Source of the DNA: a virus
Strand: one strand, 5' to 3'
Virus record (IMG/VR): IMGVR_UViG_3300028844_005445
Span: 1-64,000 of that record
Length of the DNA: 64,000 bases
Part shown: piece by piece, positions 1-64,000 of the stretch
How the letters are laid out: every line of letters starts with the position of its first letter
How positions within the stretch are numbered: position 1 is the first letter of the stretch
Notes under the pieces: generated by a model
Seen by the model: the letters and a program-made list of their open reading frames with translations, nothing else
Told to the model about the DNA's origin: nothing
Databases searched by the model: none
Program-made: the position numbers and the translations under genes

Positions 1-9
1 ATCCATAAC

Positions 10-171
10 TTATTCTCCTTTATTGTAATCTGTAAATGAGTAATCTTCTACCATACTCACAACATTCTCCATAACATTATCAAACACCTCCTTTTCAGAT
101 TGATCTGAACAATCAAATTCTGATTTTTGGTACTCAATAAACTCTTTAACTAACTCTTTCAAATGATCCAT
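10..171 (-). CDS. small acidic protein, 53 aa
   Basis: No function is recognised. The 53-residue product starts MDHLKELVKEF and is acidic with an amphipathic N-terminal helix; it loosely resembles the products at 1117-1278 and 426-662 (a helix of LK..V..F type followed by an acidic stretch), so a small paralogous family is possible. The start is fixed by a consensus promoter whose -10 TACAAT lies exactly 6 nt upstream, implying a leaderless mRNA. The next gene of the operon begins with an ATG at position 6 behind a good ribosome-binding site (AAAGGAG) and runs off the window. Its place in a cluster of tiny early-type genes suggests a host-takeover role, but that is inference only. Confidence 0.6.
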   Translation of the reverse strand: MDHLKELVKEFIEYQKSEFDCSDQSEKEVFDNVMENVVSMVEDYSFTDYNKGE

Positions 172-177
172 AATTGT

Positions 178-206
178 ATTGTATTAAGATTTGATGAAAG
201 GGACAA
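178..206 (-). promoter_or_regulatory. sigma70-type promoter, leaderless
   Basis: On the minus strand: -35 TTGTCC (201-206), 17-bp spacer, -10 TACAAT (178-183), then 6 nt to the ATG at 171. It lies just after the stop codon of the upstream gene 208-375. Confidence 0.75.
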
Positions 207-207
207 C

Positions 208-375
208 TTATTTGTACAGAATATCACTAAACTCAATATTGAGGCTGTCTTTCAAGTCCTCATAAACAGCTATTCTAATTCCTTCTTCTCCATAACTGTC
301 ATAATCTCCACTCTTCTTCAAATCAGCTCTCATCTGATCCATCATATATTCTATCAATTCTTTCAACCTATCCAT
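208..375 (-). CDS. small acidic protein, 55 aa
   Basis: Hypothetical 55-residue protein beginning MDRLKELIEYMMDQMRADLK; helical and charged, with no motif that gives a function. It is preceded by a strong ribosome-binding site (GAAAGGAAAAG, 5-6 nt before the ATG), unlike the leaderless genes around it, and probably shares the transcript that starts upstream of 426-662. The N-terminus resembles that of the 10-171 product (MDxLKEL), supporting local duplication of small genes. Confidence 0.6.
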   Translation of the reverse strand: MDRLKELIEYMMDQMRADLKKSGDYDSYGEEGIRIAVYEDLKDSLNIEFSDILYK

Positions 376-388
376 AACTTTTCCTTTC

Positions 389-454
389 TTTATTAGTTAA
401 ACAATTTATCTACTTTCTTAATTTATTAGTTAAACAATTTATCTACTTTCTTAA
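389..454. repeat. perfect 33-bp tandem duplication
   Basis: Positions 389-421 and 422-454 are identical 33-bp units (11 codons). The second unit holds the last codons and stop of the minus-strand gene 426-662 (tail KKVDKLFN); the first lies in the gap before the ribosome-binding site of 208-375. The duplication therefore copied the end of a gene without changing its protein. Confidence 0.9.
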
Positions 455-662
455 CATCAATATCTTCTATTATCATATTAACATTACCCATCATATTCTC
501 TAATGTGTTTATCTCTAAACCCTCTCTTTCATTATCACAACATCTCTCCTCCATATCTTCCTCATCCATCTCTTTCAATTCTTTTAAAGATTGGAGATAG
601 AAAGTTTCAACAAATGAAGTGAAGTCTTCAAAACTTATATCCTTTTCAGTATCAATTATCAT
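426..662 (-). CDS. small acidic protein, 78 aa
   Basis: Hypothetical 78-residue, strongly acidic protein with an F.xFVETFY helix near the N-terminus and CC in the middle (EERCCDNE). No family recognised. The ATG at 662 lies 6 nt after a TATTAT -10 element, giving a leaderless start. It is the first gene of a leftward operon of tiny genes (then 208-375 and 10-171) and is divergent from the rightward cluster starting at 776. Its C-terminal codons lie in the 33-bp tandem duplication. Confidence 0.6.
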   Translation of the reverse strand: MIIDTEKDISFEDFTSFVETFYLQSLKELKEMDEEDMEERCCDNEREGLEINTLENMMGNVNMIIEDIDVKKVDKLFN

Positions 663-668
663 AATATT

Positions 669-697
669 ATAATAGTAAACATCTGAATAAAGGACAA
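669..697 (-). promoter_or_regulatory. sigma70-type promoter, leaderless
   Basis: Minus strand: -35 TTGTCC (692-697), 17 bp, -10 TATTAT (669-674), 6 nt, ATG at 662. It is back-to-back with the plus-strand promoter at 741-769, making 663-775 a divergent control region. Confidence 0.75.
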
Positions 698-740
698 CTT
701 TTCAGACCTTTTTTTTCAAGTCGCTCGCGTCCACTAAAAG

Positions 741-769
741 TTGCAGGTTTGATCAGTTTTCACTATTAT
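741..769 (+). promoter_or_regulatory. sigma70-type promoter, leaderless
   Basis: -35 TTGCAG (741-746), 17 bp containing GTTTGATCAG, -10 TATTAT (764-769), 6 nt, ATG at 776. The GTTTGATCAG core recurs in the promoter at 1478 and, with one change, at 2030. Confidence 0.8.
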
Positions 770-775
770 GTTAAT

Positions 776-880
776 ATGGAAAGAGAATATTACATCTTGC
801 AAGATCAAGAAGCAGCCAGTTATTGTTTGTGTTATGATGATGAGAATGGTGATAGAGTTGTTGTGTGTTGGTATTTGTAA
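776..880 (+). CDS. small protein, 34 aa, twin of the next gene
   Basis: A 34-residue product, MEREYYILQDQ...CLCYDDENGDRVVVCWYL, nearly a copy of the gene at 934-1053 (shared MEREYYI, YCLCYDD, RVVV). Its stop TAA stands where the twin has GAA (Glu), and the five downstream codons IRED plus stop are still present after it, so a single substitution has shortened this copy by five residues. The start is set by a leaderless promoter. Function unknown; the CxC motif and acidic loop could bind metal, but this is speculative. Confidence 0.6.
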   Translation: MEREYYILQDQEAASYCLCYDDENGDRVVVCWYL

Positions 881-898
881 ATTAGAGAGGACTAAAAG

Positions 899-927
899 TT
901 GTGCTTTTCTGTCAGAAGAGCTATTAT
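899..927 (+). promoter_or_regulatory. sigma70-type promoter, leaderless
   Basis: -35 TTGTGC (899-904), 17 bp, -10 TATTAT (922-927), 6 nt, ATG at 934. Confidence 0.75.
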
Positions 928-933
928 CTATAT

Positions 934-1053
934 ATGGAAAGAGAATATTACATAATGGAAGTTGAAGGAGAGGGATGTTATTGTTTATGTTATGATGATG
1001 TAGATGGTAATAGAGTAGTAGTAGATTGGGATTTAGAAATTAGAGAGGACTAA
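934..1053 (+). CDS. small protein, 39 aa, tandem paralogue
   Basis: A 39-residue protein, MEREYYIMEVEGEG then YCLCYDDVDGNRVVVDWDLEIRED. It is the intact member of a tandem pair with 776-880. The two copies keep identical promoter geometry (17-bp spacer, TATTAT, 6 nt, ATG), so promoter and gene were duplicated as one cassette. Short length, Cys-x-Cys and many acidic residues are all that can be said; no family recognised. Confidence 0.65.
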   Translation: MEREYYIMEVEGEGCYCLCYDDVDGNRVVVDWDLEIRED

Positions 1054-1056
1054 AAG

Positions 1057-1085
1057 TTGTCCTATTTACAGGGAGGGTTTAAAAT
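1057..1085 (+). promoter_or_regulatory. sigma70-type promoter with leader
   Basis: -35 TTGTCC (1057-1062), 17 bp, -10 TAAAAT (1080-1085). Unlike its neighbours it is followed by a leader of about 30 nt with a ribosome-binding site (AGAAAGGAAAG) before the ATG at 1117. Confidence 0.65.
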
Positions 1086-1116
1086 AAGATTTTAAATTAG
1101 TAAAGAAAGGAAAGTT

Positions 1117-1278
1117 ATGAGAGAAGAATTGAAAAAGATAGTTGAGAAGTTTTATAATAGTGAGTTGGAGAAGTATAAGGAGAGTAATGATGAGAGTGAA
1201 GAAGAATGTATGTGGAGTGTGAGTGAGTTTGTGGTGAGTGAGATAGATGAGATTTTGAGTGAAATTGTGGAGAAATAA
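1117..1278 (+). CDS. small acidic protein, 53 aa
   Basis: Hypothetical 53-residue protein (MREELKKIVEKFYNSELEKY...), highly charged and mostly helical, with a run of Glu/Asp/Ser in the middle. It starts behind a canonical ribosome-binding site, AAAGGAAAG, 5 nt before the ATG. It resembles the 10-171 product in layout. The next gene begins two bases after its stop, so the pair is an operon. No function is assigned. Confidence 0.6.
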   Translation: MREELKKIVEKFYNSELEKYKESNDESEEECMWSVSEFVVSEIDEILSEIVEK

Positions 1279-1280
1279 TT

Positions 1281-1430
1281 ATGAGAGAGAGATTTGATAA
1301 ATTGGTAGAGTGGATAGGAGATAAGATTGATAGAGGAGATCTGGATGAGTTTGATATAGGAGATTTTGAGAAGTTTAAGGAATATATTTTGAATTGGGAT
1401 GTGTTGAAGAGATGTGTTGTTGGGATGTAG
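1281..1430 (+). CDS. small acidic protein, 49 aa
   Basis: Hypothetical 49-residue protein starting MRERFDKLVEWIGDKIDRGD. It follows 1117-1278 by two bases with no ribosome-binding site of its own beyond GGAGAAA within the previous coding end, so translation is probably coupled. Strongly acidic with aromatic residues; no family recognised. Confidence 0.55.
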   Translation: MRERFDKLVEWIGDKIDRGDLDEFDIGDFEKFKEYILNWDVLKRCVVGM

Positions 1431-1477
1431 TTGTGGTTGGGATGAGATTGAATTTGTAGAAGATGTTTGAGAGAAAG

Positions 1478-1506
1478 TTGCAGGTTTGATCAGACGAGCA
1501 TACAAT
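1478..1506 (+). promoter_or_regulatory. sigma70-type promoter with leader
   Basis: -35 TTGCAG (1478-1483), 17 bp containing GTTTGATCAG and CGAGCA, -10 TACAAT (1501-1506). A leader of about 30 nt with GAAAGGAC precedes the ATG at 1543. Confidence 0.8.
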
Positions 1507-1542
1507 TAGGAATAATCAGATAACGAAAGGACAAGTTACAAT

Positions 1543-1875
1543 ATGGAATACAAAACATTACACGACATCAAAGCACGGGTCACAGCAAGATGGAAAAACC
1601 CGCGGTGCAAATTTCAACGAGGAGACCATGCACAGGTGAATGAGAAGGTGCTCAGAGCTGATGCTTGGGTGAGTGAAAAGAAGCAGCGCAAGTGCGGCAG
1701 CGTGGGCAAGGTGATCGCGGTGAGTTGTTTGGCAGATGGCAGAATACGCAACAATGGAGACAACGGACGCAGAACAGGTGCTCCGATGAGACAATTCACC
1801 AAGTATTATGTGCAGTTTGCCAATGGTGTGATATTGGGATACGAATCACATCATCTTGACCCGATCAAATTATAA
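1543..1875 (+). CDS. hypothetical protein, SH3/KOW-like C-terminal half
   Basis: A 110-residue basic protein. The segment around residues 50-105 (CGSVGKVIAVS ... YYVQFANGVILGYESHHLDPI) looks like a small SH3-like or KOW-type beta-barrel: a G-K-V-I/V strand, a Y-x-V-x-F strand and a final L-x-P. Such folds often bind nucleic acid or protein, but no specific family is recognised. Its base composition is less AT-biased than the adjacent tiny genes. The start follows the ribosome-binding site GAAAGGACAAG. Confidence 0.65.
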   Translation: MEYKTLHDIKARVTARWKNPRCKFQRGDHAQVNEKVLRADAWVSEKKQRKCGSVGKVIAVSCLADGRIRNNGDNGRRTGAPMRQFTKYYVQFANGVILGYESHHLDPIKL

Positions 1876-1876
1876 G

Positions 1877-1905
1877 TTGTCCTTCAGAACAAATTATAAG
1901 ATAAT
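1877..1905 (+). promoter_or_regulatory. sigma70-type promoter, leaderless
   Basis: -35 TTGTCC (1877-1882), 17 bp, -10 GATAAT (1900-1905), 6 nt, ATG at 1912. The -35 follows directly on the stop codon of 1543-1875. Confidence 0.75.
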
Positions 1906-1911
1906 ACAATT

Positions 1912-2040
1912 ATGGATAGAAAGACAGCATTACAACATTTGATCTGGAGAGAAGACAACTTGAGACTGTTCAGACCAGCAATCTTCAACTTGAAAAGACT
2001 CAACAGACTCAAACGAGAGCTAGAACAAGTTGCAGGTTAG
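1912..2040 (+). CDS. small basic protein, 42 aa
   Basis: A 42-residue basic, helical peptide, MDRKTALQHLIWREDNLRLF then RPAIFNLKRLNRLKRELEQVAG. It is recognisable as a gene because its ATG is exactly 6 nt downstream of a -10 element and because its last codons (GTT GCA GGT TAG) form the -35 region of the next promoter, a compact head-to-tail arrangement. Leu/Arg periodicity suggests an amphipathic helix; function unknown. Confidence 0.55.
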   Translation: MDRKTALQHLIWREDNLRLFRPAIFNLKRLNRLKRELEQVAG

Positions 2041-2058
2041 ATCAATCGAGCATACAAT
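2030..2058 (+). promoter_or_regulatory. sigma70-type promoter with leader
   Basis: -35 TTGCAG (2030-2035, overlapping the end of the previous gene), 17 bp with GTTAGATCAA and CGAGCA, -10 TACAAT (2053-2058); the ribosome-binding site AGAAAGGA precedes the ATG at 2093. Confidence 0.8.
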
Positions 2059-2092
2059 ACAATTTTAAATTAGTAGAGAAAGGATAGAGATT

Positions 2093-2215
2093 ATGGAAGA
2101 GAAGGAATTGAATGATGCAATCAACTTGCTTGTCAAGTACTTGACTGATGATGAGGTGGAGGAGATTGCGAGTGTTGATAATGGATTGATGGAGATTAGA
2201 GATCTAGTCAGATGA
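2093..2215 (+). CDS. small acidic protein, 40 aa
   Basis: A 40-residue acidic protein, MEEKELNDAINLLVKYLTDD then EVEEIASVDNGLMEIRDLVR. It starts behind GAGAAAGGATAGAG and its stop overlaps the next start (ATGA), so the two genes are translationally coupled. Looks like a compact helical protein; no family recognised. Confidence 0.6.
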   Translation: MEEKELNDAINLLVKYLTDDEVEEIASVDNGLMEIRDLVR

Positions 2216-2472
2216 GTGTGATAGTCAAAATAAATGGCAAGAGTGTCAGGAGTGGAATTGAATTCTATTTCGGATATGATGTGGAGAACATTTTACAAGT
2301 TCAAGATTATGTTGAACTGAACTACTCAAAAGAAGATTATAGAATGAGTGGTGGGTATGGTGATGATGTGATCAATTTTCTCAAGATCTATAATGTTGAA
2401 AAATATGATGCTGATGAGCAGTTGAAGGAGTTGATTGATTGTTGTGAAGGAGAAGGATGCTTTTATGAATAA
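2212..2472 (+). CDS. hypothetical protein, 86 aa
   Basis: An 86-residue acidic protein (MSVIVKINGKSVRSGIEFYF...) with beta-strand-like N-terminus, a Gly/Tyr-rich centre (MSGGYGDD) and a C-terminus rich in Cys/Glu (DCCEGEGCFYE). The start overlaps the stop of 2093-2215 (ATGA). No family recognised; the C-terminal CC...C could be a metal site or redox motif, which is speculation. Confidence 0.6.
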   Translation: MSVIVKINGKSVRSGIEFYFGYDVENILQVQDYVELNYSKEDYRMSGGYGDDVINFLKIYNVEKYDADEQLKELIDCCEGEGCFYE

Positions 2473-2473
2473 G

Positions 2474-2502
2474 TTGCACGATTGAACAATTGACCATACA
2501 AT
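2474..2502 (+). promoter_or_regulatory. sigma70-type promoter with leader
   Basis: -35 TTGCAC (2474-2479), 17 bp, -10 TACAAT (2497-2502), then a 29-nt leader with AGAAAGGA before the ATG at 2532. Confidence 0.75.
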
Positions 2503-2531
2503 AAGATTTTAACAAGAAAGGATTACAAGTT

Positions 2532-2735
2532 ATGTACACAATATTAAACAATCAAACCGCAGTCATAAACTGCGACGATTTACAAACAGCAATCAGGTTC
2601 GTTCAGAGTCTGGAGAGTGGATTGGACCGACTCAAGAGTCATTCACCATACACCATAGTCAAAGAGAGCAATCTGACAGATGCTGCTGGTGAGGCTGATG
2701 CGACAATCAGCAAACGAGATCTGTACAACCGATAA
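2532..2735 (+). CDS. hypothetical protein, 67 aa
   Basis: A 67-residue protein starting MYTILNNQTAVINCDDLQTA. The first 45 residues match the pattern of the next gene product (MYxI ... A..LV.SL...I...... I.K), so the two are tandem paralogues. Good ribosome-binding site AGAAAGGA. No known family. The pair sits in the early cluster, which hints at an early phage function only by position. Confidence 0.6.
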   Translation: MYTILNNQTAVINCDDLQTAIRFVQSLESGLDRLKSHSPYTIVKESNLTDAAGEADATISKRDLYNR

Positions 2736-2745
2736 TCAGAAAATG

Positions 2746-2886
2746 ATGTACAGCATAGTAGCAGACGGACGTGTGATTCATCAATGCCGATTCATGATCA
2801 CAGCAACTCAACTGGTCAACAGCCTCAAAACAATCATCGGAGTGGGACACTCGATCGAGATCAAACAAACAAAAGTTGACCTTTAA
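2746..2886 (+). CDS. hypothetical protein, 46 aa, paralogue of the previous gene
   Basis: A 46-residue protein, MYSIVADGRVIHQCRFMITA then TQLVNSLKTIIGVGHSIEIKQTKVDL. The start at 2746 is chosen by alignment with the 2532 gene product (MYTI/MYSI); an ATG three bases upstream is also possible. No clear ribosome-binding site, so coupling to the previous gene, which ends 10 nt earlier, is likely. Its final codons overlap the -35 of the next promoter. Confidence 0.5.
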   Translation: MYSIVADGRVIHQCRFMITATQLVNSLKTIIGVGHSIEIKQTKVDL

Positions 2887-2904
2887 CACAGCAGAGCGTA
2901 TAAT
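2876..2904 (+). promoter_or_regulatory. sigma70-type promoter with leader
   Basis: -35 TTGACC (2876-2881), 17 bp, -10 TATAAT (2899-2904). The leader is about 40 nt and carries CAAAGGAAAG before the ATG at 2951, which rules out the more upstream ATG at 2876 as the start. Confidence 0.8.
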
Positions 2905-2950
2905 AAGAAACAATCAGGCAATCAAGCCACAATCAAACCAAAGGAAAGTT

Positions 2951-3229
2951 ATGAAGAAGTCTCGCAAAGCAAAAGCATTTTATCAACTGTTCGACAAGAA
3001 CCAGAAGCCAGTCAACATCGACTTGAACAATTACAAAGTCGTTTGTACAGCAACTGGACAACGCAAACAGTTCTATCACAAGTACCTTCACAATCTGATT
3101 GTGGACAAATATCACAGCAACATTGATGTGTTCAGAAACACATATGTAATCAACAAATTGTATGCTCAGCTGGATCAATTGATTGCTGAGAAACAATCAC
3201 TAGAAACTCCACAACTCACAAACAAATAA
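2951..3229 (+). CDS. basic hypothetical protein, 92 aa
   Basis: A 92-residue, Lys/Gln-rich basic protein starting MKKSRKAKAFYQLFDKNQKP. Start chosen because it sits 5 nt after AAAGGAAAG and downstream of the -10 element; an upstream in-frame ATG (2876) overlaps the promoter. The composition suggests nucleic-acid binding, but no motif is recognised. It is the last gene of the early cluster and is followed by a strong intrinsic terminator. Confidence 0.65.
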   Translation: MKKSRKAKAFYQLFDKNQKPVNIDLNNYKVVCTATGQRKQFYHKYLHNLIVDKYHSNIDVFRNTYVINKLYAQLDQLIAEKQSLETPQLTNK

Positions 3230-3254
3230 CTTTCTTCCATAACTGATCCTAACC

Positions 3255-3294
3255 AGAGGCTGGTGAAATCGAAGTAGCCAGCCTCTCTTTTTTT
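3255..3294 (+). terminator. intrinsic terminator
   Basis: Perfect 9-bp stem AGAGGCTGG / CCAGCCTCT (3255-3263 with 3278-3286) followed by a run of seven T after one C. It closes the rightward early cluster. Confidence 0.85.
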
Positions 3295-3305
3295 AACTTT
3301 TATAG

Positions 3306-3334
3306 TCGACATTCACCACAACAGTTCGTACAAT
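3306..3334 (+). promoter_or_regulatory. sigma70-type promoter, leaderless
   Basis: -35 TCGACA (3306-3311), 17 bp, -10 TACAAT (3329-3334), 7 nt, ATG at 3342. Confidence 0.7.
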
Positions 3335-3341
3335 ATATATT

Positions 3342-3815
3342 ATGAAGACAATCACACTACTAGTTACGGCAATCGTTTTAGGATTGAGTGCGCATGCTGA
3401 TCAACAATTTGTTCCATCACATGCACTGGCAGCCAAGCTTCGATTTGAAGCATTAAGAGCAGGTGAGGATGCTAGTGAGTTCGACTACACTCGAGCTCAA
3501 GCTCCATTGACAGATGACACCAGAGCTGATCTGTATGCTGCTGAAGAGGCTCGTCGAAAGGCTCGTGTGGCTGAATTGTTAGGTGAGTATCAGAAGCAAT
3601 ATGAACAACATGTTGTGTTGAATGATCGTACTGAAGATGAACTGATCAATCTGATCAAGCAACTGGAACAAAAGATTGATGACCAACACAAACAAGCTGC
3701 AACTGAATCGTTGACTGATTCAACTTTGGCCAAAGCTGGCATCGGAGTTGGAGGATTGTTAGCAGGTTTGGCAGCAAGCGGTTTCATTTTCAGAACGCGC
3801 AAGTCGCTCAGCTAA
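3342..3815 (+). CDS. secreted, C-terminally anchored protein
   Basis: 157 residues. Residues 1-19 form a clear Sec signal peptide (MKTITLLVTAIVLGLSAHA, AHA cleavage site). The mature part is a charged Ala/Glu-rich helical, coiled-coil-like region (about 25-125), followed by a hydrophobic Gly/Ala segment (GIGVGGLLAGLAASGFIF, about 131-148) and a basic tail RTRKSLS, which together look like a C-terminal membrane anchor with the tail in the cytoplasm. It would therefore expose a helical domain in the periplasm. Role unknown; periplasmic or envelope modification of the infected cell is an inference. It is transcribed from its own leaderless promoter. Confidence 0.7.
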   Translation: MKTITLLVTAIVLGLSAHADQQFVPSHALAAKLRFEALRAGEDASEFDYTRAQAPLTDDTRADLYAAEEARRKARVAELLGEYQKQYEQHVVLNDRTEDELINLIKQLEQKIDDQHKQAATESLTDSTLAKAGIGVGGLLAGLAASGFIFRTRKSLS

Positions 3816-4010
3816 CAACACCGCTCTAGAGCCGACACTGGCTCAGAGACACGACCCTCTCTCAGACCACGGGTATCAAACTATGTGATATGAGCGGAGG
3901 GTTTGGTGTGTGCGAAAACGTGCATGGGAAAATTTTTTGCGCAATTTTTTTTGAGCTTTTGTATATAGCGTTTTGCCTCCCCTGTGACCTGAGCGTAGCG
4001 AATCTATCTG
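3816..4010. other. non-coding, structured spacer
   Basis: No credible ORF. It holds the palindrome GCTCTAGAGC (about 3822-3831), a long stem ACCCTC/GAGGGT (3854-3859 with 3897-3902) enclosing a small hairpin TATCA/TGATA, and then an AT tract around TTGCGCAA flanked by A and T runs (about 3930-3951) that could act as a terminator. The base composition is richer in G+C than its surroundings. It might be a terminator region or a small RNA; nothing decides this. Confidence 0.4.
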
Positions 4011-4039
4011 TTGCATTTCGGATCATTTGATGTTATAAT
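4011..4039 (+). promoter_or_regulatory. sigma70-type promoter, near-leaderless
   Basis: -35 TTGCAT (4011-4016), 17 bp, -10 TATAAT (4034-4039), 8 nt, ATG at 4048. Confidence 0.8.
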
Positions 4040-4047
4040 ATACACAT

Positions 4048-4413
4048 ATGCAGACTATCGACATCATTGGATACATCGCTGGATTCCTGGGTCTGATCGC
4101 GTGGATGCCACAGTTTCAGACCGTGTGGTTCAAACGATTACACCAGGGACTCGACTTGAGAACGTGCGGTTTTGTAGCCGCGGCCATATTGCTATGGAGT
4201 GTGTATGGATATCTGATCAACAGCTGGCCCGTGATGTGCAGCAACTGGATCAGTGGCATGATGGTGCTCAGCATCATATTCAGAGCGCGTCATCTGAGAC
4301 GGTCAGAACACAACAACGGACATGACACTCAAAAAATGGTGGAGAGCTACAACGGTTATGATCTCACCACCGAGGAACGTGATCAGTTGGATTTAAACGG
4401 AACGTTCAAATAA
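4048..4413 (+). CDS. SemiSWEET-like (PQ-loop) sugar transporter
   Basis: 121 residues. The first ~85 form one MtN3/PQ-loop triple-helix bundle: TM1 (IGYIAGFLGLIAWMPQF) ends in the hallmark Pro-Gln, followed by a basic loop (FKRLHQGLDL), TM2 with LWSVYGYLI, and TM3 containing the conserved Asn (CSNWISGMMVLSIIF). Length and order match bacterial SemiSWEETs (about 90 aa), which work as homodimers moving sugars across the inner membrane by facilitated diffusion. A polar 35-residue C-terminal tail is extra. PQ-loop relatives carry other small substrates, so the substrate is open. The next gene is a GT32 glycosyltransferase. The start is fixed by the -10 element 8 nt upstream. Confidence 0.8.
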   Translation: MQTIDIIGYIAGFLGLIAWMPQFQTVWFKRLHQGLDLRTCGFVAAAILLWSVYGYLINSWPVMCSNWISGMMVLSIIFRARHLRRSEHNNGHDTQKMVESYNGYDLTTEERDQLDLNGTFK

Positions 4414-4496
4414 CCGTGACAGGCGGCAGGCTTGATGTTGCTACGCAACGTTGCCGATGACCCGTCTTCTGATTATATAATAAACAGATAGATGTA

Positions 4497-5237
4497 ATGA
4501 AGATACCAAAAGTTATACATCAAACCTGGTACACATCAAAAGCTCATGATCAACTGGCCAGTAGAATTGAAGATACTAAAAAACAAAACCCCGGGTGGGA
4601 GTACAAGTTATGGAGCGATCGCGACATAATTGTATGGTTGAGAGACAACAATCTTCTAGAAGAACTGGACATGTTCGAAAGCATTCGCGTTGGACCAGCC
4701 AAGGCGGATTTGTTCAGAGTACTCCTGCTTTATCGGGAGGGTGGTTTTTATATGGATGTGGACAATTATTTAACTGAACCGATAGATGAGTTTTTGAATC
4801 CAGTAGCGGAATGCATGGTTGCTATGAACGGTCGTAAAGAGATAGATTTTTGTATATGTGCCGCGGTACCGGGGAATATTTACATAGAGAACACACTCAC
4901 CAGTATCACACAAAGACTAAGGGACCGGGTTGATGGTACTGCTTACCAGGTTACTGGGCCACCTAATTGGAGAAACACGAATTACAATAACAAGGAGAAC
5001 CATCCGCACCGGGAGTACAAAATACAAATAGTAGCTCAAGAAGCGCATAAAGACAAAGGCTGGGGTGATTATCCGCAAGACTTTGAGAAAACTCCTTCAA
5101 CGGATCATTGGTTACAACCAATAGGGTTCCATTACATAAAAGATCACATGCATTTGAACACACTTCCTAAGGACGTACCTATGGATAGACACAGATGGCA
5201 GTCCGCACGAGATGACAAAAGATCATTATATAAATAG
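4497..5237 (+). CDS. GT32-type glycosyltransferase (DXD family)
   Basis: 246 residues, a complete small Gly_transf_sug / OCH1-like glycosyltransferase. Visible hallmarks: N-terminal IPKVIHQTWYTS, then the donor-binding block AKADLFRVLLLYREGGFYMDVDNYL (about residues 73-97) with the DxD motif DVD that coordinates Mn and the nucleotide-sugar. It would transfer a hexose onto a glycan or lipid in the cytoplasm; acceptor and sugar cannot be read. A promoter-like TTGCCG...TATATAAT (about 4452-4482) precedes it, with the ATG about 15 nt downstream and no obvious ribosome-binding site. Its 3' end overlaps a late-type box TATAAATA (5229-5236). Confidence 0.85.
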   Translation: MKIPKVIHQTWYTSKAHDQLASRIEDTKKQNPGWEYKLWSDRDIIVWLRDNNLLEELDMFESIRVGPAKADLFRVLLLYREGGFYMDVDNYLTEPIDEFLNPVAECMVAMNGRKEIDFCICAAVPGNIYIENTLTSITQRLRDRVDGTAYQVTGPPNWRNTNYNNKENHPHREYKIQIVAQEAHKDKGWGDYPQDFEKTPSTDHWLQPIGFHYIKDHMHLNTLPKDVPMDRHRWQSARDDKRSLYK

Positions 5238-5246
5238 TGAACCTGG

Positions 5247-5254
5247 ACTAAATA
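5247..5254 (+). promoter_or_regulatory. late-type promoter box
   Basis: ACTAAATA followed 5 nt later by GTG at 5260; the same arrangement (ACTAAATA, 5 nt, GTG) occurs at 16279-16292. A consensus TATAAATA also lies at 5229-5236. Confidence 0.5.
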
Positions 5255-5259
5255 CTCAT

Positions 5260-5454
5260 GTGAATGAAAAACTAACCATAGGATTTTTCTTGTTAGGTTG
5301 TGTGATTGTCACTGCCGCCATCATGGGTGTGAACAGAATCGAGCGTCTGGAAGACATCATCCTCAAGCAACAGGACACGATCGAACAACAAGAAAAGGCG
5401 ATAGCCATGCAGCGGCTAGAATCTCAAATGCTGCGCATGGGATTCGGAAGATAG
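5260..5454 (+). CDS. small single-span membrane protein with coiled coil
   Basis: 64 residues from the GTG start. One transmembrane helix (LTIGFFLLGCVIVTAAIMGV, about 6-25) is followed by an amphipathic coiled-coil-like helix with Glu/Gln heptads (RLEDIILKQQDTIEQQEKAI). The GTG at 5260 is preferred because late-type boxes stand just upstream; an in-frame ATG at 5212 would overlap the GT32 gene and precede the late boxes. The topology (short N-terminus, TM, long cytoplasmic or periplasmic coiled coil) recalls small phage membrane proteins such as spanin-like or inhibition proteins, but there is no specific evidence. Confidence 0.55.
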   Translation: MNEKLTIGFFLLGCVIVTAAIMGVNRIERLEDIILKQQDTIEQQEKAIAMQRLESQMLRMGFGR

Positions 5455-5458
5455 TCTG

Positions 5459-5740
5459 ATGAAACGACTGGTCAAGTTGTTGAACCAGTTGAAAGGACTG
5501 GCCAAGCCACAGCAAGTTGTGGATGTCGACTACCTTGAGCACTTGAACGATGCTGTTGAACACTTACGAGACGATCGAGCAGAGTTGCTGAAGTGGATGG
5601 AACAGGAACATCAACGGGCATGTTTTTGTTGTCAGAAATACAGAAGTGAGGAGGATGTGAAATATTATGAGGATCGTCGCGACTTGATGAAGCGTTTGAA
5701 ACATTATCTTGAACTGTTGCTCACTCCGGACAAACTATAG
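5459..5740 (+). CDS. hypothetical helical protein, 93 aa
   Basis: 93 residues, charged and helical throughout, with a Cys cluster in the middle (RACFCCQKYRSEED). It begins 4 nt after the previous stop, so it is probably co-transcribed with 5260-5454. The C..CC arrangement is not a recognisable zinc finger because no second Cys/His pair is seen. Function unknown. Confidence 0.55.
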   Translation: MKRLVKLLNQLKGLAKPQQVVDVDYLEHLNDAVEHLRDDRAELLKWMEQEHQRACFCCQKYRSEEDVKYYEDRRDLMKRLKHYLELLLTPDKL

Positions 5741-5769
5741 TTGAAACTGCTGCGTATATTGACTATAAT
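5741..5769 (+). promoter_or_regulatory. sigma70-type promoter, leaderless
   Basis: -35 TTGAAA (5741-5746, immediately after the stop codon of the preceding gene), 17 bp, -10 TATAAT (5764-5769), 6 nt, ATG at 5776. One of the cleanest examples in the window. Confidence 0.85.
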
Positions 5770-5775
5770 ATACAC

Positions 5776-6087
5776 ATGAACTCTGAACAACATGAAGCTT
5801 ATGCTGTTGATTTGCTCAAATGTTACACACCTGACGTGTATGTGGGTCCGGACATACGGGACGAGAGCATGAGACAGATGGTCGATCCGGACCACGAAGG
5901 CATGGTTTACTTGGAACCGGTGGAAAACACCACCAGACGTGTGATCGTGAGCTTGCTCAAATCAGCAGACCATCTGACAAACATCAGCAAGGAGTTGATA
6001 CCGTGTTGTTTTGCCATTGGTAATTGCATCAGCAATCCGAAAACGCGACTGGTGGCGGTCAAATGGTACAATTTATCCTGTGAGTGA
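5776..6087 (+). CDS. hypothetical protein, 103 aa
   Basis: 103 residues (MNSEQHEAYAVDLLKCYTPD...). Acidic N-terminal half; the second half is more hydrophobic and contains four Cys (C...CC...C, final C in LSCE). No family recognised. Leaderless start 6 nt after TATAAT. Its last codons overlap the GTG of the next gene by 8 nt, suggesting coupled translation. Confidence 0.6.
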   Translation: MNSEQHEAYAVDLLKCYTPDVYVGPDIRDESMRQMVDPDHEGMVYLEPVENTTRRVIVSLLKSADHLTNISKELIPCCFAIGNCISNPKTRLVAVKWYNLSCE

Positions 6088-6391
6088 TACGTGGATAAAG
6101 CAGGCTAGTGTGAGTTACCAATCACAACGCCTAGAGGAGCTGTTAGGAGCAGAGGATCATCATTACAACGTGTGGCATGAACCAACAGGTGTGGTGTTGA
6201 TGTACCGGAAACCACCGGGCAAGGAGCTGGTGTACCGTGGTCAGCTAGGTGTAGGTCCCAATTTCAAAAAATATTATACACAGAACAAAATAGACAAGCT
6301 GGCACCATTCGTGAGCGAGTTGATCGAGAAGCGTCGTAACTACATGAAACCTAAAAAGAAAAAGAAGCGGCGTGTTAAAAGCGCCACATGA
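6080..6391 (+). CDS. hypothetical protein with Lys-rich tail
   Basis: 103 residues from GTG 6080 (SDTWIKQASVSYQSQRLEEL...). An open frame extends back to an ATG at 6011, but that would overlap the upstream gene by 77 nt, so the GTG overlapping its stop is preferred. The middle has beta-type hydrophobic stretches (YNVWHEPTGVVLMYRKPPGK); the C-terminus ends in a Lys/Arg block (KPKKKKKRRVK), consistent with binding nucleic acid. It ends inside the convergent gene 6375-6692 (17-nt overlap). Function unknown. Confidence 0.5.
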   Translation: MSDTWIKQASVSYQSQRLEELLGAEDHHYNVWHEPTGVVLMYRKPPGKELVYRGQLGVGPNFKKYYTQNKIDKLAPFVSELIEKRRNYMKPKKKKKRRVKSAT

Positions 6392-6692
6392 TCTCGCTCA
6401 CTATTCTGTCCAAGTTACCCGCCCAAAATCTTCGGGCTCGTATGTGGTAAGGTTCTGTGTCGCTGATTATTATACCTGGTTCGGGTTCCCGGGGTTCAAT
6501 TATGTCTTCTACAAAATCAAACGCACCATGTCGTTTTAAATAGTCATAACATGTGTCTTTAAATTGTGGTTCTATTCGCACAACCACGTCAATCTCTTTG
6601 AAAACATTTGCATACAACGTCACGTCACGAAAGCAGCTGGTGCTAGAAGGAGGAAAAATCAAATTACCATCTATCAACAACACCTTGCTCAT
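6375..6692 (-). CDS. hypothetical protein, 105 aa
   Basis: 105 residues starting MSKVLLIDGNLIFPPSSTSC. An upstream open frame would run antisense through the neighbouring kinase gene and is rejected; the start at 6692 is supported by a late promoter 7 nt upstream. The N-terminal hydrophobic strand ending in DGN suggests an alpha/beta fold of HAD-like or NTP-binding type, but the other motifs of such families are not evident. It is divergent from the APS-kinase-like gene and shares its late promoter palindrome. Confidence 0.55.
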   Translation of the reverse strand: MSKVLLIDGNLIFPPSSTSCFRDVTLYANVFKEIDVVVRIEPQFKDTCYDYLKRHGAFDFVEDIIEPREPEPGIIISDTEPYHIRARRFWAGNLDRIVSEIMWRF

Positions 6693-6699
6693 CTCATTA

Positions 6700-6711
6700 T
6701 ATTTATAAATA
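6700..6711. promoter_or_regulatory. palindromic, bidirectional late promoter
   Basis: TATTTATAAATA is its own reverse complement and so presents the T4-type late box TATAAATA on both strands. It stands 6 nt from the plus-strand ATG at 6718 and 7 nt from the minus-strand ATG at 6692. Confidence 0.75.
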
Positions 6712-6717
6712 ACATGT

Positions 6718-7143
6718 ATGTTGAACAAAATTTTGATAGTAGGTTTACCAGGTTCTGGTAAAACAGCTTTGGCTAAACCACTGGCGGCCAAGCTTGGAGC
6801 GGTGCACATCAATGCAGATCAAATCAGAGAGGAGTACGATGACTGGGATTTCAGCAACGAAGGTAGATTGAACCAAGCATATCGGATGAAATATCTAGCA
6901 GATGGTATAGTCAAAGCTGGGAAAAGATGTGTAGCAGATTTTGTATGTCCTACCCAACAAACAAGAGACATATTCGCGCCAGATTACATGATCTGGATCG
7001 ATCGGATCAGTCAGGGTAGATTTGAAGATACAAACAGAGTGTTCAAGCAACCAACAAATGCAGACATGGTGTTGTCCGATGGTTCTGTGGAACAGTGGTT
7101 ATCACAAGTCGTAGTAGCTATTTCCGTGGATAATCTATTCTGA
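6718..7143 (+). CDS. APS kinase (CysC)-like P-loop protein
   Basis: 141 residues. Walker A GLPGSGKT at about residues 9-16, then a conserved INADQIREEYDDWDFSNEGR block matching the D..R...DL.FS...R pattern of adenylylsulfate kinases, and the aspartate of DYMIWIDRI in the position of the substrate lid strand. Such enzymes phosphorylate adenosine-5'-phosphosulfate to PAPS, the donor for sulfotransferases; four sulfotransferase-like genes lie in this window, which makes the assignment attractive. It is shorter than bacterial CysC (about 200 aa) and the C-terminal part is reduced; a generic polynucleotide/nucleoside kinase is the alternative. Expression from a late promoter. Confidence 0.65.
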   Translation: MLNKILIVGLPGSGKTALAKPLAAKLGAVHINADQIREEYDDWDFSNEGRLNQAYRMKYLADGIVKAGKRCVADFVCPTQQTRDIFAPDYMIWIDRISQGRFEDTNRVFKQPTNADMVLSDGSVEQWLSQVVVAISVDNLF

Positions 7144-7537
7144 ACTCTCGACCATGGTCTTTGAACCCATATTTTTTATACATTGAGTATATTTTTTTGC
7201 TAGTGTAACGGCTGGTGCATATTAGTTTGTAACATCCTTGAAAGTTGGCATATTGTACCGCCTCGTCTGTCAATTTAGAGCCTATACTTCTTTTTCTATG
7301 ACCAGGTTCAACAAACAAGTCTTCTAATAAACCAAATGGCCGGTCATGTAGTTCGTTGTATAATATATAAATGGTTGCTCTACCTAAGCGCTCCCCGTTT
7401 TCATGGTATTCGATTTTGATACCTTTGTTGAATCGATTCAACTGTTTATGTTCTATTGTATATTCTACCGACCCTAGTTCAATATTTTCACTAGATCGTT
7501 TTTTGAATAAATTGGCCAATCCATTTATAATATTCAT
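7118..7537 (-). CDS. GNAT-family N-acetyltransferase
   Basis: 139 residues. The central segment (ATIYILYNELHDRPFGLLEDLFVEPGHRKRSIGSKL) has the GNAT motif A: a beta-4 strand LLEDLFVEP followed by the acetyl-CoA pyrophosphate loop R-K-R-S-I-G-S; the usual Q/RxxGxG/A is slightly changed to RKRSIG. The following KLICTSRYTSKKIYSMYKKYGF is the typical motif B (sugar- or amine-acetyltransferases often have A..FY...GF). The substrate cannot be predicted; amino sugars or antibiotics/proteins are all possible. The end overlaps the convergent kinase gene by 26 nt. Confidence 0.75.
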   Translation of the reverse strand: MNIINGLANLFKKRSSENIELGSVEYTIEHKQLNRFNKGIKIEYHENGERLGRATIYILYNELHDRPFGLLEDLFVEPGHRKRSIGSKLTDEAVQYANFQGCYKLICTSRYTSKKIYSMYKKYGFKDHGREFRIDYPRK

Positions 7538-7561
7538 TATTATATTTAATGGTATAATTGA

Positions 7562-7777
7562 TTAATTTTTACCCTGCCACTCAGTAAAGTACTGCTCTGG
7601 TTTACTAGACTCAACAAGTGCATCAACAACTATACGTTCACGTAAATATTGACTTCTCATGATCGCGAAACAATAGTACCGAGCATACAATATTTTGACA
7701 CCTTCAGTAACTACGTCGTACAACCAGATCATGGAGACAAACGGCAGCACTAGAAACAACCAGATTAAAAGATTCAT
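7562..7777 (-). CDS. small membrane protein, 71 aa
   Basis: 71 residues with one N-terminal transmembrane helix (LLIWLFLVLPFVSMIWLYDVV, about 3-23) and a mixed polar C-terminus ending in WQGKN. Leaderless start: the -10 TATAAT is 6 nt upstream of the ATG. Divergent from 7833-8117. Function unknown. Confidence 0.6.
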   Translation of the reverse strand: MNLLIWLFLVLPFVSMIWLYDVVTEGVKILYARYYCFAIMRSQYLRERIVVDALVESSKPEQYFTEWQGKN

Positions 7778-7783
7778 ACATAT

Positions 7784-7812
7784 ATTATAACTTATACTGG
7801 AACATTAATCAA
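7784..7812 (-). promoter_or_regulatory. sigma70-type promoter, leaderless
   Basis: Minus strand: -35 TTGATT (7807-7812), 17 bp, -10 TATAAT (7784-7789), 6 nt, ATG at 7777. Confidence 0.75.
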
Positions 7813-7820
7813 ATTTATAT

Positions 7821-7826
7821 TATAAT
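7821..7826 (+). promoter_or_regulatory. -10 element, leaderless start
   Basis: TATAAT 6 nt before the ATG at 7833; no good -35 at 17 bp, so this is a weaker or extended-type promoter, divergent from the one at 7784-7812. Confidence 0.5.
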
Positions 7827-7832
7827 AATGAT

Positions 7833-8117
7833 ATGAATGAAGCTATAAAAACTGCTATAAAAGGTGTATATTATGAATTTTGTGGTAAACGCATGCAAGC
7901 GATTGCTGATTTAGAAGTGTTGTTGCAACAGACTGTGGGTGTTGGAGACCACGCTAACATATGTGAAGACATCAAAAAGAAATATGAAGAAATAGACAAA
8001 TACAACAGTTTGTTAGACACCATGAACGAGCAACACCATGACATAACCATGGGAGAAACTGATCAACGCAAGGTACAAGAAACAAAAGAATGTGATGACT
8101 CGTGCGGATGTGATTAA
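7833..8117 (+). CDS. hypothetical protein, 94 aa
   Basis: 94 residues, helical and charged (MNEAIKTAIKGVYYEFCGKR...), with a notable acidic Cys tail CDDSCGCD at the very end that could bind metal. No family recognised. It starts 6 nt after TATAAT. The late box of the next gene lies 16 nt downstream of its stop. Confidence 0.55.
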   Translation: MNEAIKTAIKGVYYEFCGKRMQAIADLEVLLQQTVGVGDHANICEDIKKKYEEIDKYNSLLDTMNEQHHDITMGETDQRKVQETKECDDSCGCD

Positions 8118-8132
8118 AAACCCATGTGAGAA

Positions 8133-8140
8133 CATAAATA
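8133..8140 (+). promoter_or_regulatory. late promoter box
   Basis: CATAAATA 8 nt before the ATG at 8149. Confidence 0.7.
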
Positions 8141-8148
8141 TACATAGC

Positions 8149-9051
8149 ATGAATCAAGATCAACACAACATTTTTTCTGGGTACAAACAAATTTTGAATG
8201 AACAAATGGCACCGGCCGCGCCACCTGCTGTAGACGCTGGACAAGCCATAGCACAAGCTGAGCAACTGATGGCCAACGGCCCTGGACAAGATGCAGCCAT
8301 GTTACAACAACAAGTGCAAGCGGTACAGGCAGCACAAGATGCTATAAACGCGCAAGTGGAACAACTCAATTTGCAAATAGACCGGGATGAGGCAAATGCT
8401 GCACAAGGTAATCCGATTGACATGTCAGGAGAAAATCCCGGAGTGTCAGTGTCACAATCTCAACTTCAACAGTTGAATGACAAGATGACCGGCATCATGC
8501 AGATGGCTCAAACATTGGCAGGCCCAGCTCAACAAGCAGGTGTTGACACCAGCATGTTGACAGAGAACATCAAACGCTGTGTTGGATTGTTACGAGAACA
8601 TGCCGGGTGGTATGCACGTAATTTGATACCTGGTAAGGATGGAGATAGTCTGAATAAGCGCATGTCTTACAAACAGACACTAATGGAGAATCGATTCCCA
8701 GAGCTTGAACAAGAGGACACTGTACTAGCAGGGGAGGAAGAAGATGAAGAAGATTCAAATTATCTCAGAGATGTGCTAGGTTATGAACCAGAAGACTTCG
8801 AACAAGAAGACCCAGACCAAGCAGCGATGGATCGGATGGATGTAGAGGAAGACGATACAGTTGAACTAGCCAATCGTGACAGACCATCCGCTGGTCCGGA
8901 AGACGCTTTGATGGATGATGTACATGCACTTGAGCGGTTACTAGACGACGAGACACGTGCAGTAATGGATGACGAAGGTGGAGACATGAGTCGGAGAGAA
9001 GCTCGAGAAACAGCCAAAGACATTATAAAACACATGATTGACCGGCTTTAA
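8149..9051 (+). CDS. acidic virion-type protein with capsid-targeting-like N-terminus
   Basis: 300 residues from the ATG after the late box (an upstream frame to 8092 is rejected because it precedes the promoter). The N-terminus NIFSGYKQILNEQ resembles the T4 capsid-targeting leader, with ILNE fitting the prohead-protease cleavage pattern (hydrophobic, x, Glu). Residues 25-130 are Ala/Gln-rich and helical (coiled-coil-like), and the C-terminal half is very acidic (GEEEDEEDSNY, DPDQAAMDRMDVEEDD). The layout suits a scaffold-like or internal head protein, but no homologue is recognised. Late promoter supports a structural or packaged role. Confidence 0.6.
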   Translation: MNQDQHNIFSGYKQILNEQMAPAAPPAVDAGQAIAQAEQLMANGPGQDAAMLQQQVQAVQAAQDAINAQVEQLNLQIDRDEANAAQGNPIDMSGENPGVSVSQSQLQQLNDKMTGIMQMAQTLAGPAQQAGVDTSMLTENIKRCVGLLREHAGWYARNLIPGKDGDSLNKRMSYKQTLMENRFPELEQEDTVLAGEEEDEEDSNYLRDVLGYEPEDFEQEDPDQAAMDRMDVEEDDTVELANRDRPSAGPEDALMDDVHALERLLDDETRAVMDDEGGDMSRREARETAKDIIKHMIDRL

Positions 9052-9053
9052 TG

Positions 9054-9082
9054 TTGCCTAAAACGGGAACATCTCATACTAT
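9054..9082 (+). promoter_or_regulatory. sigma70-type promoter, leaderless
   Basis: -35 TTGCCT (9054-9059, at the end of the previous gene), 17 bp, -10 TACTAT (9077-9082), 6 nt, ATG at 9089. Confidence 0.7.
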
Positions 9083-9088
9083 TATTGT

Positions 9089-9406
9089 ATGAGCACAACA
9101 CAATTACACCTCACATTAGATCAAATGAACATCTGGGCCGAGATCAACGAACGAGTCCCTAGTACAGGTTACAAGAATATTGAAAGGTTCATCAACACGA
9201 TGGAGATTTGCCCACCGTTACAATTGATGAAACGTTTGAGACGACTGGTTGTAGACGAAGCTGTTGATCCAGAAGACATTGTGACCTGGATTGTTGATGA
9301 ATCCACCGGGGAACAACATGCATACAACATTCGATTATCTGAAATATTTAAATCTGTTTACGAACCAGTTGAAGTTGATAAATCTTTGATAGAAGGTATT
9401 GTTTAA
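9089..9406 (+). CDS. hypothetical protein, 105 aa
   Basis: 105 residues (MSTTQLHLTLDQMNIWAEIN...), acidic, apparently mixed alpha/beta, without recognised motifs. Its TAA stop overlaps the stop of the convergent gene 9403-9720 in a shared TTAA tetranucleotide. Leaderless promoter. Function unknown. Confidence 0.6.
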   Translation: MSTTQLHLTLDQMNIWAEINERVPSTGYKNIERFINTMEICPPLQLMKRLRRLVVDEAVDPEDIVTWIVDESTGEQHAYNIRLSEIFKSVYEPVEVDKSLIEGIV

Positions 9407-9720
9407 ATAGGTTCAAGCTCAGACAACTGTACATGATATAGTATTGTCTCGTCTGGTAGCTCTATTGTAGCCTCTTGAGTTTTATCATCTATACCCACAA
9501 TATTTACAATCTCGGCTGTTTGTTGGTATGTTGCTTGTGTACCCACTTCAAGTGTGGAATCCTCTTCTTCAAAATAACTGGCATATGACAATCTGGTGTT
9601 AGGGTTCCCACGACGCTGTAATTTTGGTGTAAACTGGTCCATCCCGGTGCTCATCCTCCCGGTTCCTTCTTTGTACAATCCGTACATATCAGAATCATCA
9701 TTAGTATAATCAGTTGTCAT
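9403..9720 (-). CDS. hypothetical protein, 105 aa, late-expressed
   Basis: 105 residues starting MTTDYTNDDSDMYGLYKEGT; the ATG at 9720 stands 7 nt after a perfect late box. The first half is polar and probably disordered, the second half is beta-rich (TAEIVNIVGIDDKTQEATIELPDETILYHVQLSELEPI), which looks like a small SH3-like or PDZ-sized domain. The convergent partner 9089-9406 carries an oddly similar phrase (EQHAYNIRLSEIF versus ILYHVQLSELEPI), hinting at a shared fold. No function assigned. Confidence 0.6.
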   Translation of the reverse strand: MTTDYTNDDSDMYGLYKEGTGRMSTGMDQFTPKLQRRGNPNTRLSYASYFEEEDSTLEVGTQATYQQTAEIVNIVGIDDKTQEATIELPDETILYHVQLSELEPI

Positions 9721-9727
9721 ATACAAT

Positions 9728-9735
9728 TATTTATA
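9728..9735 (-). promoter_or_regulatory. late promoter box
   Basis: Minus strand TATAAATA, 7 nt before the ATG at 9720. Confidence 0.8.
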
Positions 9736-9765
9736 TTTTAGCTTTAAAATTAAACAGATAAATTA

Positions 9766-9771
9766 TATAAT
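9766..9771 (+). promoter_or_regulatory. -10 element, leaderless start
   Basis: TATAAT 5 nt before the ATG at 9777; a poor -35 (TTTAAA) stands 17 bp upstream. Confidence 0.5.
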
Positions 9772-9776
9772 ATAGT

Positions 9777-10139
9777 ATGCCTAGAAAAACTAAAAAATTA
9801 ACCTGTGTAGTGACAGGTAGATCTCTTGTGTTATCAAAAGACTATTACCAATCAAAGCTTGACAAGGTAGGTGGTGATGAACAATTGCTCCACGACAGTT
9901 ATGTATGTAAGGAAGCTAAAGATTTGATCAAAAGAGGTTATGATGTTGAAAAGACCAGAGGTTTATTAGGTGTTGACTCACAAGACCTTCCGGATGTAGA
10001 TAACAAAATAGTTGAACAAATACAAAATGATTCACGTTTACGCTTTCGTAATATACCACGTTTTAACATAAATAACTACACGTCAGCCAAAACTGACCCT
10101 GACGTGGTAGAATTTTTAAAACGAGTATTAAAACAATAG
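9777..10139 (+). CDS. hypothetical basic protein, 120 aa
   Basis: 120 residues (MPRKTKKLTCVVTGRSLVLS...). The start KLTCVVTGRSLVLSKDYYQSK is reminiscent of a short zinc-ribbon-like or phage conserved N-terminus, but only one further Cys (YVCKEA) is present. Basic overall with a Tyr/Asn-rich segment (FNINNYTSAK). Function unknown. The next gene follows after 3 nt, probably the same transcript. Confidence 0.55.
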   Translation: MPRKTKKLTCVVTGRSLVLSKDYYQSKLDKVGGDEQLLHDSYVCKEAKDLIKRGYDVEKTRGLLGVDSQDLPDVDNKIVEQIQNDSRLRFRNIPRFNINNYTSAKTDPDVVEFLKRVLKQ

Positions 10140-10142
10140 ATT

Positions 10143-10358
10143 ATGTACACAGCAACTACAACTGGAAATTATATTAGAATAATAGATGTCAAGACAGGCG
10201 CTACTAAAAAGATGATAAAGTATACTGGAACATTGGTCCAGGGACCGGTTGTGGCTGGTACCGAAATGAGCATAACGGTACGTGTGAGTCCTTCTCTTAC
10301 TTATGTACTGATCTACAGTGTACCATACGGTGGTTTACGTAGAAGGGTACGTATTTAA
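10143..10358 (+). CDS. hypothetical small beta-rich protein, 71 aa
   Basis: 71 residues, almost entirely beta-strand-like (NYIRIIDVKTGATKKMIKYT, SITVRVSPSLTYVLIYSVPY) with the basic end GGLRRRVRI. The first strand-turn-strand (IRIIDVKTGATKKMIKYTG) resembles a single WD-type or beta-propeller blade. It follows 9777-10139 by 3 nt. No function assigned. Confidence 0.5.
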   Translation: MYTATTTGNYIRIIDVKTGATKKMIKYTGTLVQGPVVAGTEMSITVRVSPSLTYVLIYSVPYGGLRRRVRI

Positions 10359-10403
10359 GAATAACTTTTTTGACATTTGTTATTGAATAGGTACTGAGTC
10401 GAG

Positions 10404-10409
10404 TATAAT
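10404..10409 (+). promoter_or_regulatory. -10 element for nrdA
   Basis: TATAAT 10 nt before the ATG at 10420, with a TTGAAT 15 bp further upstream; spacing is less ideal than at the other early promoters. Confidence 0.5.
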
Positions 10410-10419
10410 ATATTGTGTA

Positions 10420-12867
10420 ATGAACGTTACTAAAAGAAACGGAAAAACTGAATCGTTTAACGAAGAGAAAATACTAGCATGTGTCCGGCGCGCCTGTGAT
10501 GGTGATGAAGATCTGGTACAGAAGATCTACTGGAACATGAAGCTCAATTTGTATGATGGTGTCAAGACTCGAGAGATTGACGAGGCTGTCATCAAGTCAG
10601 CCAGAACATTGATTGAAAATGATCCCAGATGCAAGTATGTTGCCGCGAAACTGTTGCTAGCTACAGTGTATAAAGAAGTGTTTGGTGAAGGAGCTGATAG
10701 TGATGCGTTTGTTTTACAATACAAAAAAACGTTTATTGTGAATCTCAAGCGATTGATCAAGGAAAAAATAGTTAACAAGGAGTTAGCAAAGTTTGATTTA
10801 CAAAAATTGTCTGATGCATTGGATATTGACCGGGATCATAACTTTGAATATCTAGGTTTACAAACTGTTTATGACAGGTACTTGATGCATATCAATGATG
10901 TGAGGATGGAAACACCTCAAGCATTTTGGATGAGAGTAGCGATGGGACTAGCTTTGAAAGAAGCACCAGGTACTCGAGAAGATTGGGCTATAAAGTTTTA
11001 CAACCAAATAAGTAGTTTTGATTTTATGTGCAGCACACCAACATTGTTCAACAGTGGTGGTACATTCAATCAATTGAGCAGCTGCTTCTTGAACACCTTT
11101 GAAGATAGTATCAACGGTATATTTGATGGTTTACATCAAGAAGCACTTAAAAATAAATATGCCGGTGGGTTGGGTATGGATCTAACCAATTTTCGTGCAT
11201 GTAATAGTTACATACGTGGTACAAATGGTTACACCCAAGGTGCTGTGTATTTCTGGAAATTGTATGGTGACATGCTAACAGCTGTAAATCAAGGTGGTAA
11301 ACGACGAGGTGCTGGTTGTGCTTACATGGAGACATGGCATGCTGATATTGAAGATTTTATCCAGCTCAGAAAAAACACCGGGGATGATAGAAAACGTACT
11401 CATGACATGAACACTGCTAACTGGATTCCGGATTTGTTCATGAAATATGTACAGAACGATGAACCATGGTATTTGTTTAGCCCCAACGAAGTACCGGAGT
11501 TACATGAATTGTATGGTAAGGAGTTTGAGAAAAAATACAAGGAGTATGTTAAAAAAGGAAAACGTGGTGAACTCAGAATATTTAGAGAGATCAGCGCCAA
11601 AGATCTGTGGAAGAAAATGCTCCGGAGTTTGTTTGAGACTGGTCATCCATGGATCACTTTCAAAGACCCTAGTAACATCAGATATAGTAATCAGCATGCA
11701 GGGGTTGTTCACAGTAGTAATTTATGTACTGAAATTTTATTACACACTAAAGCCACACAGTATCATGAAAACAGTCGAAGAATCAAAGAGCATGGTGAAA
11801 CTGCTGTGTGTAACCTGGGTAGCATCAATTTAAAAAACCATTTGAAGACGGATGAACATGGAAATAATACAATAGATTACACCAAGCTTAAGAACACTGT
11901 CTCCCTTGGTCTCCGTATGTTAGACAATGTGATAGACATAAACTTCTACCCTACAGAAGAGACTCGAAAGAGTAACATGTCACATCGACCCGTGGGTATG
12001 GGTAGCATGGGATGGCACGACATGTATTATGCACTGAACATACAGTTTGATAGTGATGAAGCTGCTAAACTTAGCAGCGATCTGTACGAGTATATTTCTT
12101 ATGCTGCTATAGAAGCGAGTACAGGGCTAGCCAAAGAACGCGGTAAGTATGACTCGTATGAAGGTTCGTTATGGTCACAGAATAAATTGCCAATGGACAC
12201 ATACAAAGAGGTGATGAAGAAACGTGACACACGAGCCATAAGCCGGACTCGAGGTGATCTTGATTGGGAAGCATTACGCGAGAAGGTCAAACAACACGGT
12301 ATGAGAAACAGCAACACCATGGCGATCGCTCCGACTGCCACTATATCATCCATAACTGGTTGTAGTCCTAGTACCGAGCCTTATTTTTCTGTACTATATG
12401 TATACAGTACTTTGAGTGGTGAATTTACCATGGTTAATGAGCATTTTGTAAATGACATGAAAGCCATTGGTAAATGGGATCAATCGTTAGTAGACGAGCT
12501 CAAACGCACAGACGGTGATGTATCTCAAATAGTCATTGTACCGGATGATATCAAACAAAAATATAAAACAGCTTTTCAACAAGATCAGATGAAAATGATC
12601 GAGCAAGCTGGCGCCCGGCAGCGGTGGATCGATCAGGGTCAAAGTTTGAATTTATACAACAAAGAGACCAGTCTCAAATTTTTAAATGACTTGTATTTCC
12701 ATGCATGGAATCAAGGTCTCAAGACAACATATTACTTGAGAAACTTGGGTGCTAGCAAGATAGAAAAAAGCACAGTATCCAAGGTGAGTGAACCAGCGAC
12801 TCCGGAACCGGAAAATATTTCAGCTTGTAGTCTGAATAGTGGTGGGGAATGTGAAAGCTGTCAATAA
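10420..12867 (+). CDS. nrdA: ribonucleoside-diphosphate reductase, large subunit
   Basis: 815 residues, full length for class I NrdA, which reduces ribonucleotides to deoxyribonucleotides for phage DNA synthesis. The N-terminus (VTKRNGKTESFNEEKIL...) is an ATP-cone allosteric domain; the ten-stranded barrel carries the active-site Cys of SSCFLNTF, the radical Cys and Glu in SNLCTEI, the second redox Cys in AVCNLGSINL, and the conserved block MSHRPVGMGSMG. The C-terminal tail ends GGECESCQ, giving the Cys pair that is re-reduced by thioredoxin or glutaredoxin. nrdB follows after 8 nt, so the two form an operon. Confidence 0.95.
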   Translation: MNVTKRNGKTESFNEEKILACVRRACDGDEDLVQKIYWNMKLNLYDGVKTREIDEAVIKSARTLIENDPRCKYVAAKLLLATVYKEVFGEGADSDAFVLQYKKTFIVNLKRLIKEKIVNKELAKFDLQKLSDALDIDRDHNFEYLGLQTVYDRYLMHINDVRMETPQAFWMRVAMGLALKEAPGTREDWAIKFYNQISSFDFMCSTPTLFNSGGTFNQLSSCFLNTFEDSINGIFDGLHQEALKNKYAGGLGMDLTNFRACNSYIRGTNGYTQGAVYFWKLYGDMLTAVNQGGKRRGAGCAYMETWHADIEDFIQLRKNTGDDRKRTHDMNTANWIPDLFMKYVQNDEPWYLFSPNEVPELHELYGKEFEKKYKEYVKKGKRGELRIFREISAKDLWKKMLRSLFETGHPWITFKDPSNIRYSNQHAGVVHSSNLCTEILLHTKATQYHENSRRIKEHGETAVCNLGSINLKNHLKTDEHGNNTIDYTKLKNTVSLGLRMLDNVIDINFYPTEETRKSNMSHRPVGMGSMGWHDMYYALNIQFDSDEAAKLSSDLYEYISYAAIEASTGLAKERGKYDSYEGSLWSQNKLPMDTYKEVMKKRDTRAISRTRGDLDWEALREKVKQHGMRNSNTMAIAPTATISSITGCSPSTEPYFSVLYVYSTLSGEFTMVNEHFVNDMKAIGKWDQSLVDELKRTDGDVSQIVIVPDDIKQKYKTAFQQDQMKMIEQAGARQRWIDQGQSLNLYNKETSLKFLNDLYFHAWNQGLKTTYYLRNLGASKIEKSTVSKVSEPATPEPENISACSLNSGGECESCQ

Positions 12868-12870
12868 ATA
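12863..12870 (+). promoter_or_regulatory. possible late-type box before nrdB
   Basis: AATAAATA overlapping the nrdA stop codon, 5 nt before the nrdB ATG. It may give extra nrdB transcript late in infection, or be chance. Confidence 0.35.
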
Positions 12871-12875
12871 CTCAC

Positions 12876-13880
12876 ATGTCAACGAAAACAGGTAAGGTAT
12901 TAGATGGAGATTCTGAAGGTGTAAATCAGATTCTCCCACATGTTAACAAATGGGCTTGGGATCTATACAAGCAGGGTAAAAACAACAACTGGACCCCTGA
13001 AGAAGTGCCCATGACCAAAGATATTCAAAACTGGAAACAAGACGGTGTGATCAGTGAAGATGAGAAATTATTGATCAAGAGATGTCTTGGTTTCTTTGCT
13101 GGTAGTGAGAGTCTTGTGGGTAACAATTTGTTCACACTATTCAAGTACGTGACCGACCCAGAATGTAGGCAGTACATGGCGAGACAAATGTATGAAGAGT
13201 GTTTACACAATGACACGATAGTTTATATATGTGACAGCTTGGACCTTGATATAGACGAGGTATACGAAGCGTACAACACAATTCCTAGTATCAAAGCTAA
13301 AGATGATTTCTTGATGAGTGTAACCAAAGGTCTTGGTAAACATATTGATACATCAACAACTGCCGGTCAGCGTGATTTGATCAAAGGTGCATTCATATAC
13401 TGGATTGTATGTGAAGGTACGTTTTTCTTCAGTGGTTTTGCTATGTTGTTAGCACTCTCCAGGAAAATTCCCGGTGTATGTGAACAGATACAATACACAT
13501 TGAGGGACGAGAGCATTCATATCAAATTTGGTACTACACTGCTCAACAAAATTAAAGAACAGTATCCAGATGCATGGGATGATTCCTTAGAAGATGAGCT
13601 TGTAGAAAATCTAAAAGCTGCTGTTAAGCTAGAGATTCAATATGCGAAAGATGTGTTACCACGAGGTATACTTGGGTTGAATGCGGAGATGTTTGTTGAT
13701 TACATGCAGCATATAGCCAATAGAAGATTAGAAGGTTTGGATATGAAGTTTAGATATGATAGTGATAAGAATCCTTTCCCGTGGTTGAGTGAAACTATTG
13801 ATCTTCAAAAACAAAAGAACTTTTTTGAGACTAAAGTCACAGACTATCAAAATAGTGGAGCTTTAGACGACGATTTCTAA
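12876..13880 (+). CDS. nrdB: ribonucleoside-diphosphate reductase, small subunit, lacking the radical tyrosine
   Basis: 334 residues, full-length class I R2. All six metal-ligand positions are present: Glu in FFAGSESLVGN, EE..H in MYEECLHNDTIVYI, Glu in IVCEGTFFF, and E..H in RDESIHIKF. The residue four after the first ligand His, where class Ia proteins have the tyrosyl radical (H-x-x-x-Y), is Ile here (HNDTI). The first ligand is Glu rather than Asp. Both features point to a Tyr-less R2 of class Ic/Id type using a Mn/Fe or Mn/Mn centre. The C-terminus DYQNSGALDDDF is the usual NrdA-docking tail. It pairs with NrdA at the membrane-free cytosolic complex. Confidence 0.93.
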   Translation: MSTKTGKVLDGDSEGVNQILPHVNKWAWDLYKQGKNNNWTPEEVPMTKDIQNWKQDGVISEDEKLLIKRCLGFFAGSESLVGNNLFTLFKYVTDPECRQYMARQMYEECLHNDTIVYICDSLDLDIDEVYEAYNTIPSIKAKDDFLMSVTKGLGKHIDTSTTAGQRDLIKGAFIYWIVCEGTFFFSGFAMLLALSRKIPGVCEQIQYTLRDESIHIKFGTTLLNKIKEQYPDAWDDSLEDELVENLKAAVKLEIQYAKDVLPRGILGLNAEMFVDYMQHIANRRLEGLDMKFRYDSDKNPFPWLSETIDLQKQKNFFETKVTDYQNSGALDDDF

Positions 13881-13890
13881 AAAAAATAAC

Positions 13891-13919
13891 CCCGAGCTAC
13901 CTAAATACCAGTAGCTGGG
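13891..13919 (+). terminator. possible hairpin terminator after nrdB
   Basis: Inverted repeat CCCGAGCTAC / GTAGCTGGG (one bulged G) directly after nrdB. There is no T run, so a rho-independent terminator is doubtful; it may instead stabilise the 3' end. Confidence 0.4.
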
Positions 13920-13960
13920 TGCATTATATATGTAACAAAGGGGTGGGTTGCGGGATTTTT

Positions 13961-14680
13961 TTAATGGCCTCCATGGGGACCATGGTGTGTAGCTCTGTTG
14001 TCAGCATGATTTTTTCCATACACATCAGCGGCGGCTTTGGATATGACTCGTTCCAATCTAGGCCAATCACCCATTCGAGTGTCTCCGTTAGGATTTGCAT
14101 CTAATATTCCCTCTTCAACCATACGTCTTCTCAAGTCACCAGCTAGATGCTTCCAGAATGCGCTCCATCCTTTAGAACGGTAACCACCGCTGTGACCTCC
14201 ATGAGGACCATGATACGTGCCTCTATCGTCTTGATGCGCGCGTCCGTAGCAATCTGCCATGGCTTTGGCGATCACTCTTAACAATCTGGGCCAGTCCCCA
14301 CTTCTAGTATCACCATTCGGGTTACTGTCTAATATACCCTCTTCTACAGTCCGTCGGTACAGGTCACCGCGAAGTTTGTTGTAAAAATCACCCCAAGATG
14401 TTTGTGGAAAGCTTGTCAAGTGCGATGCAATTGGTATCTGAGGTATGTACGGTTTACCATGGGGGCATGGACTGTGGTATGTCCCTCTATCTGCAGCATG
14501 ATTTGGAGCGTATGTGTCTGCAAAAGCTTTAGATAACACACGTTCTAGCCTAGGCCAGTCACCCATTCGGGTGTCACCATTTGAGTTACTATCCAGTATA
14601 CCTTCTTCAACCAATCGTTTTCTCAATCTACTTTTCATGTGACTGTTGAAACTACCCCAAGATGTGTCAGTGAACCCCAT
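13961..14680 (-). CDS. triple-repeat protein with EF-hand/dockerin-like loops
   Basis: 239 residues built from three repeats of about 70-75 residues (roughly 1-70, 90-160, 170-239). Each has W..F...L..DLR.R.VEEGILD, then an Asp/Asn loop (DSNSNGDTRMGD, DSNPNGDTRSGD, DANPNGDTRMGD), WPRL.RV..KA.AD.Y, and ends H..D.R.T.H.P.GG. In each loop D1, N3, N5, G6 and D12 match the calcium-binding EF-hand/dockerin loop. The conserved His residues at repeat ends could bind another metal. The protein is expressed from a perfect late promoter, so it may be a virion or late lysis/packaging protein. No family is recognised; Ca binding is predicted from the loop pattern alone. Confidence 0.65.
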   Translation of the reverse strand: MGFTDTSWGSFNSHMKSRLRKRLVEEGILDSNSNGDTRMGDWPRLERVLSKAFADTYAPNHAADRGTYHSPCPHGKPYIPQIPIASHLTSFPQTSWGDFYNKLRGDLYRRTVEEGILDSNPNGDTRSGDWPRLLRVIAKAMADCYGRAHQDDRGTYHGPHGGHSGGYRSKGWSAFWKHLAGDLRRRMVEEGILDANPNGDTRMGDWPRLERVISKAAADVYGKNHADNRATHHGPHGGH

Positions 14681-14687
14681 ACTGTTT

Positions 14688-14695
14688 TATTTATA
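14688..14695 (-). promoter_or_regulatory. late promoter box
   Basis: Minus strand TATAAATA, 7 nt before the ATG at 14680; divergent from the plus-strand promoter whose -35 begins at 14697. Confidence 0.8.
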
Positions 14696-14696
14696 T

Positions 14697-14725
14697 TTGA
14701 CATTCCTATTGATCCAGTGTAATAT
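14697..14725 (+). promoter_or_regulatory. sigma70-type promoter, leaderless
   Basis: -35 TTGACA (14697-14702), 17 bp, -10 TAATAT (14720-14725), 6 nt, ATG at 14732. Confidence 0.75.
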
Positions 14726-14731
14726 ACATAT

Positions 14732-14923
14732 ATGAAAACTCACAAGCCTACGAATTATACAATTAATTTTGAGCAAGAAGATTTAAAGGAATATTATGTA
14801 CGTCAATGGGTATGGAAGTGGGTGGAACAATTTCATCCGGAAGCGTTTACAAAAGCTCGTGAATTTGTAAAAGCTAATTGGAGTAAAAATAATGTTGAAA
14901 ACACCAGTGAGGAGCCTATATAA
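14732..14923 (+). CDS. hypothetical protein, 63 aa
   Basis: 63 residues, Trp- and Glu-rich (EYYVRQWVWKWVEQFHPEAF), helical. No family recognised. The start is set by the leaderless promoter. The -35 and -10 of the porin gene lie within its last 30 bases, so the two genes are separately transcribed although close. Confidence 0.6.
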   Translation: MKTHKPTNYTINFEQEDLKEYYVRQWVWKWVEQFHPEAFTKAREFVKANWSKNNVENTSEEPI

Positions 14924-14924
14924 T
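14895..14924 (+). promoter_or_regulatory. sigma70-type promoter, leaderless
   Basis: -35 TTGAAA (14895-14900), 18 bp, -10 TATAAT (14919-14924), 6 nt, ATG at 14931. It lies inside the end of the preceding gene. Confidence 0.75.
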
Positions 14925-14930
14925 ATCTGT

Positions 14931-15599
14931 ATGAAGACAAATATTGTCAAATTGTTAGCCTTTGTAGCAGCAGCTACTCTGGCCATTAGTGTTAACGCCG
15001 CAGACAAAGCGCCTATCTCAGGTTCAGTCAGCACCGGCTATGCCACAGAGAACTTTTACCGTGGAGCCGATCTTGGAGATGATACTCTAAAGGTAGGTGC
15101 AGAACTTCGAGGAGGAGTCGCTGGGTTAAATGCATTCGGTAGCGTGGTAACAGATCAGTCGATCGATGGAGACGCTGATCAATACTACATCACTGCAGGT
15201 ATCGCGAGCCAATTATTTGGATTGGATTTGGCCACCGGTTACTTGCACACCGAGGGTGTACCTGGAGATGCTACAGGCGAATTGTTTGCTAGACTCACAG
15301 CTGATAAACTGCTCAACCTGTCAGGTGTTGTTTACTACGAGCTCGATGATGAGTTGTGGACAACCGAGATTGGTGTGAGTGAAACAATCGACTTGGATCT
15401 TGTGTCCGTCACCGGTCGTGCTACAGTAGGTAACACGGAGGTTACCAACAGCAATGACCGTACTTACTATGTTGTAGGTGCGGACCTTCGACGCGGACTA
15501 GTGGAAGATGTTGATCTAGTTGCTGGAGTGGAATATGTCGATGCCGACGATAGAGAGGACGACACGCTATTCCATGCTGGTTTACAGGTCAAATTCTAA
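14931..15599 (+). CDS. outer-membrane beta-barrel protein (TorF/porin-like)
   Basis: 222 residues. Residues 1-22 are a Sec signal peptide (KTNIVKLLAFVAAATLAISVNA, ANA-type cleavage). The mature chain alternates hydrophobic and polar residues in some ten strands with Gly/Tyr girdles (SGSVSTGYATENFYRGADLG, YYITAGIASQLFGLDLATGY) and ends in HAGLQVKF, the C-terminal Phe that directs barrel assembly by the Bam machinery. The STGYATENFYRG start recalls the TorF/Gcw_chp putative-porin family. It would insert in the host outer membrane during infection, perhaps changing permeability or blocking receptors. An upstream in-frame ATG (14892) is rejected because the promoter lies after it. Confidence 0.8.
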   Translation: MKTNIVKLLAFVAAATLAISVNAADKAPISGSVSTGYATENFYRGADLGDDTLKVGAELRGGVAGLNAFGSVVTDQSIDGDADQYYITAGIASQLFGLDLATGYLHTEGVPGDATGELFARLTADKLLNLSGVVYYELDDELWTTEIGVSETIDLDLVSVTGRATVGNTEVTNSNDRTYYVVGADLRRGLVEDVDLVAGVEYVDADDREDDTLFHAGLQVKF

Positions 15600-15630
15600 T
15601 CTTTGATCTAGTAGTAATAGTAATGTGTGA

Positions 15631-15659
15631 GCCCTGGTAGAAATACCAGGGCTTTTTTT
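15631..15659 (+). terminator. intrinsic terminator
   Basis: Perfect 9-bp stem GCCCTGGTA / TACCAGGGC with a GAAA tetraloop, followed by seven T. Closes the porin transcript. Confidence 0.95.
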
Positions 15660-15662
15660 GTA

Positions 15663-15670
15663 TATAAATA
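15663..15670 (+). promoter_or_regulatory. late promoter box
   Basis: TATAAATA directly after the terminator. The in-frame ATG at 15672 lies only 1 nt downstream and would be upstream of the likely transcription start, favouring ATG 15720 as the HNH start. Confidence 0.65.
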
Positions 15671-15719
15671 CATGAGTATTGGTTATGTTTGTGAACCTCG
15701 TGACAGTATAACATTGATA

Positions 15720-16283
15720 ATGTCCAAATTTTGGACTCCTATCGGGGTGACTACAGCTCAAGACAGTGTGAGAAAATTGGTCAGAGAGTCTGGAAAAAAA
15801 CGAGGTGATCAGTCCATGTTCGCGCTGGATAAACATTGCAACATAAAGGACTGGAGACAGTGGGTCGAATCGTCACATGATGAACTGTATGACAATCAAC
15901 CATACATGAGGTCCAAACATCATCGATTCCCAGTACCTACAATCATATTGACCACAACCAAATGGACATATAACTGCAAAAGAAAGCCTACATTACGGTA
16001 CATGTACAAGCGGTACCGCGGTGTTTGTCAAATCTGTGGAGAACATAAACCGTTGACTGACATGAGCGTTGAACATATTTTTCCTAAAAGTCTACACGGT
16101 ACTAACGATGATTACAACCTGACACTCACGTGTAAACCATGCAATCATACAAGAGGTAACATTTTTCCGTTTTTTTCGGAGAGTGGAGAACCTTTGGAAC
16201 CGTTACCTCAATTACCGTTTTTACATGTTTTTGGTAGTTATCGCGACGAGTGGAAGACGTATTTTGTGGCGAAACTAGACTAA
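15720..16283 (+). CDS. HNH endonuclease-like protein
   Basis: 187 residues from ATG 15720 (MSKFWTPIGVTTAQDSVRKL). The C-terminal half carries a zinc-type HNH: CQICGEHKPLTDMSVEHIFPKSLHG ... NLTLTCKPCNHTRGN (about residues 105-150), with the CxxC pair, the catalytic EHIFPKS His and the final N-x-x-R/N region, and the second CxxC (CKPC). HNH proteins of this type act in homing, restriction or packaging nicking; the N-terminal domain is unknown and no intron or split host gene is seen nearby, so it is a free-standing nuclease. A second possible start is 15672. A TATAAC stands 7 nt upstream of 15720. Confidence 0.8.
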   Translation: MSKFWTPIGVTTAQDSVRKLVRESGKKRGDQSMFALDKHCNIKDWRQWVESSHDELYDNQPYMRSKHHRFPVPTIILTTTKWTYNCKRKPTLRYMYKRYRGVCQICGEHKPLTDMSVEHIFPKSLHGTNDDYNLTLTCKPCNHTRGNIFPFFSESGEPLEPLPQLPFLHVFGSYRDEWKTYFVAKLD

Positions 16284-16286
16284 ATA
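16279..16286 (+). promoter_or_regulatory. late-type promoter box
   Basis: ACTAAATA overlapping the HNH stop codon, 5 nt before the GTG at 16292. Same arrangement as at 5247-5260. Confidence 0.45.
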
Positions 16287-16291
16287 TACAT

Positions 16292-16702
16292 GTGAAAGGG
16301 ATAAAAACAACAACACCGGGCTTGCCAGAGAATTTAGATGTTCCTAAATTCAAAGCACAGATACCAGAATACATGTTAGATGGAATGGATAACCACAACA
16401 AGTTTCTGTTGGAGCAGATATCAATAATGAAGCAACAGAACGAATGGCAGACAGACATGGTGTATAAAATATACAACTACACAAAAACAATTAACGGTAA
16501 AGTAATTGAATTGGAACACTTTAGACAGAGGCTCAACATGGAGCTCGAGCTAGATGAAAAGTGGAACGAGCGGCAACAAGAGACCGCTAAATGGAAACGA
16601 TGGGTGGTCATAGCGTTTGTCACGCTCGGTTACCCCATATACTTGGCGATTTTCAACCACATCGGTCTAGCGAAAGTGTTTGAAAACCTGCTCAAGATTT
16701 AA
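16292..16702 (+). CDS. hypothetical protein with C-terminal TM helix
   Basis: 136 residues from GTG (VKGIKTTTPGLPENLDVPKF). A polar N-terminus and a long helical, coiled-coil-like middle (QISIMKQQNEWQTDMVYKIY, LEHFRQRLNMELELDEKW) lead to one hydrophobic segment near the C-terminus (WVVIAFVTLGYPIYLAIF, about 107-124). The topology is a tail-anchored membrane protein. It precedes the coiled-coil membrane protein 16711-18084 by 8 nt, and both combine coiled coils with membrane spans, suggesting they may act together at the host membrane. Function unknown. Confidence 0.55.
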   Translation: MKGIKTTTPGLPENLDVPKFKAQIPEYMLDGMDNHNKFLLEQISIMKQQNEWQTDMVYKIYNYTKTINGKVIELEHFRQRLNMELELDEKWNERQQETAKWKRWVVIAFVTLGYPIYLAIFNHIGLAKVFENLLKI

Positions 16703-16710
16703 ATAATTAT

Positions 16711-18084
16711 ATGTTAGAACATGCAAATCAAAAGCTATTCATAGCTTTTCTAGGTTTCAGTGCGTTGTTTATCGCAGGGTGCGCTGCATTCTTCAGTGTA
16801 CGTGGTATATCGTTACTATTTGCCGGGAGCATGATACCTGTTGCGATCATGGCCACTAGTTTGGAAATTGGTAAACTGATGACCGCTAGTTTTTTATACA
16901 GGCAATGGAGTCGGTGCAAGTTTTTGATGAAGTTTTATCTGTCATTAGCAACTGTGTTGCTCATAGGCATCACATCATTAGGTGTGTACGGTTATTTGAG
17001 TGATGCGTTTGACAAGACAATGACACAAGTTAGTCTATATGAATCAAACATAGCTCAGCTCGAAAAACAAAATCAAACATACGAGAAAGAGATAGCCAAA
17101 ATAGAAGGTGCCGCAAACAGCATCGACAACAAAGCCAACGAGAGTATCGAGAGATATCAAAAAATTTATGATGATTATGTCGCAGGACAGCGTGCTAGAC
17201 AAGACAGTCTACGTGACCGGCTTAAAAAACTAGACGATTCAGTTGCTGCGATTGAAGCAGAAAAGGGTGGTTTTTTCAGTGATAAGACCACAAGATTAAA
17301 AAAATTAAAAGAATTTCAAGTACCAGAACGTACCAGCATCGATGCAAGTTTAGCGGAAATCGATGGAAATATTGATGTTGAATATAAAAAATTCTTAACC
17401 AAGGTGGAGAAGTTAAGAGAAACTACGGAGCAGGTACCAGACAACGTTGAAGATGTGAACAGTATATATGTTAAGATACGTGAAGGGGAACAAGAGATAC
17501 TCACGCTCCGTGAGAGTATACGGGACACAGACATTGGTAGTTTTAAATTTATTGCTCGGTCTTTTGATGTGGAGTTGGAAGACGTTGTTAAATGGTTCAT
17601 CATGATCATATGTGCAGTGTTTGACCCGTTGGCTGTTGTACTTATTGTGGCCTTGAACATGATGATAGCCGGGAATTGGGAAAGGGTTAAAAAAGTCGAT
17701 TCAGAAAAAAAAACTATTCAAGTAACAACTCAAATAACAACCACAAGCCAACCTCCGATAGAAACAACATATACGACAGTAACAACGACAACACCTACCA
17801 CGACTACAACTAGAGATCCTGGTAAAGTACATGTTCAGTGGCATGCTGATACTGACATGATGAACACAGTACCCATCGAAGATAAAAACATGGCTCATGT
17901 GCTAGCGCAATCGACAGAGGCTAAACAACAAGAAAAGATTGTCGAGAGAATTGTTGAAGTTGAAAAAATTGTTGAAGTACCTACAGAAGTAGAAAAAATT
18001 GTTGAAGTTGAAAAGGTAGTTTATGATCAAAATCCGTTAACGGGGTTGAAAGAATATTGGAAAAAAAGAAAAGAAAATAATTGA
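16711..18084 (+). CDS. coiled-coil membrane protein with Thr-rich and EKIVEV repeats
   Basis: 457 residues. Three N-terminal hydrophobic helices (about 8-30, 34-54 and 70-92) are followed by a long charged coiled coil (about 105-280), a further hydrophobic hairpin (VVKWFIMIICAVFDPLAVVL, about 290-320), then a Thr-rich low-complexity linker (about 335-370) and a C-terminal heptad-like repeat of VEKIVEV units ending in KKRKENN. This looks like a scaffolding or signalling-like membrane protein spanning the inner membrane with a long helical domain; no enzyme motif was found. Similar large coiled-coil membrane proteins occur in big T4-like phages without known function. Confidence 0.65.
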   Translation: MLEHANQKLFIAFLGFSALFIAGCAAFFSVRGISLLFAGSMIPVAIMATSLEIGKLMTASFLYRQWSRCKFLMKFYLSLATVLLIGITSLGVYGYLSDAFDKTMTQVSLYESNIAQLEKQNQTYEKEIAKIEGAANSIDNKANESIERYQKIYDDYVAGQRARQDSLRDRLKKLDDSVAAIEAEKGGFFSDKTTRLKKLKEFQVPERTSIDASLAEIDGNIDVEYKKFLTKVEKLRETTEQVPDNVEDVNSIYVKIREGEQEILTLRESIRDTDIGSFKFIARSFDVELEDVVKWFIMIICAVFDPLAVVLIVALNMMIAGNWERVKKVDSEKKTIQVTTQITTTSQPPIETTYTTVTTTTPTTTTTRDPGKVHVQWHADTDMMNTVPIEDKNMAHVLAQSTEAKQQEKIVERIVEVEKIVEVPTEVEKIVEVEKVVYDQNPLTGLKEYWKKRKENN

Positions 18085-18109
18085 AACTTTAATTTACATA
18101 ATATATAAT
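18081..18109 (+). promoter_or_regulatory. sigma70-type promoter, leaderless
   Basis: -35 TTGAAA (18081-18086, overlapping the previous stop), 17 bp, -10 TATAAT (18104-18109), 7 nt, ATG at 18117. Confidence 0.8.
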
Positions 18110-18116
18110 ATATGAT

Positions 18117-18539
18117 ATGAGTAATGGAAAAGGTAGTAAGCAAAGACCTACAAATATAAAAAAGTATGGTAAAAATTACGATAAAGCATTTAAGAAAAAA
18201 ATAAAGAAAGCTGCTCAAGAAGCGAACGTTAATATAGATCCGGACACTGGAACTATTACAGTTTCAAATAAAGCTGGTACAATCAAGACTAAGGAACGTA
18301 AGATTGTTATCAAACGTGAATATACGGACCAAAACGGTATAGAAATGTGTATTGTCAATATTGATGATGCCATGACAAACAAGACCATGGAAAAAAGGAT
18401 GTTGAAAGCTCTTGAGCATGGTATTGTAAATGATGAGCACCCAGAAGCTATCAAAGCTGTACTACAAGAGAAAGAGATGGTAGCAAAGCTAGAAAAACAG
18501 TTGAAAGAGAAGAAATCTAGTAAAAGTAAAACTAAATAA
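18117..18539 (+). CDS. hypothetical basic protein, 140 aa
   Basis: 140 residues, Lys-rich. The N-terminus MSNGKGSKQRPTNIKKYGKN recurs, as I recall, in conserved small T4-like phage proteins (GKG.KQRP), with no known role. The centre is beta-like (TGTITVSNKAGTIKTKERKI) and the C-terminus is a charged helix. Nucleic-acid binding is plausible from composition. Leaderless start. Confidence 0.6.
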   Translation: MSNGKGSKQRPTNIKKYGKNYDKAFKKKIKKAAQEANVNIDPDTGTITVSNKAGTIKTKERKIVIKREYTDQNGIEMCIVNIDDAMTNKTMEKRMLKALEHGIVNDEHPEAIKAVLQEKEMVAKLEKQLKEKKSSKSKTK

Positions 18540-18546
18540 CTATATC

Positions 18547-19050
18547 ATGATATCGGCAGAAATAAGTAAAAGATTAACCGAGGGATTGGCCAAACTCAGA
18601 GCCATAACAGAACCTACGCAGAGTATAGGCGATGTTAATTACTATACAGAGTACAACTCTCAAGAAACAGAAGAACAGGTCTATGAAAAAGAGCACCCGG
18701 AGCAAATGACGTTTTGTTATGATACGGAAGAGACTCCTATGACACAGGATGAAATTTATAGTCAAACCGAGCTTTACCAACCGGACATGTGCTATGCACA
18801 AAAGCCTGTTCATCAGAACGATCTCAAAGTTACTTTAGATGGCTACAAGAAGTGGTATCAGGATGTGATCGATGATGCCCGGGCATGGGCCGATAAACCC
18901 AGCGATAAGAAGAAGATTGCTACGGCAATTGAATATGTGTTCGAGACAGCCAAGACCGCGCCTAGGGTCAATAACAAACTAACCGATCGCCTCAAGCATG
19001 ATGAACTGATGAGGATAGTTTCGAAATTAGTTAAATTTACAAAAAATTAA
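18547..19050 (+). CDS. hypothetical acidic protein, 167 aa
   Basis: 167 residues. Acidic Tyr/Glu-rich N-terminal half (INYYTEYNSQETEEQVYEKE-like) and a helical C-terminal half (YKKWYQDVIDDARAWADKPS...). A late-type ACTAAATA box stands 8 nt upstream. Its TAA stop shares a TTAA tetranucleotide with the stop of the convergent baseplate gene. No family recognised. Confidence 0.55.
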   Translation: MISAEISKRLTEGLAKLRAITEPTQSIGDVNYYTEYNSQETEEQVYEKEHPEQMTFCYDTEETPMTQDEIYSQTELYQPDMCYAQKPVHQNDLKVTLDGYKKWYQDVIDDARAWADKPSDKKKIATAIEYVFETAKTAPRVNNKLTDRLKHDELMRIVSKLVKFTKN

Positions 19051-21641
19051 CGTTTAGGTGGTTTTCCGTACTTACCCTTCGCTACGGATTTAGCATCTCC
19101 ACACTTTTTCTCATGCCGGACCGGTTCAGCTGGTACACGGCCTTTTTTGTAATCATTACATTTTTTACCCTTGGTCCTAACATCATGATGCTCTCGATGT
19201 AATGTTAATGGTAAGTTCCTGAATAGATGACTATGCGACCAAACACCTACACAGTTAGGGTCACTAGCGAACGCCGGGCCGAAATTCGCTTTTACTGGAA
19301 TAGGTAACGGGTTGTAAACCGGGCAGCATGCTCCAATCAACACACGACCAGGTGGTATCCAAGCAACAACTCTATTAGCAAGTGTTGTACCTGTAACGTC
19401 TGTCTCTTCTGTCTGTTGTATTTCGCACGGAGCGGTCACATGATTCAAGCTCACTTCACCTTCCACGTGCATACCACCACCTACAACAACATTTGTTTTA
19501 ACCCCTAAATTACCATCAACCAACACTTGCTCGTCTTGTGTTTTATCCTTTTCGTTTCGTGCTCGTAAACACAATATATCAGCCGATATATTCAGCCTTC
19601 TACCACCATCTATATTAGTTTCAAATTCAGAACCTATGTTCACTTGATTACCAGATATGTTGGTTATAGTACCGCCGATGTCTACGGGACCATAGCTTTT
19701 CATGCTCAAACCTCCGGCTCCAACCTGTACATTGAACCGGTTACAAACATTCAGTGTGTAATTACCCCCTGGTAGTTCATCAACGTGTACGTACTCAATC
19801 ATTGGGCTTTCTCGTTGATTAGTAAACACACCTTCTTTGTGAACAACTATTTCATTGTTATGAATTTTACCTACTTTATCTACACGTATGTTACCGAAAT
19901 CATTCATCACCAAGCCGATAGTCTCTATTTTGTGTTTAGTTATATCTACAATTTCATTACCTCCTAGACCCATCATGCGTTCCGCGTCGCTTAGCTTTTC
20001 TATATTGGCTTTTAAATATGTATCTAAATCTTTTTTAAGACTCTCATTGGACCAGCTCCCATCCATAGTACTTGGGCTTTTACCGCTACCTTTACAACAT
20101 GGACATTTATCGCCAAATATTTTCCCACTAGCTCCGGCTTTTTTAAACTGCGATTTCTTTTGTTCCCCCTTCGGGTTACATTCCTGGTATTTATCAGCAC
20201 CATCGTCTTGACCAGTAGAGCTCATACGGCCCCCGAGCATAGCAGCTTCCCCGGGGCCCCAAGTTTGTCCTTTGTCCCCGGCGCGGATTTGTGTAACCTC
20301 TGTACTGTTAAATTTGTTGTTCAAGTGCCAGTATTTTTCTTGTGTACCATGACCACCAGGAGTGGTTACTTTGGCTGAGCATACAGGGCATGCACTATGA
20401 CTACCGCTTTTTGTTTGTTGACCACTTGTCAATTTTCTGTTGTTATCTTTGATAGCGGCGGTACGTTTTATTTCAAACAGTTGTTTGTAATCTGCAATCA
20501 CCGAGCCTATCTCATACCACTTTTTGATATATTCTTCCTTCATGTTACCAATCTTCCGGTAACTATCACCACGAATTATACTATCAACATCATGCTCCAC
20601 GTACAGGTTTTGATAACCTCTCACAGTTAAATACTGATCTTCAAGTACAAGCTTTTGGTCATTATGGGTAGCGAGCTCTGTTGTTGTATGATTGTTAAAT
20701 TCCTTGAATGAACCACTGTAGTGTGTGAACTTCATGATCTCTTTGTTATCACTGTTGATGATTTCAATAACTCCACCTTTTTGATTCAATACATATTTGT
20801 TACGATACTGTTCGGTGTTATGGTCGTATTGGTCGTCATCCGCTGGTGATTTGTTCTCGTAAGTACCTGGGTAGTCAATACCTTCGTCTTTGTCTTCCCC
20901 TAATGTATCATATATACCTTTCCACTCTTCTTGGCCAAATGTGGTTGCCCAAAAGACTGGATCCTGTGGATTACCTTCCCGGAAGAACACCCATACATGA
21001 GCACCTACATTGGGTATGGAAAAACTACCTTTAGCGCAATTGCTGTAACTACTAGGTGTGTAATTGTAACTGTATTTGTTTATTCGAAGTTCTGGCCATT
21101 GAGTAACGTTATGTTTGTTACTACCACCTTTTTCACTGTAACCGAGTCCCATCTTCCCGGCTTTGTCATAGTTACCGGTTCCGCCATTATCATTCCAAGC
21201 ATCTGTCAACTTGAGCTCTTCAACTTCATACACACGACCGGGTTTCTCTCCAATACCGTCTTTGTTCAAAGCAAATTTTGAATCTGGGTCCTTAACTTTA
21301 CCTGTAGGGTCCACTTCCGGGTCGACTTCTTCAAGTCTGTTACTATCAGAAATACTACCTGTTTTGTTATGAGCATTGTACCTACCACTACCGACTGCTC
21401 CTTGTATTGGTGCAGCATATTCAGCCCAAGGTAATATGTCTTTCAGATCATCCATCACCTCATTCAAACTACTGGTTAAGTTCTCACCCATGAAACGGAA
21501 TCTCTTGTCTCTAGGTACCTTGTTCCATTTTTCATACAATGTAACAGACACGTGAGGTACGTAAATCTTGCAACGACCTCTCTTGTCAGGGTCATTGTTT
21601 TGTATTACAATACCTATATAATTACCGTAGTATTTTTTCAT
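19047..21641 (-). CDS. gp5-like baseplate hub / tail spike protein
   Basis: 864 residues. The N-terminus (KKYYGNYIGIVIQNNDPDKRGRCKIYVPHV) is the OB-fold of gp5/VgrG-type baseplate proteins, continued by PNVGAHVWVFFREGNPQDPVFWAT. The middle has a long beta-rich stretch (IEIINSDNKEIMKFTHYSGS, LTVRGYQNLYVEHDVDSIIR, about 290-380), an inserted region with two Cys pairs (CPVCSAK, CPCCKGSG, about 420-530), and a triple-stranded-helix-like segment (about 640-760). The C-terminus is rich in Cys/His (ACCPVY, DPNCVGVWSHSHLF, HREHHDV) and could form a metal-stabilised spike tip. It would sit at the centre of the baseplate and pierce the outer membrane. No lysozyme domain is seen. Confidence 0.75.
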   Translation of the reverse strand: MKKYYGNYIGIVIQNNDPDKRGRCKIYVPHVSVTLYEKWNKVPRDKRFRFMGENLTSSLNEVMDDLKDILPWAEYAAPIQGAVGSGRYNAHNKTGSISDSNRLEEVDPEVDPTGKVKDPDSKFALNKDGIGEKPGRVYEVEELKLTDAWNDNGGTGNYDKAGKMGLGYSEKGGSNKHNVTQWPELRINKYSYNYTPSSYSNCAKGSFSIPNVGAHVWVFFREGNPQDPVFWATTFGQEEWKGIYDTLGEDKDEGIDYPGTYENKSPADDDQYDHNTEQYRNKYVLNQKGGVIEIINSDNKEIMKFTHYSGSFKEFNNHTTTELATHNDQKLVLEDQYLTVRGYQNLYVEHDVDSIIRGDSYRKIGNMKEEYIKKWYEIGSVIADYKQLFEIKRTAAIKDNNRKLTSGQQTKSGSHSACPVCSAKVTTPGGHGTQEKYWHLNNKFNSTEVTQIRAGDKGQTWGPGEAAMLGGRMSSTGQDDGADKYQECNPKGEQKKSQFKKAGASGKIFGDKCPCCKGSGKSPSTMDGSWSNESLKKDLDTYLKANIEKLSDAERMMGLGGNEIVDITKHKIETIGLVMNDFGNIRVDKVGKIHNNEIVVHKEGVFTNQRESPMIEYVHVDELPGGNYTLNVCNRFNVQVGAGGLSMKSYGPVDIGGTITNISGNQVNIGSEFETNIDGGRRLNISADILCLRARNEKDKTQDEQVLVDGNLGVKTNVVVGGGMHVEGEVSLNHVTAPCEIQQTEETDVTGTTLANRVVAWIPPGRVLIGACCPVYNPLPIPVKANFGPAFASDPNCVGVWSHSHLFRNLPLTLHREHHDVRTKGKKCNDYKKGRVPAEPVRHEKKCGDAKSVAKGKYGKPPKR

Positions 21642-22465
21642 TTGTTATCAACAAAGTCTTTGACCTTTCCAGCTAAACCGGCACGGCCCAGGGCATCGTT
21701 TTTCATGTCGCGGCGCGCCTGGTTACATTGTTGATCTATGAAGCGTTGTAATGCGTTTTTATCACCTTTGAGGATTTGTCTCATCACTGGTGGTAATTTC
21801 TTGTAAATACCATCTAGTACTTGGTCTTGAGCTTTTTTAGCGTTACCTATGTCTCTCATTTTCTTTTTGTTACCTTTGATCTTATTCAATAAACCTTGTA
21901 ATTGATCGTCCAAACCAGCGCGGTCGGCTATCATTGCTGCACCGGTGAGTGCTGCTTTTTTCGCTAATCCTTTTAAATCTCCGGCTCCAATACCATCTTT
22001 CAACAAACTCTCTGCAGCTCCGGAGCCGATACCACCGAGCATCTTGGCAAATTGTTTTGGAGACATTTCACCATTCACAACAGCTTGTATTGTTTTACTC
22101 ACCTCATCACATACCTTATCACCAGCTCTGTCAATCGTTCTATCTATTTGCCGGGCTTGGTTTCTCGGGTTACGGATATCTTTAATACTATCATTTGTCA
22201 CTCCCTCTAAAATTTTGCTCTTCTCATCCAGCTCAGCTTGTGCTGGGTTTTTTTGTTTAAATTTACCCAAGTCTAAACCTAATGTATTTGTAGCTTCTTC
22301 TTCATTACCATCATCTTCACCAATACCAGCTTCTTCTGCTTCATTAGCATATTCAGAAAACTCTAGACCTTGGCTATTCATGTAAGCCAAGAATGCGTCT
22401 TGTTGATTGTCCCGGGCGCTAGACCCTAGTACACTATCTTTGATCAAATCTGTAGGACCAGCCAT
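21638..22465 (-). CDS. hypothetical structural-region protein, 275 aa
   Basis: 275 residues, helical and charged, with Ala/Gly/Lys-rich composition (GGIGSGAAESLLKDGIGAGD, LQGLLNKIKGNKKKMRDIGN). No recognisable fold. Its ATG overlaps nothing upstream, and its stop overlaps the start of the gp5-like gene (ATGA-type overlap), so it is translated in a tail/baseplate operon. A role as a baseplate or tape-associated component is inferred from position only. Confidence 0.55.
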   Translation of the reverse strand: MAGPTDLIKDSVLGSSARDNQQDAFLAYMNSQGLEFSEYANEAEEAGIGEDDGNEEEATNTLGLDLGKFKQKNPAQAELDEKSKILEGVTNDSIKDIRNPRNQARQIDRTIDRAGDKVCDEVSKTIQAVVNGEMSPKQFAKMLGGIGSGAAESLLKDGIGAGDLKGLAKKAALTGAAMIADRAGLDDQLQGLLNKIKGNKKKMRDIGNAKKAQDQVLDGIYKKLPPVMRQILKGDKNALQRFIDQQCNQARRDMKNDALGRAGLAGKVKDFVDNK

Positions 22466-22466
22466 A

Positions 22467-23852
22467 TTAATCTAGGTTATCGTAACTACCAGTCAGTGGT
22501 CTAGTTTCTAAGTCTATTGTACCGAACAACGGTACCCCGTACCAATGACATGCACCGGCGACTTTGTTCTGAGTCTCAGAACCCATTTTACTCACAGCAA
22601 GGTACAGTGTAGGGACACCGTTGTATAAATTCCATCTAATCTCCCCTATATTGGCAGCAAATTGTCTTGCCCCGATTTTGTTTTCTGATGCATAATTGTA
22701 TGTAGAGTCAGTTAAGTCGACCTCATCCATGTGTTTACCACCTAACACAACAGGAGATTTGAACACTGTCCTGTAATTACTCTTGCTATTGATTCCGGAA
22801 TCAACATCATTATGATCACTGGCGTCATTCCCGGTAGAGATATTATTGACTAATTTTATATGTTTGTTATCAGCTACTTTTACATCAGCTAGCCCCGGGG
22901 AAGGACTACCGGTGATCAACACACTACCCCCTGTGTTACTACCTCCTTGATCTTGAACGAATGGTCCTTGAGCTGCAACTACTGTCTCGCTCACACTTTT
23001 AACATTCAAATTATTAGAGTTATGATATTCGAGATTTGTTACAGATGGAGAAGCATCCGAACTTGTTATAAATTTATGGTTTACACTGGTTACTGTATCA
23101 GTAGGGTTCAAAGTTCTTGTTACAGTTGTTACAGCCGAGCTAACGTCTGTTAGTTTCAATCCGGAGCTTGGATTGATACCACCAGTTGTACTGACAGATA
23201 ATACATTACCAAATTCAGAAACAGAACTGGTTAAGCTACTCTCTCCTTGTAATAAAGCGTCTGTATTGAAAGCGAAGCTCAATTTACCGTCAGGTGCTAC
23301 AGTTACTACTCTACCGGCAAACGCGGTTGTGGTTATAGGTGCGATTGATGCAAGACTAGCGAAGGAAGTTGAGTACCCTTGCAATTTACCATTACTATCT
23401 GCAACTAACAAACCATATGGTACTGTGGCTGTACCAGCTGAGTTACGGAAAAGAGAAGGATAAGTTGCTGAACCAACTTTGATATCACTAGTGAAATTAC
23501 CGGTATCTAGTGTGATAGATGACATGTTCACATCTCCTTCAAATATACATTTACCAGACACGCGGAGTGTATTAGCGACGGTCACAGTGTCCATTTTTAC
23601 CGTGAATGTACTACCCTCATGTGTAGCGCGACCAATTGTCAATGTGTTTGTTTCGTCGGCTAAATTTTGATCTTGTTGTAACACAAATCGTTGTAATTCA
23701 CGTGTAGTGACGGCCATGGATGTTTTGACAGTTAAATCTAATTTGTTAGTTACCGCTATTGGTAAGTAATCATTTTTAGTTAAAGATAAGTCTCCCGTCT
23801 GGTTGTACCCAATTTTTGGAAGTTCACTAATTTTTATCCTTTTGTTAGCCAT
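22467..23852 (-). CDS. tail fibre / appendage protein
   Basis: 461 residues. The N-terminus (ANKRIKISELPKIGYNQTGD, then LSLTKNDYLPIAVTNKLDLT) is typical of phage fibre/neck proteins (ISELP...GDD.LPI...TxK/R.T), and the rest is beta-rich Ser/Thr/Val/Gly repeat-like sequence (TITLDTGNF, STGGINPSSGLKLTDVSSAV), consistent with a trimeric fibre shaft. The C-terminus has an IGEIRWNLYNGVPTLYLAVS segment. A degenerate late box ATTAAATA lies 8 nt upstream. The gene shares the ISELP-type start with 51324-52235. Confidence 0.65.
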   Translation of the reverse strand: MANKRIKISELPKIGYNQTGDLSLTKNDYLPIAVTNKLDLTVKTSMAVTTRELQRFVLQQDQNLADETNTLTIGRATHEGSTFTVKMDTVTVANTLRVSGKCIFEGDVNMSSITLDTGNFTSDIKVGSATYPSLFRNSAGTATVPYGLLVADSNGKLQGYSTSFASLASIAPITTTAFAGRVVTVAPDGKLSFAFNTDALLQGESSLTSSVSEFGNVLSVSTTGGINPSSGLKLTDVSSAVTTVTRTLNPTDTVTSVNHKFITSSDASPSVTNLEYHNSNNLNVKSVSETVVAAQGPFVQDQGGSNTGGSVLITGSPSPGLADVKVADNKHIKLVNNISTGNDASDHNDVDSGINSKSNYRTVFKSPVVLGGKHMDEVDLTDSTYNYASENKIGARQFAANIGEIRWNLYNGVPTLYLAVSKMGSETQNKVAGACHWYGVPLFGTIDLETRPLTGSYDNLD

Positions 23853-23896
23853 GCTAATATTATTTAATTAAAAGATTTAGTTTAACAACATTTATA

Positions 23897-26800
23897 TCAC
23901 TGTAGTACGTAAGGTAAGTACGCGGGTAGAGTTATTCCTGAGGGATCTACAATAATTTCGTCAGCAATAGGGTTATAATCAATACCATCTTGCTCGGTGT
24001 CTGTGAAATCTAGTAGTTCGTTTGACCATGTTATTGACCGGGCAAACGTACCAGCTGGGATAATTTTTACGAGGTTTTGCCGGATTTTGTTAGAAATATA
24101 ATTTTGCAATTGTAGAGACCTTATTGAAGAGTTTCTAACTACTATATCAAACGAGTTTGATTTCCTAGGCGGTATAGAGTGATTAAACATTTTTTCAACA
24201 ACATCAATATAATTTTTTCTTTTGGTTGGTACTGACCAATTCATCGATGATAGTGGTTGATATTTTCTCATTATGTTTAAAATCTCATGGTACTCTAAAC
24301 ATTTAGTGTACATGTTGATGTTTCTAATTTTGACATCCCGTACTATATATTGCTGTGAACTGTTTAATTTAGCGTATAATAATGTATCATTTAAAAACGG
24401 TGTGGCACCGATAATTATTTTTTTGTTCAATATATCCGTGAATCTATATTTATGATAATCAAATTTATATATATGATCATGGTGCAACTGCCCATTCACC
24501 CACATTTCAATTTGTCCTTTGTTGTTGTTAATATTTAATGTGATGTTAAAATACCCGGTATAGGGGTAAGGGCTTATATCATCTAGATCTATTTTAAAAT
24601 TAAGCGCGGCTGGATAATATTTTTTAAACATTGGCTGTAGGTTTAACTTACAATTCAAGTTATTTTCCGTGTATCTTTGAAAATTTAGTACAGAATATTC
24701 ATAATGATTTATCAGTTGTGGTAGATTAGATATATCGTCAACCACTAAATCGGTCAACTCTACTTGATTCACTAATTTTAAAGTGGTTGTATCAAATACA
24801 TTACCATTTAATATATTAACAGATTCATTTACAATGAAATCAAAGCCTTCTGTCACCAGTTCATAATCCCCATCTAGCACCCGACCGGATGGGTCGTCTC
24901 CATCCATTAAACCAATTTCAAATGTTTGTTCACCGAACCTTGCTGCCCCGTCAACAAACGGGTACAGTACTTGTGTTGATTCGTCGTGACCGGATAAATC
25001 ATCATATATTACAGAATTTGTATTTGTGAATCTGGATCTGTTATATATATTACCACCAGAAATCCATGGAGATGCCATTCTAAAATCTGAAGAGCCTTTG
25101 TCATTAGTGGGGTGATTAGTGGGGCCTATCTGTAGTTGTAATACATCTGTACCTGCCGTGTTAGTTAAAACACAGCATCTGTCAACTATTTTACCGGGTA
25201 AAGTTTTGTCAAAATCTCGGGTAATTACTAAACTAACAGCTTGTTGATTTTCTAATTCGGTTGTGTTCAACAGCTTACGAGTAGATGTGTATGTTGATAT
25301 TTTGTTCTCACCATGAATCACCCATACCTTTTCTTCTGAATCTATAGCATAATCTATAATAGATAATGGTAAACTCGAATCTAGTAAATTGTTATCTGTG
25401 AGTAAACCTGTTAAGAGTTGTAGTTTTGATTTGTCAAAACAATATATCGCGTCATGATTGACCTGTAAACCAGAGATTGGGTCAGAAGATCCCTTGACCA
25501 AGGTCCATATATATTTTTGACTATTTTTACTAATATCACCAGTTGTCAAGTACAACGTTCTGACCTGTGAATAATCTCCGTGACCATCTGATATATTGAT
25601 TTGATCTGGAGGGGTGTCATGACCCAGTGTTCTACCCCGATTTTTTAATTGATTAGCATTTATAAATTCTGGATGAACCGGGGTGTTAAACACTTTGCAA
25701 CCTTCATCTAACACGGTGAATAGTTTAGATACCATATCAAAAGTGTGTATTATGTAATCATTTTTTGTAGTACCAGTATGGGATAGTATATAAATATATC
25801 TTTCATCCCAACAAATTGATTTGAGAGTAGGTAGGAAACCATGTTCAGATTCATACTTTGAAGCGAACTCTAGAAACCATTGGTTGTAATTAGACAGTAC
25901 AATGCCATCATGTGTCAATTCTAAAATACTTCCTGTGGTATTTACAGCGAATATATTTTCCGGTAGTTCTCTTAATACCACGGTGTGAAACAACCCGGGT
26001 TGTTGATCGTCAGTTAAAAAATTATCGTTTGTTATATAGTTATACAATTGAAAATCGTTGTTGTATATTCTGATACTAGTGTTTTGTTTTTGATTGTTGA
26101 CCGGTTGCCCATCAGCTCCTAGTAAAAACATGAATGGACTTACATCATTTCTTTGGAAAAAACCTATACCTGTAGATGTATAATTACCAATTAGTTGGTG
26201 GTTTTGTACTTCTTTAAAATTGTGTAAGTCTATATCATATGATAACGAGAACTGCTCTACATCTTGTAGTTTTTGACCACTAACAAGCTCACCTATATAT
26301 TCTCCATCAAATATATATTCATCATTTGTAATGCCTCCGGGTTTATTAGATATAGTTTTGTAGTTATCAATACCTTGTTGTATGTGATGAGGTTCAAGAG
26401 TTGAGAGATTGTTTTTTATATCTGTTTCACTAATTCGGTGGTAGGCGTAACTCATTCCAGGTTCTAGTGTGAGTTTACTTGGCAAATCAGTCACCTCTCC
26501 ATCACCAGATTCAAACACATCTAAGCTACTAGTTGTGTATTTATTATGTACAAAGTCTGTAATTTCTATTAAAGCATCTACATAACCTAGTTTACTCGGA
26601 TTATAATATCTATCTACCCATATGGGTTTGTGTGTTGGATCATCACCACCAGATAACCAAGTACACAGCCACGTACCTAGTTGTTCTTCATGGGATTTAC
26701 CCCATTTGGTTGTGAGACTATACAAATCATTAGCTTTCTGTTGTTTGAATATTTTATCTGACTGAGCTGGGTTTGCGCCTGCTATAGACCCAGAGCTAGT

Positions 26801-28147
26801 GATAGTTGTATCATTTATGTTAATTTTATTATATATACCAAGGTCTTGCGGTGTGTTAAAGTAGTTCAACCCGGGGTTGAATTCGTACATGTGACTACCC
26901 GTTGAATATTCGAGGGAGATATTACTGGTACCTTCTAGTTGATTGGTACCGGTTTCGATTTTATTATAAGCCCTATTGGAGTAAACACTTTGTTTTCGAG
27001 GATCTAGTTCATTCCCGGTGGTTATACCTTCTGATGTTTGATCGTTTTTTAAACTGTAAAAGTTAATAGGTATTGATTCTCCAGTCAAATAATAATATTC
27101 ACTATGTACTAGCATGTTTGTGTGATGTGGCATGGATTTATTAGAAACATCTAAGTTATTGTTAGATATTGATGTCTCGTAGTTGTTCACAGTGGGTATT
27201 AATTTTCTGTATGTTTTTCTCTGGTAAGGTTTTCTTACTCTAACAGTACTATACTCTGTCAATTCATTTACAGTCAAGTTACTCTCATCCGGCGTATCAT
27301 CATTATCTGGAGTGATCACCTGTTCTAATCGGATGGGATTTGATTCTGGAGAATTTTGTATCTCTTCTGGTGTTAACATTTTTAACACGTGCGCGCTACC
27401 GTTATATTTTTTATATATTCTTAACAGACCATTAGGTAATTTGGTATACTGAAATTTTATTTTATCACCGCCATCTTTTTCAATTTGATCTAGTAGATCT
27501 TCAAAACCTTGTTCATGGTCAACCTTTATAAACTTTAAAATTTCACTTACATTATCTTTTTGAGACAGGTACCATCTCGTGTCATTTTCTAAATGATATA
27601 TATAACAATCAACAGCATTTATATACATTATATTGAAATAAAACCTTTGAGGTAAGCTAGGTTCTGTTCTTCTAGATAGAAATTTTTCTGCATATAGTAA
27701 ACGGGTCGAGTCATTGTCACTATCCAATGTAACTTTATCTGTTATTGTCAAGTATGTTGCTTCTGTATTGTTGTTACCAGATACAGCACTAAGCGCTGTT
27801 GTTGCTGAAACACTTGTTAGACAAGACGCGGATACAGCTGATAATCCGGTGAATGGATCAGATTCCAGTGAATTGAAGCATAAATATGTTGTATTATTTA
27901 CAGGGTATTCAAAAGGAATTTCCTTTATATCAAAATTGTCAATCACATTTGTTTCATCTGTTAATGTAAAGGATGAATACTTATTAATTGATACATCCTT
28001 CACATTATACATAAAATTATGATATTCAAAGTTATAACCTTGTTCAAAAGTTAACCCTTCTTTATGTGTCACAATTGTAGGGTCAAGTTTGTAGTCCGCG
28101 ATTAACGGGGGCATCACTATTATACCATCTATTGTAAAGGACTGCAT
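23897..28147 (-). CDS. large structural protein with LamG-like region
   Basis: 1416 residues, the largest gene of the window. Mostly beta-rich, Asn/Thr/Tyr-rich sequence typical of long tail fibres or baseplate-linked appendages. Around residues 1170-1290 is a stretch resembling a concanavalin/LamG-like domain (GYFNITLNINNNKGQIEMWV followed by NGQLHHDHIYKF). Residues ~900-960 include a propeller-like pattern (IYCFDKSKLQLLTGL, KVWVIHGENKIST). The C-terminus looks like a short helical plus beta tip region. A late box CATAAATA 7 nt upstream of the ATG and the position between fibre and tail genes support a virion protein. A carbohydrate-binding receptor protein is likely but unproven. Confidence 0.65.
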   Translation of the reverse strand: MQSFTIDGIIVMPPLIADYKLDPTIVTHKEGLTFEQGYNFEYHNFMYNVKDVSINKYSSFTLTDETNVIDNFDIKEIPFEYPVNNTTYLCFNSLESDPFTGLSAVSASCLTSVSATTALSAVSGNNNTEATYLTITDKVTLDSDNDSTRLLYAEKFLSRRTEPSLPQRFYFNIMYINAVDCYIYHLENDTRWYLSQKDNVSEILKFIKVDHEQGFEDLLDQIEKDGGDKIKFQYTKLPNGLLRIYKKYNGSAHVLKMLTPEEIQNSPESNPIRLEQVITPDNDDTPDESNLTVNELTEYSTVRVRKPYQRKTYRKLIPTVNNYETSISNNNLDVSNKSMPHHTNMLVHSEYYYLTGESIPINFYSLKNDQTSEGITTGNELDPRKQSVYSNRAYNKIETGTNQLEGTSNISLEYSTGSHMYEFNPGLNYFNTPQDLGIYNKININDTTITSSGSIAGANPAQSDKIFKQQKANDLYSLTTKWGKSHEEQLGTWLCTWLSGGDDPTHKPIWVDRYYNPSKLGYVDALIEITDFVHNKYTTSSLDVFESGDGEVTDLPSKLTLEPGMSYAYHRISETDIKNNLSTLEPHHIQQGIDNYKTISNKPGGITNDEYIFDGEYIGELVSGQKLQDVEQFSLSYDIDLHNFKEVQNHQLIGNYTSTGIGFFQRNDVSPFMFLLGADGQPVNNQKQNTSIRIYNNDFQLYNYITNDNFLTDDQQPGLFHTVVLRELPENIFAVNTTGSILELTHDGIVLSNYNQWFLEFASKYESEHGFLPTLKSICWDERYIYILSHTGTTKNDYIIHTFDMVSKLFTVLDEGCKVFNTPVHPEFINANQLKNRGRTLGHDTPPDQINISDGHGDYSQVRTLYLTTGDISKNSQKYIWTLVKGSSDPISGLQVNHDAIYCFDKSKLQLLTGLLTDNNLLDSSLPLSIIDYAIDSEEKVWVIHGENKISTYTSTRKLLNTTELENQQAVSLVITRDFDKTLPGKIVDRCCVLTNTAGTDVLQLQIGPTNHPTNDKGSSDFRMASPWISGGNIYNRSRFTNTNSVIYDDLSGHDESTQVLYPFVDGAARFGEQTFEIGLMDGDDPSGRVLDGDYELVTEGFDFIVNESVNILNGNVFDTTTLKLVNQVELTDLVVDDISNLPQLINHYEYSVLNFQRYTENNLNCKLNLQPMFKKYYPAALNFKIDLDDISPYPYTGYFNITLNINNNKGQIEMWVNGQLHHDHIYKFDYHKYRFTDILNKKIIIGATPFLNDTLLYAKLNSSQQYIVRDVKIRNINMYTKCLEYHEILNIMRKYQPLSSMNWSVPTKRKNYIDVVEKMFNHSIPPRKSNSFDIVVRNSSIRSLQLQNYISNKIRQNLVKIIPAGTFARSITWSNELLDFTDTEQDGIDYNPIADEIIVDPSGITLPAYLPYVLQ

Positions 28148-28154
28148 ATTGTAT

Positions 28155-28162
28155 TATTTATG
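28155..28162 (-). promoter_or_regulatory. late promoter box
   Basis: Minus strand CATAAATA, 7 nt before the ATG at 28147; it overlaps the stop codon of the upstream gene. Confidence 0.75.
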
Positions 28163-28886
28163 ACCCAGTAACAGTTGTACCAGTAGTAGCTGTTGTGGCT
28201 GTAGTAAATGTACCAGTAGTAGCTGTTGTGGCTGTAGTAAATGTACCAGTAGTAGCTGTTGTGGCTGTAGTAGATGTACCAGTAGTAGCTGATATAGCTG
28301 TAAATCCATCAGATGTTATCACCTCGACAAAAGATTGGTTATTACCGTATGCATGGTCTGATGCTAAATAATAACCCGCAGGTCCTTGTAATATAATATC
28401 AATCTTACCAGGTAGTTGTGGAGCCGGGAGAGTTATCACAATATTGTTTATATTATTCACAGTCCATGTCTCTAGTTGTATACCTGTGAACGGAGGGTAT
28501 TCACTTTTTAATCGGTTGTTATAATTAAGGTCGAAGTGATTATATTCTTTTGCAGAGAGTGGAAACATATCAAAATTATCTGCGCTCAAGTATATATTAG
28601 ACATGTAATGCATGTTGTACCCTTCTAAATACAATTTACGAGTTTGACCGGTTTTTATATCTAGATCCTTTTTCTTTTTCTCAGGATCAAAAGTCATCCA
28701 GGATACACTCGGAGCTCCCCGAGAAGTGCCCTGTCGATTATCAGTGTAACTACCTTTTTTATCTTTAGCATTAAATTCAGTTACATCGTTTAGGTACTGT
28801 TGATCTTTTACCGGATTGAGAGGTAATATATGTCTCTTTTCATTCTCGTCTCCCCAATCAGTAATATCTTTCGAGTTAACTCCCAT
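28158..28886 (-). CDS. structural protein with Thr/Ala tandem-repeat tail
   Basis: 242 residues. The first ~195 form a compact, mixed domain (YLEGYNMHYMSNIYLSADNF ... NNIVITLPAPQLPGKIDIIL QGPAGYYLASD) with an IPT/Ig-like flavour near the end. The C-terminal ~45 residues are an 11-residue tandem repeat (TTATTATTGTF) encoded by a 33-bp DNA repeat. Thr/Ala-rich repeat tails are often exposed, flexible and sometimes glycosylated, which would fit the glycosyltransferases in this phage; that link is inference. It lies between the putative tail completion gene and the large appendage gene. Confidence 0.6.
   Translation of the reverse strand: MGVNSKDITDWGDENEKRHILPLNPVKDQQYLNDVTEFNAKDKKGSYTDNRQGTSRGAPSVSWMTFDPEKKKKDLDIKTGQTRKLYLEGYNMHYMSNIYLSADNFDMFPLSAKEYNHFDLNYNNRLKSEYPPFTGIQLETWTVNNINNIVITLPAPQLPGKIDIILQGPAGYYLASDHAYGNNQSFVEVITSDGFTAISATTGTSTTATTATTGTFTTATTATTGTFTTATTATTGTTVTGS
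28177..28305. repeat. 33-bp coding tandem repeat
   Basis: Units at 28177-28209, 28210-28242 (identical) and 28243-28275 (one change), plus a degenerate fourth copy to about 28305. The unit is a multiple of three, so copy-number change alters protein length without frameshift. Confidence 0.9.
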
Positions 28887-28888
28887 AA

Positions 28889-29611
28889 TTAGTTGTTGTT
28901 TGTAGTTTTATAATCGTTCAAATTACCGTTGTCTAGATCATCAATAGATGTTACAGATACAAAATTAGATTCTATATCAAACACAGTACCAATACCATTC
29001 GCCGGTGGTTTTGTGAATAACCAGCCTTTGATTGTGAATCCTGTACTAGCAGAAACTCTCCATGGTGTTTTACCGTCTAGTTCCTTAGGATAATCTAAAT
29101 TGATAGACCCGTCCCACAACACTTCTGATCTCAATTCCTGTATTGGTGCATCTTTGTCTATGATAGGGTCTAGATAATTGTCACCTTGTGGTATTTTCCA
29201 TGATAATATTATATATGGGTTACAGTAAGGAGCAAAGTTGGTTACGATTTGATCCATGTCTTGTTGATATTTTGTCATGATGTTCATTGTAACTTCTAAA
29301 TTCACCGGGTTGACCGGTGGTATTTTATCGTAAACACTTCTCATACCTTCTGGAGAATATCGTTGGGGGTGATGAAAACCTTCAATTTTATTGAATACTC
29401 TTCCCGGGTCTCTAGTTATACTCTCTAGACTCACCGTCACCACCGGGAGCGTTATATGCTGACTTTTATTATGCGCGTATACATATCTAACTTCAAAACT
29501 CTTCTCCGGTTGTCTCTGTTGGTTGAACCTTTTAACCACCCCTTCATCAAAAGCTGATAGGAATTGAGTGATTAAATCTTTGATCTCGAAATTGTATGTA
29601 TGGTACCTCAC
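28889..29611 (-). CDS. putative tail completion / sheath stabiliser protein (gp15-like)
   Basis: 240 residues from a GTG start. The pattern FDEGVVKRFNQQ ... EVRYVYAHNKSQHITLPVVTVSLESITRDPGR ... PVNLEVTMNIMTKYQQDMDQIVTNFAPYCNPYIILSW resembles T4 gp15-type tail terminators (valine-rich capped strands, then Q.....P...P). These sit at the top of the tail and join tail to head. The match is from memory of the family pattern, so moderate confidence. A late box AATAAATA lies 5 nt before the GTG. Confidence 0.5.
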   Translation of the reverse strand: MRYHTYNFEIKDLITQFLSAFDEGVVKRFNQQRQPEKSFEVRYVYAHNKSQHITLPVVTVSLESITRDPGRVFNKIEGFHHPQRYSPEGMRSVYDKIPPVNPVNLEVTMNIMTKYQQDMDQIVTNFAPYCNPYIILSWKIPQGDNYLDPIIDKDAPIQELRSEVLWDGSINLDYPKELDGKTPWRVSASTGFTIKGWLFTKPPANGIGTVFDIESNFVSVTSIDDLDNGNLNDYKTTNNN

Positions 29612-29616
29612 GTAAT

Positions 29617-29624
29617 TATTTATT
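29617..29624 (-). promoter_or_regulatory. late promoter box
   Basis: Minus strand AATAAATA, 5 nt before the GTG at 29611; overlaps the end of the helicase gene. Confidence 0.65.
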
Positions 29625-31236
29625 ACGCGAACCTATGTAAGAAATGTTTTGGTAGTTTATGTTTACATTTAGGTATCACACGTGTCGACATACCATCTAG
29701 TATATACGTAACAGAATAGTCGTTTTTGTTCCTAGTAGCTCGACCACACGCTTGTACTAACGAGTTCAACATTTTATTTTCATACCACTCCGGGTCGGAT
29801 TCAAATAGTCTTTTGATCCGTTTGTCATGTAACGGTAGATACGGTAACTTTATTATTATTTGAAATCTAGCCAAGTCATCCTTTAAATCTACACCATACG
29901 TTAAAGATGGTGAAACAAGTACTGATGATTGTCCAGGTTGACTATGTATATCGAGTATGTCTTCATTACTCACACCAGGTTCTCTGAATATTAATCGATC
30001 GTTACTAGGGTCTGGATTATGGTCCTTTATATACTGTGTAATTTCATGTGTATGTGTGTGTATGATTCCTTTTTCATCTGCATGTGTATGTAGTATAGGT
30101 GTTATATTTTCTATTATTTTAGGTAGATAATTAACCATTGTTTTTCTACTTAATGGGTATTTAGAAGAAACATATATCGGTGATCTTTCGCTATCGAAGG
30201 TTGAATCAACCTCTATATATTCATAATCTGTGATCCCTAGACTCTTTGCAAAACTTTTTGAGTCAATGATTGTAGCGCTCATGAGCAATTGCTTGTCACC
30301 GGATGACAATATCTTTTTAGCTAGAACATCTACATATAATGGTGTAAGAGATACACGATTATAGTCTTTTTCTACAACATATTCACATTCATAAAAATTA
30401 TTAGCACATACAGTTACATGTGATAACAGCTGATTAATAAACCTATATTTAGTTTGTGATCGAGGAGACCATTGCGTCTTTTTTTGTAGTGTACGTTGTA
30501 AGTAAATTCTCTGCTCTTGTAAGGTTTGTACAAGATCATCTAACCAAGCATAAACACTCAACGGTTCATTAGATGTTAATTTATTTACAGCTATATTGGC
30601 GCGCTTAAGTTTTTCATACTCAATAGTACAACTGAATTGAGATACTAATTCGTCTTCTAGTTCGCTAGCCTCGTCACATATGAGATAGTTTTTACCTTTT
30701 ATATGATCTGGTAAGTTCATAAACATTTTATAGTTTGTGACTCCGAATGTTGAGACAAGCAAATCTCTCCGGTCGTTATAATAATTACATTTATGATTAG
30801 TTCGATGAGATTGTAATAACTTTCTAGGCATTACAGCGGATTCGATCTCTACATCCATAGTAGAATCTATAGTACTCAAGTAATTGTTTTTACCTTTCAG
30901 ACTAGGGCAGTCAAATAAAGTAACATATTGATCTTGTAACGCTTTGGTTATGGTTAATACAAAACCACCATGTGGTTCAAACTGACTCTCGTGTGTATAC
31001 TGCCCATGATGATCCACATCAAATGCTGTGTAATTGTATATACTATCACGCTTATCTTGTGTTAATATATTAGAACTATTTGCGAGTGTTGAAGCAAAAA
31101 AACTTTTACCGGTGCCTGTCGGTGCAGTTAATATTACAGTTTTACTCTTTTCAAACGCGTTTTGAATTTTATCTAATGCTTTAGACTGACTCAACGTAGG
31201 TTCATAACCACTAGGAAAGTAATTTCTTAAATCCAC
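29623..31236 (-). CDS. DinG/XPD-like superfamily 2 DNA helicase
   Basis: 537 residues from a GTG start. Motif I ILTAPTGTGKSFFAS (about 34-48), motif II LICDEASEL (DEAH variant, DEAS), and C-terminal motifs SPSLTYGVDLKDDLARFQII, then IIKLPYLPLHDKR and LVQACGRATRN (motifs V/VI) match the XPD/DinG group. DinG relatives carry a 4Fe-4S domain with four Cys; here the region between motifs I and II (KGKNNYLSTID ... HKCNYYND) keeps only about two Cys, so the cluster is probably absent. It likely unwinds DNA or D-loops in replication/repair, analogous to T4 accessory helicases. The start lies 7 nt after a TACAAT. Confidence 0.8.
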   Translation of the reverse strand: MDLRNYFPSGYEPTLSQSKALDKIQNAFEKSKTVILTAPTGTGKSFFASTLANSSNILTQDKRDSIYNYTAFDVDHHGQYTHESQFEPHGGFVLTITKALQDQYVTLFDCPSLKGKNNYLSTIDSTMDVEIESAVMPRKLLQSHRTNHKCNYYNDRRDLLVSTFGVTNYKMFMNLPDHIKGKNYLICDEASELEDELVSQFSCTIEYEKLKRANIAVNKLTSNEPLSVYAWLDDLVQTLQEQRIYLQRTLQKKTQWSPRSQTKYRFINQLLSHVTVCANNFYECEYVVEKDYNRVSLTPLYVDVLAKKILSSGDKQLLMSATIIDSKSFAKSLGITDYEYIEVDSTFDSERSPIYVSSKYPLSRKTMVNYLPKIIENITPILHTHADEKGIIHTHTHEITQYIKDHNPDPSNDRLIFREPGVSNEDILDIHSQPGQSSVLVSPSLTYGVDLKDDLARFQIIIKLPYLPLHDKRIKRLFESDPEWYENKMLNSLVQACGRATRNKNDYSVTYILDGMSTRVIPKCKHKLPKHFLHRFA

Positions 31237-31243
31237 AATATAT

Positions 31244-31272
31244 ATTGTAAGTTACAAACCAGGTTCAGTCAA
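31244..31272 (-). promoter_or_regulatory. sigma70-type promoter, leaderless (GTG start)
   Basis: Minus strand: -35 TTGACT (31267-31272), 17 bp, -10 TACAAT (31244-31249), 7 nt, GTG at 31236. It overlaps the end of the upstream gene. Confidence 0.7.
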
Positions 31273-31621
31273 CAGCTTTTATAAACACTTTGTTAGTTAA
31301 AAATCTATGAGGTTTTTTTGTGGGTACAGTTGTATTTATTCTGTCTAGAAGAACTTGCCGCGGAGTTAAATTAGCTATACTATAATCAAATACAACATGC
31401 TTATTATTTGGTTCATTTATATATTGTATATCAAATGGGTATGGTAATTCGTACGATTTTATGGTTTTGTTCTCTAGTTGTAATGTTAAACATATAACCG
31501 ATGATTTATGTGACAGTAATAACAATTTGCCGGTTTTTATAACCTTTCGGTTGAATATGATTTCAATTTCATGTTGCAGTAACTCAATAAACTGCTTCTC
31601 AATATTTTCTGAAACTAACAT
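31265..31621 (-). CDS. hypothetical protein, 118 aa
   Basis: 118 residues, mixed alpha/beta (MLVSENIEKQFIELLQHEIE..., KLLLLSHKSSVICLTLQLEN). No family recognised. It follows 31626-31997 by 4 nt and ends inside the helicase promoter, so it is the last gene of the gp62-like/GroES-like replication operon. Confidence 0.55.
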   Translation of the reverse strand: MLVSENIEKQFIELLQHEIEIIFNRKVIKTGKLLLLSHKSSVICLTLQLENKTIKSYELPYPFDIQYINEPNNKHVVFDYSIANLTPRQVLLDRINTTVPTKKPHRFLTNKVFIKAVD

Positions 31622-31625
31622 AGTA

Positions 31626-31997
31626 CTATGAATTCATGAAATCTAGTTTTTGACCTTGGTCCATTGTGAGAAAGGTCGTGTTGAATACCTCCCAGAATGT
31701 ATCGTTTCCTGGGTAAGAGTTTACTATGGTCACACTCTCCGCGCTTACCATTCTAAAATCTTGCATCAGTATGTCCCAGGCCATGCTCAAATTTTTACCG
31801 ACCATATTGTAGGGACTGGTGTTTGATGGTGGTAAGTAGTTTAGTACAGTTCTACCATTCGCGCTGTTTAATATAGTAGCGTCCATGGTACACAACATCC
31901 TTCTGGTACCCGGTACACCAGCTCGTGGTCTACGTCTAGTGAATTTTAAATCCAGAACGTTGTTCTGGAGCATGCTGTTGAGCTGACCGGATGTCAT
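31626..31997 (-). CDS. phage SH3-like hypothetical protein (DUF2693-like)
   Basis: 123 residues. The segment RRRPRAGVPGTRRMLCTMDATILNSANGRTVLNYLPP, followed by a WDILMQDFRMVSAESVTIVN block, resembles small SH3-barrel phage proteins with a R.M.CT.D..LLNS...G pattern seen across T4-like genomes. The family role is unknown. Its ATG overlaps the stop of the GroES-like gene (ATGA), so translation is coupled. Confidence 0.45.
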   Translation of the reverse strand: MTSGQLNSMLQNNVLDLKFTRRRPRAGVPGTRRMLCTMDATILNSANGRTVLNYLPPSNTSPYNMVGKNLSMAWDILMQDFRMVSAESVTIVNSYPGNDTFWEVFNTTFLTMDQGQKLDFMNS

Positions 31998-32428
31998 ACT
32001 GGATCTGTTGGCTTGAGCTTGTATAGCTTGCCAAAGATCCGTTGCGCGTTTATAAATTGACCTTTTTTAATAGTAGTAAAGTCTTTACCAGACTTGACAA
32101 TAACATTACCTACAGGTACTCCCATGTTGTTAGGAAATGTTACAAAATCCCCGACACTTGTACTTGTTGCTTTGTCTCCCTGTAAAGCAACTCGACCCAC
32201 TCTCCATGCTTTCGGGTTCGCATTTGCAGGTATAACTATACCATTCCGTATAATCTCTTCACCAGTTTCAAAACGATCAACAAACTCAACTAACACAATA
32301 TCATCTTCTAGTGCATCAACTGCATACCCTTGTAATGTTGAGTCTAGTGAATCATCGTGTGAATTGGACAGATCTATCAAGCTTTTGCTCGGTTCAATAA
32401 CATCTATATTAGCTTTTTGTTTGCTCAT
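31994..32428 (-). CDS. GroES-like co-chaperone (T4 gp31-like)
   Basis: 144 residues. After a 40-residue leader, residues ~38-140 fit a GroES barrel: ALEDDIVLVEFVDRFETGEEIIRNGIVIPANANPKAWRVGRVALQG (the I..NGI..P.. mobile-loop region and R.G.V), then TSTSVGDFVTFPNNMGVPVG (GD.V.F) and a final strand. T4 gp31 replaces host GroES in folding the major capsid protein with GroEL. It lies between the clamp-loader-like gene and 31626-31997 in a replication/assembly operon. Confidence 0.65.
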   Translation of the reverse strand: MSKQKANIDVIEPSKSLIDLSNSHDDSLDSTLQGYAVDALEDDIVLVEFVDRFETGEEIIRNGIVIPANANPKAWRVGRVALQGDKATSTSVGDFVTFPNNMGVPVGNVIVKSGKDFTTIKKGQFINAQRIFGKLYKLKPTDPV

Positions 32429-32446
32429 GTATTATGATTTATGGTT

Positions 32447-32812
32447 TCAAGATGATGATATCAACTGCTTATATTCGCGAATCTCTCTTGTAGACAGTTG
32501 CATGTTTTTAGCAATCAACTTTGAATCATCATCTTGTTCCTTTTCCGGTTTTACTTTTTTGATATAATTGATACGCTTGAACCGTTCACGGGGGATTATA
32601 TAATGTAAGAATTTGTAATGATCTGATTTGTTCTCAAAAACTTGATACATCGTGTTTGTTGTGGTATTTACAATTTGACATGTTTGTTTGTTCAACATGC
32701 TACACCATCTGTTTATGAGAAACGGTTGATAATCACTCTGTTGATCTAATGTCTTTAACTCATTATCTTTTTTTGTGAAGAGTATATTAGAGAGATAGTT
32801 AAATATGTTCAT
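32447..32812 (-). CDS. clamp loader small subunit (gp62-like)
   Basis: 121 residues. The block YQPFLINRWCSMLNKQTCQI followed by PRERFKRINYIKK and a C-terminal helix with STREIREYK resembles the phage clamp-loader A subunit (T4 gp62), where PF.INR..S and an R.RF..... motif recur. With gp44-type ATPase (not in this window) it would load the sliding clamp onto DNA. It is shorter than T4 gp62 (187 aa), as in several marine T4-like phages. Its ATG overlaps the galE stop (ATGA). Confidence 0.55.
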   Translation of the reverse strand: MNIFNYLSNILFTKKDNELKTLDQQSDYQPFLINRWCSMLNKQTCQIVNTTTNTMYQVFENKSDHYKFLHYIIPRERFKRINYIKKVKPEKEQDDDSKLIAKNMQLSTREIREYKQLISSS

Positions 32813-33807
32813 TTATTTTTTTGTTCCCAGCTCCAAGCATCTTTGAGCATAGTTTCTAAATTATGTACAGCTTTCCACCCTAATCGGTTCTGCGCATATG
32901 TAGGGTCATTAAAAATGACAGGTAAATCACCGGAGCGTTTAGGACCGTATACATGATTGAGCTTAACGTTGTTAACACTTTCAAACGTTTCAACTATTTC
33001 TTTTACTGAGTAACCCTGACCTGTTCCGATATTGATAGCATCTATTTTAAATGCTTCGCATTTAGTTACCGCCATGACATGAGCTTTAGCGAGATCAACA
33101 ACGTGTATATAATCCCTGATACACGTACCATCCGGGGTAGCATAATCATTACCATGTACTGTTAGTTGATCTCTTTTACCGATAGCTGTTTGTGTAATAT
33201 ATGGTATTAGATTGTCTGGTGTACCTAGTGGTAATTCACCAATACATCCAGTAGGGTGAGCTCCGGCGGGATTAAAATATCTTAATAACATAACACCACA
33301 TTCATGTTCTTTTGTAAAGTTTGTTATCATACTTTCACATACTTGTTTGGTATGACCGTATACACTCCCCGGTGTTTTGATTGGTTCTTGTTCTGTTACC
33401 GGAAGATTATCCGGGTCTCCATAAACTGTACAACTACTACTAAAAATGATTCGCGGTATGTTCCATTCTTTAATAAACTGTAACAATTTACATGTACCAG
33501 TGACATTATTATCATAATATGATAAGGGAAATTTTTCACTCTCACCAACACTTTTTTTAGCAGCAAAATGAATCACTGCATCTATTGTATCATATTTAAA
33601 GAGTTTAGATCTCAAATCAGAAAGATCTCTGATGTCAGCATTTTCAAAGTCCGGGCGAGTCCCAGTTATTTGCTGTATACCAGTCAGTACATCGGTATTA
33701 GCATTAGTACAGTTATCTACTATAACAACTTCATGACCAGTTTGTTGTAATTCAACAACTGTATGACTCCCTATAAAACCTAAACCACCTGTGACTAAGA
33801 TTTTCAC
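32809..33807 (-). CDS. galE: UDP-glucose 4-epimerase
   Basis: 332 residues, full length. N-terminal Rossmann NAD motif GGLGFIGSHTVVELQ (GxxGxxG), then HFAAKKSVGES, the SSSCTVYG serine, the YGHTKQ catalytic Tyr-x-x-x-Lys, and ACNP-type segment LRYFNPAGAHPTG. It interconverts UDP-glucose and UDP-galactose, supplying UDP-galactose for the glycosyltransferases downstream. The start overlaps the stop of the upstream DUF366-like gene by 4 nt. Confidence 0.92.
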   Translation of the reverse strand: MKILVTGGLGFIGSHTVVELQQTGHEVVIVDNCTNANTDVLTGIQQITGTRPDFENADIRDLSDLRSKLFKYDTIDAVIHFAAKKSVGESEKFPLSYYDNNVTGTCKLLQFIKEWNIPRIIFSSSCTVYGDPDNLPVTEQEPIKTPGSVYGHTKQVCESMITNFTKEHECGVMLLRYFNPAGAHPTGCIGELPLGTPDNLIPYITQTAIGKRDQLTVHGNDYATPDGTCIRDYIHVVDLAKAHVMAVTKCEAFKIDAINIGTGQGYSVKEIVETFESVNNVKLNHVYGPKRSGDLPVIFNDPTYAQNRLGWKAVHNLETMLKDAWSWEQKNK

Positions 33808-34397
33808 TTGACTATAGTTTTAGTAGTAGCTAGAAACATATCATCATTCATTTGATAAAACATATCCACTACATCTCTCATGAATTGTTCGGCTTGTCTG
33901 TTGTCTAGATTTGTAGAATATGCGTGATCGGGAGCTTTATTTCCAGCGTGTATATTGATACCAGTATGACCTAAACTTACTCGATCTCTAACATATGTTA
34001 TACTAACACTGCATTTGCCTTTGTTTTGATATACACCATTCTGTTCGTGTTCTTTATGTACAATCAAATCATCACCATCCACTTCGATAGGTGCATTCAA
34101 GTACTTACTGCTGAGTATATTCGCAATGTTTGTGTTGAACAAACGCTGCCATGCAACAGCACCAAACGGGTCATTCAAGCAGGGTATTTCCCACAAAAAG
34201 TTAATAGCATCATCACTATATATAAACTCATTTTTAATTATATCTTCACTATCGATCATCCCATCCGCTTCAACAAGCATCGGACTTCTAAACGCAATAA
34301 TATTACCGATAGGTAATGTTTTTTCTCTAAAAATTTTATAAGCAAATCTAGAATGCAATAGGGAGCCATCATAGTTTTCAATTGTTTTGATAATCAT
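33804..34397 (-). CDS. DUF366-like protein
   Basis: 197 residues. The pattern FRSPMLVEADGMIDSEDIIKN, FLWEIPCLNDPFGAVAWQRLFNTNIANIL, GDDLIVHKE and GKCSVSITYVRDRVSLGHTGINIHAGNKAPDHAYSTNLD matches the order of conserved blocks of DUF366 (..vDleD..., ...QR...., GDDL, SVSI.....S..H.GiNi). The family is uncharacterised, with a fold related to biotin/lipoate ligases as I recall. It starts from a leaderless promoter and leads the galE operon. Role in the phage unknown. Confidence 0.5.
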   Translation of the reverse strand: MIIKTIENYDGSLLHSRFAYKIFREKTLPIGNIIAFRSPMLVEADGMIDSEDIIKNEFIYSDDAINFLWEIPCLNDPFGAVAWQRLFNTNIANILSSKYLNAPIEVDGDDLIVHKEHEQNGVYQNKGKCSVSITYVRDRVSLGHTGINIHAGNKAPDHAYSTNLDNRQAEQFMRDVVDMFYQMNDDMFLATTKTIVK

Positions 34398-34404
34398 ACT
34401 TAAT

Positions 34405-34432
34405 ATTATAGATTATTTTGATGAGACATCAA
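34405..34432 (-). promoter_or_regulatory. sigma70-type promoter, leaderless
   Basis: Minus strand: TTGATG (34427-34432), 16 bp, -10 TATAAT (34405-34410), 7 nt, ATG at 34397. Confidence 0.6.
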
Positions 34433-34435
34433 CTG

Positions 34436-35068
34436 TTACTTAGTACATATAAAACATATTCTTGGGTTTGAACACCCTTGTTGATTTACACTAGGTTTTG
34501 TTTCTACAATTTTAAAACCTGTATTGATTAACCAATCAACCAATGTTGTTTTAGACGGGAAATGAGGCGCTGGGGAGTTCGACTGTTTTTCTACTCCGCG
34601 TTGGCGTTGTTCTACTACCCCAGGTTTATCTATTTTTGCAACACCAGCTTCTAGTACAAATATACCGTGAACATTTAAAGCTTTAAATATTTTACATAGT
34701 ACTTCTTGCTGTTTTTCTCTAAAGTAATGAAAAGTTGATAAACATATTATTTTATCATACTGTTTTGAAATTGTGTCTGTTAATATGTTACTATTTGTAA
34801 AAGTAGTGTTAATTTGTTTGAAATATTTTTCGTTCAAGTGATTTGCAACATCTATACAAGATTTAGATATGTCTATACCGTCGCATTGTATGTTGTTATT
34901 GCATTTGGTAATATTGAAGCAAAAATAACCATGGTTACATCCAATATCTAACAACTTACCAGGGGTCTCGATAACCCGGTGTTTGAATACATTAAATTTT
35001 TCTCGTGAATTAGAACTACCGCTATTGTTTAATTCTTCGAATGTTTGATAGGTTATTTTGTTTATCAT
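34436..35068 (-). CDS. class I SAM-dependent methyltransferase
   Basis: 210 residues. Motif I LLDIGCNHGYFCFNITK (about 38-54), acidic end of beta-2 in CDGIDISKSCID, motif for beta-4 DKIICLSTFHYF (about 110-121), then GIFVLEAG. This is a standard Rossmann methyltransferase; in a glycan cassette it may methylate sugars, but the substrate is not readable. Its ATG overlaps the preceding kinase-like stop by 4 nt (ATGA). Confidence 0.8.
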   Translation of the reverse strand: MINKITYQTFEELNNSGSSNSREKFNVFKHRVIETPGKLLDIGCNHGYFCFNITKCNNNIQCDGIDISKSCIDVANHLNEKYFKQINTTFTNSNILTDTISKQYDKIICLSTFHYFREKQQEVLCKIFKALNVHGIFVLEAGVAKIDKPGVVEQRQRGVEKQSNSPAPHFPSKTTLVDWLINTGFKIVETKPSVNQQGCSNPRICFICTK

Positions 35069-35580
35069 AATAGATTATTTATCTCTTGAGATTGAGTTTT
35101 TAACTTAGTAATGTATTCAACTGAATCTATATGCTCTTCTATATATTTGGTTAGTTTAACTACATTACGCTCTCCAGGATGATCAATAGTTATATCACAC
35201 ATAGTTAAGATGTTATCAATAGATAGTTTACAGTCTCTTATAGTCACTTGAATACACTTATGTGGATTAAGTAACTGTACACAATATTTTAGTAACCCAG
35301 TATATACACCTTCTACTATGAGAATATCTCCCGGTTGCTTCAATATTAATTCAAGTTTAGGGGCCGCTAACCATAGTACTTCTTTCTCATTATTTTGATA
35401 AAAACTACCTAAATGTGTAGATGGGTTTACCTTAGGTGCAATTTCACTAGCTACCTCGCATACTACTTTGTCTAAATGTAGTAATTTAGTATTTATATTA
35501 CACGATTCATAAAATTTTTTCAAAATTAAACTAAACGTGGTTTTACCACCATATCCATTCACTAGAATAAGTTTTTTCAT
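35065..35580 (-). CDS. P-loop kinase-like protein
   Basis: 171 residues. The N-terminal LILVNGYGGKTTFSLILKKF is a P-loop variant (GxGGKTT instead of GxxGxGK[ST]), followed by LLHLDKV (Asp after beta-2) and PGDILIVEGVYTGL (Walker-B-like), as in uridine-kinase-type sugar/nucleoside kinases. It may phosphorylate a small molecule for glycan synthesis. The Walker A lacks one residue compared with the textbook form. It is coupled to both neighbours by 4-nt overlaps. Confidence 0.5.
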   Translation of the reverse strand: MKKLILVNGYGGKTTFSLILKKFYESCNINTKLLHLDKVVCEVASEIAPKVNPSTHLGSFYQNNEKEVLWLAAPKLELILKQPGDILIVEGVYTGLLKYCVQLLNPHKCIQVTIRDCKLSIDNILTMCDITIDHPGERNVVKLTKYIEEHIDSVEYITKLKTQSQEINNLL

Positions 35581-36389
35581 TTACCTTCTACCCAGCAAAA
35601 CATCACATCATAATCATTCGTTTCTTCATATTTCCAATTGTTTATATTTACGTATGCATTCACCTTTTCAACACCGGCGAAATAATCTGATGAACCTTTG
35701 TTTTGACCTGGTTCAGCTAATTGAGATTTCAACACATCAAGGTTCAGACCCAGGCCAGAGATGTCTTGCTCGCATTTGAGTTTGTATGCACGTCTACCAA
35801 TGTCGTGATAATGTAGTAATACTATGTTTGTCAAGCTTGTAGCTTCTAGTTCTGACTTACCGTTGTGATTACCATGATCTGTTTGCTTGAAGCCTTTGTT
35901 GTTAAAGAAAACCTTTCTCATTTTATCTGTATCCCATTTCCACTTCCATTTCGTTATTTCTTCAAAAGGATTTACATTAACTTCCTTCTCCGGTACGGAA
36001 AACAGAGTGCCGCGTGTTTTATACACACCGGAGTTTTTAGGAAGCTGCTTAAGGTGGTCTATTATTCTATCGACATTGTTTGTTAATTTATTATCAAAGT
36101 AAAGAGTCAAAAATTCATCTCCGTCGAGTGGTATTAGTAAACCTGGTTGGTTTTTATACTTTATCATTAATGAACTTAAAAACTCACCTTTGAGAGTATA
36201 ATCGTCATGGTGATATACATTTATACCTCTTTTATGTTTATAATGATTTAACACATCTAGTGTACCGTCAGTAGAGCCATTATCAACAACATGTATAAGA
36301 TACGGCTTGGTTATCTGCGAGTGATAGTTTAACCACTCTTCAATCATGGTTATCTCATTCTTTACATAAGTGAATAACCTTACATACAT
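35577..36389 (-). CDS. GT2-like glycosyltransferase
   Basis: 270 residues. N-terminal VRLFTYVKNEITMIEEWLNYH, then IHVVDNGSTDGTLDVLN (donor-binding beta-2 region) and LIPLDGDEFLTLYFD with the DxD-like DGDE, matching the family 2 / DUF23-type (Glyco_tranf_2_4) transferases that often act in surface polysaccharide decoration. The C-terminal part (KLKCEQDISGLG...) probably contacts the acceptor. Start overlaps the stop of 36380-37066. Confidence 0.8.
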   Translation of the reverse strand: MYVRLFTYVKNEITMIEEWLNYHSQITKPYLIHVVDNGSTDGTLDVLNHYKHKRGINVYHHDDYTLKGEFLSSLMIKYKNQPGLLIPLDGDEFLTLYFDNKLTNNVDRIIDHLKQLPKNSGVYKTRGTLFSVPEKEVNVNPFEEITKWKWKWDTDKMRKVFFNNKGFKQTDHGNHNGKSELEATSLTNIVLLHYHDIGRRAYKLKCEQDISGLGLNLDVLKSQLAEPGQNKGSSDYFAGVEKVNAYVNINNWKYEETNDYDVMFCWVEGK

Positions 36390-37066
36390 AACTGGATGTT
36401 ATGCTTTTTAATTATTAGCTGATCCCAAGCAGACATGTCTGCTAATTCGATCCCGGATAAAAACGGTTTAGTTTTATACTGTTTGATTACCATTAAGCAC
36501 GTAGCGACAACAGCTGAAGGTATTCGACCGGAATCTGGGTCGAAGTATTTTTCATAATATGATGTATCAATATTTTTGTAACTCCTGATATCGCCATGTG
36601 ACCATATTTTAGATCTCAATTTGTATTTATCGGTATAACTACCGAGATATATTACAACATCTCCACCTTTTGTATATTTCATATATCTTGAATTTACAAT
36701 ATCGACCACATTGGTACCTTTACCACGTGGTTTGACTGTATTGTAATCTCCTAGTATAACATACACATTATCGAACCCCTGGATTTTAGATTCTAGTTTT
36801 GATGGTACTTGACCGCATACAAGAATATCAGACGGTTTCAGTTCATCTATAGATTTGTACAAAGAATCAAGATGTTCAAGTGAAGTATCTTGACTGCTCC
36901 GGGACTGCCATCTCTCTATAACCTTTTCAATATTTTCAAATTCTCTAGTAGATTTTTTTGAACTATCTTCATCTAATATAACTTTCGATATATACCCCAA
37001 ATCCATATAAAGTTCGTTTAAAACTTGTCTGTCAAGTTTTTTAAGTCTTTGATCAAACTCATTCAT
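36380..37066 (-). CDS. hypothetical protein in glycan cassette, possibly sialyltransferase-like
   Basis: 228 residues. A first helical part (about 1-75) is followed by an alpha/beta region (DILVCGQVPSKLESKIQGFD, VVIYLGSYTDKYKLRSKIWS) and PSAVVATCLMVIKQYKTKPFLSG, which faintly recalls the S-motif (P-S-x-G...A) of GT29 sialyltransferases. This is a weak similarity and the gene may be any glycan-modifying enzyme. The ATG at 37066 stands directly after the collapsed fcl-gmd scar. Confidence 0.4.
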   Translation of the reverse strand: MNEFDQRLKKLDRQVLNELYMDLGYISKVILDEDSSKKSTREFENIEKVIERWQSRSSQDTSLEHLDSLYKSIDELKPSDILVCGQVPSKLESKIQGFDNVYVILGDYNTVKPRGKGTNVVDIVNSRYMKYTKGGDVVIYLGSYTDKYKLRSKIWSHGDIRSYKNIDTSYYEKYFDPDSGRIPSAVVATCLMVIKQYKTKPFLSGIELADMSAWDQLIIKKHNIQLCM

Positions 37067-37200
37067 ATTGATTGTTGACTTCTAAGACTGGGCAATCTGA
37101 ATCCACCATTTCTTTTACATATATTTTCATATTAATATATATCTTGTAATGTACAACTATCAACATACTCTGTGTTAGCTATGTTGTATCGTTTTAGGTA
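37059..37200 (-). pseudogene. scar of a collapsed GT-fcl-gmd block
   Basis: Reading leftward: (1) about 37131-37200 encodes YNIANTEYVDSCTLQDIY plus stop, matching the tail of the glycosyltransferase at 41080 (NISNAGYVDSCSLQDIY); (2) an ATG at 37130 in the context of the fcl start; (3) [15 protein letters not shown], joining the fcl start (MKI) directly to the last residues of gmd ([11 protein letters not shown]), followed by the same trailing bases as gmd. The 50 bp at 37070-37119 align with 39109-39158, and the preceding 70 bp with 41070-41140. It reads as a duplicated GT-fcl-gmd block whose middle was deleted. Confidence 0.75.
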
Positions 37201-37854
37201 TCATTTTAGTATCCAAAGATTTTTGTCTTTTAAAAATTTTTCACGATCAGTATTTTTATTGGACAGTGGGTGAGATACATACGTGTTATTGTCGTGAGGT
37301 TGAGCTCTTGATATGATTGATTGGTCTAAGGTTTTTAATTTTAAGTTTTGCCAATTTCCATTAAAGATTTCACGATTGAATTCTATCTGATCATCAAAAT
37401 TATCGTGTGTGTTTTTATCTAAAATGTCCTGAAATAGCTCCTTAATGATAGTAGATGATTTATAGTATATCCACCCCATGCATAATGTATATCCAATCTT
37501 TTTGTAAATATTTTGTGGGAATTTTCCTGTCGATGCAATAAGATCATATTTTTCTTCCACCAAGTCCAATGGATTTTTAAGCCAAATTGCATCAAGATCG
37601 GAATGTAATATATCATGCCCTTGATCGAGTAAGCGAATAATGCATTTAACTCTCACATCCCAAGACCATGTTTTTTTGTTAAATATATTTAAATCCAATA
37701 ACTCAGTGTTAATTTCATTTTCAACTAAATAATCATATATATCTTGATCTAAGGAATATATTGTATAGTTTTCAATTCCATGACGATGCAAATAAAGAGC
37801 CCAATTATGAGCTATTCTTTTGTATCTACTATTCCCGAATGCTATGATTTTCAT
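37201..37854 (-). CDS. nucleotide-diphospho-sugar transferase
   Basis: 217 residues from MKIIAFGNSRYKRIAHNWAL. TWSWDVRVKCIIRLLDQGHDILHSDLDAIWLKNPL holds the DxD motif (DLD) of the GT77/DUF271-type nucleotide-sugar transferases, followed by ASTGKFP and a C-terminal acceptor region. The inner ATG (37854) is chosen because it overlaps the stop of the methyltransferase by 4 nt; an upstream in-frame ATG gives six more residues. Its C-terminus is directly followed by the scar region at 37059-37200, so the tail of this gene was probably its neighbour before the deletion. Confidence 0.75.
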   Translation of the reverse strand: MKIIAFGNSRYKRIAHNWALYLHRHGIENYTIYSLDQDIYDYLVENEINTELLDLNIFNKKTWSWDVRVKCIIRLLDQGHDILHSDLDAIWLKNPLDLVEEKYDLIASTGKFPQNIYKKIGYTLCMGWIYYKSSTIIKELFQDILDKNTHDNFDDQIEFNREIFNGNWQNLKLKTLDQSIISRAQPHDNNTYVSHPLSNKNTDREKFLKDKNLWILK

Positions 37855-38411
37855 AAGTTTGAAATAGCCCACGAACTGTCAGAAAATCGATAAAGCCTCA
37901 TATCTCCTTTTTTTATTTCTGGATATGCTTCATAAACAGCTTTCAACACACCGTTTTTTGGTCTTTTATTTCCTTCTACCATGTCATGACCAGAGAGTAT
38001 TCCACCGGACTTTAAAAGCTGCTGAGCTAGTGGTAGCTCATTTTTTAGCGCATCGTAAGAATGATCACCATCTAAGTAAATTAAGTCGTATTTTTTATTT
38101 TGTGCTATTGCCTTTTTGAGATAGGCAATACTAGCTTGTTTGTATAGAGTCAAATTATCGACTCGATTTTGTAAATTAGATAATTGTTTTGATATCTCTA
38201 TGTCAACTCCATCAACTTCTTTTGCGTAGTAGCAAAACAATGAAGTGCTAATTCCATGGTGACATCCAATTTCTAATATGGTCGAATGTTTATCAATAAA
38301 CTTCTCACAAAGCTCGTCCAACCCAAATAACCAATTAGTTTGAAATCCTTCGCAATGACGGTCTGTATATGGATTTGTCATACGCCTAGTTTTTAAATTT
38401 ATTTTTTTCAT
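37851..38411 (-). CDS. class I SAM-dependent methyltransferase
   Basis: 186 residues from ATG 38411. Motif I ILEIGCHHGISTSLFCYY (about 46-63), VDGVDIEISKQ (acidic loop), then YDLIYLDGDHSYDALKNELPL, a hallmark of the Methyltransf_24 group, and GGILSGHDM. In glycan loci these enzymes often O-methylate terminal sugars. The start lies 4 nt after the sulfotransferase stop; a longer frame begins at 38438. Confidence 0.82.
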   Translation of the reverse strand: MKKINLKTRRMTNPYTDRHCEGFQTNWLFGLDELCEKFIDKHSTILEIGCHHGISTSLFCYYAKEVDGVDIEISKQLSNLQNRVDNLTLYKQASIAYLKKAIAQNKKYDLIYLDGDHSYDALKNELPLAQQLLKSGGILSGHDMVEGNKRPKNGVLKAVYEAYPEIKKGDMRLYRFSDSSWAISNL

Positions 38412-38415
38412 ATTT

Positions 38416-39042
38416 TTATTCTCCAAATTCATAACCAAAATACTTAATGTCCTTTACATACCTTTCCGCCACAATCTCGCGAGTTTCGTCATCGTAGTAT
38501 TCGGTGTAATGTTTGTGGTTTGATTGTTTTTTGTGTGGAAGTTGTTGTCGTGGAATTTTAATTTTGTCGCAGACGATATCGAAGTCTTGCTGTAGATTTT
38601 CAAATCGACCTATGAAATCAACACCATGTTTTATGAAATAAGATCCTGGAAGCAAATGATATTCAAAATTAGTATTTAAACAAAAATCTTGATCTACTAT
38701 ATTTTTAACATTTTCAAAAAGTTTGGAGTCGTTTATGAAATTACTAAATGTAATGTATCTCTCACTTAAATTAAAAAATTCATATGTAGATACAAGTCTA
38801 TCATATGGGTTCCTACAAAAAGTAAATTTAAAATAATCAATATGTTTATTTATGGAATCAAATAAATGTTCATTTCTTAAGTTTTTTGTATTTATATACC
38901 ATTGTTTATGGCGTTCATTTACTTTATATCCTGATATTATATCTGAAATATCAGATGCATAATTATACAGAGCTTGCTCTACTGAAGTTCCAGCACATTT
39001 AGGTAAGTGTATGAAAATAAATTTATGTTTATGACTTATCAT
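38416..39042 (-). CDS. sulfotransferase-like protein
   Basis: 208 residues. PAPS-binding 5'-phosphosulfate loop HLPKCAGTSVEQAL (about 12-25), 3'-phosphate motif FCRNPYDRLVSTYEFF (about 73-88), and the common C-terminus IPRQQLPHKKQSNHKHYTEY, then YDDETREIVAERYVKDIKYFGYEFGE. These are Sulfotransfer_2-type carbohydrate sulfotransferases transferring sulfate from PAPS to glycans. The last ~60 codons are very close, even in DNA, to those of 42064-42666 and 42679-43269, while the N-terminal parts differ. The 3' end of a further copy lies just upstream at 39046-39108. Confidence 0.8.
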   Translation of the reverse strand: MISHKHKFIFIHLPKCAGTSVEQALYNYASDISDIISGYKVNERHKQWYINTKNLRNEHLFDSINKHIDYFKFTFCRNPYDRLVSTYEFFNLSERYITFSNFINDSKLFENVKNIVDQDFCLNTNFEYHLLPGSYFIKHGVDFIGRFENLQQDFDIVCDKIKIPRQQLPHKKQSNHKHYTEYYDDETREIVAERYVKDIKYFGYEFGE

Positions 39043-39045
39043 TAC

Positions 39046-39108
39046 TCAACTTCCAAATTCGTAACCAAAATATTCAATGTCTTTTGCGTACCGGTCCGTA
39101 ACGATTTG
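39046..39108 (-). pseudogene. sulfotransferase 3'-end fragment
   Basis: A 21-codon fragment QIVTDRYAKDIEYFGYEFGS plus stop between gmd and the intact sulfotransferase, matching the conserved C-terminus of the other sulfotransferases. Nothing upstream in this frame continues the gene, so it is the remnant of a deleted or replaced copy. Confidence 0.8.
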
Positions 39109-39121
39109 GATTGTTGACTTC

Positions 39122-40129
39122 TTAAACCGGGCAGTCCGAATCTACCATTTCTTTTACAAGTTGTTCAAAACTGGTTTCCGGATGCCAATTTAGTTCTTGA
39201 TTTGCTTTACTCGCGTCTCCGAGGAGCTCATCTACTTCTGCCGGGCGGAAGTATTTAGAGTCTATAAATATCAATTCTCGACCGGTTTTCGAGTCGTAAC
39301 CAATTTCATCAATCCCGATACCTTTCCATTGTATATCAAAACCGCGTAATTGGAAAGATTGTTCAATGAACTCTCGGACCGAGTAAAATTTGTTAGTCGC
39401 TAGAACATAATCGTCTGGTGTGTCCTGTTGTAACATCAACCACATACCGTGTACATAATCTCTCGCATGACCCCAATCTCTTTTAGAGTCAATATTACCC
39501 ATCACCAGTCGATCACTCTCACCGGTGAGTATTTTGTTCAGCCCGAGGGTAATCTTTCTAGTAACGAATGTTTCACCTCTTCGTGGACTCTCGTGATTGA
39601 ATAGTATACCTGTACATGCAAACATGTTGTACGATTCTCTGTAATTTTTTGTTATCCAGTAGCCGTATATTTTCGCGCAACCGTACGGTGATCTAGGGTA
39701 AAAAGGTGTAGTTTCACGTTGCGGTACTTCTTGAACTAGTCCGTACAACTCACTTGTACTAGCTTGGTATATTTTTGTTTTGTTTTGGAAACCGAGCAAC
39801 CTAACAGCTTCTAGTACTCTGAGTGTACCAACACCATCTACATCTGCAGTGTATTCCGGAACATCAAAGCTCACTTTCACATGACTTTGAGCACCTAGAT
39901 TGTATATTTCCACTGGTTTAACTTTTTGTATGATACTTATTACATTTGTTGAATCTGTCAAATCACCATAGTGTAATGTTATTTTATCGTATATATGATT
40001 TATACGGTGTGTGTTTATCAATGATGATCTACGTACAATACCATGTACCTCATAACCTTTATCTAATAATAATTCTGCTAGGTATGACCCATCTTGCCCG
40101 GTTATACCTGTTATTAATGCTACTTTCAT
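39122..40129 (-). CDS. gmd: GDP-mannose 4,6-dehydratase
   Basis: 335 residues, full length. NADP-binding [15 protein letters not shown] (GxxGxxG), [26 protein letters not shown], the YG..TS..YG..Y..K segment [13 protein letters not shown] ... [15 protein letters not shown] (catalytic Tyr-x-x-x-Lys), and [17 protein letters not shown] identify Gmd, which converts GDP-mannose to GDP-4-keto-6-deoxymannose, the first committed step to GDP-L-fucose. fcl lies immediately upstream in the same operon. Confidence 0.93.
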
Positions 40130-40139
40130 GTTTAACTAT

Positions 40140-41078
40140 TTAACTACGTACATCCGGATATCTACCAACAAAATAATCAACTGTAGATTTTATACCATGC
40201 TCTAGATCTATGAAGCTATTATTTTCAGACCAACCTGGTAACAGGTTGAGAAGTTTAGAATTGTCTGCCGTTTTTTTATATTGACCATCACTGAATTTAT
40301 CGTTGAATGTCAATGCATGTTCATAGTCAAAAGCTCTAGCAACATATGTTGCTGCTTGCTTAATTGAATGTTCAGTTGATGGGCTTGCTATTACATTCTC
40401 TCGATTGATAACTGGTATGAGTTGTAGGATTATATGCGCGAGATCATTAGCATGTATGAATTGTCTCAGTGGCTTTCCGGTGCCTCTGACTTCAAACGGT
40501 TTATTAGACTTTTTAGCTAGATAACATTTGTGTATGAGAGCAGGAAGCACATGTGCATCCTCTAGATGGTAATTGTCATTATCACCATATATATTGGTTG
40601 GTACAATACAATTATAATTTGTGTTGTATTGACTGTTATACGCACGACATTGAACATCTAGCATGCGCTTTGCATATGCATATGCATCGTTTGAGTCATG
40701 AGGTGCACCGTCATGTAACATATTCTCATTTATAGGGTATGTTGTTTTGTCTGGAAATATACACGTAGATAGCATGCCTATAAATTTTGGTACCCGGTGG
40801 TTATAACATGCCTTCACAATATTATGATTCATAAGCATATTATCCTCGTACATATCAACTTTAAAGTTCATATTTTTATATAAACCACCTACATTCGCTG
40901 CTAAATGCACCACACAATCTGGTTGTGATATTTTCACAATGTCAGTTAATCTATCAAAATTTTTGAGATCACAATCTTTAGATGATAGATATTCTATATC
41001 ATAATTTGGGTAAATAGTTGAAACATTTTTAATTGCTTGACCAACCAATCCAGTACCACCGGTTACAAGTATTTTCAT
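40140..41078 (-). CDS. fcl: GDP-L-fucose synthase
   Basis: 312 residues starting MKILVTGGTGLVGQAIKNVS. NADP loop GGTGLVGQA, HLAANVGGLYKNM, MLSTCIFPDKTTYPINENMLHDGAPHDSNDAYAYAKRMLDVQ (Ser-Thr-Cys and catalytic Y-A-Y-A-K), and GTGKPLRQFIHANDLA are diagnostic of the epimerase/reductase. It turns GDP-4-keto-6-deoxymannose into GDP-L-fucose. The start at 41078 is preferred over the longer frame because the upstream glycosyltransferase stop lies at 41080-41082; the longer frame has a hydrophobic, non-family N-terminus. Confidence 0.93.
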   Translation of the reverse strand: MKILVTGGTGLVGQAIKNVSTIYPNYDIEYLSSKDCDLKNFDRLTDIVKISQPDCVVHLAANVGGLYKNMNFKVDMYEDNMLMNHNIVKACYNHRVPKFIGMLSTCIFPDKTTYPINENMLHDGAPHDSNDAYAYAKRMLDVQCRAYNSQYNTNYNCIVPTNIYGDNDNYHLEDAHVLPALIHKCYLAKKSNKPFEVRGTGKPLRQFIHANDLAHIILQLIPVINRENVIASPSTEHSIKQAATYVARAFDYEHALTFNDKFSDGQYKKTADNSKLLNLLPGWSENNSFIDLEHGIKSTVDYFVGRYPDVRS

Positions 41079-41079
41079 A

Positions 41080-41949
41080 TTAGTATATATCTTGTAGTGA
41101 ACAACTATCAACATACCCTGCGTTAGAAATATTGTATGTCTGTGTTCTAGAGTTTTGTAAATGTATATGTAAAGTTTTAATATATATACAAGGATTGTAT
41201 ATCCCGCGATGATAATGCTTGTACACGTCACTCAATTTACTATCACATGCCACTTCACCCATACGTATTAACTCTAGTTCTGATGGTACTAAAATCGGTG
41301 ATTTGAAGCACCAGGTGTCTTGTGAATATTTATTAGGACGTTCATGTTCATGAAATATTGATATGTCTGTTTCTGATACGAACTCCCACCGTGTAAGAGC
41401 CAGGAGATTGTTGTTCATGTTGATCGATTGTAGTTTGTGTACGTCGTCTGTTACTACGATGTCTCCATTGCATACGCACCATGGTGCGTGTGTCTCCTGT
41501 GAGTTACAGTATTCGAATAATGTTTTGAAACTGGGTCTACCATCATGTGATGTAACTGTCAATTTTTCGTGCGGGGTTATGAAATGTTCTATTTCTCCTC
41601 CGCGATTGTCCCATAGAACATGTACATGATTGACATGAGGGTTTTTTAAATTTAATAGCAAAGCGAGTTTGTACTCTTCTATGCGAAGTGGGTTTTTATC
41701 TACATATAAGCTAGTCAGTATGTTGACAGACAGATCATTATAGTGATTATGATATGTCTCTGTTACATGTTGTTCAATTTTTTTATAATCTATATTTTGT
41801 AACCGGATATGCCGGCCTTCAAATCTACCGTTGTTGATCCAGTGTTGTCTGGCTTTAGATGTGTCATTACCAAACGCTTGTTGCAGGTCAGGGTATGAGT
41901 TTAAATAGTCTTCAAAGTCAACTCTCGATATGTCCGGGTATTTTATCAT
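41080..41949 (-). CDS. glycosyltransferase-like protein with N-terminal YPDL module
   Basis: 289 residues. Residues ~8-48 (DFEDYLNSYPDLQQAFGNDT then SKARQHWINNGRFEGR) form a YPDL...HW...G..EGR module found in two other genes of this cassette. The rest holds HAPWCVCNGDIVVTDDVHKL (a GD/DxD-like donor motif) and LTRWEF..E.DISIFHE.ERP, resembling 44261-45118. It is likely a glycosyltransferase. Its ATG overlaps a relic ORF, and its tail is copied in the scar at 37059-37200. Confidence 0.6.
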   Translation of the reverse strand: MIKYPDISRVDFEDYLNSYPDLQQAFGNDTSKARQHWINNGRFEGRHIRLQNIDYKKIEQHVTETYHNHYNDLSVNILTSLYVDKNPLRIEEYKLALLLNLKNPHVNHVHVLWDNRGGEIEHFITPHEKLTVTSHDGRPSFKTLFEYCNSQETHAPWCVCNGDIVVTDDVHKLQSINMNNNLLALTRWEFVSETDISIFHEHERPNKYSQDTWCFKSPILVPSELELIRMGEVACDSKLSDVYKHYHRGIYNPCIYIKTLHIHLQNSRTQTYNISNAGYVDSCSLQDIY

Positions 41950-42047
41950 GATAGTTCTACGAATCTTTTTAGTGTTTCGAGTTCATCTGGCCCTGTTATT
42001 TGTTTCTTTTCTATAAACGTACTCCCATACTCGTTAATTGTAGTTAT
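41946..42047 (-). pseudogene. relic or start-less ORF (ATA where ATG is expected)
   Basis: A 33-residue frame ITTINEYGSTFIEKKQITGP then DELETLKRFVELS, ending in an ATGA overlap with the next gene. There is no ATG, GTG or TTG; an ATA stands exactly 7 nt after a perfect late box AATAAATA, where comparable genes have ATG. Either a gene that lost its start or an unusual ATA-initiated small ORF, probably the C-terminal remains of a deleted cassette gene. Confidence 0.55.
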
Positions 42048-42054
42048 GACAGCT

Positions 42055-42062
42055 TATTTATT
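42055..42062 (-). promoter_or_regulatory. late promoter box
   Basis: Minus strand AATAAATA, 7 nt before the ATA at 42047; overlaps just past the stop of 42064-42666. Confidence 0.6.
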
Positions 42063-42063
42063 C

Positions 42064-42666
42064 TTATTCTCCAAATTCATAACCAAAGTACTCGATGTCT
42101 TTTGCGTATTTTTCCGCAACAATTTGTTTTGTTTCATCATCGTAGTATTCGGTGTAGTGTTTGTGTTTAGTTTTGTTCACATGAGGTAGTTGTTGAGGTG
42201 GGATTCCAATTTTATCACATATTTTGTTAAAGTCTTCTGTTAGATTCTCTATCTTACCGGTGAAATTAATATCTATATTTTTACCATCACTCGATAACCA
42301 GTGTGTACAAGGGTTGATTAACCCACTATTTAGAACAAAGCTTTTAAAATTTTTATCACAATTTTTCCCACTCTTTAACTTTGATCGAGCCTGGCGGCCA
42401 TATGGGGTGTCGTATTGAGCAGATTTTACAATATGTTTCCAAAATGATACAGCTCTAGACCAAGGGTTTCGACCAAAACCAAAACATTTATAGTCTTTTG
42501 TATAATCAAAATCTTTTAAAGCGGAGGCATATGTTTTATGATAATGGTATAGAGTTTCACCGTTAGACTTTATATCCGAAACCGGGTTCAATGCCGCTCT
42601 AACGCTTTCACTTCCGGTTTTTGGTACTGCTATGAAAATGTATTTGTATTTATGACTGATTCTCAT
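42064..42666 (-). CDS. sulfotransferase-like protein
   Basis: 200 residues. PSB loop AVPKTGSESVRAAL, 3'-phosphate motif FGRNPWSRAVSFWKHI, and the shared C-terminus IPPQQLPHVNKTKHKHYTEY then YDDETKQIVAEKYAKDIEYFGYEFGE. A likely PAPS-dependent glycan sulfotransferase. The C-terminal third is nearly identical at DNA level to that of 42679-43269 and close to 38416-39042, while the N-terminal two-thirds differ, suggesting domain-wise recombination between copies. Confidence 0.78.
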   Translation of the reverse strand: MRISHKYKYIFIAVPKTGSESVRAALNPVSDIKSNGETLYHYHKTYASALKDFDYTKDYKCFGFGRNPWSRAVSFWKHIVKSAQYDTPYGRQARSKLKSGKNCDKNFKSFVLNSGLINPCTHWLSSDGKNIDINFTGKIENLTEDFNKICDKIGIPPQQLPHVNKTKHKHYTEYYDDETKQIVAEKYAKDIEYFGYEFGE

Positions 42667-42678
42667 AGATGTTGTATG

Positions 42679-43269
42679 TTACTTTTCGAACGTATACCCG
42701 TACTGCTCAATGTCTTTTTTGTATTTTTTCGCGACTATTTCACGAGTTTCATCATCGTAGTATTCGGTGTAGTGTTTGTGCTTAGTTTTGTTCACATGGG
42801 GTAGTTGTTGAGGTGGGATTCCAATTCTATCACAGACCACATCGAAGTCCTCTTGTAAGTTTTCTAGCTTTAAAATAAAATCAACAATTTGGTTACCCTG
42901 TTTATCAAAATGATGGTCATAACAAGACCAATGATTCATATATTTGTTCCAGGTTTTAACAGCTTCTTTAAATGGAATATCTTCTAGTCTGTTTTGCTGT
43001 ATACCATATTTGTATATGGATACAACTCTAGACCATGGATTTCTAGCAACAGAAAATTTGAAATACTCATTCCAGTCCCAACCCTGAGCTTTAAAACATA
43101 TCTGAAGTTCATGAGCTGTGGCATGTGTATATGGTGGAAATTTTTTTTTGTCTTCTTCTGGACCACCTCCCTTGATGTTAGTATATCTATCTAACACACC
43201 TCTCAATGTTTCGCTTCCCGTTTTAGGTGGTGCGATATATAACCATTTATTTTTATGTGACATTCTCAT
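42679..43269 (-). CDS. sulfotransferase-like protein
   Basis: 196 residues. PSB loop APPKTGSETLRGVL, 3'-phosphate motif VARNPWSRVVSIYK, shared C-terminus IPPQQLPHVNKTKHKHYTEY then YDDETREIVAKKYKKDIEQYGYTFEK. Third intact member of the local sulfotransferase set. A TGTAAATA late-type box stands 6 nt upstream of the first ATG (the protein begins MRMSH, so the inner ATG is also possible). Confidence 0.78.
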   Translation of the reverse strand: MRMSHKNKWLYIAPPKTGSETLRGVLDRYTNIKGGGPEEDKKKFPPYTHATAHELQICFKAQGWDWNEYFKFSVARNPWSRVVSIYKYGIQQNRLEDIPFKEAVKTWNKYMNHWSCYDHHFDKQGNQIVDFILKLENLQEDFDVVCDRIGIPPQQLPHVNKTKHKHYTEYYDDETREIVAKKYKKDIEQYGYTFEK

Positions 43270-43275
43270 TATATG

Positions 43276-43283
43276 TATTTACA
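43276..43283 (-). promoter_or_regulatory. late-type promoter box
   Basis: Minus strand TGTAAATA, 6 nt before the ATG at 43269. Confidence 0.5.
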
Positions 43284-43291
43284 AATAAAAG

Positions 43292-44227
43292 TTAATCTTT
43301 CATTATATCCTCTCCAAAATACCTGGTGAGATCGCTTCGGATATCTTTCGGTATTTTGAAAACACCGGGGGAAGGTGATTCTTCTTCCGGAGTTATACCA
43401 AACAACCCATGTAAACCGCTGCCTATACATAACTTTTTAATATTGTTAGAAATTTTATTCGCTAGCGGAACCGCTGATGCTCCGCATGCAAATATAACGA
43501 CATCATAATTATCTACAACATTATTAATTTGTTTAGATATATGTTCGATAGTCTCCATATGATTATTGTCTGGTCCCATGTTACCGAAGCATGAAGGGTA
43601 ATCAACATATCCGAGATCGGTTACATTGTTTATATTTTTCTCGAGATAATGTTTTTTGCATGATTCACCCATATTACTTACAATTAAAACCCGATTATTT
43701 TTCAATTCACGTCTGGCTAGCTCCATCACCTCAACATACCAGTAATTATGATTTGTATAGAATGCTTTAAACATTTCTAATATATTGCTATCAATATGTG
43801 GGTTTTTGTAAAGTAAGTGTTCCGGTTCTTTAGATGCTGGGTGCGCGGTAGATATTATAAAAGCGGATTTATATTCATCCATAAATGAATTGATATGCTC
43901 ATGTACATCAACAGCCCGGTGGAGCAGAAACATTGAACATGTTGATGCTTTAATTGCAGCTTTATATTCCTTCAACCAGTCATTAAATACGGGAGTTTTA
44001 ATAAGTGTAGATAGGTTTTTCTCATGGTCTGTGTGTATATCCACAGTATTATCATATAACCCACAACAATTGTATAACCACCTACATGCCCAGGATATAT
44101 TTTTCCATTGAGATTTTCTATCTTTTATGCAATGTAGTTGACCTATTGTATCTAAATAGTGTACAAACAGTAAAGTACTCTCTGTATAACCTGCTCTGTA
44201 AAAACTATATGGTTTCTCTAATGACAT
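43292..44227 (-). CDS. possible GT-D/DUF1792-like glycosyltransferase
   Basis: 311 residues. N-terminal half (YRAGYTESTLLFVHYLDTIG...) is unrecognised; the C-terminal half has DYPSCFGNMGPDNNHMETIE and DVVIFACGASAVPLANKISNNIKKLCIGSGLHGLFG, which resembles the DUF1792/GT-D fold (D.v.i..G.sa..la..l.....k.ldiG). GT-D enzymes act late in surface glycan synthesis. The match is from pattern only. A TATAAT stands 5 nt upstream of the ATG at 44227; a GTG three bases earlier is possible. Confidence 0.45.
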   Translation of the reverse strand: MSLEKPYSFYRAGYTESTLLFVHYLDTIGQLHCIKDRKSQWKNISWACRWLYNCCGLYDNTVDIHTDHEKNLSTLIKTPVFNDWLKEYKAAIKASTCSMFLLHRAVDVHEHINSFMDEYKSAFIISTAHPASKEPEHLLYKNPHIDSNILEMFKAFYTNHNYWYVEVMELARRELKNNRVLIVSNMGESCKKHYLEKNINNVTDLGYVDYPSCFGNMGPDNNHMETIEHISKQINNVVDNYDVVIFACGASAVPLANKISNNIKKLCIGSGLHGLFGITPEEESPSPGVFKIPKDIRSDLTRYFGEDIMKD

Positions 44228-44260
44228 CACTTATTATAATTTATTCATAACTTAAATTAT

Positions 44261-45118
44261 TCAAGAGTATGGTACACTCTTCCATCTAAACTCCCGTTCC
44301 CACATCATCATATCATGATATTCTTCTCTGGAATAGTTTTTCCCTCTGTAACATATATTTGTATATGTTGGACTAGATTCAGACCACCCGGCATGTTCAT
44401 GTATTGATACTACGGTCAAGCAAGGATTCAACATGGTTTTAACTTTAGATAGTTCATAATTGACCATCTGATCACATCCAGGTCTGCCTATTTCAATATC
44501 TAAGTTACATTTATTATTTACATAGTTTTCGTAACCTTTTGAATCATCGGTATATTCTGTACCAAAATTACCGGCTACATGATCTGTATATATTGGAAAA
44601 TTTAGAGGTGTTGAATAAAACCAGCTATCTGTAGATACACCTTCAAGGTTTCCACCGTGCATAGTAATGTAATCAATGTTGTCATATTTAAACTTGTAAC
44701 CATTGTATGTGTTTTTTTGTTTTTGTGTGTAGTTATCAAATTTGTTATATCTAGTTAAAGATATACAATTTTTAGAATAATCTACAGATGATAGCTCGTC
44801 TAATTTATGTGAATTCCATTCCGGAAAATATATATCTGCATTAGCTAGTATCCAGTTTCTAGGTTTGTTATCGTTTCTAGTTACATTATCACTGTACGTC
44901 AACATATCTTTGAATGTAGGTCTATTGGTGTTACTTGAATGTATAATAACAGATATATTTTCAAAATCTTGTAATAATTTTGTATTAAAATCTATATCAA
45001 CTATAACAACCACTTCATTAATGACCGGGTTAGATATATTTTTTTGTAAACAAAATATAAATTCTTTCCACCGGTTTTGATCCGACGGTTGATGTAACGT
45101 TGTTATTAAACTAAACAT
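44261..45118 (-). CDS. glycosyltransferase-like protein
   Basis: 285 residues. NWILANADIYFPEW (an N/D-A-D-I segment equivalent to CNGDIVV of the 41080-41949 product), ISLTRYNKF, DSWFYSTPLNFP and a C-terminal IHEHAGWSE mirror that protein block for block, minus the YPDL module, so the two are paralogues. Likely glycosyltransferase of GT-A type. The start is 8 nt inside the end of the previous gene, a normal operon overlap. Confidence 0.6.
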   Translation of the reverse strand: MFSLITTLHQPSDQNRWKEFIFCLQKNISNPVINEVVVIVDIDFNTKLLQDFENISVIIHSSNTNRPTFKDMLTYSDNVTRNDNKPRNWILANADIYFPEWNSHKLDELSSVDYSKNCISLTRYNKFDNYTQKQKNTYNGYKFKYDNIDYITMHGGNLEGVSTDSWFYSTPLNFPIYTDHVAGNFGTEYTDDSKGYENYVNNKCNLDIEIGRPGCDQMVNYELSKVKTMLNPCLTVVSIHEHAGWSESSPTYTNICYRGKNYSREEYHDMMMWEREFRWKSVPYS

Positions 45119-47417
45119 CCTTTGAAAAGTTGTACCGGGTTGCGATCAACTGAGTTTTATTAGCTATTTTTTTGACTCTACCATATGAGCTTTTATTAAT
45201 ATAATAAAATGCCAGTGTTTCATTTGAACATTTGGCAATATTTAAATTCCAGTCAATACATTTTAACCATAAGACCCAGTCTGCAATACTTCCGTATATA
45301 TTTTCTTCAAAATAACCAACAATATCGTGTATATCACGCCTCCACACCGGGCTGGAGTGACAAGGGTTACATGATTCGTTAGTTTTTTTATTCCAAAAAT
45401 CAGATGTTGACAAGGGTTGCCCAATCCCGTACTCTGTAAACCATATATTATCTTTATTACTAACATCACCAAATGATTGGTGATAATTATCGGATGTATA
45501 TACAGGCGCGAAAGTTATATCTACAGTAGGGGTGTTCTCTAGATAATCAATCATTTTTATAGAAAAATTAGGGTCATGTCTGTCATCTAGATTAGCGTTT
45601 GTTACGTATTTCCCGTTAGCGCTTTTGATTCCAATCTCCCAGCATTTATATATACCCGGGTCCTGCGCTTTTGAGATATTAATTACATTTATATTAGGAT
45701 ATTGTTTATTGAGATTAATAATCTTTTGTTCAGTCTCTTCATTATGAGAACCGGTAATATTGACGATGATCCATTCTAATTCTTTAGGGTATCTAGAGTG
45801 TTGATCTAAAAAATCATTACACAAATCGTCAATATATTCATCGGCTTTGTATAGAGATGTTATCCAAGAAAGTTGAGTTTGTTTATCGTTATGTTCTAAT
45901 TTTTTTAAATCATAACATATTTTTTGATTGAAAGTTTGCTGGGAAATGTGAGTCTTATCTAAATTTTTGAGATATAAATGAGCCTCCTTGACGAGAGTGT
46001 TAAACTGTGTTGTTGTTAGTTGCTCAATATCAGACATATTATCAAAGAACATAGGGTATGTGTAGCCTATATATTGTTCAAAAGCCGGATGCCTTCTCAA
46101 TAGTACTGGTGTTTCACAGCGTATACATTCTAGTAAGAGATTACTAGCAGTTACATCAAAGGGGTCCATGTATAATATATTTTCCTCAAAAACCTTTATA
46201 TACTCGTCGTTGCTCAAATGACTAGCAAAACTAACATTATCCATAGCTGGTTTTATTATATCTGTAAAGCAATTAAAATCGTGTTTAACCAATACCGTTT
46301 TTTCTATATATGAAGGTAGTTTGATATCGTTGAATGTTTTAAGGTTTCTCATCCACCAACCTATATGATATATTTTTTTACTAGTAGAATTGTCATACAA
46401 ATTGAAATTAAATCTAGTAGTTATTTTATCAGTTATAGGGTGATTTATAGATAAAACTTTATCTTTCAAATAAGGATATTTTTTTTGTATTTTGGATGAT
46501 GTTAGGTATTTTTTATGTTCTCGTGATACTGTATAGATATACAAACATTTATCAAGTAATCGTGAATCACAACTTCCATAATATATATTGTTACTGATAA
46601 GTGAATGATCAGTATGTTGAACCAACAAACCATTAAAGTTATTTTTATTTGAATTTATGTGATTATATAAATCATTCAATGTTTTTGGTGTATTCTCTTT
46701 ATATATTGACTCCCATCCCTCGAATGGAGGATTATGAGTAAATGTGATTAACTTAACATCATTATCAATGATTGTATTCATTGTACGATAATCATCTTGT
46801 CTGTCTTTTCCCCATGTTGTTAGCTTTTCTAACCATGGGTCAAAGTATATCGTGTGTTTATATCTTTTAGATTCAACCGATTGCTCGCTAAAGTTTAAAT
46901 TTAATCCGTTCATGGCTCCATTCCACCCAAAATAATGTGTACCATAATGATCAGCTTTATTTTTATCTGTATCAACAATGAGATTATCCCCGGTAATTTG
47001 CCAGTTTATGTATTTTGTATCTGGTACGTTTAAAAATTTTTTAGCATGTGGTGCTCTACCCTCCTTTTGCCCATAAGACAGCCAATGTTTTAAAGCTAGT
47101 TCTGATGTATCAAATCCAGCGGCGACAACATCCGGATATGTTTCTCTATAATATTTACCATCAAATATATGTTTATTACCTGGCGGGTCTAACATTATAT
47201 CACCCTTAGAGATATGATCAGCGTGTATTTTTACCAACTCTTTAATAGTTTGGTTTGATTTTTTTTTGACATCATATAATTGTTCAAAATATTTTACAGA
47301 TGGTAATCTGCTCTCGTCGTACCCGTAATTCAAGTAGTGCAGCTTCAAGGACTGTACACTTAGTCCGTTCAGATCATCATATGCATCTTCATAAAATTTC
47401 GGGTCAAACAGTTTCAT
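45111..47417 (-). CDS. two-domain glycosyltransferase with YPDL modules
   Basis: 768 residues. N-terminus (about 1-120) carries two copies of the docking-like module (FYEDAYDDLNGL...HYLNYGYDESR and YYRETYPDVVAAGFDTSELALKHWLSYGQKEGR). The middle (about 160-490) has a GT4-like layout (NLLLECIRCETPVLLRRHPAFEQYIGY typical of GT4 C-terminal lobe). The C-terminus (about 530-768) is a GT2 domain: ELEWIIVNITGSHNEETEQK, GKYVTNANLDDRHDPNFSIK (DxD region), SPVWRRDIHDIVGYFEENI. Fused multi-GT proteins often polymerise or alternate sugars. The fusion plus modules suggests a scaffold for sequential transfer. Confidence 0.7.
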   Translation of the reverse strand: MKLFDPKFYEDAYDDLNGLSVQSLKLHYLNYGYDESRLPSVKYFEQLYDVKKKSNQTIKELVKIHADHISKGDIMLDPPGNKHIFDGKYYRETYPDVVAAGFDTSELALKHWLSYGQKEGRAPHAKKFLNVPDTKYINWQITGDNLIVDTDKNKADHYGTHYFGWNGAMNGLNLNFSEQSVESKRYKHTIYFDPWLEKLTTWGKDRQDDYRTMNTIIDNDVKLITFTHNPPFEGWESIYKENTPKTLNDLYNHINSNKNNFNGLLVQHTDHSLISNNIYYGSCDSRLLDKCLYIYTVSREHKKYLTSSKIQKKYPYLKDKVLSINHPITDKITTRFNFNLYDNSTSKKIYHIGWWMRNLKTFNDIKLPSYIEKTVLVKHDFNCFTDIIKPAMDNVSFASHLSNDEYIKVFEENILYMDPFDVTASNLLLECIRCETPVLLRRHPAFEQYIGYTYPMFFDNMSDIEQLTTTQFNTLVKEAHLYLKNLDKTHISQQTFNQKICYDLKKLEHNDKQTQLSWITSLYKADEYIDDLCNDFLDQHSRYPKELEWIIVNITGSHNEETEQKIINLNKQYPNINVINISKAQDPGIYKCWEIGIKSANGKYVTNANLDDRHDPNFSIKMIDYLENTPTVDITFAPVYTSDNYHQSFGDVSNKDNIWFTEYGIGQPLSTSDFWNKKTNESCNPCHSSPVWRRDIHDIVGYFEENIYGSIADWVLWLKCIDWNLNIAKCSNETLAFYYINKSSYGRVKKIANKTQLIATRYNFSKDV

Positions 47418-47419
47418 TA

Positions 47420-48154
47420 TTATAAATTACAATAAACAATATCTACATTATGATAAATGTTTACATTATTATATATGATATGGTCTTGAATATCTAGACT
47501 ATTTTTTTGTATATATTGGTGTATGTTGTACAATTCATTTGCTCCTGTTAATGAATTTTCATTCAATATGATATATCTAGAATCTTTTGGTATTATGTTT
47601 TTACTTTTAATATCACAGTACAAAATATTTTCTTCTGAAAATTTTAGAAACATTGAGTTGTTGACTGTGTAATCCAAATAGCACCATATCAGATAATTTT
47701 TATATGACTGATTGATCACCATCTGTATTGATTCATCAAAATCGGTCGTTTTACAAGTGGTGTTGTATATCAAGTTGTATACAATATCTGAGTGTACAAT
47801 GCTTGTTTGTTTTGAATCATCAGTAACATCTTGTATATTTTGAGATGTATTTACCGGGTGATTTTTGTTTATCATACTTCTACAATATGCCCTCTTTTCT
47901 TTAGCACCATGCGTCATGTAGTGTACTCGAGACATCAATTCGTTGTTAGGTACATCCGAGTATGATGACTTGTAAAACATATGATCGAACTTATGTGGTA
48001 AACGGTTTATAAAATCATTCAATACTGTCTCGTTAGGTATTCTACCTTCTGCTTTTCCGGAAGCGGTATAGTGCGTTTGTAAGCCACTGTCCGGTAAAAA
48101 TCTTAAATCCGGGTATATTCTCCGGTAGAATTTGATGTCAAGTCTATCACTCAT
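47420..48154 (-). CDS. YPDL-module protein with GT2-like fragment
   Basis: 244 residues from ATG 48154 (overlapping the previous stop by 4 nt; a longer frame reaches 48178). Residues ~5-40 (KFYRRIYPDLRFLPDSGLQT then HYTASGKAEGR) and ~55-95 (MFYKSSYSDVPNNELMSRVH) are two copies of the module seen in 45111-47417 and 41080-41949. The rest looks like half a GT2 domain (FDESIQMVINQSYKNYLIWC) without a clear DxD. It may be a truncated or non-catalytic partner of the adjacent large transferase. Confidence 0.55.
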   Translation of the reverse strand: MSDRLDIKFYRRIYPDLRFLPDSGLQTHYTASGKAEGRIPNETVLNDFINRLPHKFDHMFYKSSYSDVPNNELMSRVHYMTHGAKEKRAYCRSMINKNHPVNTSQNIQDVTDDSKQTSIVHSDIVYNLIYNTTCKTTDFDESIQMVINQSYKNYLIWCYLDYTVNNSMFLKFSEENILYCDIKSKNIIPKDSRYIILNENSLTGANELYNIHQYIQKNSLDIQDHIIYNNVNIYHNVDIVYCNL

Positions 48155-49131
48155 AATAACCAAAACGCTCGTTCCCATGCATGAGCCAGTGTACCGTCGT
48201 TTTCTATAGGTTCTTGTTCAAATAGTTTACTATGTTGTACTAAATCAATTTTATTATGTATGTTCTCACAGAAACTTGCCGTGCACCAGAACATAGTACC
48301 GGCATGAAAACTATATATTTTTGTATGTTTTAAGCCCAACTCTACAATTGAATTTAAAACATTTAATTGATTATAGTTTTGATTTTGAACGACATGTCTC
48401 TCCTGGATTTTAAACAAGTCTATACTGCATATACCTTTGGGTGTATCATACAACTGTTGTCTATGTTTTTTATATTGTTCCGGTGATAATAACTGATCTA
48501 AATATTCTTCTCTCCAGTTGTCATGTAGATATGTTGTCTTTTTCGTGTGTATTTTACATATCAAATCATATTTTTTGTATAAATTTTTACTGATAAAATC
48601 TAGAAACGATCTGACATCGCGACCTCTGTTTTGCGTCCACTGTAATATGATATTGACATTAGTATTTGTTGCGTTTGCTAGTATTTTATTAGCATCATTT
48701 ATACTGTTTATGTCACATATATAAACATATACATCTATAGGTTCAGATAAACTGTCGCTTAACTTACAAACATAATTGTACATTTGTTGAAAAAACTCTG
48801 TATAATACACGTAACAAACTACAGCTAGTTTTGTCTGTGTAGTATTTGTGGGTTTTATCGAGAAATTACTGATGGGTTTCTTATACACCTTCCCGGTAAT
48901 ATCCTCAATATTTTTATTGTCTACCATCATTTGCTTACATTCTTTACCCGGGTTTATAAACTCACATTTGGGGTATATTGAAGTGATGAGCTCCACAATT
49001 TCATCCACCGGGTCTTTGGAAATTATATAAATGCTTCCATCGAACGATGGGTGGTATTTTATAAAAGTAAACACCGTCATGACCGTACTGTCAAGATCTT
49101 CTTCAACACGTAAGTAAACAGATGTATACAT
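48151..49131 (-). CDS. RgpF-like rhamnan synthesis / glycosyltransferase protein
   Basis: 326 residues. The block WTQNRGRDVRSFLDFISKNLYKKYDLICKIHTKKT ... WREEYLDQLL and the C-terminal FHAGTMFWCTASF ... ENDGTLAHAWERAFW are hallmarks of the RgpF (rhamnan synthesis F) family of glycosyltransferase-like proteins involved in rhamnose-rich surface polysaccharides. First gene of the leftward glycan block, with a late box AATAAATA 7 nt before the ATG. Rhamnose-specific synthesis genes (rmlABCD) are not in the window, so the sugar is uncertain. Confidence 0.75.
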   Translation of the reverse strand: MYTSVYLRVEEDLDSTVMTVFTFIKYHPSFDGSIYIISKDPVDEIVELITSIYPKCEFINPGKECKQMMVDNKNIEDITGKVYKKPISNFSIKPTNTTQTKLAVVCYVYYTEFFQQMYNYVCKLSDSLSEPIDVYVYICDINSINDANKILANATNTNVNIILQWTQNRGRDVRSFLDFISKNLYKKYDLICKIHTKKTTYLHDNWREEYLDQLLSPEQYKKHRQQLYDTPKGICSIDLFKIQERHVVQNQNYNQLNVLNSIVELGLKHTKIYSFHAGTMFWCTASFCENIHNKIDLVQHSKLFEQEPIENDGTLAHAWERAFWLL

Positions 49132-49138
49132 AATCAGC

Positions 49139-49146
49139 TATTTATT
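49139..49146 (-). promoter_or_regulatory. late promoter box
   Basis: Minus strand AATAAATA, 7 nt before the ATG at 49131; it would drive the leftward glycan operon in late infection. Confidence 0.65.
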
Positions 49147-49218
49147 CTGTAACTGGTGGTGATTGTGTGTTTGGTCGATATAACTATTGCAACTTGTTTG
49201 TCCATTGAATAATTACTT

Positions 49219-49890
49219 ATGATGGCTAAAAAAAAATCTCTACCAAAATTACATGAAATCGGAACTTTAGCATGGGATCTAGATTTTAAAATTAATTACA
49301 ATTTTGAATCAAATGATGTACATAAGAGTTTCATAGGTACCATGCTACAACCGGAGAGTCGGATGATGTTTGTTGATGGACCAGCCGGTACCGCTAAAAC
49401 ATTTCTAGCTGTGTACGGAGCTTTATGTTCGTTGAAAAAGCATGTTGTTGAGGATGTGGTCTATATCAGAAGCGTTGTAGAGAGTGCTAGTCAAAAGATG
49501 GGGAGCCTCCCAGGAGAAGTTGATGACAAATTTTTACCGTGGAGCATGCCTTTGATCGAAAAGCTAGATGAGTTGATTGATATACAAGTACGTAAAGAAT
49601 TGATGGGCCGTGAGTTCATACGTTGTGTACCGGTAAATTATGTACGAGGTTTAACATTTCACAACACATTTGTAATCGTCGATGAAGCACAAAACATGAC
49701 CAGTAGCGAGCTCACTACAATATTGACAAGATTTGGTGAAGGTTCTAAATATGTCATTGTAGGTGATACCAAACAACGTGACATCGGAAACAAGAGCGGG
49801 TTCGGTCCTGTGATGAGCTGCTTCAACGACCAAGAGAGTGAAGAGAGTGGTATATACAATTTTGAGATTGATAGTCCGGAAGTTGGATAA
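49219..49890 (+). CDS. phoH: PhoH-like ATPase
   Basis: 223 residues. Walker A FVDGPAGTAKTFLAVYGAL (about 51-69), YIRSVVESASQKMGSLPG, Walker B FVIVDEAQN (about 152-160) and sensor-like TRFGEGSKYVIVGD, the standard order of PhoH-family P-loop ATPases common in marine phages, often called RNA-helicase-like NTPases; the true role in phages is unresolved. Two ATGs are adjacent (49219 and 49222). A TTGCAA and AT-rich -10-like sequence lie upstream but do not fit the leaderless pattern well. Confidence 0.9.
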   Translation: MMAKKKSLPKLHEIGTLAWDLDFKINYNFESNDVHKSFIGTMLQPESRMMFVDGPAGTAKTFLAVYGALCSLKKHVVEDVVYIRSVVESASQKMGSLPGEVDDKFLPWSMPLIEKLDELIDIQVRKELMGREFIRCVPVNYVRGLTFHNTFVIVDEAQNMTSSELTTILTRFGEGSKYVIVGDTKQRDIGNKSGFGPVMSCFNDQESEESGIYNFEIDSPEVG

Positions 49891-49896
49891 AATGAA

Positions 49897-51303
49897 ATGA
49901 AAACAGCTGTTGTAACACTAACTGACCCAAACTTTTTGCAAGGTACATTAAGCTTGTATCATAGTGTCAAGCTGTCCGGATACACTGGTGATTTTGTTGT
50001 TATCCATGATGACAGGTTGTCACAAATTGAAAAAAAAATATTATCAAATTATGGTTGTAAACTAGTCGAGAGAACTGTCGTTGTCAACCCAAAGACATTA
50101 CAAGATGCGGAACGAGCGAATAGAGGTAGTATCGCGAAACGGTTTGCATCATCATCTATATACAGCAAGCTCAACACCTGGACGTTGACTCAATATGATA
50201 AGGTTTTGTTTGTGGATAGTGATATCATATTTCATAAAAGTTTTAGTCATGTATTAGAAATTCCGATGGAGCCTGGTTGGATTGCTGCAACTGAAATACC
50301 ATTAAATAGTACAAATTCAGAAACATTGGAACGTTTCAACTCTGGTGTGTTTTTGACATGTCCTAGTGATGATGTTTTTCGTGACATGATGGAGAAGATA
50401 CACACTATTGAATCGTACGATTATAGTGACCAAGGGTTTTTGTGTGAATATTTCAAGCACCGAGCGATATATTTGTCCGCGTCAATGAACATGAGCAAAC
50501 GAGCCTCACCAAGAGAAATCGAGTGCAGCCGTAACATACATTATTTGTACATACCAAAACCTTGGCAAGGTGAACCGGGAGAGCAATCGGATTGGGGAAA
50601 ACAGTTTCCAGAAGATCTGCGGACAAAAAAACCTGTATATGACGCGTGGTGGAGATGTTATACATCTTGTGTTAACAAATACTGGTTGGAAACAATTGAA
50701 GGTTTGAAAGAGTTGAATGATGTAGTATACAATTCGAATGTACCTGTTGAAGGTAATGTGTATTACTTTCATGAAACTAATGATAAAGTGATCACACCTC
50801 TTTTCGAACACAAAAGACACAAACTGTTTGAATTGGCCAAGCGTAGTAAATCGGTGTTGGAGATCGGAGTGAACGGTGGTCATTCCGCACTAACCATGTT
50901 CACCGCTAACCCAGATCTATCTTATCATGGATTTGATATTGGCCATCATAGCTACACACAACCGGTTATAGATTGGTTGAATAAAAAATATAAAAAAGTT
51001 TCTTATCATGTGGGTGATAGTAAATTGACCGTCCCAAAATTTAACAAAAATATAAAATTTGACTTGATACATGTAGACGGTGGTCATTCGGTAGAACAAG
51101 CACTGGTGGATATAAAGAACTGTCGACGATTAGCTCATAAACGTACACTGTTGTTGTTTGACGATTGTAACACGAGAGGGGTAGCGGGACCGGCACTCTT
51201 GCAATTGTGGGACAAGCTGATCAAGGATAAATACATCAAAGAGATACCAGAATGGAACAACAGACAACAGTTATGGGACAGTAAAGTGGGTGTATATGTA
51301 TGA
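49897..51303 (+). CDS. fusion: GT8-like glycosyltransferase plus methyltransferase
   Basis: 468 residues. The N-terminal ~290 are a GT8-type transferase: MKTAVVTLTDPNFLQGTLSL, KLNTWTLTQYDKVLFVDSDIIFHKSF with the DSD metal motif, FNSGVFLTCPSDDV and DQGFLCEYF. The C-terminal ~150 are a Methyltransf_24-type class I methyltransferase: VLEIGVNGGHSALTMFTANP (motif I), YHGFDIGHHSY, FDLIHVDGGHSVEQALVDIK, LLFDDCN. One polypeptide could thus add and methylate a sugar, or cap a chain. It follows phoH by 6 nt but is not obviously part of the leftward glycan cassette. Confidence 0.82.
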   Translation: MKTAVVTLTDPNFLQGTLSLYHSVKLSGYTGDFVVIHDDRLSQIEKKILSNYGCKLVERTVVVNPKTLQDAERANRGSIAKRFASSSIYSKLNTWTLTQYDKVLFVDSDIIFHKSFSHVLEIPMEPGWIAATEIPLNSTNSETLERFNSGVFLTCPSDDVFRDMMEKIHTIESYDYSDQGFLCEYFKHRAIYLSASMNMSKRASPREIECSRNIHYLYIPKPWQGEPGEQSDWGKQFPEDLRTKKPVYDAWWRCYTSCVNKYWLETIEGLKELNDVVYNSNVPVEGNVYYFHETNDKVITPLFEHKRHKLFELAKRSKSVLEIGVNGGHSALTMFTANPDLSYHGFDIGHHSYTQPVIDWLNKKYKKVSYHVGDSKLTVPKFNKNIKFDLIHVDGGHSVEQALVDIKNCRRLAHKRTLLLFDDCNTRGVAGPALLQLWDKLIKDKYIKEIPEWNNRQQLWDSKVGVYV

Positions 51304-51309
51304 TATGGT

Positions 51310-51317
51310 AATAAATA
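51310..51317 (+). promoter_or_regulatory. late promoter box
   Basis: AATAAATA, 6 nt before the ATG at 51324. Confidence 0.7.
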
Positions 51318-51323
51318 ATTGAT

Positions 51324-52235
51324 ATGGCCGAAACAAGAAACATAAAAGATTTACCGCAAACTGACGCGATGACCGCTGGAGATTATTTTTTAATTGAAGC
51401 CCCGGCCGGTACACAATTGTTAGCATTTGAAAACTTTGTTATAGATGAAGACAACACGACATTTGCTACAGACTTGTTGACAAACATGACCACATTATCC
51501 ACCCAAGTGACAGCTGTATCTGCAGACATGGATTTGAGCGGTGCTAATGCAGCAGCTAAGTTATATTTAGTGAATACACAGCTCACAGAACGAATGGATT
51601 CGTTTCAAGATGTGTTGTATGGTTCTGATTTTGAAGGACAAATAACAGACTTTATCTCTAGTAATCCGGCGGATCCAATAACCACAGACGATCGAGGTTT
51701 AGATGGTAATTTGAAGGCCTTGAGCGCGATGATATTTGACGAGCTGTATACTAGAATGGTTACCATGAGCGCATCAATTGTTGGTGATGAGAATAATCAT
51801 ATACAAGACACAAGAGATTTGATTTATTCCGGGCAAGGTGCGACAAACATTACTAGTAATAATGGTGGTTTGTTAGGAGCATTATTAGACACAGTTAGAA
51901 AAACTGTAGATGTAAACCTAACTGAAATGTCAGCCACGTTCAACAGTAGTAACAAGGATAGCGCGGTGCTGTCGTTTGCTATACCGAGTAGATATGTTGT
52001 GAACCGAGGAAGTTTACAGTTCAATTTAGAGTTTACAAATGAAGCTAATCTTAATGTAGGTGGAGATAATCCGTATACTAATCCTGGTGCATTCGTTACT
52101 GTCGGTTATGTAACCGCTCCAGCTGGTCAAGATGAAGTGTTACATTCATGGACAGTCAAGCGTGTAGGAGGTTCAACTTTTACAGATGATGAATACCCTA
52201 TTAGATTGAATGGTAGAGTAGTTGCTAGTGCTTAG
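51324..52235 (+). CDS. fibre/neck-type virion protein
   Basis: 303 residues. N-terminus MAETRNIKDLPQTDAMTAGD then YFLIEAPAGTQLLAFENFV follows the ISELP/KDLP...GDYFLI..P pattern of phage neck/fibre proteins (compare 22467-23852). The middle is helical-to-beta with Ala/Thr/Asn-rich segments, and the C-terminal ~110 residues form a beta-rich domain (AVLSFAIPSRYVVNRGSLQF, HSWTVKRVGGSTFTDDEYPI). A late promoter supports a virion role. Its stop overlaps the convergent gene in TTAG. Confidence 0.6.
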   Translation: MAETRNIKDLPQTDAMTAGDYFLIEAPAGTQLLAFENFVIDEDNTTFATDLLTNMTTLSTQVTAVSADMDLSGANAAAKLYLVNTQLTERMDSFQDVLYGSDFEGQITDFISSNPADPITTDDRGLDGNLKALSAMIFDELYTRMVTMSASIVGDENNHIQDTRDLIYSGQGATNITSNNGGLLGALLDTVRKTVDVNLTEMSATFNSSNKDSAVLSFAIPSRYVVNRGSLQFNLEFTNEANLNVGGDNPYTNPGAFVTVGYVTAPAGQDEVLHSWTVKRVGGSTFTDDEYPIRLNGRVVASA

Positions 52236-52444
52236 ACATGAAACTTTAAAGCCTTGTTCATTTTTTCAAGTAAAGCTTTTGGTCGTTGACCACCTTCTAG
52301 TAGTCTTTTGTATTCCGTTTTGAATGCATCTACAAATTCTTGACTTAATTCAAAATTTCTAGGGTAGAATTGCCGGCGAACAGTTTTTATACTGTTCAAG
52401 TTCTCTTCATACAAACTGTCTATATTTTTCTTAAAATTGTCCAT
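52232..52444 (-). CDS. small helical protein, 70 aa
   Basis: 70 residues, basic and helical (MDNFKKNIDSLYEENLNSIK...RQFYPRNFELSQEFVDAFKT). No family recognised. Late promoter 7 nt upstream. It is convergent with 51324-52235, sharing a 4-nt stop overlap. A structural or packaged small protein is possible from the late promoter only. Confidence 0.55.
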   Translation of the reverse strand: MDNFKKNIDSLYEENLNSIKTVRRQFYPRNFELSQEFVDAFKTEYKRLLEGGQRPKALLEKMNKALKFHV

Positions 52445-52451
52445 ATGTAGT

Positions 52452-52459
52452 TATTTATA
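52452..52459 (-). promoter_or_regulatory. late promoter box
   Basis: Minus strand TATAAATA, 7 nt before the ATG at 52444. Confidence 0.8.
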
Positions 52460-52463
52460 CAAA

Positions 52464-53150
52464 CTACAGTCTTCCTCCGGGAAAAACATCTTGAGGGTCG
52501 ATACCAAATTTAGCTAACTCTTCCCAGTCAATCTCGCTCTCACCTTCTCCATACTCTTGACCATTGTCTGTTATGTACATGCTAGCTTGTCTGATTCTTT
52601 CACGTGGGTCACCGGTTATTGGTATCACCGCTGGTTTGTCATCATCATGAAAGAATATACTACCATCCTGGTGTGAATATGCTTCAACCTGCTTGAATAA
52701 ATTGTCTATCTCATTTATATATTGCTCGTCTGTTTCTCTGAAACCATCTTCTTCAATAGGTATGGTTTTGTCACGTGGTATATAGAATAATATGTCAACA
52801 AATCGCATGGTCTCTTTCACCACCGGGATACAACTACCAATGAAATCTTCATCTATATCTGTATCTCCTTTGTCATATGCGTGTATAGAATAGACGAGAT
52901 TATCTATAGGGCATCTATCGAATATAACATTATCAGTTTTAGTATATGACATATGTTGATCAACCATGAAGTCTAATATTGATTGTTGTGTCTCTTTTGA
53001 TGTCTCTTTACTATGTGCTAGGTTTTTTTCTTTGACTATGTCTCTGTATGTTTTTTTCGGTCGACAAAATACATCCACCCAGTTTTTTAAAAAATCATTT
53101 ACAAAGGTACTTTTTCCGACACATGCGGTGCCCATCACTGCTACTCTCAT
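52464..53150 (-). CDS. P-loop kinase/ATPase (AAA_28, NadR-like)
   Basis: 228 residues. Walker A GTACVGKSTFVNDFL (about 7-21), then FDRCPIDNLVYSIHA with the DR/D motif of nucleoside-kinase-like AAA_28 proteins, and a second half with VDILFYIPRDKTIPIEEDGF. NadR/Ttd14-type ATPases of this fold phosphorylate nucleosides or related small molecules; substrate unknown. The long acidic C-terminus (EYGEGESEIDWEELAKFGID) is unusual. Start at 53150 is chosen because TATAAT stands 6 nt upstream; a GTG at 53165 lies inside the promoter. Confidence 0.65.
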   Translation of the reverse strand: MRVAVMGTACVGKSTFVNDFLKNWVDVFCRPKKTYRDIVKEKNLAHSKETSKETQQSILDFMVDQHMSYTKTDNVIFDRCPIDNLVYSIHAYDKGDTDIDEDFIGSCIPVVKETMRFVDILFYIPRDKTIPIEEDGFRETDEQYINEIDNLFKQVEAYSHQDGSIFFHDDDKPAVIPITGDPRERIRQASMYITDNGQEYGEGESEIDWEELAKFGIDPQDVFPGGRL

Positions 53151-53156
53151 AGTATT

Positions 53157-53162
53157 ATTATA
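53157..53162 (-). promoter_or_regulatory. -10 element, leaderless start
   Basis: Minus strand TATAAT, 6 nt before the ATG at 53150, with TTGATT 16 bp upstream. Confidence 0.65.
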
Positions 53163-53180
53163 CACTCTAACAATTATAAA

Positions 53181-53306
53181 TCAACTGTCAGTTGTGAATA
53201 AAATCTTGACACCTTTGGGTATATGTTTTCGAATCCATGCGCGGAAAGCTAAGGTCGGTGGTAATTCTTTCACTTTTATTAACACACTTTTTTGTTCAGT
53301 TGTCAT
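53181..53306 (-). CDS. small basic protein, 41 aa
   Basis: 41 residues, MTTEQKSVLIKVKELPPTLA then FRAWIRKHIPKGVKILFTTDS. The ATG overlaps the last codons of the metallopeptidase gene and the stop lies in the -35 region of the next promoter, the same compact style as the early cluster. The start LIKVKELPPTLAFRAWI looks structured. No function assigned. Confidence 0.5.
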   Translation of the reverse strand: MTTEQKSVLIKVKELPPTLAFRAWIRKHIPKGVKILFTTDS

Positions 53307-53673
53307 ATATGTCCCGGTTGTCACGTTGAAATTTTCTCATTATGATACCCGCTAGAGAGTTAGCTTCATTTTCAATCGGACTACCGTCATCTCCACTCCC
53401 TGGTTCCAATCGACCTTCTTCGTGTTGTTTAGCGTGTACTAGCTCGTGTGCAAGGCTTCTGAGTATATCAACTAACGCGCGATCTTTTGTTAACACCTTG
53501 ATCTCCCGGGTCATAGGGCTGAAACATCCGGTTGTCATATTTTGTTCAGGTTCATCTACAAAACCTATTTCACAAGGGCTCTGTATGTCTAAACTATGGT
53601 TACAGAACTTTACGAATTTATCGATGGTGTCTCTTTTTTCATACAGAGTAACAAATTGTTTGAAGCTGTTCAC
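53296..53673 (-). CDS. zinc metallopeptidase-like protein, capsid-targeting-like N-terminus
   Basis: 125 residues from a GTG start. The zincin motif AHELVHAKQHEEG (HExxH, about residues 79-91) is followed 20 residues later by ENEANSLAG, whose Glu fits the third ligand of gluzincins, so a Zn protease is likely. The N-terminus NSFKQFVTLYEKRDTIDKF resembles T4 capsid-targeting leaders (x-SFKxF/Y...E). Together with the late box 5 nt upstream this suggests a protease carried in the virion and perhaps injected. The target is unknown. Confidence 0.75.
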   Translation of the reverse strand: MNSFKQFVTLYEKRDTIDKFVKFCNHSLDIQSPCEIGFVDEPEQNMTTGCFSPMTREIKVLTKDRALVDILRSLAHELVHAKQHEEGRLEPGSGDDGSPIENEANSLAGIIMRKFQRDNRDIYDN

Positions 53674-53677
53674 ATAG

Positions 53678-53989
53678 TTATTTATTCTCTTGTATCTTTT
53701 TTGTTAAGAACACTTCTCTAGCTTGGTTAGCACCTACAACACTATCATATAACCAACTTGTAGCGGATGTTGCAAAACCCATCACACCATGCTGTACTAG
53801 CGTGTCATTAATGAAGTGGCTCAATACAAAACCACTCCAGAAACCTACACACAGGCTACAGCTCAAGAACTCTTTTAATATACACGATTTAGATTTTAAC
53901 CAGTTTCTAGGTACATCAAAAATACTACCATACACTATGATGGCTGTTATTCCAGTTCCAGCTACTAGCTGCAACCAATCCGGTATCAC
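53678..53989 (-). CDS. membrane protein, DUF1360-like
   Basis: 103 residues. Two or three hydrophobic segments (LQLVAGTGITAIIVYGSIF; SCSLCVGFWSGFVLSHFI; HGVMGFATSATSWLYDSVVG) with a CxxCxGFW motif typical of DUF1360 membrane proteins. Function of the family unknown. Its ATG overlaps the stop of 53986-54174 (ATGA-type overlap) so it is co-translated with the small Cys-containing protein upstream. Confidence 0.5.
   Translation of the reverse strand: MIPDWLQLVAGTGITAIIVYGSIFDVPRNWLKSKSCILKEFLSCSLCVGFWSGFVLSHFINDTLVQHGVMGFATSATSWLYDSVVGANQAREVFLTKKIQENK
53679..53686 (-). promoter_or_regulatory. late promoter box
   Basis: Minus strand AATAAATA, 5 nt before the GTG at 53673; overlaps the end of the DUF1360-like gene. 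Confidence 0.7.
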
Positions 53990-54174
53990 TTGTCTTGTTC
54001 TAGTTGTTCGATCGCTTGTGTGAGTAATTTGGCTTGATCAATATCTATCTTCACCTTGTTACCATCATCATCAGTGATCGAGAGTTGTTTTTCATTTTCT
54101 AGATTAACAACCGGGCATTTAGCTTTACCACAACAGAGTACTACTCCACCATTCAAACGTCTTAACATTGTCAT
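53986..54174 (-). CDS. small Cys-containing protein, 62 aa
   Basis: 62 residues starting MTMLRRLNGGVVLCCGKAKC; the CC...C cluster near the N-terminus could bind metal, followed by a short beta pair (QLSITDDDGNKVKIDIDQAK) and a helix. The start at 54174 is set by a late box 5 nt upstream; the longer frame to 54207 is rejected because it covers the box. Forms an operon with the membrane protein downstream. Confidence 0.55.
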   Translation of the reverse strand: MTMLRRLNGGVVLCCGKAKCPVVNLENEKQLSITDDDGNKVKIDIDQAKLLTQAIEQLEQDK

Positions 54175-54179
54175 GTAAT

Positions 54180-54187
54180 TATTTATA
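54180..54187 (-). promoter_or_regulatory. late promoter box
   Basis: Minus strand TATAAATA, 5 nt before the ATG at 54174; it overlaps the queE stop codon. Confidence 0.75.
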
Positions 54188-54959
54188 CCCCAGTCGTTTG
54201 ATCCCAAGCACTAACATGTAATCTTGTCAAACCCGTATAACCATACTTCTTGCCCATCTCCATACAAAACTTGGTACGTTCATGATAATTTTCTTGCTTG
54301 TCTAGACCAGGCATCATCAACACACGTTTAGGTGGTATGTTGAATGGTTTGATAAAATCACGTTCAATCTCTTTCAAACACTCTTCTGTACTAATTACGA
54401 ACTTGAACCAGTAGTTTGGGTGTTGCATGATACGTTCCAATGCTTTAGTCACAATACGTCGGTCTTTACCCATACCACTGTTTTCAAGCTTGACCGAACA
54501 ATTGATTTGCTTCAATTTATCAAACAAACCATCTTCTATATAGATTGTACCATTTGTTTCAATCTCGTTATATATTGATTGTGCTTCCCACTTGTCAGTA
54601 CAATGGTTCTCATAAAACCAATCTAAAAAATTAATTATTGCGCGTTGATTTTTTGGTATGGACGGTTCACCACCGGTCCAGATCAAGTTGACGCGTCCTT
54701 GTTTGATCCAGTCAAGCACGTTCTCTTCTTTCCATCTGTCAACAAGGTATTGAAATGGTTTTTCTAAACCTTTACGCCAAACATACTCAGTGTCGCACCA
54801 CCAAGTGGCTTTACCTTCCTTCATCAAGCTACCATCAGCACCACCACACATCAAGTTACATGCTTTGAGTCTGATGAAGTATGCCGGTACACCACTGGTA
54901 TTACCTTCACCTTGTACACTGTAAAAGTCTTCTGCTATGTTTAATGTTTCAATTTTCAT
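54183..54959 (-). CDS. queE: 7-carboxy-7-deazaguanine synthase
   Basis: 258 residues. Radical SAM enzyme turning 6-carboxytetrahydropterin into 7-carboxy-7-deazaguanine. YSVQGEGNTSGVPAYFIRLKACNLMCGG and WWCDTEYVW give the 4Fe-4S cysteines, but the spacing is C-x3-C-x16-C: an insertion separates the second and third Cys compared with the usual C-x3-C-x2-C. LIWTGGEPSIPKNQ is the SAM-binding GGE motif. This long-loop form looks like a phage-type QueE. It is 3 nt from queD in one operon. Product feeds preQ0, commonly used for phage DNA or host tRNA modification. Confidence 0.88.
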   Translation of the reverse strand: MKIETLNIAEDFYSVQGEGNTSGVPAYFIRLKACNLMCGGADGSLMKEGKATWWCDTEYVWRKGLEKPFQYLVDRWKEENVLDWIKQGRVNLIWTGGEPSIPKNQRAIINFLDWFYENHCTDKWEAQSIYNEIETNGTIYIEDGLFDKLKQINCSVKLENSGMGKDRRIVTKALERIMQHPNYWFKFVISTEECLKEIERDFIKPFNIPPKRVLMMPGLDKQENYHERTKFCMEMGKKYGYTGLTRLHVSAWDQTTGV

Positions 54960-54961
54960 AT

Positions 54962-55597
54962 TTAAAATAACCAGGTATTTTTTGTCCTTCCTTTGTATTT
55001 TGGATCAACCCACGAACCTTCTGTTTTCTGTTGACCGTATTTTTCTGGTGCCGGTTTGGTTGATTTTGTTGATTGTTTTGGTTGTGTGTCTGATTTAGAA
55101 ACTTCTTTAGTCACGGTTTTTGTTTGCTCAACCTGCCCAGATGTTGATTGAGTTTTTTGTTCAGGATATGACTCGTATATTGCTGAGTTATTCTCATGTT
55201 CAAACACTTCTACTCTGACACACCGGCACCTCAGTTTGGTCAACACTCCAGCAAAATTATCGGCCGCAGCATGACACCATTCAGCAAATTTTTCTATACC
55301 AACTCCGTCCATGATCTTGAGATCACACAACCCTAGCTTTCCTAGTTTGATAAATTCATCTAGATGTGGGTCGTGTTTCGATACACAGGTGGTATGGTCA
55401 AATTGATCTTGTAACAGTTGTTTGAGCTCTTTGAGACTTCCGAAGTCTACCACCCAATTATTTTCATCTAATTCGTTAGCTGCGAACCAAAATTTAGCGG
55501 TCAATCGATAACCATGTATGAATCTACAATGGCTTTTGGCTTTTGGTTGTCTGAACGCACAGCTACCCAGTTCTATAATCTTGGTACTATAATGCAT
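54962..55597 (-). CDS. queD: 6-carboxytetrahydropterin synthase-like (QueD)
   Basis: 211 residues. QueD/PTPS-fold enzyme acting on 7,8-dihydroneopterin triphosphate. Conserved blocks: CAFRQPKAKSHCRFIHGYRL, NNWVVDFGSLKELKQLL, QFDHTTCVSKHDP and VEVFEHENNSAIYE. The usual zinc-ligand triad (H in the first strand plus H-G-H) is altered: only the first His of HGY is kept and the early His is absent, as I recall for some phage QueD forms. A Pro/Lys/Thr-rich C-terminal extension (about 150-211) is not part of the fold. Start set by a strong leaderless promoter. Confidence 0.82.
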   Translation of the reverse strand: MHYSTKIIELGSCAFRQPKAKSHCRFIHGYRLTAKFWFAANELDENNWVVDFGSLKELKQLLQDQFDHTTCVSKHDPHLDEFIKLGKLGLCDLKIMDGVGIEKFAEWCHAAADNFAGVLTKLRCRCVRVEVFEHENNSAIYESYPEQKTQSTSGQVEQTKTVTKEVSKSDTQPKQSTKSTKPAPEKYGQQKTEGSWVDPKYKGRTKNTWLF

Positions 55598-55603
55598 ACA
55601 TAC

Positions 55604-55632
55604 ATTATAATATAGGTTGACATGAAAGTCAA
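55604..55632 (-). promoter_or_regulatory. sigma70-type promoter for queD-queE, leaderless
   Basis: Minus strand: -35 TTGACT (55627-55632), 17 bp, -10 TATAAT (55604-55609), 6 nt, ATG at 55597. The -35 lies in the 31-bp direct repeat that flanks the inserted sulfotransferase. Confidence 0.85.
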
Positions 55633-55651
55633 TTACCAGTCACAAGTTTTC
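55621..55651. repeat. 31-bp direct repeat, copy 1
   Basis: Identical to 56259-56289. It contains the queD -35 element and a copy of the last codons (KLVTGN plus stop) of the 56267-59242 gene. Confidence 0.95.
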
Positions 55652-56261
55652 ATAATCTTTCTTCAATACTCATATGTTTGAGTTTTTCATAAAAGATAAA
55701 ATCTTCTTTGTAAAAATTTTTTAAAAAATCTATAGATTCTATGCTTAATTTATCGTCTTTATGATGTGTACTATTTTTTTTATTTATTTTAGATAATTTA
55801 ATGTTATACTTGTTTATAAAATATTGGAGCTCAACATCAAAATTATCCATAATAATTACAAATTTAGGGTTATTTACCCATAGATTTTGCGGGGAATACG
55901 TCCATTTATATTTGTTCAGTTTAGTACCTATAAAATGACTTTTGTTTATTATTTCTGACATTAAATTATCATGATATGGGTGCTCAGGGTCTGACCAAAT
56001 TTGTAACCATTTTTCAGGAGTATCAATATTTTTTGAAATTAAATATTTTATTTGCGGTTCATGAGACCATTTTTGAATTGCATAATAAACACTAGACATA
56101 AACCTATCTATTGGGTTTCTTATAACAACTAATTGATTAGATAAGTTTTTGTTATATACATCAGTCTCGTGTCCGTTATATACTATTGTTCTACTATTAT
56201 TAGTAATTTCTTTGATACAAGTACCACCATTTTTTGGTATATGAATAAAGTTAATTATCAT
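55650..56261 (-). CDS. sulfotransferase-like protein, inserted gene
   Basis: 203 residues starting MIINFIHIPKNGGTCIKEIT. PSB loop HIPKNGGTCIKE, 3'-phosphate motif VVIRNPIDRFMSSVYYAI; no YTEYYDDE tail, so it is a distant member compared with the three in the 38-43 kb cassette. More AT-rich than its neighbours, and enclosed by a perfect 31-bp direct repeat, so it is almost certainly a recent insertion between the large virion gene and queD. Its ATG lies within the repeat copy. Confidence 0.75.
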   Translation of the reverse strand: MIINFIHIPKNGGTCIKEITNNSRTIVYNGHETDVYNKNLSNQLVVIRNPIDRFMSSVYYAIQKWSHEPQIKYLISKNIDTPEKWLQIWSDPEHPYHDNLMSEIINKSHFIGTKLNKYKWTYSPQNLWVNNPKFVIIMDNFDVELQYFINKYNIKLSKINKKNSTHHKDDKLSIESIDFLKNFYKEDFIFYEKLKHMSIEERL

Positions 56262-56289
56262 GAAAGTCAATTACCAGTCACAAGTTTTC
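56259..56289. repeat. 31-bp direct repeat, copy 2
   Basis: Identical to 55621-55651. This copy holds the real C-terminal codons of the 56267-59242 gene and supplies the ATG context of the inserted sulfotransferase. Confidence 0.95.
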
Positions 56290-59242
56290 TTATGCTATCA
56301 AATGATTCTTCCAGACGTTTTTTACCGCGATTTTTGCGACGGGACCGGTTTTGTTTTTGACTGTCTTTATCTAGTTGTTTCTGTTTCGCTTGTTTTGCAG
56401 CATCTACTTTTTTTCCTAGTTCATGCCCGAATTGACCAGGGGAACTGTTGCCCTTGTCAAAAAATTTACCTTGTTTTGGTTTGCTGTTGGCTCCAGTTGG
56501 TGTGGTGTGCATTTTACCTGGTTCTATTTTTATATCATGATCCATTGGATCATCAGGTACTTGTTCTTTGAAATGTTTCAATTTGAATTGGTATGATGGT
56601 GATAATATATTCACTTTGTATCTTGTGTATACGTCTCTCGCAAGATATTGTAACACCGAATCATATTTATTGAGACCCGCGGGTGCTTTGTATTTTTCAC
56701 GGGAATGCTTCCAGTATTGTGGAGGGTTCTTGGGGTCTGGTCGTTGGAAAAATTCAGGCTCTGCATTTTTCCATATGAGCTCATCATGATCAGAAAGGGC
56801 GGACAAGTCACCGGATCCTTTCCATGTGTTCACATTGTAATATTCTCCTAGCTCTGTCCTTATTTTCATCGCTTCAGTTTTGAATCGATCCCTGACTTCT
56901 TGTCTAGCTGGCTCATCTCGGTAAGCGAACCCATATTTGGGTCCCATGACTCTTGACCCGTAGTCTGTATCTACAAACAATACGTTCAAATCCGGTTCAG
57001 TGATGTCCGGCCAGAAACCATAACCAGCGAAATGCTTGAAGGCGTTTCTAGTTTGATCATTTACCATCCTTCCTAGCTCGTCTAATATGTCTGCTTCTTG
57101 TACAATGTCTTTTGTAGAAGTGTTCAACATCGCGGTTGGGGAGGGTTTGTCAAGTGTGCATTTTGTGTAACCGTTTATTAAAGATATAATATATTTTGTT
57201 AATTTTTCATCTGACATCCCAGGTTGGTCTTCTACACCGGTTTCCGGTTCTCTTTGTTCTGTGTCCTCCGGTTTTTGAGTATCTGGTTGTTCTGGTGTTG
57301 ATTCTGGTTCAGAAGGTCGGTCAGTTGGATCTGGTCGTGTATCACCTACAAAGTCCACATTGTTGTCTGGGTCTAAGTCTACATCCTCCGGTCCACCTTT
57401 GACATCATTGCTCCATGCAGGTTGTTGTGTATGATCCCCGCCCCAAGGTTGTTTGATATCGTTCGCAATCATGCTCAAAAGATTACTGTAATCCACTTTG
57501 TTCAATTTGATTCCACTTGATTTTTCAAAATCTTTCACAGCAGATTTTATAGCCTGTTTGGTTTTACCAGTCGTGGATCGTGTGATTTCCACTCCGGATC
57601 CAACCACTGACCCTAGCCACGAGGCAAAACCTTCGTTCAATTCAACACCATCAATCAACGTGATTAATTTTTTATTTTCCTTGAGAGGTAATCCTATAGG
57701 AGCTGTATTTGGTGGTGATATTTTTATCTCACCCCCACCGGATGCCTGCCCGGGCAGTTCCATAGGAGAAGGTTTCCCAGCGATATTTAATTGAGCACCA
57801 GTATTAGCTATAGCTGTCATCGCGGCTCCTGCACTGGCGTTCAATGGTAGTCCTGTTTTCTGCTGTACTACCATCCCTAGTGCTGGTACAGCCGCGGCCG
57901 CGGCTCCACTACCACCTAAATTCGGAGGTATGGGTACAACCTCTAGGAGTTCAGCTGTGAAATCATCATCTAAAAACACTTTAGGTATGTGAGATCTAGG
58001 TATTTTTCTCACCAACTTGTAATCACTGTCTTTGTCAGCCGGATCACGTCTGACCAGCATACCATAATAACTTCCAATTTTTACACGTTTTACTCCTTTG
58101 TCCATCGCTATGAATCGTTTTATCATGCGCTGAATGGTTGGATGATACCACAAGTTTTTAGAAATATTTATTTGGTCACTATCTTGTTTTTTGTAGTCAG
58201 GACGATACTGTCTACGTATGGTTGTGTAACCACCACCTGCGCCACTTGTACCGCCATTAGGACCATCGTCATCGTCATTGTCACTAGTTCCACTGGAACC
58301 AGAATAACGAGTAATACCATATGAGCTTCCACCTCTCATTATATCTCTCAAAGACGGTACTGCTTTTCCTATGGCTTGTTTAACATCACCAGCGACAACT
58401 GCAAGTTCATTACTATCAGCATTACCACCCGGTGCATATTGAACACCACTTTGATTACCTTTTATAAATCGGCCATCTGGTCCTTGCTTACGTGTACCGG
58501 TGGTCATGTTACCTTGACTATTAACAGTGGTACCATCTACAGCACCATCTTTACTAAATTTTTTAGCTTCTGAAACAAAATTAGATTGTGTATTGGCATC
58601 AGTTGGCGCTGTCATGGGACGTACATCCATTTTGTCTCGAGGTACTATAGCTTTCACTTTGAGCTGTATAGGTTTTAACTCAGCACCTGGCATGTTACCA
58701 CCAGGTGCGATCCCGTACAACACAAGATTTTGATCACTCGCTTTGTCATAATGATCAAACTCGAAATAATATGGATTTCCTCCAGCGCGACCGGTGGTCA
58801 CTTTACCAAATCTTCTCAAATTACCTTCTTCATCTTCATATACATCATCTTTAACCGGTCTCATTGGCATGCCTTTTTTAACAACTTGCCACATAGAATC
58901 TAGGGTGTTAGCACCACGGTACATTTTGTTTAGTATACCTCCTCGCTTCTGGTTACCATGAGTACCGATTCCTACACTAGATGGTGGTGCTCCTCCACCC
59001 GGTAGACCTTTCTCAGGTTGGCGATCCTTTATATCGTCTAATGATACTGGACTACCATCTGGATTGACAGGAGCTCTTAGTTGTTGATCACCGACCTCCC
59101 CGCTAGGTTTGAGCCGGTCTTCCTCTTCTTTATCGCGTTTCTGGTCTCGAAGATCACCAGTGATATTATTTATTTTATCACGCTCTTGTCTGTCAAGAGG
59201 TTTACCTTCTACTAATTGTTTTGTTTTCTTAAAATGTTTCAT
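56267..59242 (-). CDS. large multi-region virion-type protein, capsid-targeting-like N-terminus
   Basis: 991 residues, not recognised as a whole. The N-terminus [20 protein letters not shown] has the leader pattern (x-F-K....LVE|G) of packaged T4 proteins. Then a charged segment, a beta-rich region (RRFGKVTTGRAGGNPYYFEF, QLKVKAIVPRDK), a Gly/Ala-rich middle (GGSGAAAAAVPALGMVVQQK), an acidic Pro/Glu linker (about 640-710: VDLDPDNNVDFVGD, PSEPESTPEQPDTQKPEDTE) and a folded C-terminal domain (about 720-991). Size and context with a late operon suggest an internal or head-tail protein; function unknown. Starts overlapping the stop of 59239-59658. Confidence 0.6.
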   Translation of the reverse strand: MKHFKKTKQLVEGKPLDRQERDKINNITGDLRDQKRDKEEEDRLKPSGEVGDQQLRAPVNPDGSPVSLDDIKDRQPEKGLPGGGAPPSSVGIGTHGNQKRGGILNKMYRGANTLDSMWQVVKKGMPMRPVKDDVYEDEEGNLRRFGKVTTGRAGGNPYYFEFDHYDKASDQNLVLYGIAPGGNMPGAELKPIQLKVKAIVPRDKMDVRPMTAPTDANTQSNFVSEAKKFSKDGAVDGTTVNSQGNMTTGTRKQGPDGRFIKGNQSGVQYAPGGNADSNELAVVAGDVKQAIGKAVPSLRDIMRGGSSYGITRYSGSSGTSDNDDDDGPNGGTSGAGGGYTTIRRQYRPDYKKQDSDQINISKNLWYHPTIQRMIKRFIAMDKGVKRVKIGSYYGMLVRRDPADKDSDYKLVRKIPRSHIPKVFLDDDFTAELLEVVPIPPNLGGSGAAAAAVPALGMVVQQKTGLPLNASAGAAMTAIANTGAQLNIAGKPSPMELPGQASGGGEIKISPPNTAPIGLPLKENKKLITLIDGVELNEGFASWLGSVVGSGVEITRSTTGKTKQAIKSAVKDFEKSSGIKLNKVDYSNLLSMIANDIKQPWGGDHTQQPAWSNDVKGGPEDVDLDPDNNVDFVGDTRPDPTDRPSEPESTPEQPDTQKPEDTEQREPETGVEDQPGMSDEKLTKYIISLINGYTKCTLDKPSPTAMLNTSTKDIVQEADILDELGRMVNDQTRNAFKHFAGYGFWPDITEPDLNVLFVDTDYGSRVMGPKYGFAYRDEPARQEVRDRFKTEAMKIRTELGEYYNVNTWKGSGDLSALSDHDELIWKNAEPEFFQRPDPKNPPQYWKHSREKYKAPAGLNKYDSVLQYLARDVYTRYKVNILSPSYQFKLKHFKEQVPDDPMDHDIKIEPGKMHTTPTGANSKPKQGKFFDKGNSSPGQFGHELGKKVDAAKQAKQKQLDKDSQKQNRSRRKNRGKKRLEESFDSIRKLVTGN

Positions 59243-59658
59243 GACATGAGGAATAGTTTGCTGATTTGTTCAAATTCTGCGCGCTCCACTCCCTGTTCTC
59301 TCAGAAATGCTTCAAGATGTTGAATGTCACTAGCGCTTGTTATATTATCAACTGACGCTTCTGAACAGTCACCTTTGTTTTTGTTCATCACATAATTTAA
59401 TACGAATTGTTTGAATTGTTCAAATGTTTGACTACCTGCAGGTTCGACATCACATGGTTGCATGTCAACCACTCCGTCATCTTGATGGTCATGACCTAAC
59501 ACCATTATCCTGAGCATGCCTTCGTTCTCTTCGATTATGTAACCTTCATAAGGAAAACTGTTGATCGGATTGTTTCGGTCCAATGGATCAGTTTTCAATC
59601 GAACTCGCTTGAGAGTTGTGTTTTCAAGAGCTTGTTCTAGTATGTTGTTAAATTTCAC
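59239..59658 (-). CDS. hypothetical late protein, 139 aa
   Basis: 139 residues from the second of two adjacent GTG codons. N-terminus [20 protein letters not shown] again fits the leader pattern (..IL.QALEN); the middle is beta-rich ([20 protein letters not shown]) and the C-terminus helical ([20 protein letters not shown]). No family recognised. A GATAAATA box 6 nt upstream of the second GTG decides the start. It overlaps the large gene 56267-59242 by 4 nt. Confidence 0.55.
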
Positions 59659-59664
59659 CACAAT

Positions 59665-59672
59665 TATTTATC
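59665..59672 (-). promoter_or_regulatory. late promoter box
   Basis: Minus strand GATAAATA, 6 nt before the GTG at 59658; divergent from the folE promoter. Confidence 0.6.
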
Positions 59673-59681
59673 AAATAACCC

Positions 59682-59710
59682 TTGAATTACCCGGTGGTAT
59701 CATATATAAT
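59682..59710 (+). promoter_or_regulatory. sigma70-type promoter for folE, leaderless
   Basis: -35 TTGAAT (59682-59687), 17 bp, -10 TATAAT (59705-59710), 6 nt, ATG at 59717. Confidence 0.85.
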
Positions 59711-59716
59711 CATTGT

Positions 59717-60361
59717 ATGGATTCATTCAAATTACAGTACGCTAATGGTAATCATCCGAGAACCCCGGTGGAACAAGAGCAGATTATTGAAAATGCTGCA
59801 AGAGCATACGAACAATATATGGATGCTCTTGGATTCGATTGGAGATCTGACCCTAACAGCGCTGACACACCTCGACGAGTAGCTAAGGCTTTTGTAAATG
59901 ACCTTGCTGAAGGATGTTACAATGAACCTCCTAAGATCACAGCGTTTGACAATGTGGATGGTTATGACGGAGTTGTGTTTCAAGGTAACATTAAAGTTAC
60001 AAGCATGTGCTCTCATCATCATCTACCGTTTGTAGGTAATGCACATGTCGCGTATATTCCAGGAACGGATGGTAAGGTGATAGGACTGAGCAAGTTGAAC
60101 AGAACTGTTGAATGGTTTGCGAGGAGACCCCAAGTACAAGAGAACCTGACCATGCAAATACATCAACACCTGAGCAAGGTAGCAACTGGTAACAAAGGTG
60201 TAGCTGTGATGGTTGAAGCTAATCACTTATGTGCTTGTGTACGTGGCGTGAGACACGACAGTACCATGAAAACTGCACGAATGACCGGGGCTTTTCTTGA
60301 TAAAGACGATATAAACACACGTCAAGAATTTTATGATTTTATTAGAGATTTAAAACGATGA
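59717..60361 (+). CDS. folE: GTP cyclohydrolase I
   Basis: 214 residues, a full FolE. It converts GTP to 7,8-dihydroneopterin triphosphate, the substrate of QueD (and of folate synthesis). The zinc/active-site blocks are clear: [20 protein letters not shown] (Cys and His ligands), [20 protein letters not shown], and [13 protein letters not shown] (third ligand Cys). The usual CEHH is CSHH here. The start at ATG 59717, not the longer frame to 59561, is fixed by the promoter with 6-nt spacing. Confidence 0.93.
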
Positions 60362-60498
60362 ACACACTAGTACAAACAATTGAATGTACCACAGGTACAT
60401 GCGGCCACATGAGTCACCAACTATTAACAACCACAGGATTATTTATCTTAGTAGCAATAACCACATTTGCAGTTATACACTATTTTGTTAAAGATTAG
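60358..60498 (+). CDS. small single-span membrane protein, 46 aa
   Basis: 46 residues, [20 protein letters not shown] then [20 protein letters not shown] then HYFVKD. One transmembrane helix (about 22-40) after a Cys/His-containing outer or inner segment ([12 protein letters not shown]). The ATG overlaps the folE stop (ATGA), so it is translationally coupled to folE, and it ends inside the convergent gene 60488-61069 (11-nt overlap). Unlikely to be chance because the frame is open, overlapped in the usual way and clearly membrane-type. Function unknown. Confidence 0.55.
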
Positions 60499-61069
60499 CA
60501 AGTATGTTTTGTATCTGAACTGGGTCTACATGTTCAGGAATATCTGCTAATATAGCATCCGGATCATCAAAATTATCACGTATGTTTGATGCGCTGTATG
60601 GTGTTCCATCTGGTTTATCTAGTACATCTACAGCTGTTAATTGTGGGTCTAGTATATCTACATTCAAGCCTTTATTAGCTGCCCATTTTTGAGCTCCACT
60701 CCAACGTTTCCAATCGTTATCCTTTTTACTAGCTCCCAGTATAACTCTTTTACCACCAAGAGATTCCAGTGCATCATATGCTGCTCCAACAGGACTTGGC
60801 ATGCTGCTTATCTCTACTGTAACATTCGGTAAGTTACTAACATACAATTCAAATATTTTTTTAGACACTTCTGGGGTGATCACTTGACCGGTTTTTGTGA
60901 CTCGTTGACTTTTAGAACTTGGAGCGGATATTAATACAACTACGTCGTTAGCCATGCCAGAGTATATACTCACCATTTGATAATGACCTTTATGCGGCGG
61001 TTTGAAACTGCCCGGTACAAGTGCTATGTCAGCCTGTCGGTTGACAAAATCTTTGAAGGATCCAATCAT
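60488..61069 (-). CDS. HxGH-type nucleotidyltransferase
   Basis: 193 residues. SFKPPHKGHYQMVSIYSG is the HxGH (cytidylyltransferase/NadM/PPAT) motif, here PPHKGH, at about residues 21-38; VVVLISAPSSKSQR follows and YSASNIRD (near 160) stands for the C-terminal ISST.R-type motif. These enzymes adenylylate or cytidylylate small phosphates (e.g. NMN, phosphopantetheine, glycerol-P). The N-terminus MIGSFKDFVNRQADIA fits the capsid-targeting leader pattern. Start overlaps the stop of 61066-62334 by 4 nt. Confidence 0.75.
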   Translation of the reverse strand: MIGSFKDFVNRQADIALVPGSFKPPHKGHYQMVSIYSGMANDVVVLISAPSSKSQRVTKTGQVITPEVSKKIFELYVSNLPNVTVEISSMPSPVGAAYDALESLGGKRVILGASKKDNDWKRWSGAQKWAANKGLNVDILDPQLTAVDVLDKPDGTPYSASNIRDNFDDPDAILADIPEHVDPVQIQNILANL

Positions 61070-62334
61070 CCGAACTTCTTGTTAGGGTCGAAATTCGCCT
61101 TGCTGAACTCTAGTCTATCGACTAGTTTTACCGCATTACCAATGTGATCTACTGCTACAAAACCTTCAGGCTTGGTCACTTGAAAACTACCATCTTCTTG
61201 CTCTATGAAGCTGTCCATGGCTCTTAGATTGGATAGTTTTATCACATACACGTTTTTAATTTTCATCAGTTTGATATATAAATCGTACATCATCTCAATG
61301 TTCGACCGGTTTTGTTCTAAAAATGTTACACCAGCTTCCATTGCTCGTCGTTTGCGTATTTGACCAGTTTCTGTTTTGAGTTTGGCTATAGCGCGTTCAG
61401 ATTTGTCTATGTACCTATCTATGAAACTGTTAGCGAATTTCACTGGATCTGCTTCAAATTGACCTTGTGTTTTGATTGCACTGTTAATATGAGCTTTGAG
61501 CTCCACTTTCAGATCTGAAATTTGGTCTTTGATGTTCACAAAATCTATCACATCTTTCACTTGCCAGAAGTGATTCTTACATTCACGTATCAATTCACGT
61601 ATCGTGGCGGTTTCTTCAGGTGTTAATTGTACTTGACCGCTCACATCCTTGAATGTAGCATCATCAAACCAGACACTTGAATGTGGGGTGAGTCTGTCTG
61701 CTTTGAAACCGAAACTGGCACTCATGTCATGTATTGTGGGACCACCAGTGTACATGGTATGAAACACTATTCCCATGTCTGTACTCTTGATTTTTTTAGC
61801 GAGATCTGACTCGACAGGAACAGCATATGTGATGGTATTTGGTTTGAATACTATATGATTCTCCCCGTCTATAGTAGCTTCACGGATGCTATCTTTTGTG
61901 TATAACATGTCTCCTTGCAGTACATATCCCTCTATTCCTATATTTTTTAAAGTTTTAAAAGCGGTTTTGAGTTTCTTTCTCAATTGACTCTTGTCTTGTG
62001 TTGAATCACCACGTTTCACATCTCCATGATTACGATTTATGTCTGTGATACGTTTGTTCATTTTCGGGATTTTACCAAAAACTGCTTTGGTACCTACGAA
62101 AAATTTACCGTCAGCTGGATCAGTACCAGCAAATATGGCTGGTGCCCCGTCCCATTTTGTTGTGATGTCTACTGGTTCAGCTGCGTGTCCTTGCAAGGTG
62201 TCCAGCAAGCCTATATACATACTTAATGCACGTTCAACGCCTGTTGTTCCATGATTTATCAGTTCATCTTCAACGTGCTCTAGGTGAGTGTTTTTACTCT
62301 CTACATGAAGTAAATATTGTTTGAACGAGTACAT
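61066..62334 (-). CDS. ligase-like nucleotidyltransferase (KxDG), DUF6267-like
   Basis: 422 residues. VDITTKWDGAPAIFAGTDPADGKFFVGTKAVFG (about 56-88) has the K-x-D-G motif I and following strands of the DNA/RNA ligase/capping nucleotidyltransferase fold; IEGYVLQGDMLYT and ENHIVFKPNTITYAVP (about 150-185) look like motifs III/IIIa. The C-terminal half is helical. Without motif IV/V certainty it may be a diverged, inactive or specialised ligase. The N-terminus MYSFKQYLLHVESKNTHLEH fits the capsid-targeting leader (LHVE|S). Late box 5 nt upstream. The arrangement resembles an uncharacterised T4-like phage family. Confidence 0.6.
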   Translation of the reverse strand: MYSFKQYLLHVESKNTHLEHVEDELINHGTTGVERALSMYIGLLDTLQGHAAEPVDITTKWDGAPAIFAGTDPADGKFFVGTKAVFGKIPKMNKRITDINRNHGDVKRGDSTQDKSQLRKKLKTAFKTLKNIGIEGYVLQGDMLYTKDSIREATIDGENHIVFKPNTITYAVPVESDLAKKIKSTDMGIVFHTMYTGGPTIHDMSASFGFKADRLTPHSSVWFDDATFKDVSGQVQLTPEETATIRELIRECKNHFWQVKDVIDFVNIKDQISDLKVELKAHINSAIKTQGQFEADPVKFANSFIDRYIDKSERAIAKLKTETGQIRKRRAMEAGVTFLEQNRSNIEMMYDLYIKLMKIKNVYVIKLSNLRAMDSFIEQEDGSFQVTKPEGFVAVDHIGNAVKLVDRLEFSKANFDPNKKFG

Positions 62335-62339
62335 AACAT

Positions 62340-62347
62340 TATTTATG
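62340..62347 (-). promoter_or_regulatory. late promoter box
   Basis: Minus strand CATAAATA, 5 nt before the ATG at 62334. Confidence 0.75.
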
Positions 62348-62351
62348 CTCG

Positions 62352-63467
62352 TTAACCGGATACACTTATACCTATACCTTTGTTTCGTGTATCTACCCCT
62401 GGATTTGACACAAATATACCAGGGTTATTGTTGAGTTGTTTATACACATATTTAAATTTTTCACCAGTGTCATGTGTTGGTTCAAATTTTATATTAGCTG
62501 CAACAAGTGTGTTTGTATTCAACACAACTATACGTTCAAACCCATGAACTGATTGATATGAGGTGGCCATCAATGCGGCTTGTAGTCTTTGTAATTCAAT
62601 CTGAGCGATTGTTTTTGTCTTACCTTTTTGAGCCGATTTTAAATTTGTTAATTGCTTCAATAGATCTGAATTTTTAAAAACTTGCTCTGCTGCACTTGTT
62701 AAAGATGCAACAGCACCCGCGTCCATCTCTTCAGTTCTCATCTCGACGAACGCTTCCGCTAATTCACGAGCAGACATACCCCAGTCATGATTGAACATGT
62801 ATTGAGCACTGCTTTGCCAGTTGTAGTCTGTTTTTGTTTCATCTGTGGTTATCAATGTGTCTAGTAATGACAGTACGGCTTGTGTGTTGGTTTGACTTGT
62901 TTTTGTAAGAGGTGGGTGTTCATATCCAGATGCAGCATCAAACGCGGTCTTGATGTTACTAGCAGCTAACTTGGGATCTACTACTGACTTTGGATCTTCT
63001 AACATCTCGAGATTTTTATCCAATTGGTTGTAGGTTCCTTCGATCTGTTCTTGTATCTCTGGAAACTTACTAACCGCTTTTCTCATTGTAGCAAAATTCT
63101 TTCTAGCAGCAGCTGCTTTTACAGCAATCTTAGCTCGAATCTGAGGTGTTTCAGCTTGAGAGAAATGTTGACCGGTTCCGCGACCGTTTAAAATATTTAA
63201 AAATTTGTTACCGGGTGTGGTGAAAATGGCTTTTGTATAATCACTGCTACCTAATCGACCACCATCTCCCTTGATTTCAAGCTCCATACCATCAAGCATC
63301 AAGTCTCCAACATCACCCTTTGTAGCATTTGTGAACATGCTCAAACTGATCTCTCCAGGACCTACACTAACAGTCGCGATTTTAGGTTGTACCTTGTATG
63401 TGAGGTCTTTGAATAAGCTATCGAACCTTTTTGTCAACTTACGCGCGAGTGGATCGACCGCTTGCAT
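62352..63467 (-). CDS. possible PD-(D/E)xK nuclease-like protein
   Basis: 371 residues from ATG 63467. GPGEISLSMFTNATKGDVGDLMLDGMELEIKGDGGRLG (about 52-89) contains a plausible PD-(D/E)xK core: Asp in GDLMLDG and the E-x-K of MELEIKGDGG, preceded by a Glu. The remaining ~280 residues are helical with repeats of KxxA/AxxA (KAAAARKNFATMRKAVSKFP). The frame is open upstream of the ATG (a family-like GTLGNLESCVNKNGVWNLMQ precedes it, with no start codon before a stop at about 63542), so the true N-terminus may come by frameshift from 63502-63825. Function unknown. Confidence 0.55.
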   Translation of the reverse strand: MQAVDPLARKLTKRFDSLFKDLTYKVQPKIATVSVGPGEISLSMFTNATKGDVGDLMLDGMELEIKGDGGRLGSSDYTKAIFTTPGNKFLNILNGRGTGQHFSQAETPQIRAKIAVKAAAARKNFATMRKAVSKFPEIQEQIEGTYNQLDKNLEMLEDPKSVVDPKLAASNIKTAFDAASGYEHPPLTKTSQTNTQAVLSLLDTLITTDETKTDYNWQSSAQYMFNHDWGMSARELAEAFVEMRTEEMDAGAVASLTSAAEQVFKNSDLLKQLTNLKSAQKGKTKTIAQIELQRLQAALMATSYQSVHGFERIVVLNTNTLVAANIKFEPTHDTGEKFKYVYKQLNNNPGIFVSNPGVDTRNKGIGISVSG

Positions 63468-63501
63468 TAAATTCCATACACCGTTTTTATTAACACATGA
63501 T

Positions 63502-63825
63502 TCAAGGTTTCCTAGTGTACCGGCTTTCTTTTTTTCGACGAGTTAAAAATATTTCTAACACTAATGTGTCAATGTCTGAGATCTCCTCCCATTTACCCAG
63601 ACGTAGCAATTGTTTAACCAAGCTCTCCACACCACCATCGGCTTTGCTTAGTACCAAACGTTTCAATTTTTGATAATCGTCGGTGGTTACTGCACCAAGA
63701 TCTTCTTGATCACCAGTTTCAGGTACACCGATGATGCTTACATTCTCTTGTATCTGTCGAGATTCTGTGTATATGTCTACAAGTGATTTATACTTGTACG
63801 GTTTGGATGGTTTGTTGAAGTTCAT
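63502..63825 (-). CDS. hypothetical protein, possible frameshift partner
   Basis: 107 residues (MNFNKPSKPYKYKSLVDIYT, then ESRQIQENVSIIGVPETGDQ...). Basic N-terminus with a leader-like SLVDIYTES and a C-terminus ending EIFLTRRKKESRYTRKP. The ending is read through an A7 tract at which a +1 (or -2) shift would join the open frame leading to 62352-63467. Alternatively it simply ends here and the next gene starts at ATG 63467. The start overlaps the stop of the partial gene upstream. Confidence 0.55.
   Translation of the reverse strand: MNFNKPSKPYKYKSLVDIYTESRQIQENVSIIGVPETGDQEDLGAVTTDDYQKLKRLVLSKADGGVESLVKQLLRLGKWEEISDIDTLVLEIFLTRRKKESRYTRKP
63529..63535 (-). other. A7 tract, candidate frameshift site
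   Basis: Seven A in a row (minus strand, CGAAAAAAAG) in the overlap of 63502-63825 and the upstream-open frame of 62352-63467. Typical of ribosomal or polymerase slippage sites. Confidence 0.4.
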
Positions 63826-64000
63826 ACATCAGATATATTAACGTCACTGTACTGTTTCATCAAGCTAACAAATTTGTTGAGCATGCTTTTGCTGTTATTT
63901 TCATTGATACTACCCATTAGGTCATGTACAGCCTCTACACGTTCCTCATTGTCCCCACGTGTCTGTTGAGCGTTTATTATGGAAACTACATCTTGTTTCA
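63822..64000 (-). CDS. partial gene, C-terminal end
   Basis: The last 58 or so codons of a gene running in from beyond the window: ...KQDVVSIINAQQTRGDNEER, VEAVHDLMGSINENNSKSML, NKFVSLMKQYSDVNISDV, stop TGA overlapping the next ATG (ATGA). Helical, polar; no recognisable family from the fragment. Confidence 0.6.
   Translation of the reverse strand, partial: KQDVVSIINAQQTRGDNEERVEAVHDLMGSINENNSKSMLNKFVSLMKQYSDVNISDV

Follow-up and report, generated by a model that had tools for sequence, protein, structure and literature searches.

Phage morons resemble the locus reported here in that one foreign, compositionally odd gene lies between two intact neighbors that are adjacent in relatives. They differ in that the insert here has neither a promoter for a full-length transcript nor its own terminator, and is flanked by a long perfect target duplication. 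The locus had been called a duplication-type moron insertion in a preliminary description; the duplication and the extra foreign gene stand, but a moron in the strict sense, with promoter and terminator of its own, this is not. Insertion sequences and transposons are likewise framed by direct repeats of their target, which is single at the empty site, but 31 bp is longer than usual, the insert carries no transposase, and its ends match only as ATAAT/ATTAT.

Two systems described in T4-type phages are also comparable. The PeSL promoter/stem-loop cassettes shuffle genes in these phages (Arbiol 2010, Comeau 2014, as cited in PMC4503421), and, as at this locus, repeated promoter sequence borders the gained gene. 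They combine an early promoter with a stem-loop in many copies, whereas here there is half a promoter, no stem-loop, and two copies only, and the repeat is the target itself. Gene gain by illegitimate recombination has been suggested for the ORFanage locus of S-PM2, also a T4-type marine phage gaining genes by recombination without long homology, although that locus is a large block linked to mispackaging (PMC4503421), in contrast to the one gene and measurable target duplication seen here.

Structure of the repeat-framed insert

The window is the whole 64,000-nucleotide stretch analyzed, part of a 68.7-kb metagenomic viral record. On its minus strand, a 991-aa gene is followed by one repeat copy, the inserted gene, a second copy, the queD promoter, and queD (Table 1). 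The two copies are identical at 31/31 positions and bound the AT-rich gene as first described; the repeat also holds both the end of the upstream gene and the −35 box of queD, and both neighbors are complete. A pair of identical 31-bp sequences is expected by chance about 4e-9 times in the record. The 22-base core of the repeat occurs only twice in the window with up to three mismatches allowed (0 expected from shuffled sequences), so the repeat is not found at other insertion points in the window, a check that the preliminary description had proposed. The other long repeats there are tandem or belong to paralogous genes. No stem-loop or other structure was found in the 31-bp repeat, and no inverted pair of at least 12 bp at the insert ends, the ATAAT/ATTAT match having been seen by eye.

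Table 1. Coordinates of features at and around the insertion (window positions unless stated)
Feature	Position	Strand	Remarks
queD (PTPS family)	54962..55597	-	intact downstream neighbor
-10 box TATAAT, queD promoter	55604..55609	-	6 nt before queD ATG; outside the repeat
-35 box TTGACT, queD promoter	55627..55632	-	in the downstream copy; conserved at related queD loci
Downstream repeat copy	55621..55651	-	31 bp, GAAAACTTGTGACTGGTAATTGACTTTCATG; holds the functional -35 of queD
Inserted gene, sulfotransferase-like	55650..56261	-	203 aa; motifs FIHIPKNGGT and RNPIDRFMS kept
Unique insert	55652..56258	-	607 bp, 24.4% GC; absent from G001
Upstream repeat copy	56259..56289	-	holds the final seven codons plus stop of the 991-aa gene, the inserted gene's ATG, and a relic -35 (56265-56270)
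TGA stop of the 991-aa gene	56267..56269	-	within hexamer TTGACT
Upstream gene, 991 aa	56267..59242	-	intact; ends ...FDSIRKLVTGN-stop within the upstream copy
Sulfotransferase-like arrays	38416-39042, 42064-43269; G001 3111-6365 (L090); L097 917-4570		

The insert is the lowest-GC 607-bp stretch of the record (24%, compared with 39-42% in the neighbors), and its limits nearly coincide with the start and stop codons of the gene, extending from just after the ATG to the first base of the stop. The join at the start of the gene is CATG/ATAATTAAC, with the ATG (56259-56261) inside the upstream copy, and the join at its end is GATTAT/GAAAAC, where the stop codon (TGA, 55650-55652) takes the first two bases of the downstream copy. 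The predicted protein matches the sulfotransferase profile phrog_3347 (E 1.1e-6, profile search) and, below the Pfam cut-off, Sulfotransfer_2 (PF03567; E 0.023). The two motifs listed in Table 1 align with those of clear sulfotransferase members, and we take them to be the PAPS-binding motifs (5'-PSB and 3'-PB). A single-sequence fold of the protein reached a pLDDT of 42 and was not used. The nearest relatives found are just 24-30% identical over most of the protein, and no donor or close relative was found among viral contigs, genomes, phages, and plasmids.

The inserted gene has no convincing promoter of its own, the relic −35 lacking a good −10, and a weak 9/12 promoter match would start a transcript inside the gene; no terminator-like site is present on its strand from 55.6 to 56.3 kb. 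Expression of the gene probably relies on read-through transcription and on translational reinitiation from the stop codon that lies 5 nt upstream.

The inserted gene is also unlike the other sulfotransferases of this phage, which have a conserved 3' end in common. In the window, G001, and L097, sulfotransferase-like genes form arrays with near-identical 3' ends (KHYTEYYDDETREIVAxRYAxDIExFGYEFG) and differing 5' parts, as though they had diversified through recombination at the common 3' ends.

Empty sites in related phages

The state without the gene is seen in several relatives. In the related contig pair L002/L003, treated as one lineage pair, the flanks of the 991-aa gene and queD are joined by a single copy of the site, ...ATAAGAAAACTTGTAATCGGTAATTGACTTCTGTGTAAATTTATACTATAATGTATATATG, identical to the window repeat at 25/31 bases, and the same two flanks lie 638 bp further apart in the window. 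Protein identities to the window are 74% for the C-terminal 300 aa of the 991-aa gene and 72% for queD. The record containing L003 (G001, 61.6 kb) shows synteny over most of the window and has no copy of the inserted gene. In the more distant L008 (queD 55% identical), the upstream gene ends in NNLKKLMSGN-TGA at the same single junction, with the TGA inside TTGACT, and in L107, on a 222-kb contig, there is no sulfotransferase upstream of queD. The single 31-bp copy predicted for a relative without the gene is thus seen in L002/L003 and, by the same junction logic, in L008.

The preliminary description had named as contrary evidence a relative with the gene and no repeat, or one with the repeat twice and no gene. 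Neither was encountered, although the former comparison is empty, no second carrier of the gene having been found. A 97.6% identical relative (G003) stops short of the insertion site, and the viral collection yielded no further contigs with the site beyond the two empty relatives, noting that the nearest records to the window may be excluded from it; the inserted state has been seen in a single metagenome contig. Because the junction is empty in L002/L003, L008, and L107, presence of the gene is the derived state, a recent gain on the lineage of the window.

The repeat copies themselves give an indication of age. G001 has one orthologous copy, which differs at 6/31 positions, and the flanks differ at 20-27% of bases. 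Under independent drift at that rate, the probability of zero differences between the two copies is about 0.001, which argues that the duplication is younger than the split from the G001 lineage, although gene conversion between the copies could make it seem younger than it is.

Origin of the duplication

We consider it likely, with a probability of roughly 0.7, that a foreign AT-rich gene was inserted once and recently at the junction of the 991-aa gene and queD, by non-homologous recombination that duplicated a 31-bp target. During recombination-dependent replication, a growing end would have switched at CATG from the phage template to the foreign gene, copying it from the ATG to roughly the stop, and then returned to the phage template at GAAAAC, 31 bp behind the point of exit, so that the stretch in between would have been replicated twice. 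Such an insertion would have been retained since the upstream stop lies inside the queD −35, with neither neighbor damaged and queD keeping its own promoter. We prefer a template switch with re-entry because the joins fall at the ATG and the TGA. Against it, no donor was found with which to compare the junctions for microhomology, and a staggered break that is filled in while capturing DNA yields the same product.

Nothing points to dedicated machinery. The insert holds only the sulfotransferase-like ORF, and no recombinase, transposase, or reverse transcriptase was found in it or in the flanking genes. Neither a tyrosine integrase nor a reverse transcriptase, the two types sought record-wide, was found in the 68.7-kb record, which is itself a fragment. 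In about 1.2 Mb of related phage loci (partly overlapping, with some contigs counted repeatedly, and with paralogs called by flank identity and by eye), no convincing non-paralogous gene-flanking repeat of 17-18 bp or more was found, most matches being either conserved ends shared by paralogous genes or repeats within tandem paralogs. These results fit a one-off non-homologous event.

The staggered break deserves consideration as an alternative in its own right, although we consider it rather unlikely. Nicks 31 nt apart, possibly the work of an HNH nickase of the homing type or of some other phage nuclease, followed by fill-in and capture of a fragment, would give exactly the observed 31-bp duplication, and the phage does encode an HNH endonuclease (15627-16283) that is itself missing from G001. 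However, a stagger of 31 nt is unusually long, the HNH gene is 40 kb away and outside the insert, and the searches turned up no other site duplicated in this way. Still less probable is a mobile cassette or circle carrying the gene and one copy of the site, integrating reversibly by a single crossover at the 31 bp. Perfect direct repeats of the target do frame the gene, and recombination between them would restore the exact empty junction of the relatives, but the repeat consists of the end of a phage gene and half a promoter, so that a free cassette must already derive from this very locus. Moreover, the repeat is absent elsewhere in the window, the partial record yields no tyrosine integrase, and sulfotransferases as repeat-framed cassettes are rejected, with 0/71 other candidate sulfotransferase ORFs framed by repeats longer than 15 bp.

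We regard it as improbable, to a slightly greater degree, that the gene and both repeats are ancestral and that the relatives lost the gene. Deletion between the repeats would yield the empty site of L002/L003, but every relative readable at the junction lacks the gene, the copies are identical even though the orthologous site has diverged, and the base composition of the insert is unlike that of the phage. A more far-reaching proposal is very improbable, namely that T4-type marine phages have an undescribed, recurrent pathway of gene capture that left the duplication as its footprint, pasting start-to-stop frames into junctions and duplicating the junction (through programmed template switching, for example, or through nicking with a long stagger by a phage nuclease). 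We give least credence to an assembly artifact in which the junctions were built from strain variants. The sequence is a metagenome contig and the inserted state occurs in no second record (the nearest records again possibly being excluded), but each junction would need separate support, the reading frame is unbroken, with its ATG in one copy and its stop finished by the other, and the empty state of the other contigs agrees with both flanks.

Whatever its route, the one-time insertion is an ordinary type of event with an unusually clear footprint, a one-off gene gain rather than a new mobile element. It offers a clean, recent, and polarized case of single-gene gain between neighbors that have common signals. 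With perfect repeats on either side, deletion should be able to reverse the insertion, and gain and loss of such a gene should be directly measurable.

Survival of both neighbors and nearby observations

The upstream TGA occupies bases 2-4 of the −35 hexamer (T-TGA-CT) of a queD promoter, TTGACT-17-TATAAT, that matches the consensus at 11/12 positions. A plain insertion at this overlap would alter the C terminus of the upstream protein, split the promoter, or part the promoter from queD, whereas both neighbors escape damage when the insertion duplicates at least the overlapping TTGA. Since the stop codon overlaps the −35, mainly duplication-type insertions would survive; the "saving" of both neighbors is therefore largely expected for any survivor under selection, and no special mechanism is needed. 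The case shows selection on a stop codon/−35 overlap filtering which insertions persist. The arrangement TTGAnn, 16-17 nt, TATAAT, 5-8 nt, ATG is kept in most related queD loci (49 distinct promoters), and the stop of the upstream ORF lies inside the −35 as TGA in 7/49 of these.

The short distance from the −10 to the ATG (5-8 nt) in the window (55604-55632) and related loci, with no ribosome-binding site, suggests that the queD mRNA may be leaderless. An SD-like motif precedes only 8/66 genes examined in the record.

Other single-gene indels of this phage group have short repeats or none, as microhomology-type joins would be expected to leave. The HNH indel, a free-standing endonuclease gene with weak likeness to the IscB HNH domain that is present in G003, has no repeat. 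A galE-like gene (32809-33807) is inserted where G003 and G001 have two genes with a GTGA overlap. Similarity between the starts of this gene and of the next one (GTGAA-ATCTT, compared with G003) is what a microhomology join would give. Conversely, G001 has a 225-aa gene between nrdA and nrdB (L090 16256-16933) that is absent from the window, with TCAATA (about 6 bp) at both borders.

The 991-aa protein, previously described as a virion gene, has no significant match in Pfam, PHROG, or NCBIfam. It is among several predicted proteins (genes at 53296, 56267, 60488, and 61066) that start with a similar MxxFKxxV.E-like stretch, and these N termini recall the capsid-targeting sequences of T4.

Follow-up and report, generated by a model that had tools for sequence, protein, structure and literature searches.

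In a marine, T4-like bacterial virus, we confirmed a real and conserved trio of adjacent genes, which encode a PD-(D/E)xK-like protein (A), a DUF6267 protein with ligase-like motifs (B), and an HxGH cytidylyltransferase-like protein (C). The window analyzed here is a stretch of 64 kb from the 68.7-kb virus record IMGVR_UViG_3300028844_005445. We see a nearly even chance that the trio constitutes a late, partly head-packaged nucleic acid processing module that would be ejected with the DNA and act at the start of infection. Its parts resemble known kinds (i.e., internal proteins, ligases, HxGH enzymes, and nucleases); our literature searches found no description of the A-B-C combination or of the swapped position before DUF6267. 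Screening the phage collection at the near-DNA level gave no match.

Organization of the locus

A reading of the sequence alone had proposed that KxDG, HxGH, and PD-(D/E)xK-like genes are adjacent and partly coupled by overlaps. All three lie on the minus strand (Table 1) with their signature residues in place (K60-W-D-G, H26-K-G-H29, and E39...D55...E64-I-K66), and the reading frame of B shares 4 nt with that of C. The trio itself holds, while the 107-aa and 371-aa open reading frames (ORFs) do not stand as separate genes: they are pieces of one gene, since A is a single intact ORF of 501 to 519 aa in four relatives (L002, L015, L004, and L005). The window frame of A is broken, and we left the window gene as split ORFs and studied A through the intact copies.

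Table 1. Features of the A, B, and C genes in the window
Feature	Positions	Strand	Note
C, HxGH cytidylyltransferase-like protein, 193 aa	60488..61069	-	PF01467; conserved motifs in relatives
YSASNIR motif of C (residues 158-164)	60578..60598	-	Y158, S159, A160, N162, I163, and R164 invariant
HxGH motif of C (H26-K-G-H29)	60983..60994	-	H26, G28, and H29 invariant in alignment
N-terminal leader of C, MIGSFKDFVNRQ, capsid-targeting-like	61034..61069	-	Broad-pattern match
B, DUF6267 protein, 422 aa, putative KxDG nucleotidyltransferase/ligase	61066..62334	-	PF19782, PHROG 455, and motif conservation
EGxV...KxVxR motifs of B (E390-R407)	61114..61167	-	E390, G391, V393, K403, V405, and R407 invariant
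KWDG motif of B (K60-G63)	62146..62157	-	K60, D62, and G63 invariant in 13 divergent homologs
N-terminal leader of B, MYSFKQYLLHVE, capsid-targeting-like	62299..62334	-	Broad-pattern match
Late box CATAAATA	62340..62347	-	5 nt before ATG of B; position kept in L002, L003, L004, and L005
A, whole extent of split gene	62352..63825	-	
A, C-terminal piece of split PD-(D/E)xK-like gene, 371 aa	62352..63467	-	Intact in L002, L004, L005, and L015
E...D...ExK core of A	63270..63353	-	E39...D55...E64-I-K66 of 371-aa piece; E169, D185, E194, and K196 in L002
A, N-terminal piece of same gene, 107 aa	63502..63825	-	Matches start of intact 501-aa L002 protein
Upstream 157-aa gene	63822..64000	-	Extends beyond window end; homologous to extra domain that C proteins of another clade carry

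Predicted activities of the three proteins

B matches the DUF6267 family over the complete model (PF19782; 338 bits against a cut-off of 27; E 9e-101; model positions 1 to 376 of 376) and PHROG 455 (E 4e-85). DUF6267 matches occur in 465 phage records, and our literature search found no paper naming the family. Across 13 divergent homologs (29 to 42% identity to B, compact forms of 293 to 308 aa included), KxDGAP, FFV, Q-x-D, PNT, HT, EGxV, and KxVxR are among the invariant stretches, so that motifs I, IV, and V of the covalent nucleotidyltransferase/polynucleotide ligase superfamily are present in order with invariant lysines. The succession of KxDG, EGxV, and KxVxR is that expected of covalent nucleotidyltransferases. 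It is kept even in the compact homologs, in which part of the helical middle is missing. Judging from its motifs, B is a putative KxDG covalent nucleotidyltransferase, most likely a polynucleotide ligase.

The fold and profile tests did not prove the ligase-like reading, which stays at the level of motifs. Fold prediction, suggested by the sequence-only reading as a route to the catalytic residues, gave weak models from the loci collected here for B (AlphaFold pLDDT, 60.5) and A (mean pLDDT, 52.9; core, <50). Foldseek with the weak B model found no PDB fold match, and the DUF6267 profile, searched against PDB sequences, returned chance matches only. B shares the KxDG and EG(Y/F)V motif order with the ligase of the T4 Rnl1/PseT healing-sealing pair but differs from it in a helical insertion and in a Q-x-D at the position of the ligases' motif III acidic residue. 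It also shows no detectable profile similarity to the T4 RnlA or RnlB family by hhalign, a comparison that is powerless at this depth since the RnlA-RnlB positive control likewise gave no match; the best DUF6267-RnlA overlap, which is not significant, falls on motif IV.

C belongs to the cytidylyltransferase-like HxGH superfamily. It narrowly passes the curated Pfam cut-off (PF01467; 22.1 bits against 21), and its HxGH and C-terminal serine-arginine motifs are invariant when the window protein is aligned with its relatives (31 rows, after exclusion of a truncated copy). Its PHROG matches, to NMNAT (PHROG 3462) and cytidyltransferase, are weak. The subtype motifs of the HxGH proteins vary by clade (PGSFKPPHKGH versus TFGRxNPPTxGH); C of the window is of the PGSFKPPHKGHY subtype, and tblastn against the phage collection gives it no match better than E 4e-6. 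In the clade L097-L123, C is fused to an extra domain, a separate homolog of which is encoded by the 157-aa gene upstream of A (fused-protein profile against the window product, 17.2 bits; against its copy in G001, 21.5 bits).

In A, the residues E, D, and (D/E)xK occur in the order of PD-(D/E)xK proteins, and E...D...ExK is invariant across four relatives that are 53 to 88% identical. The window A family has no Pfam match and no significant PHROG match, and window A has no tblastn match in the phage collection. Proteins of other families precede DUF6267 in pelagic relatives and cyanophages (PHROG 1462, 3060, and 8438 and, weakly, 22045). Those of PHROG 1462, 3060, and 8438, whose function is unknown, occupy the same place as window A, which is nevertheless a separate family with E...D...ExK. 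Nine alleles at the A position (16 to 58% identical) retain E, PxDI, and SLK, a variant in which S replaces D/E, and PxDI...SLK is invariant in the PHROG 1462 group. The A-position gene of G003 has a GEGE...GD...EIG stretch that resembles the window A family. On the basis of these conserved residues, we infer that the A-position proteins have nuclease activity and that A is a PD-(D/E)xK-type nuclease. The three nucleic-acid-type signatures noted in the window have conserved key residues in homologs.

Conservation of the gene order

The direct order A, B, C is found in six named phages (P-HM2, S-RSM4, S-SZBM1, S-RIM8, P-SSM3, and S-RIM14). Of 79 viral contigs, 44 extend far enough for a test of what follows B, and all 44 have an HxGH gene within 6 kb after it; an ORF of >250 aa directly precedes B in 73 of 85 cases. 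One gene separates B from the HxGH gene in Melnitz and DLP6, and two do so in HTVC008M. Because the HxGH proteins fall across clades into two subtypes of remote similarity only, what is conserved is position and kind and not one close ortholog. G001, the closest long relative, carries between B and C a HAD phosphatase gene that matches polynucleotide kinase families, and P-loop kinases follow B in pelagic relatives; both arrangements recall the T4 Rnl1/PseT pair. DNA polymerase, uvsX, and gp41 precede the genes in many relatives.

S-PM2, S-CRM01, Bellamy, and G003 deviate from the full order. Finding the genes apart in relatives would have counted against the proposed module, and this is partly the case, since C is fused and lies away from B in L097-L123 and G003: DUF6267 was not found in the fetched flanks of the L097-L123 fused-C loci, and about 124 kb separates fused C from DUF6267 in G003.

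Late box and N-terminal leaders

The late box noticed ahead of the ligase-like gene was confirmed. The NATAAATA box, which is the published late box of cyanophage S-PM2 (PMC2984593), lies 5 nt ahead of the B ATG both in the window and in L002-L005. Across the window, late boxes are modestly above chance (40 observed versus 29.6 expected), so that the motif alone is weak evidence and its position and conservation carry the assignment.

B and C both start with leaders like the N-terminal capsid-targeting sequences of T4-type internal proteins, as judged by a post hoc pattern. Their cores (SFKQYL in B; SFKDFV, within MIGSFKDFV, in C) are variants of the T4 shape represented by ipII and ipIII (MKTYQEFIAEA) and ipI (MKTFKEFTS). 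The T4 internal head proteins are diverse cargo in which only the targeting sequence is conserved (PMC3012670). The presumed window cargo would differ from ipI, ipII, and ipIII in consisting of DUF6267 and HxGH proteins. On capsid targeting in cyanophages, our literature search yielded a single review. Run on the T4 part, a T4-shaped regular expression picked out ipII and ipIII alone; run on the 1634 ORFs of 80 relatives, it picked out B 75 times and the adenylate-kinase-like neighbor 49 times, counts that are not independent because the loci are related. The strict leader form MYSFKQYLNEA/SES occurs in B of 75 pelagic relatives. Since the strict regular expression did not match the window copy of B, broader patterns were used. 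The broad pattern, devised after the window sequences were seen, matched 3 of 196 window-contig ORFs (B and C among them), as compared with 4 matches at 21865 internal positions; in the tested T4 parts, its sole matches were ipI, ipII, and ipIII. HTVC008M had no leader matches with strict or broader patterns, and neither B nor C has a leader in P-HM2 or S-RSM4. Leaders such as MKNFSSFLTEA also resemble the FGSFLTEAEIGG stretch of T4 gp23, which is cleaved after the glutamate of that stretch.

Published virion data bear on these leaders. NMNAT-like/cytidylyltransferase proteins of cyanophage virions (S-SCSM1, S-SZBM1, S-CREM2, and S-CBWM1) share the HxGH superfamily with window C but not its PGSFKPPHKGHY subtype. 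The T4-shaped regular expression matches six ORFs of S-CREM2. The 52 virion proteins reported for this phage include five of the six, all outside the named structural proteins; one of the five is the cytidylyltransferase with the leader MKNFSSFLTEA, and the authors of the list caution that carry-over of soluble proteins is possible (PMC10665884). The C protein of S-SZBM1, encoded directly after DUF6267 and bearing the leader MRFRQFIIEA, is in the virion list of that phage, while DUF6267 and the A-position protein are missing from its 30 reported virion proteins (PMC9146016). The two lists provide independent support for head packaging. The suggestion that the trio is packaged in the head gains from the leaders on B and C and from the C-type virion proteins and loses from the absence of the other two S-SZBM1 proteins.

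Replacement of the gene upstream of B

In pelagic relatives, the gene upstream of B is a replaceable cassette. Over 7 kb starting just after the A-position gene, the DNA of L035 matches that of L037 at 99.2% identity, and the two encode identical B proteins; their A-position proteins are only 28% identical. The A-position genes of L006/L019, L042/L043, and L059/L080 have no mutual match, with flanks mostly 86 to 98% identical. The window clade shows ordinary divergence and no replacement (A, 53 to 60%; B, 74 to 81%). As a separate observation, the gene just after B is present in one member of each of the pairs L006/L019 and L042/L043.

Proposed role and alternative explanations

The earlier guess of a repair, end-processing, or defense module is partly supported: three conserved nucleic-acid-type signatures and a conserved linkage speak for it, and the activities of the proteins and their joint action are predicted from sequence. 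In the module that we tentatively propose, A, B, and C would be made late in infection, and B (a KxDG ligase with a helical insertion) and C (an HxGH nucleotidyltransferase) would enter the prohead core by means of their leaders, with A perhaps carried along as a bound partner. The prohead protease would trim B and C, and both, perhaps with A, would leave the head together with the DNA on injection. In the new host, A would cut foreign or host nucleic acid, and/or B and C would heal and seal ends made by host defense, assisted in some relatives by the PNK-type phosphatase or the P-loop kinases. The location in the head of the window phage and the target of the module are likewise presumed: A may serve in attack on rivals or the host, or B and C may mend damage from host defense. 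A more specific version, possible but on the unlikely side, is a head-delivered "cut and seal" system, used in the first minutes after injection on rival phages or on the nucleic acid of the host, in which the nuclease gene is exchanged as a cassette, the ligase and nucleotidyltransferase stay constant, and specificity is set by nuclease-gene exchange alone.

The main rival explanation, which we regard as unlikely, is that the A-position gene is a selfish homing-type endonuclease gene spreading between coinfecting phages, with B and C as ordinary late enzymes that mark its place. Exact replacement between near-identical phages is the trace that homing or gene conversion leaves, and, as the T4 records show, T4-like phages commonly carry homing endonucleases. 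However, the gene keeps one fixed site before DUF6267 in very divergent phages, is always replaced and never simply present or absent in the pairs examined, has no GIY-YIG, HNH, or LAGLIDADG match, and follows ordinary divergence in the window clade. Quite improbable in our view is a metabolic role, in which C would be an NMNAT-like virion enzyme that restores NAD or steers host metabolism and A and B would be unrelated late DNA enzymes. The authors of the cyanophage virion studies interpret such proteins in this way, and C weakly matches the NMNAT PHROG, but the linkage of C to DUF6267 in every testable contig and the same kind of leader on B argue against it; a single metabolic substrate for C is also doubtful because the subtype motifs differ between clades.

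To the same low degree, we credit an explanation in which the three enzymes would act late inside the infected cell on DNA ends in replication or packaging and would not be injected, the leader being an interaction motif or a chance match. The position after replication genes in many relatives, the S-SZBM1 list without DUF6267, and the leaderless proteins of P-HM2 and S-RSM4 agree with it; the match of the leaders to T4 internal proteins and the leader-bearing virion proteins of S-CREM2 and S-SZBM1 do not. That A, B, and C are chance neighbors with unrelated roles is very improbable: four phages depart from the full order, but most relatives examined keep it, the reading frames overlap, and an HxGH gene follows B in every contig long enough to test.

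If the head-packaged module is real and B is a ligase delivered with a swappable nuclease, a common uncharacterized marine-phage locus would be explained, and the locus would point to phage-phage competition or counter-defense at injection. The leader also provides an inexpensive way to ask what enzymes marine T4-like phages carry in their heads, and five of its six matches in S-CREM2 have already been seen in virions.

Late box spacing

The late box NATAAATA stands exactly 5 nt ahead of the start codon of four genes in the window contig, 18 genes in the closest long relative (G001, L127 to L138), seven in phage HTVC008M (L144 to L146), and 71 in the pelagic loci L006 to L081, which are mutually related and hence not independent; no such placement was found in the part of T4 searched. 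At the T4 spacing, a distance of 5 nt from box to start would make the initial base of the start codon the transcription start as well, so that, on this assumption, the late mRNAs of these genes would be leaderless.

Candidate head proteins and trio neighborhood

The 125-amino-acid protein begins with the same type of capsid-targeting-like leader as the DUF6267 protein and the HxGH nucleotidyltransferase of the trio and is perhaps a third head-targeted protein. Virion proteins of phage S-CREM2 (L214 to L217) bear the leader too: a SAM hydrolase, a kinase of the APH-like kind, and small proteins of unknown function. A comparable stretch, RFASFMAEA, lies close to the annotated start of a Cas9-like protein of its virion.

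Upstream of the trio, a further PD-(D/E)xK protein (PDDEXK_15) adjoins a small protein rich in lysine, which may belong to the prohead core. Gene content directly after the DUF6267 gene varies in the pelagic phages (L006 to L081) too, with adenylate kinase and zeta-like P-loop kinase genes or else other genes. The QueE-like, PTPS/QueD-like, and GTP cyclohydrolase I genes near the trio, together with the QueC-like start in G001, possibly represent 7-deazaguanine DNA modification, which, if present, could protect phage DNA against nucleases.

Positions of features in the window, its contig, and G001
Feature	Sequence	Position	Remark
PD-(D/E)xK protein	contig	65179-65679 (L082 10180-10680)	PDDEXK_15, 83.8 bits
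125-aa protein	window	53296-53673	leader MNSFKQFV; weak metalloprotease matches
Late box NATAAATA	window	62340, 53679, 29617, 12864	
QueE-like	window	54183-54959	
PTPS/QueD-like	window	54962-55597	
GTP cyclohydrolase I	window	59711-60361	
QueC-like start	G001	171139-171849
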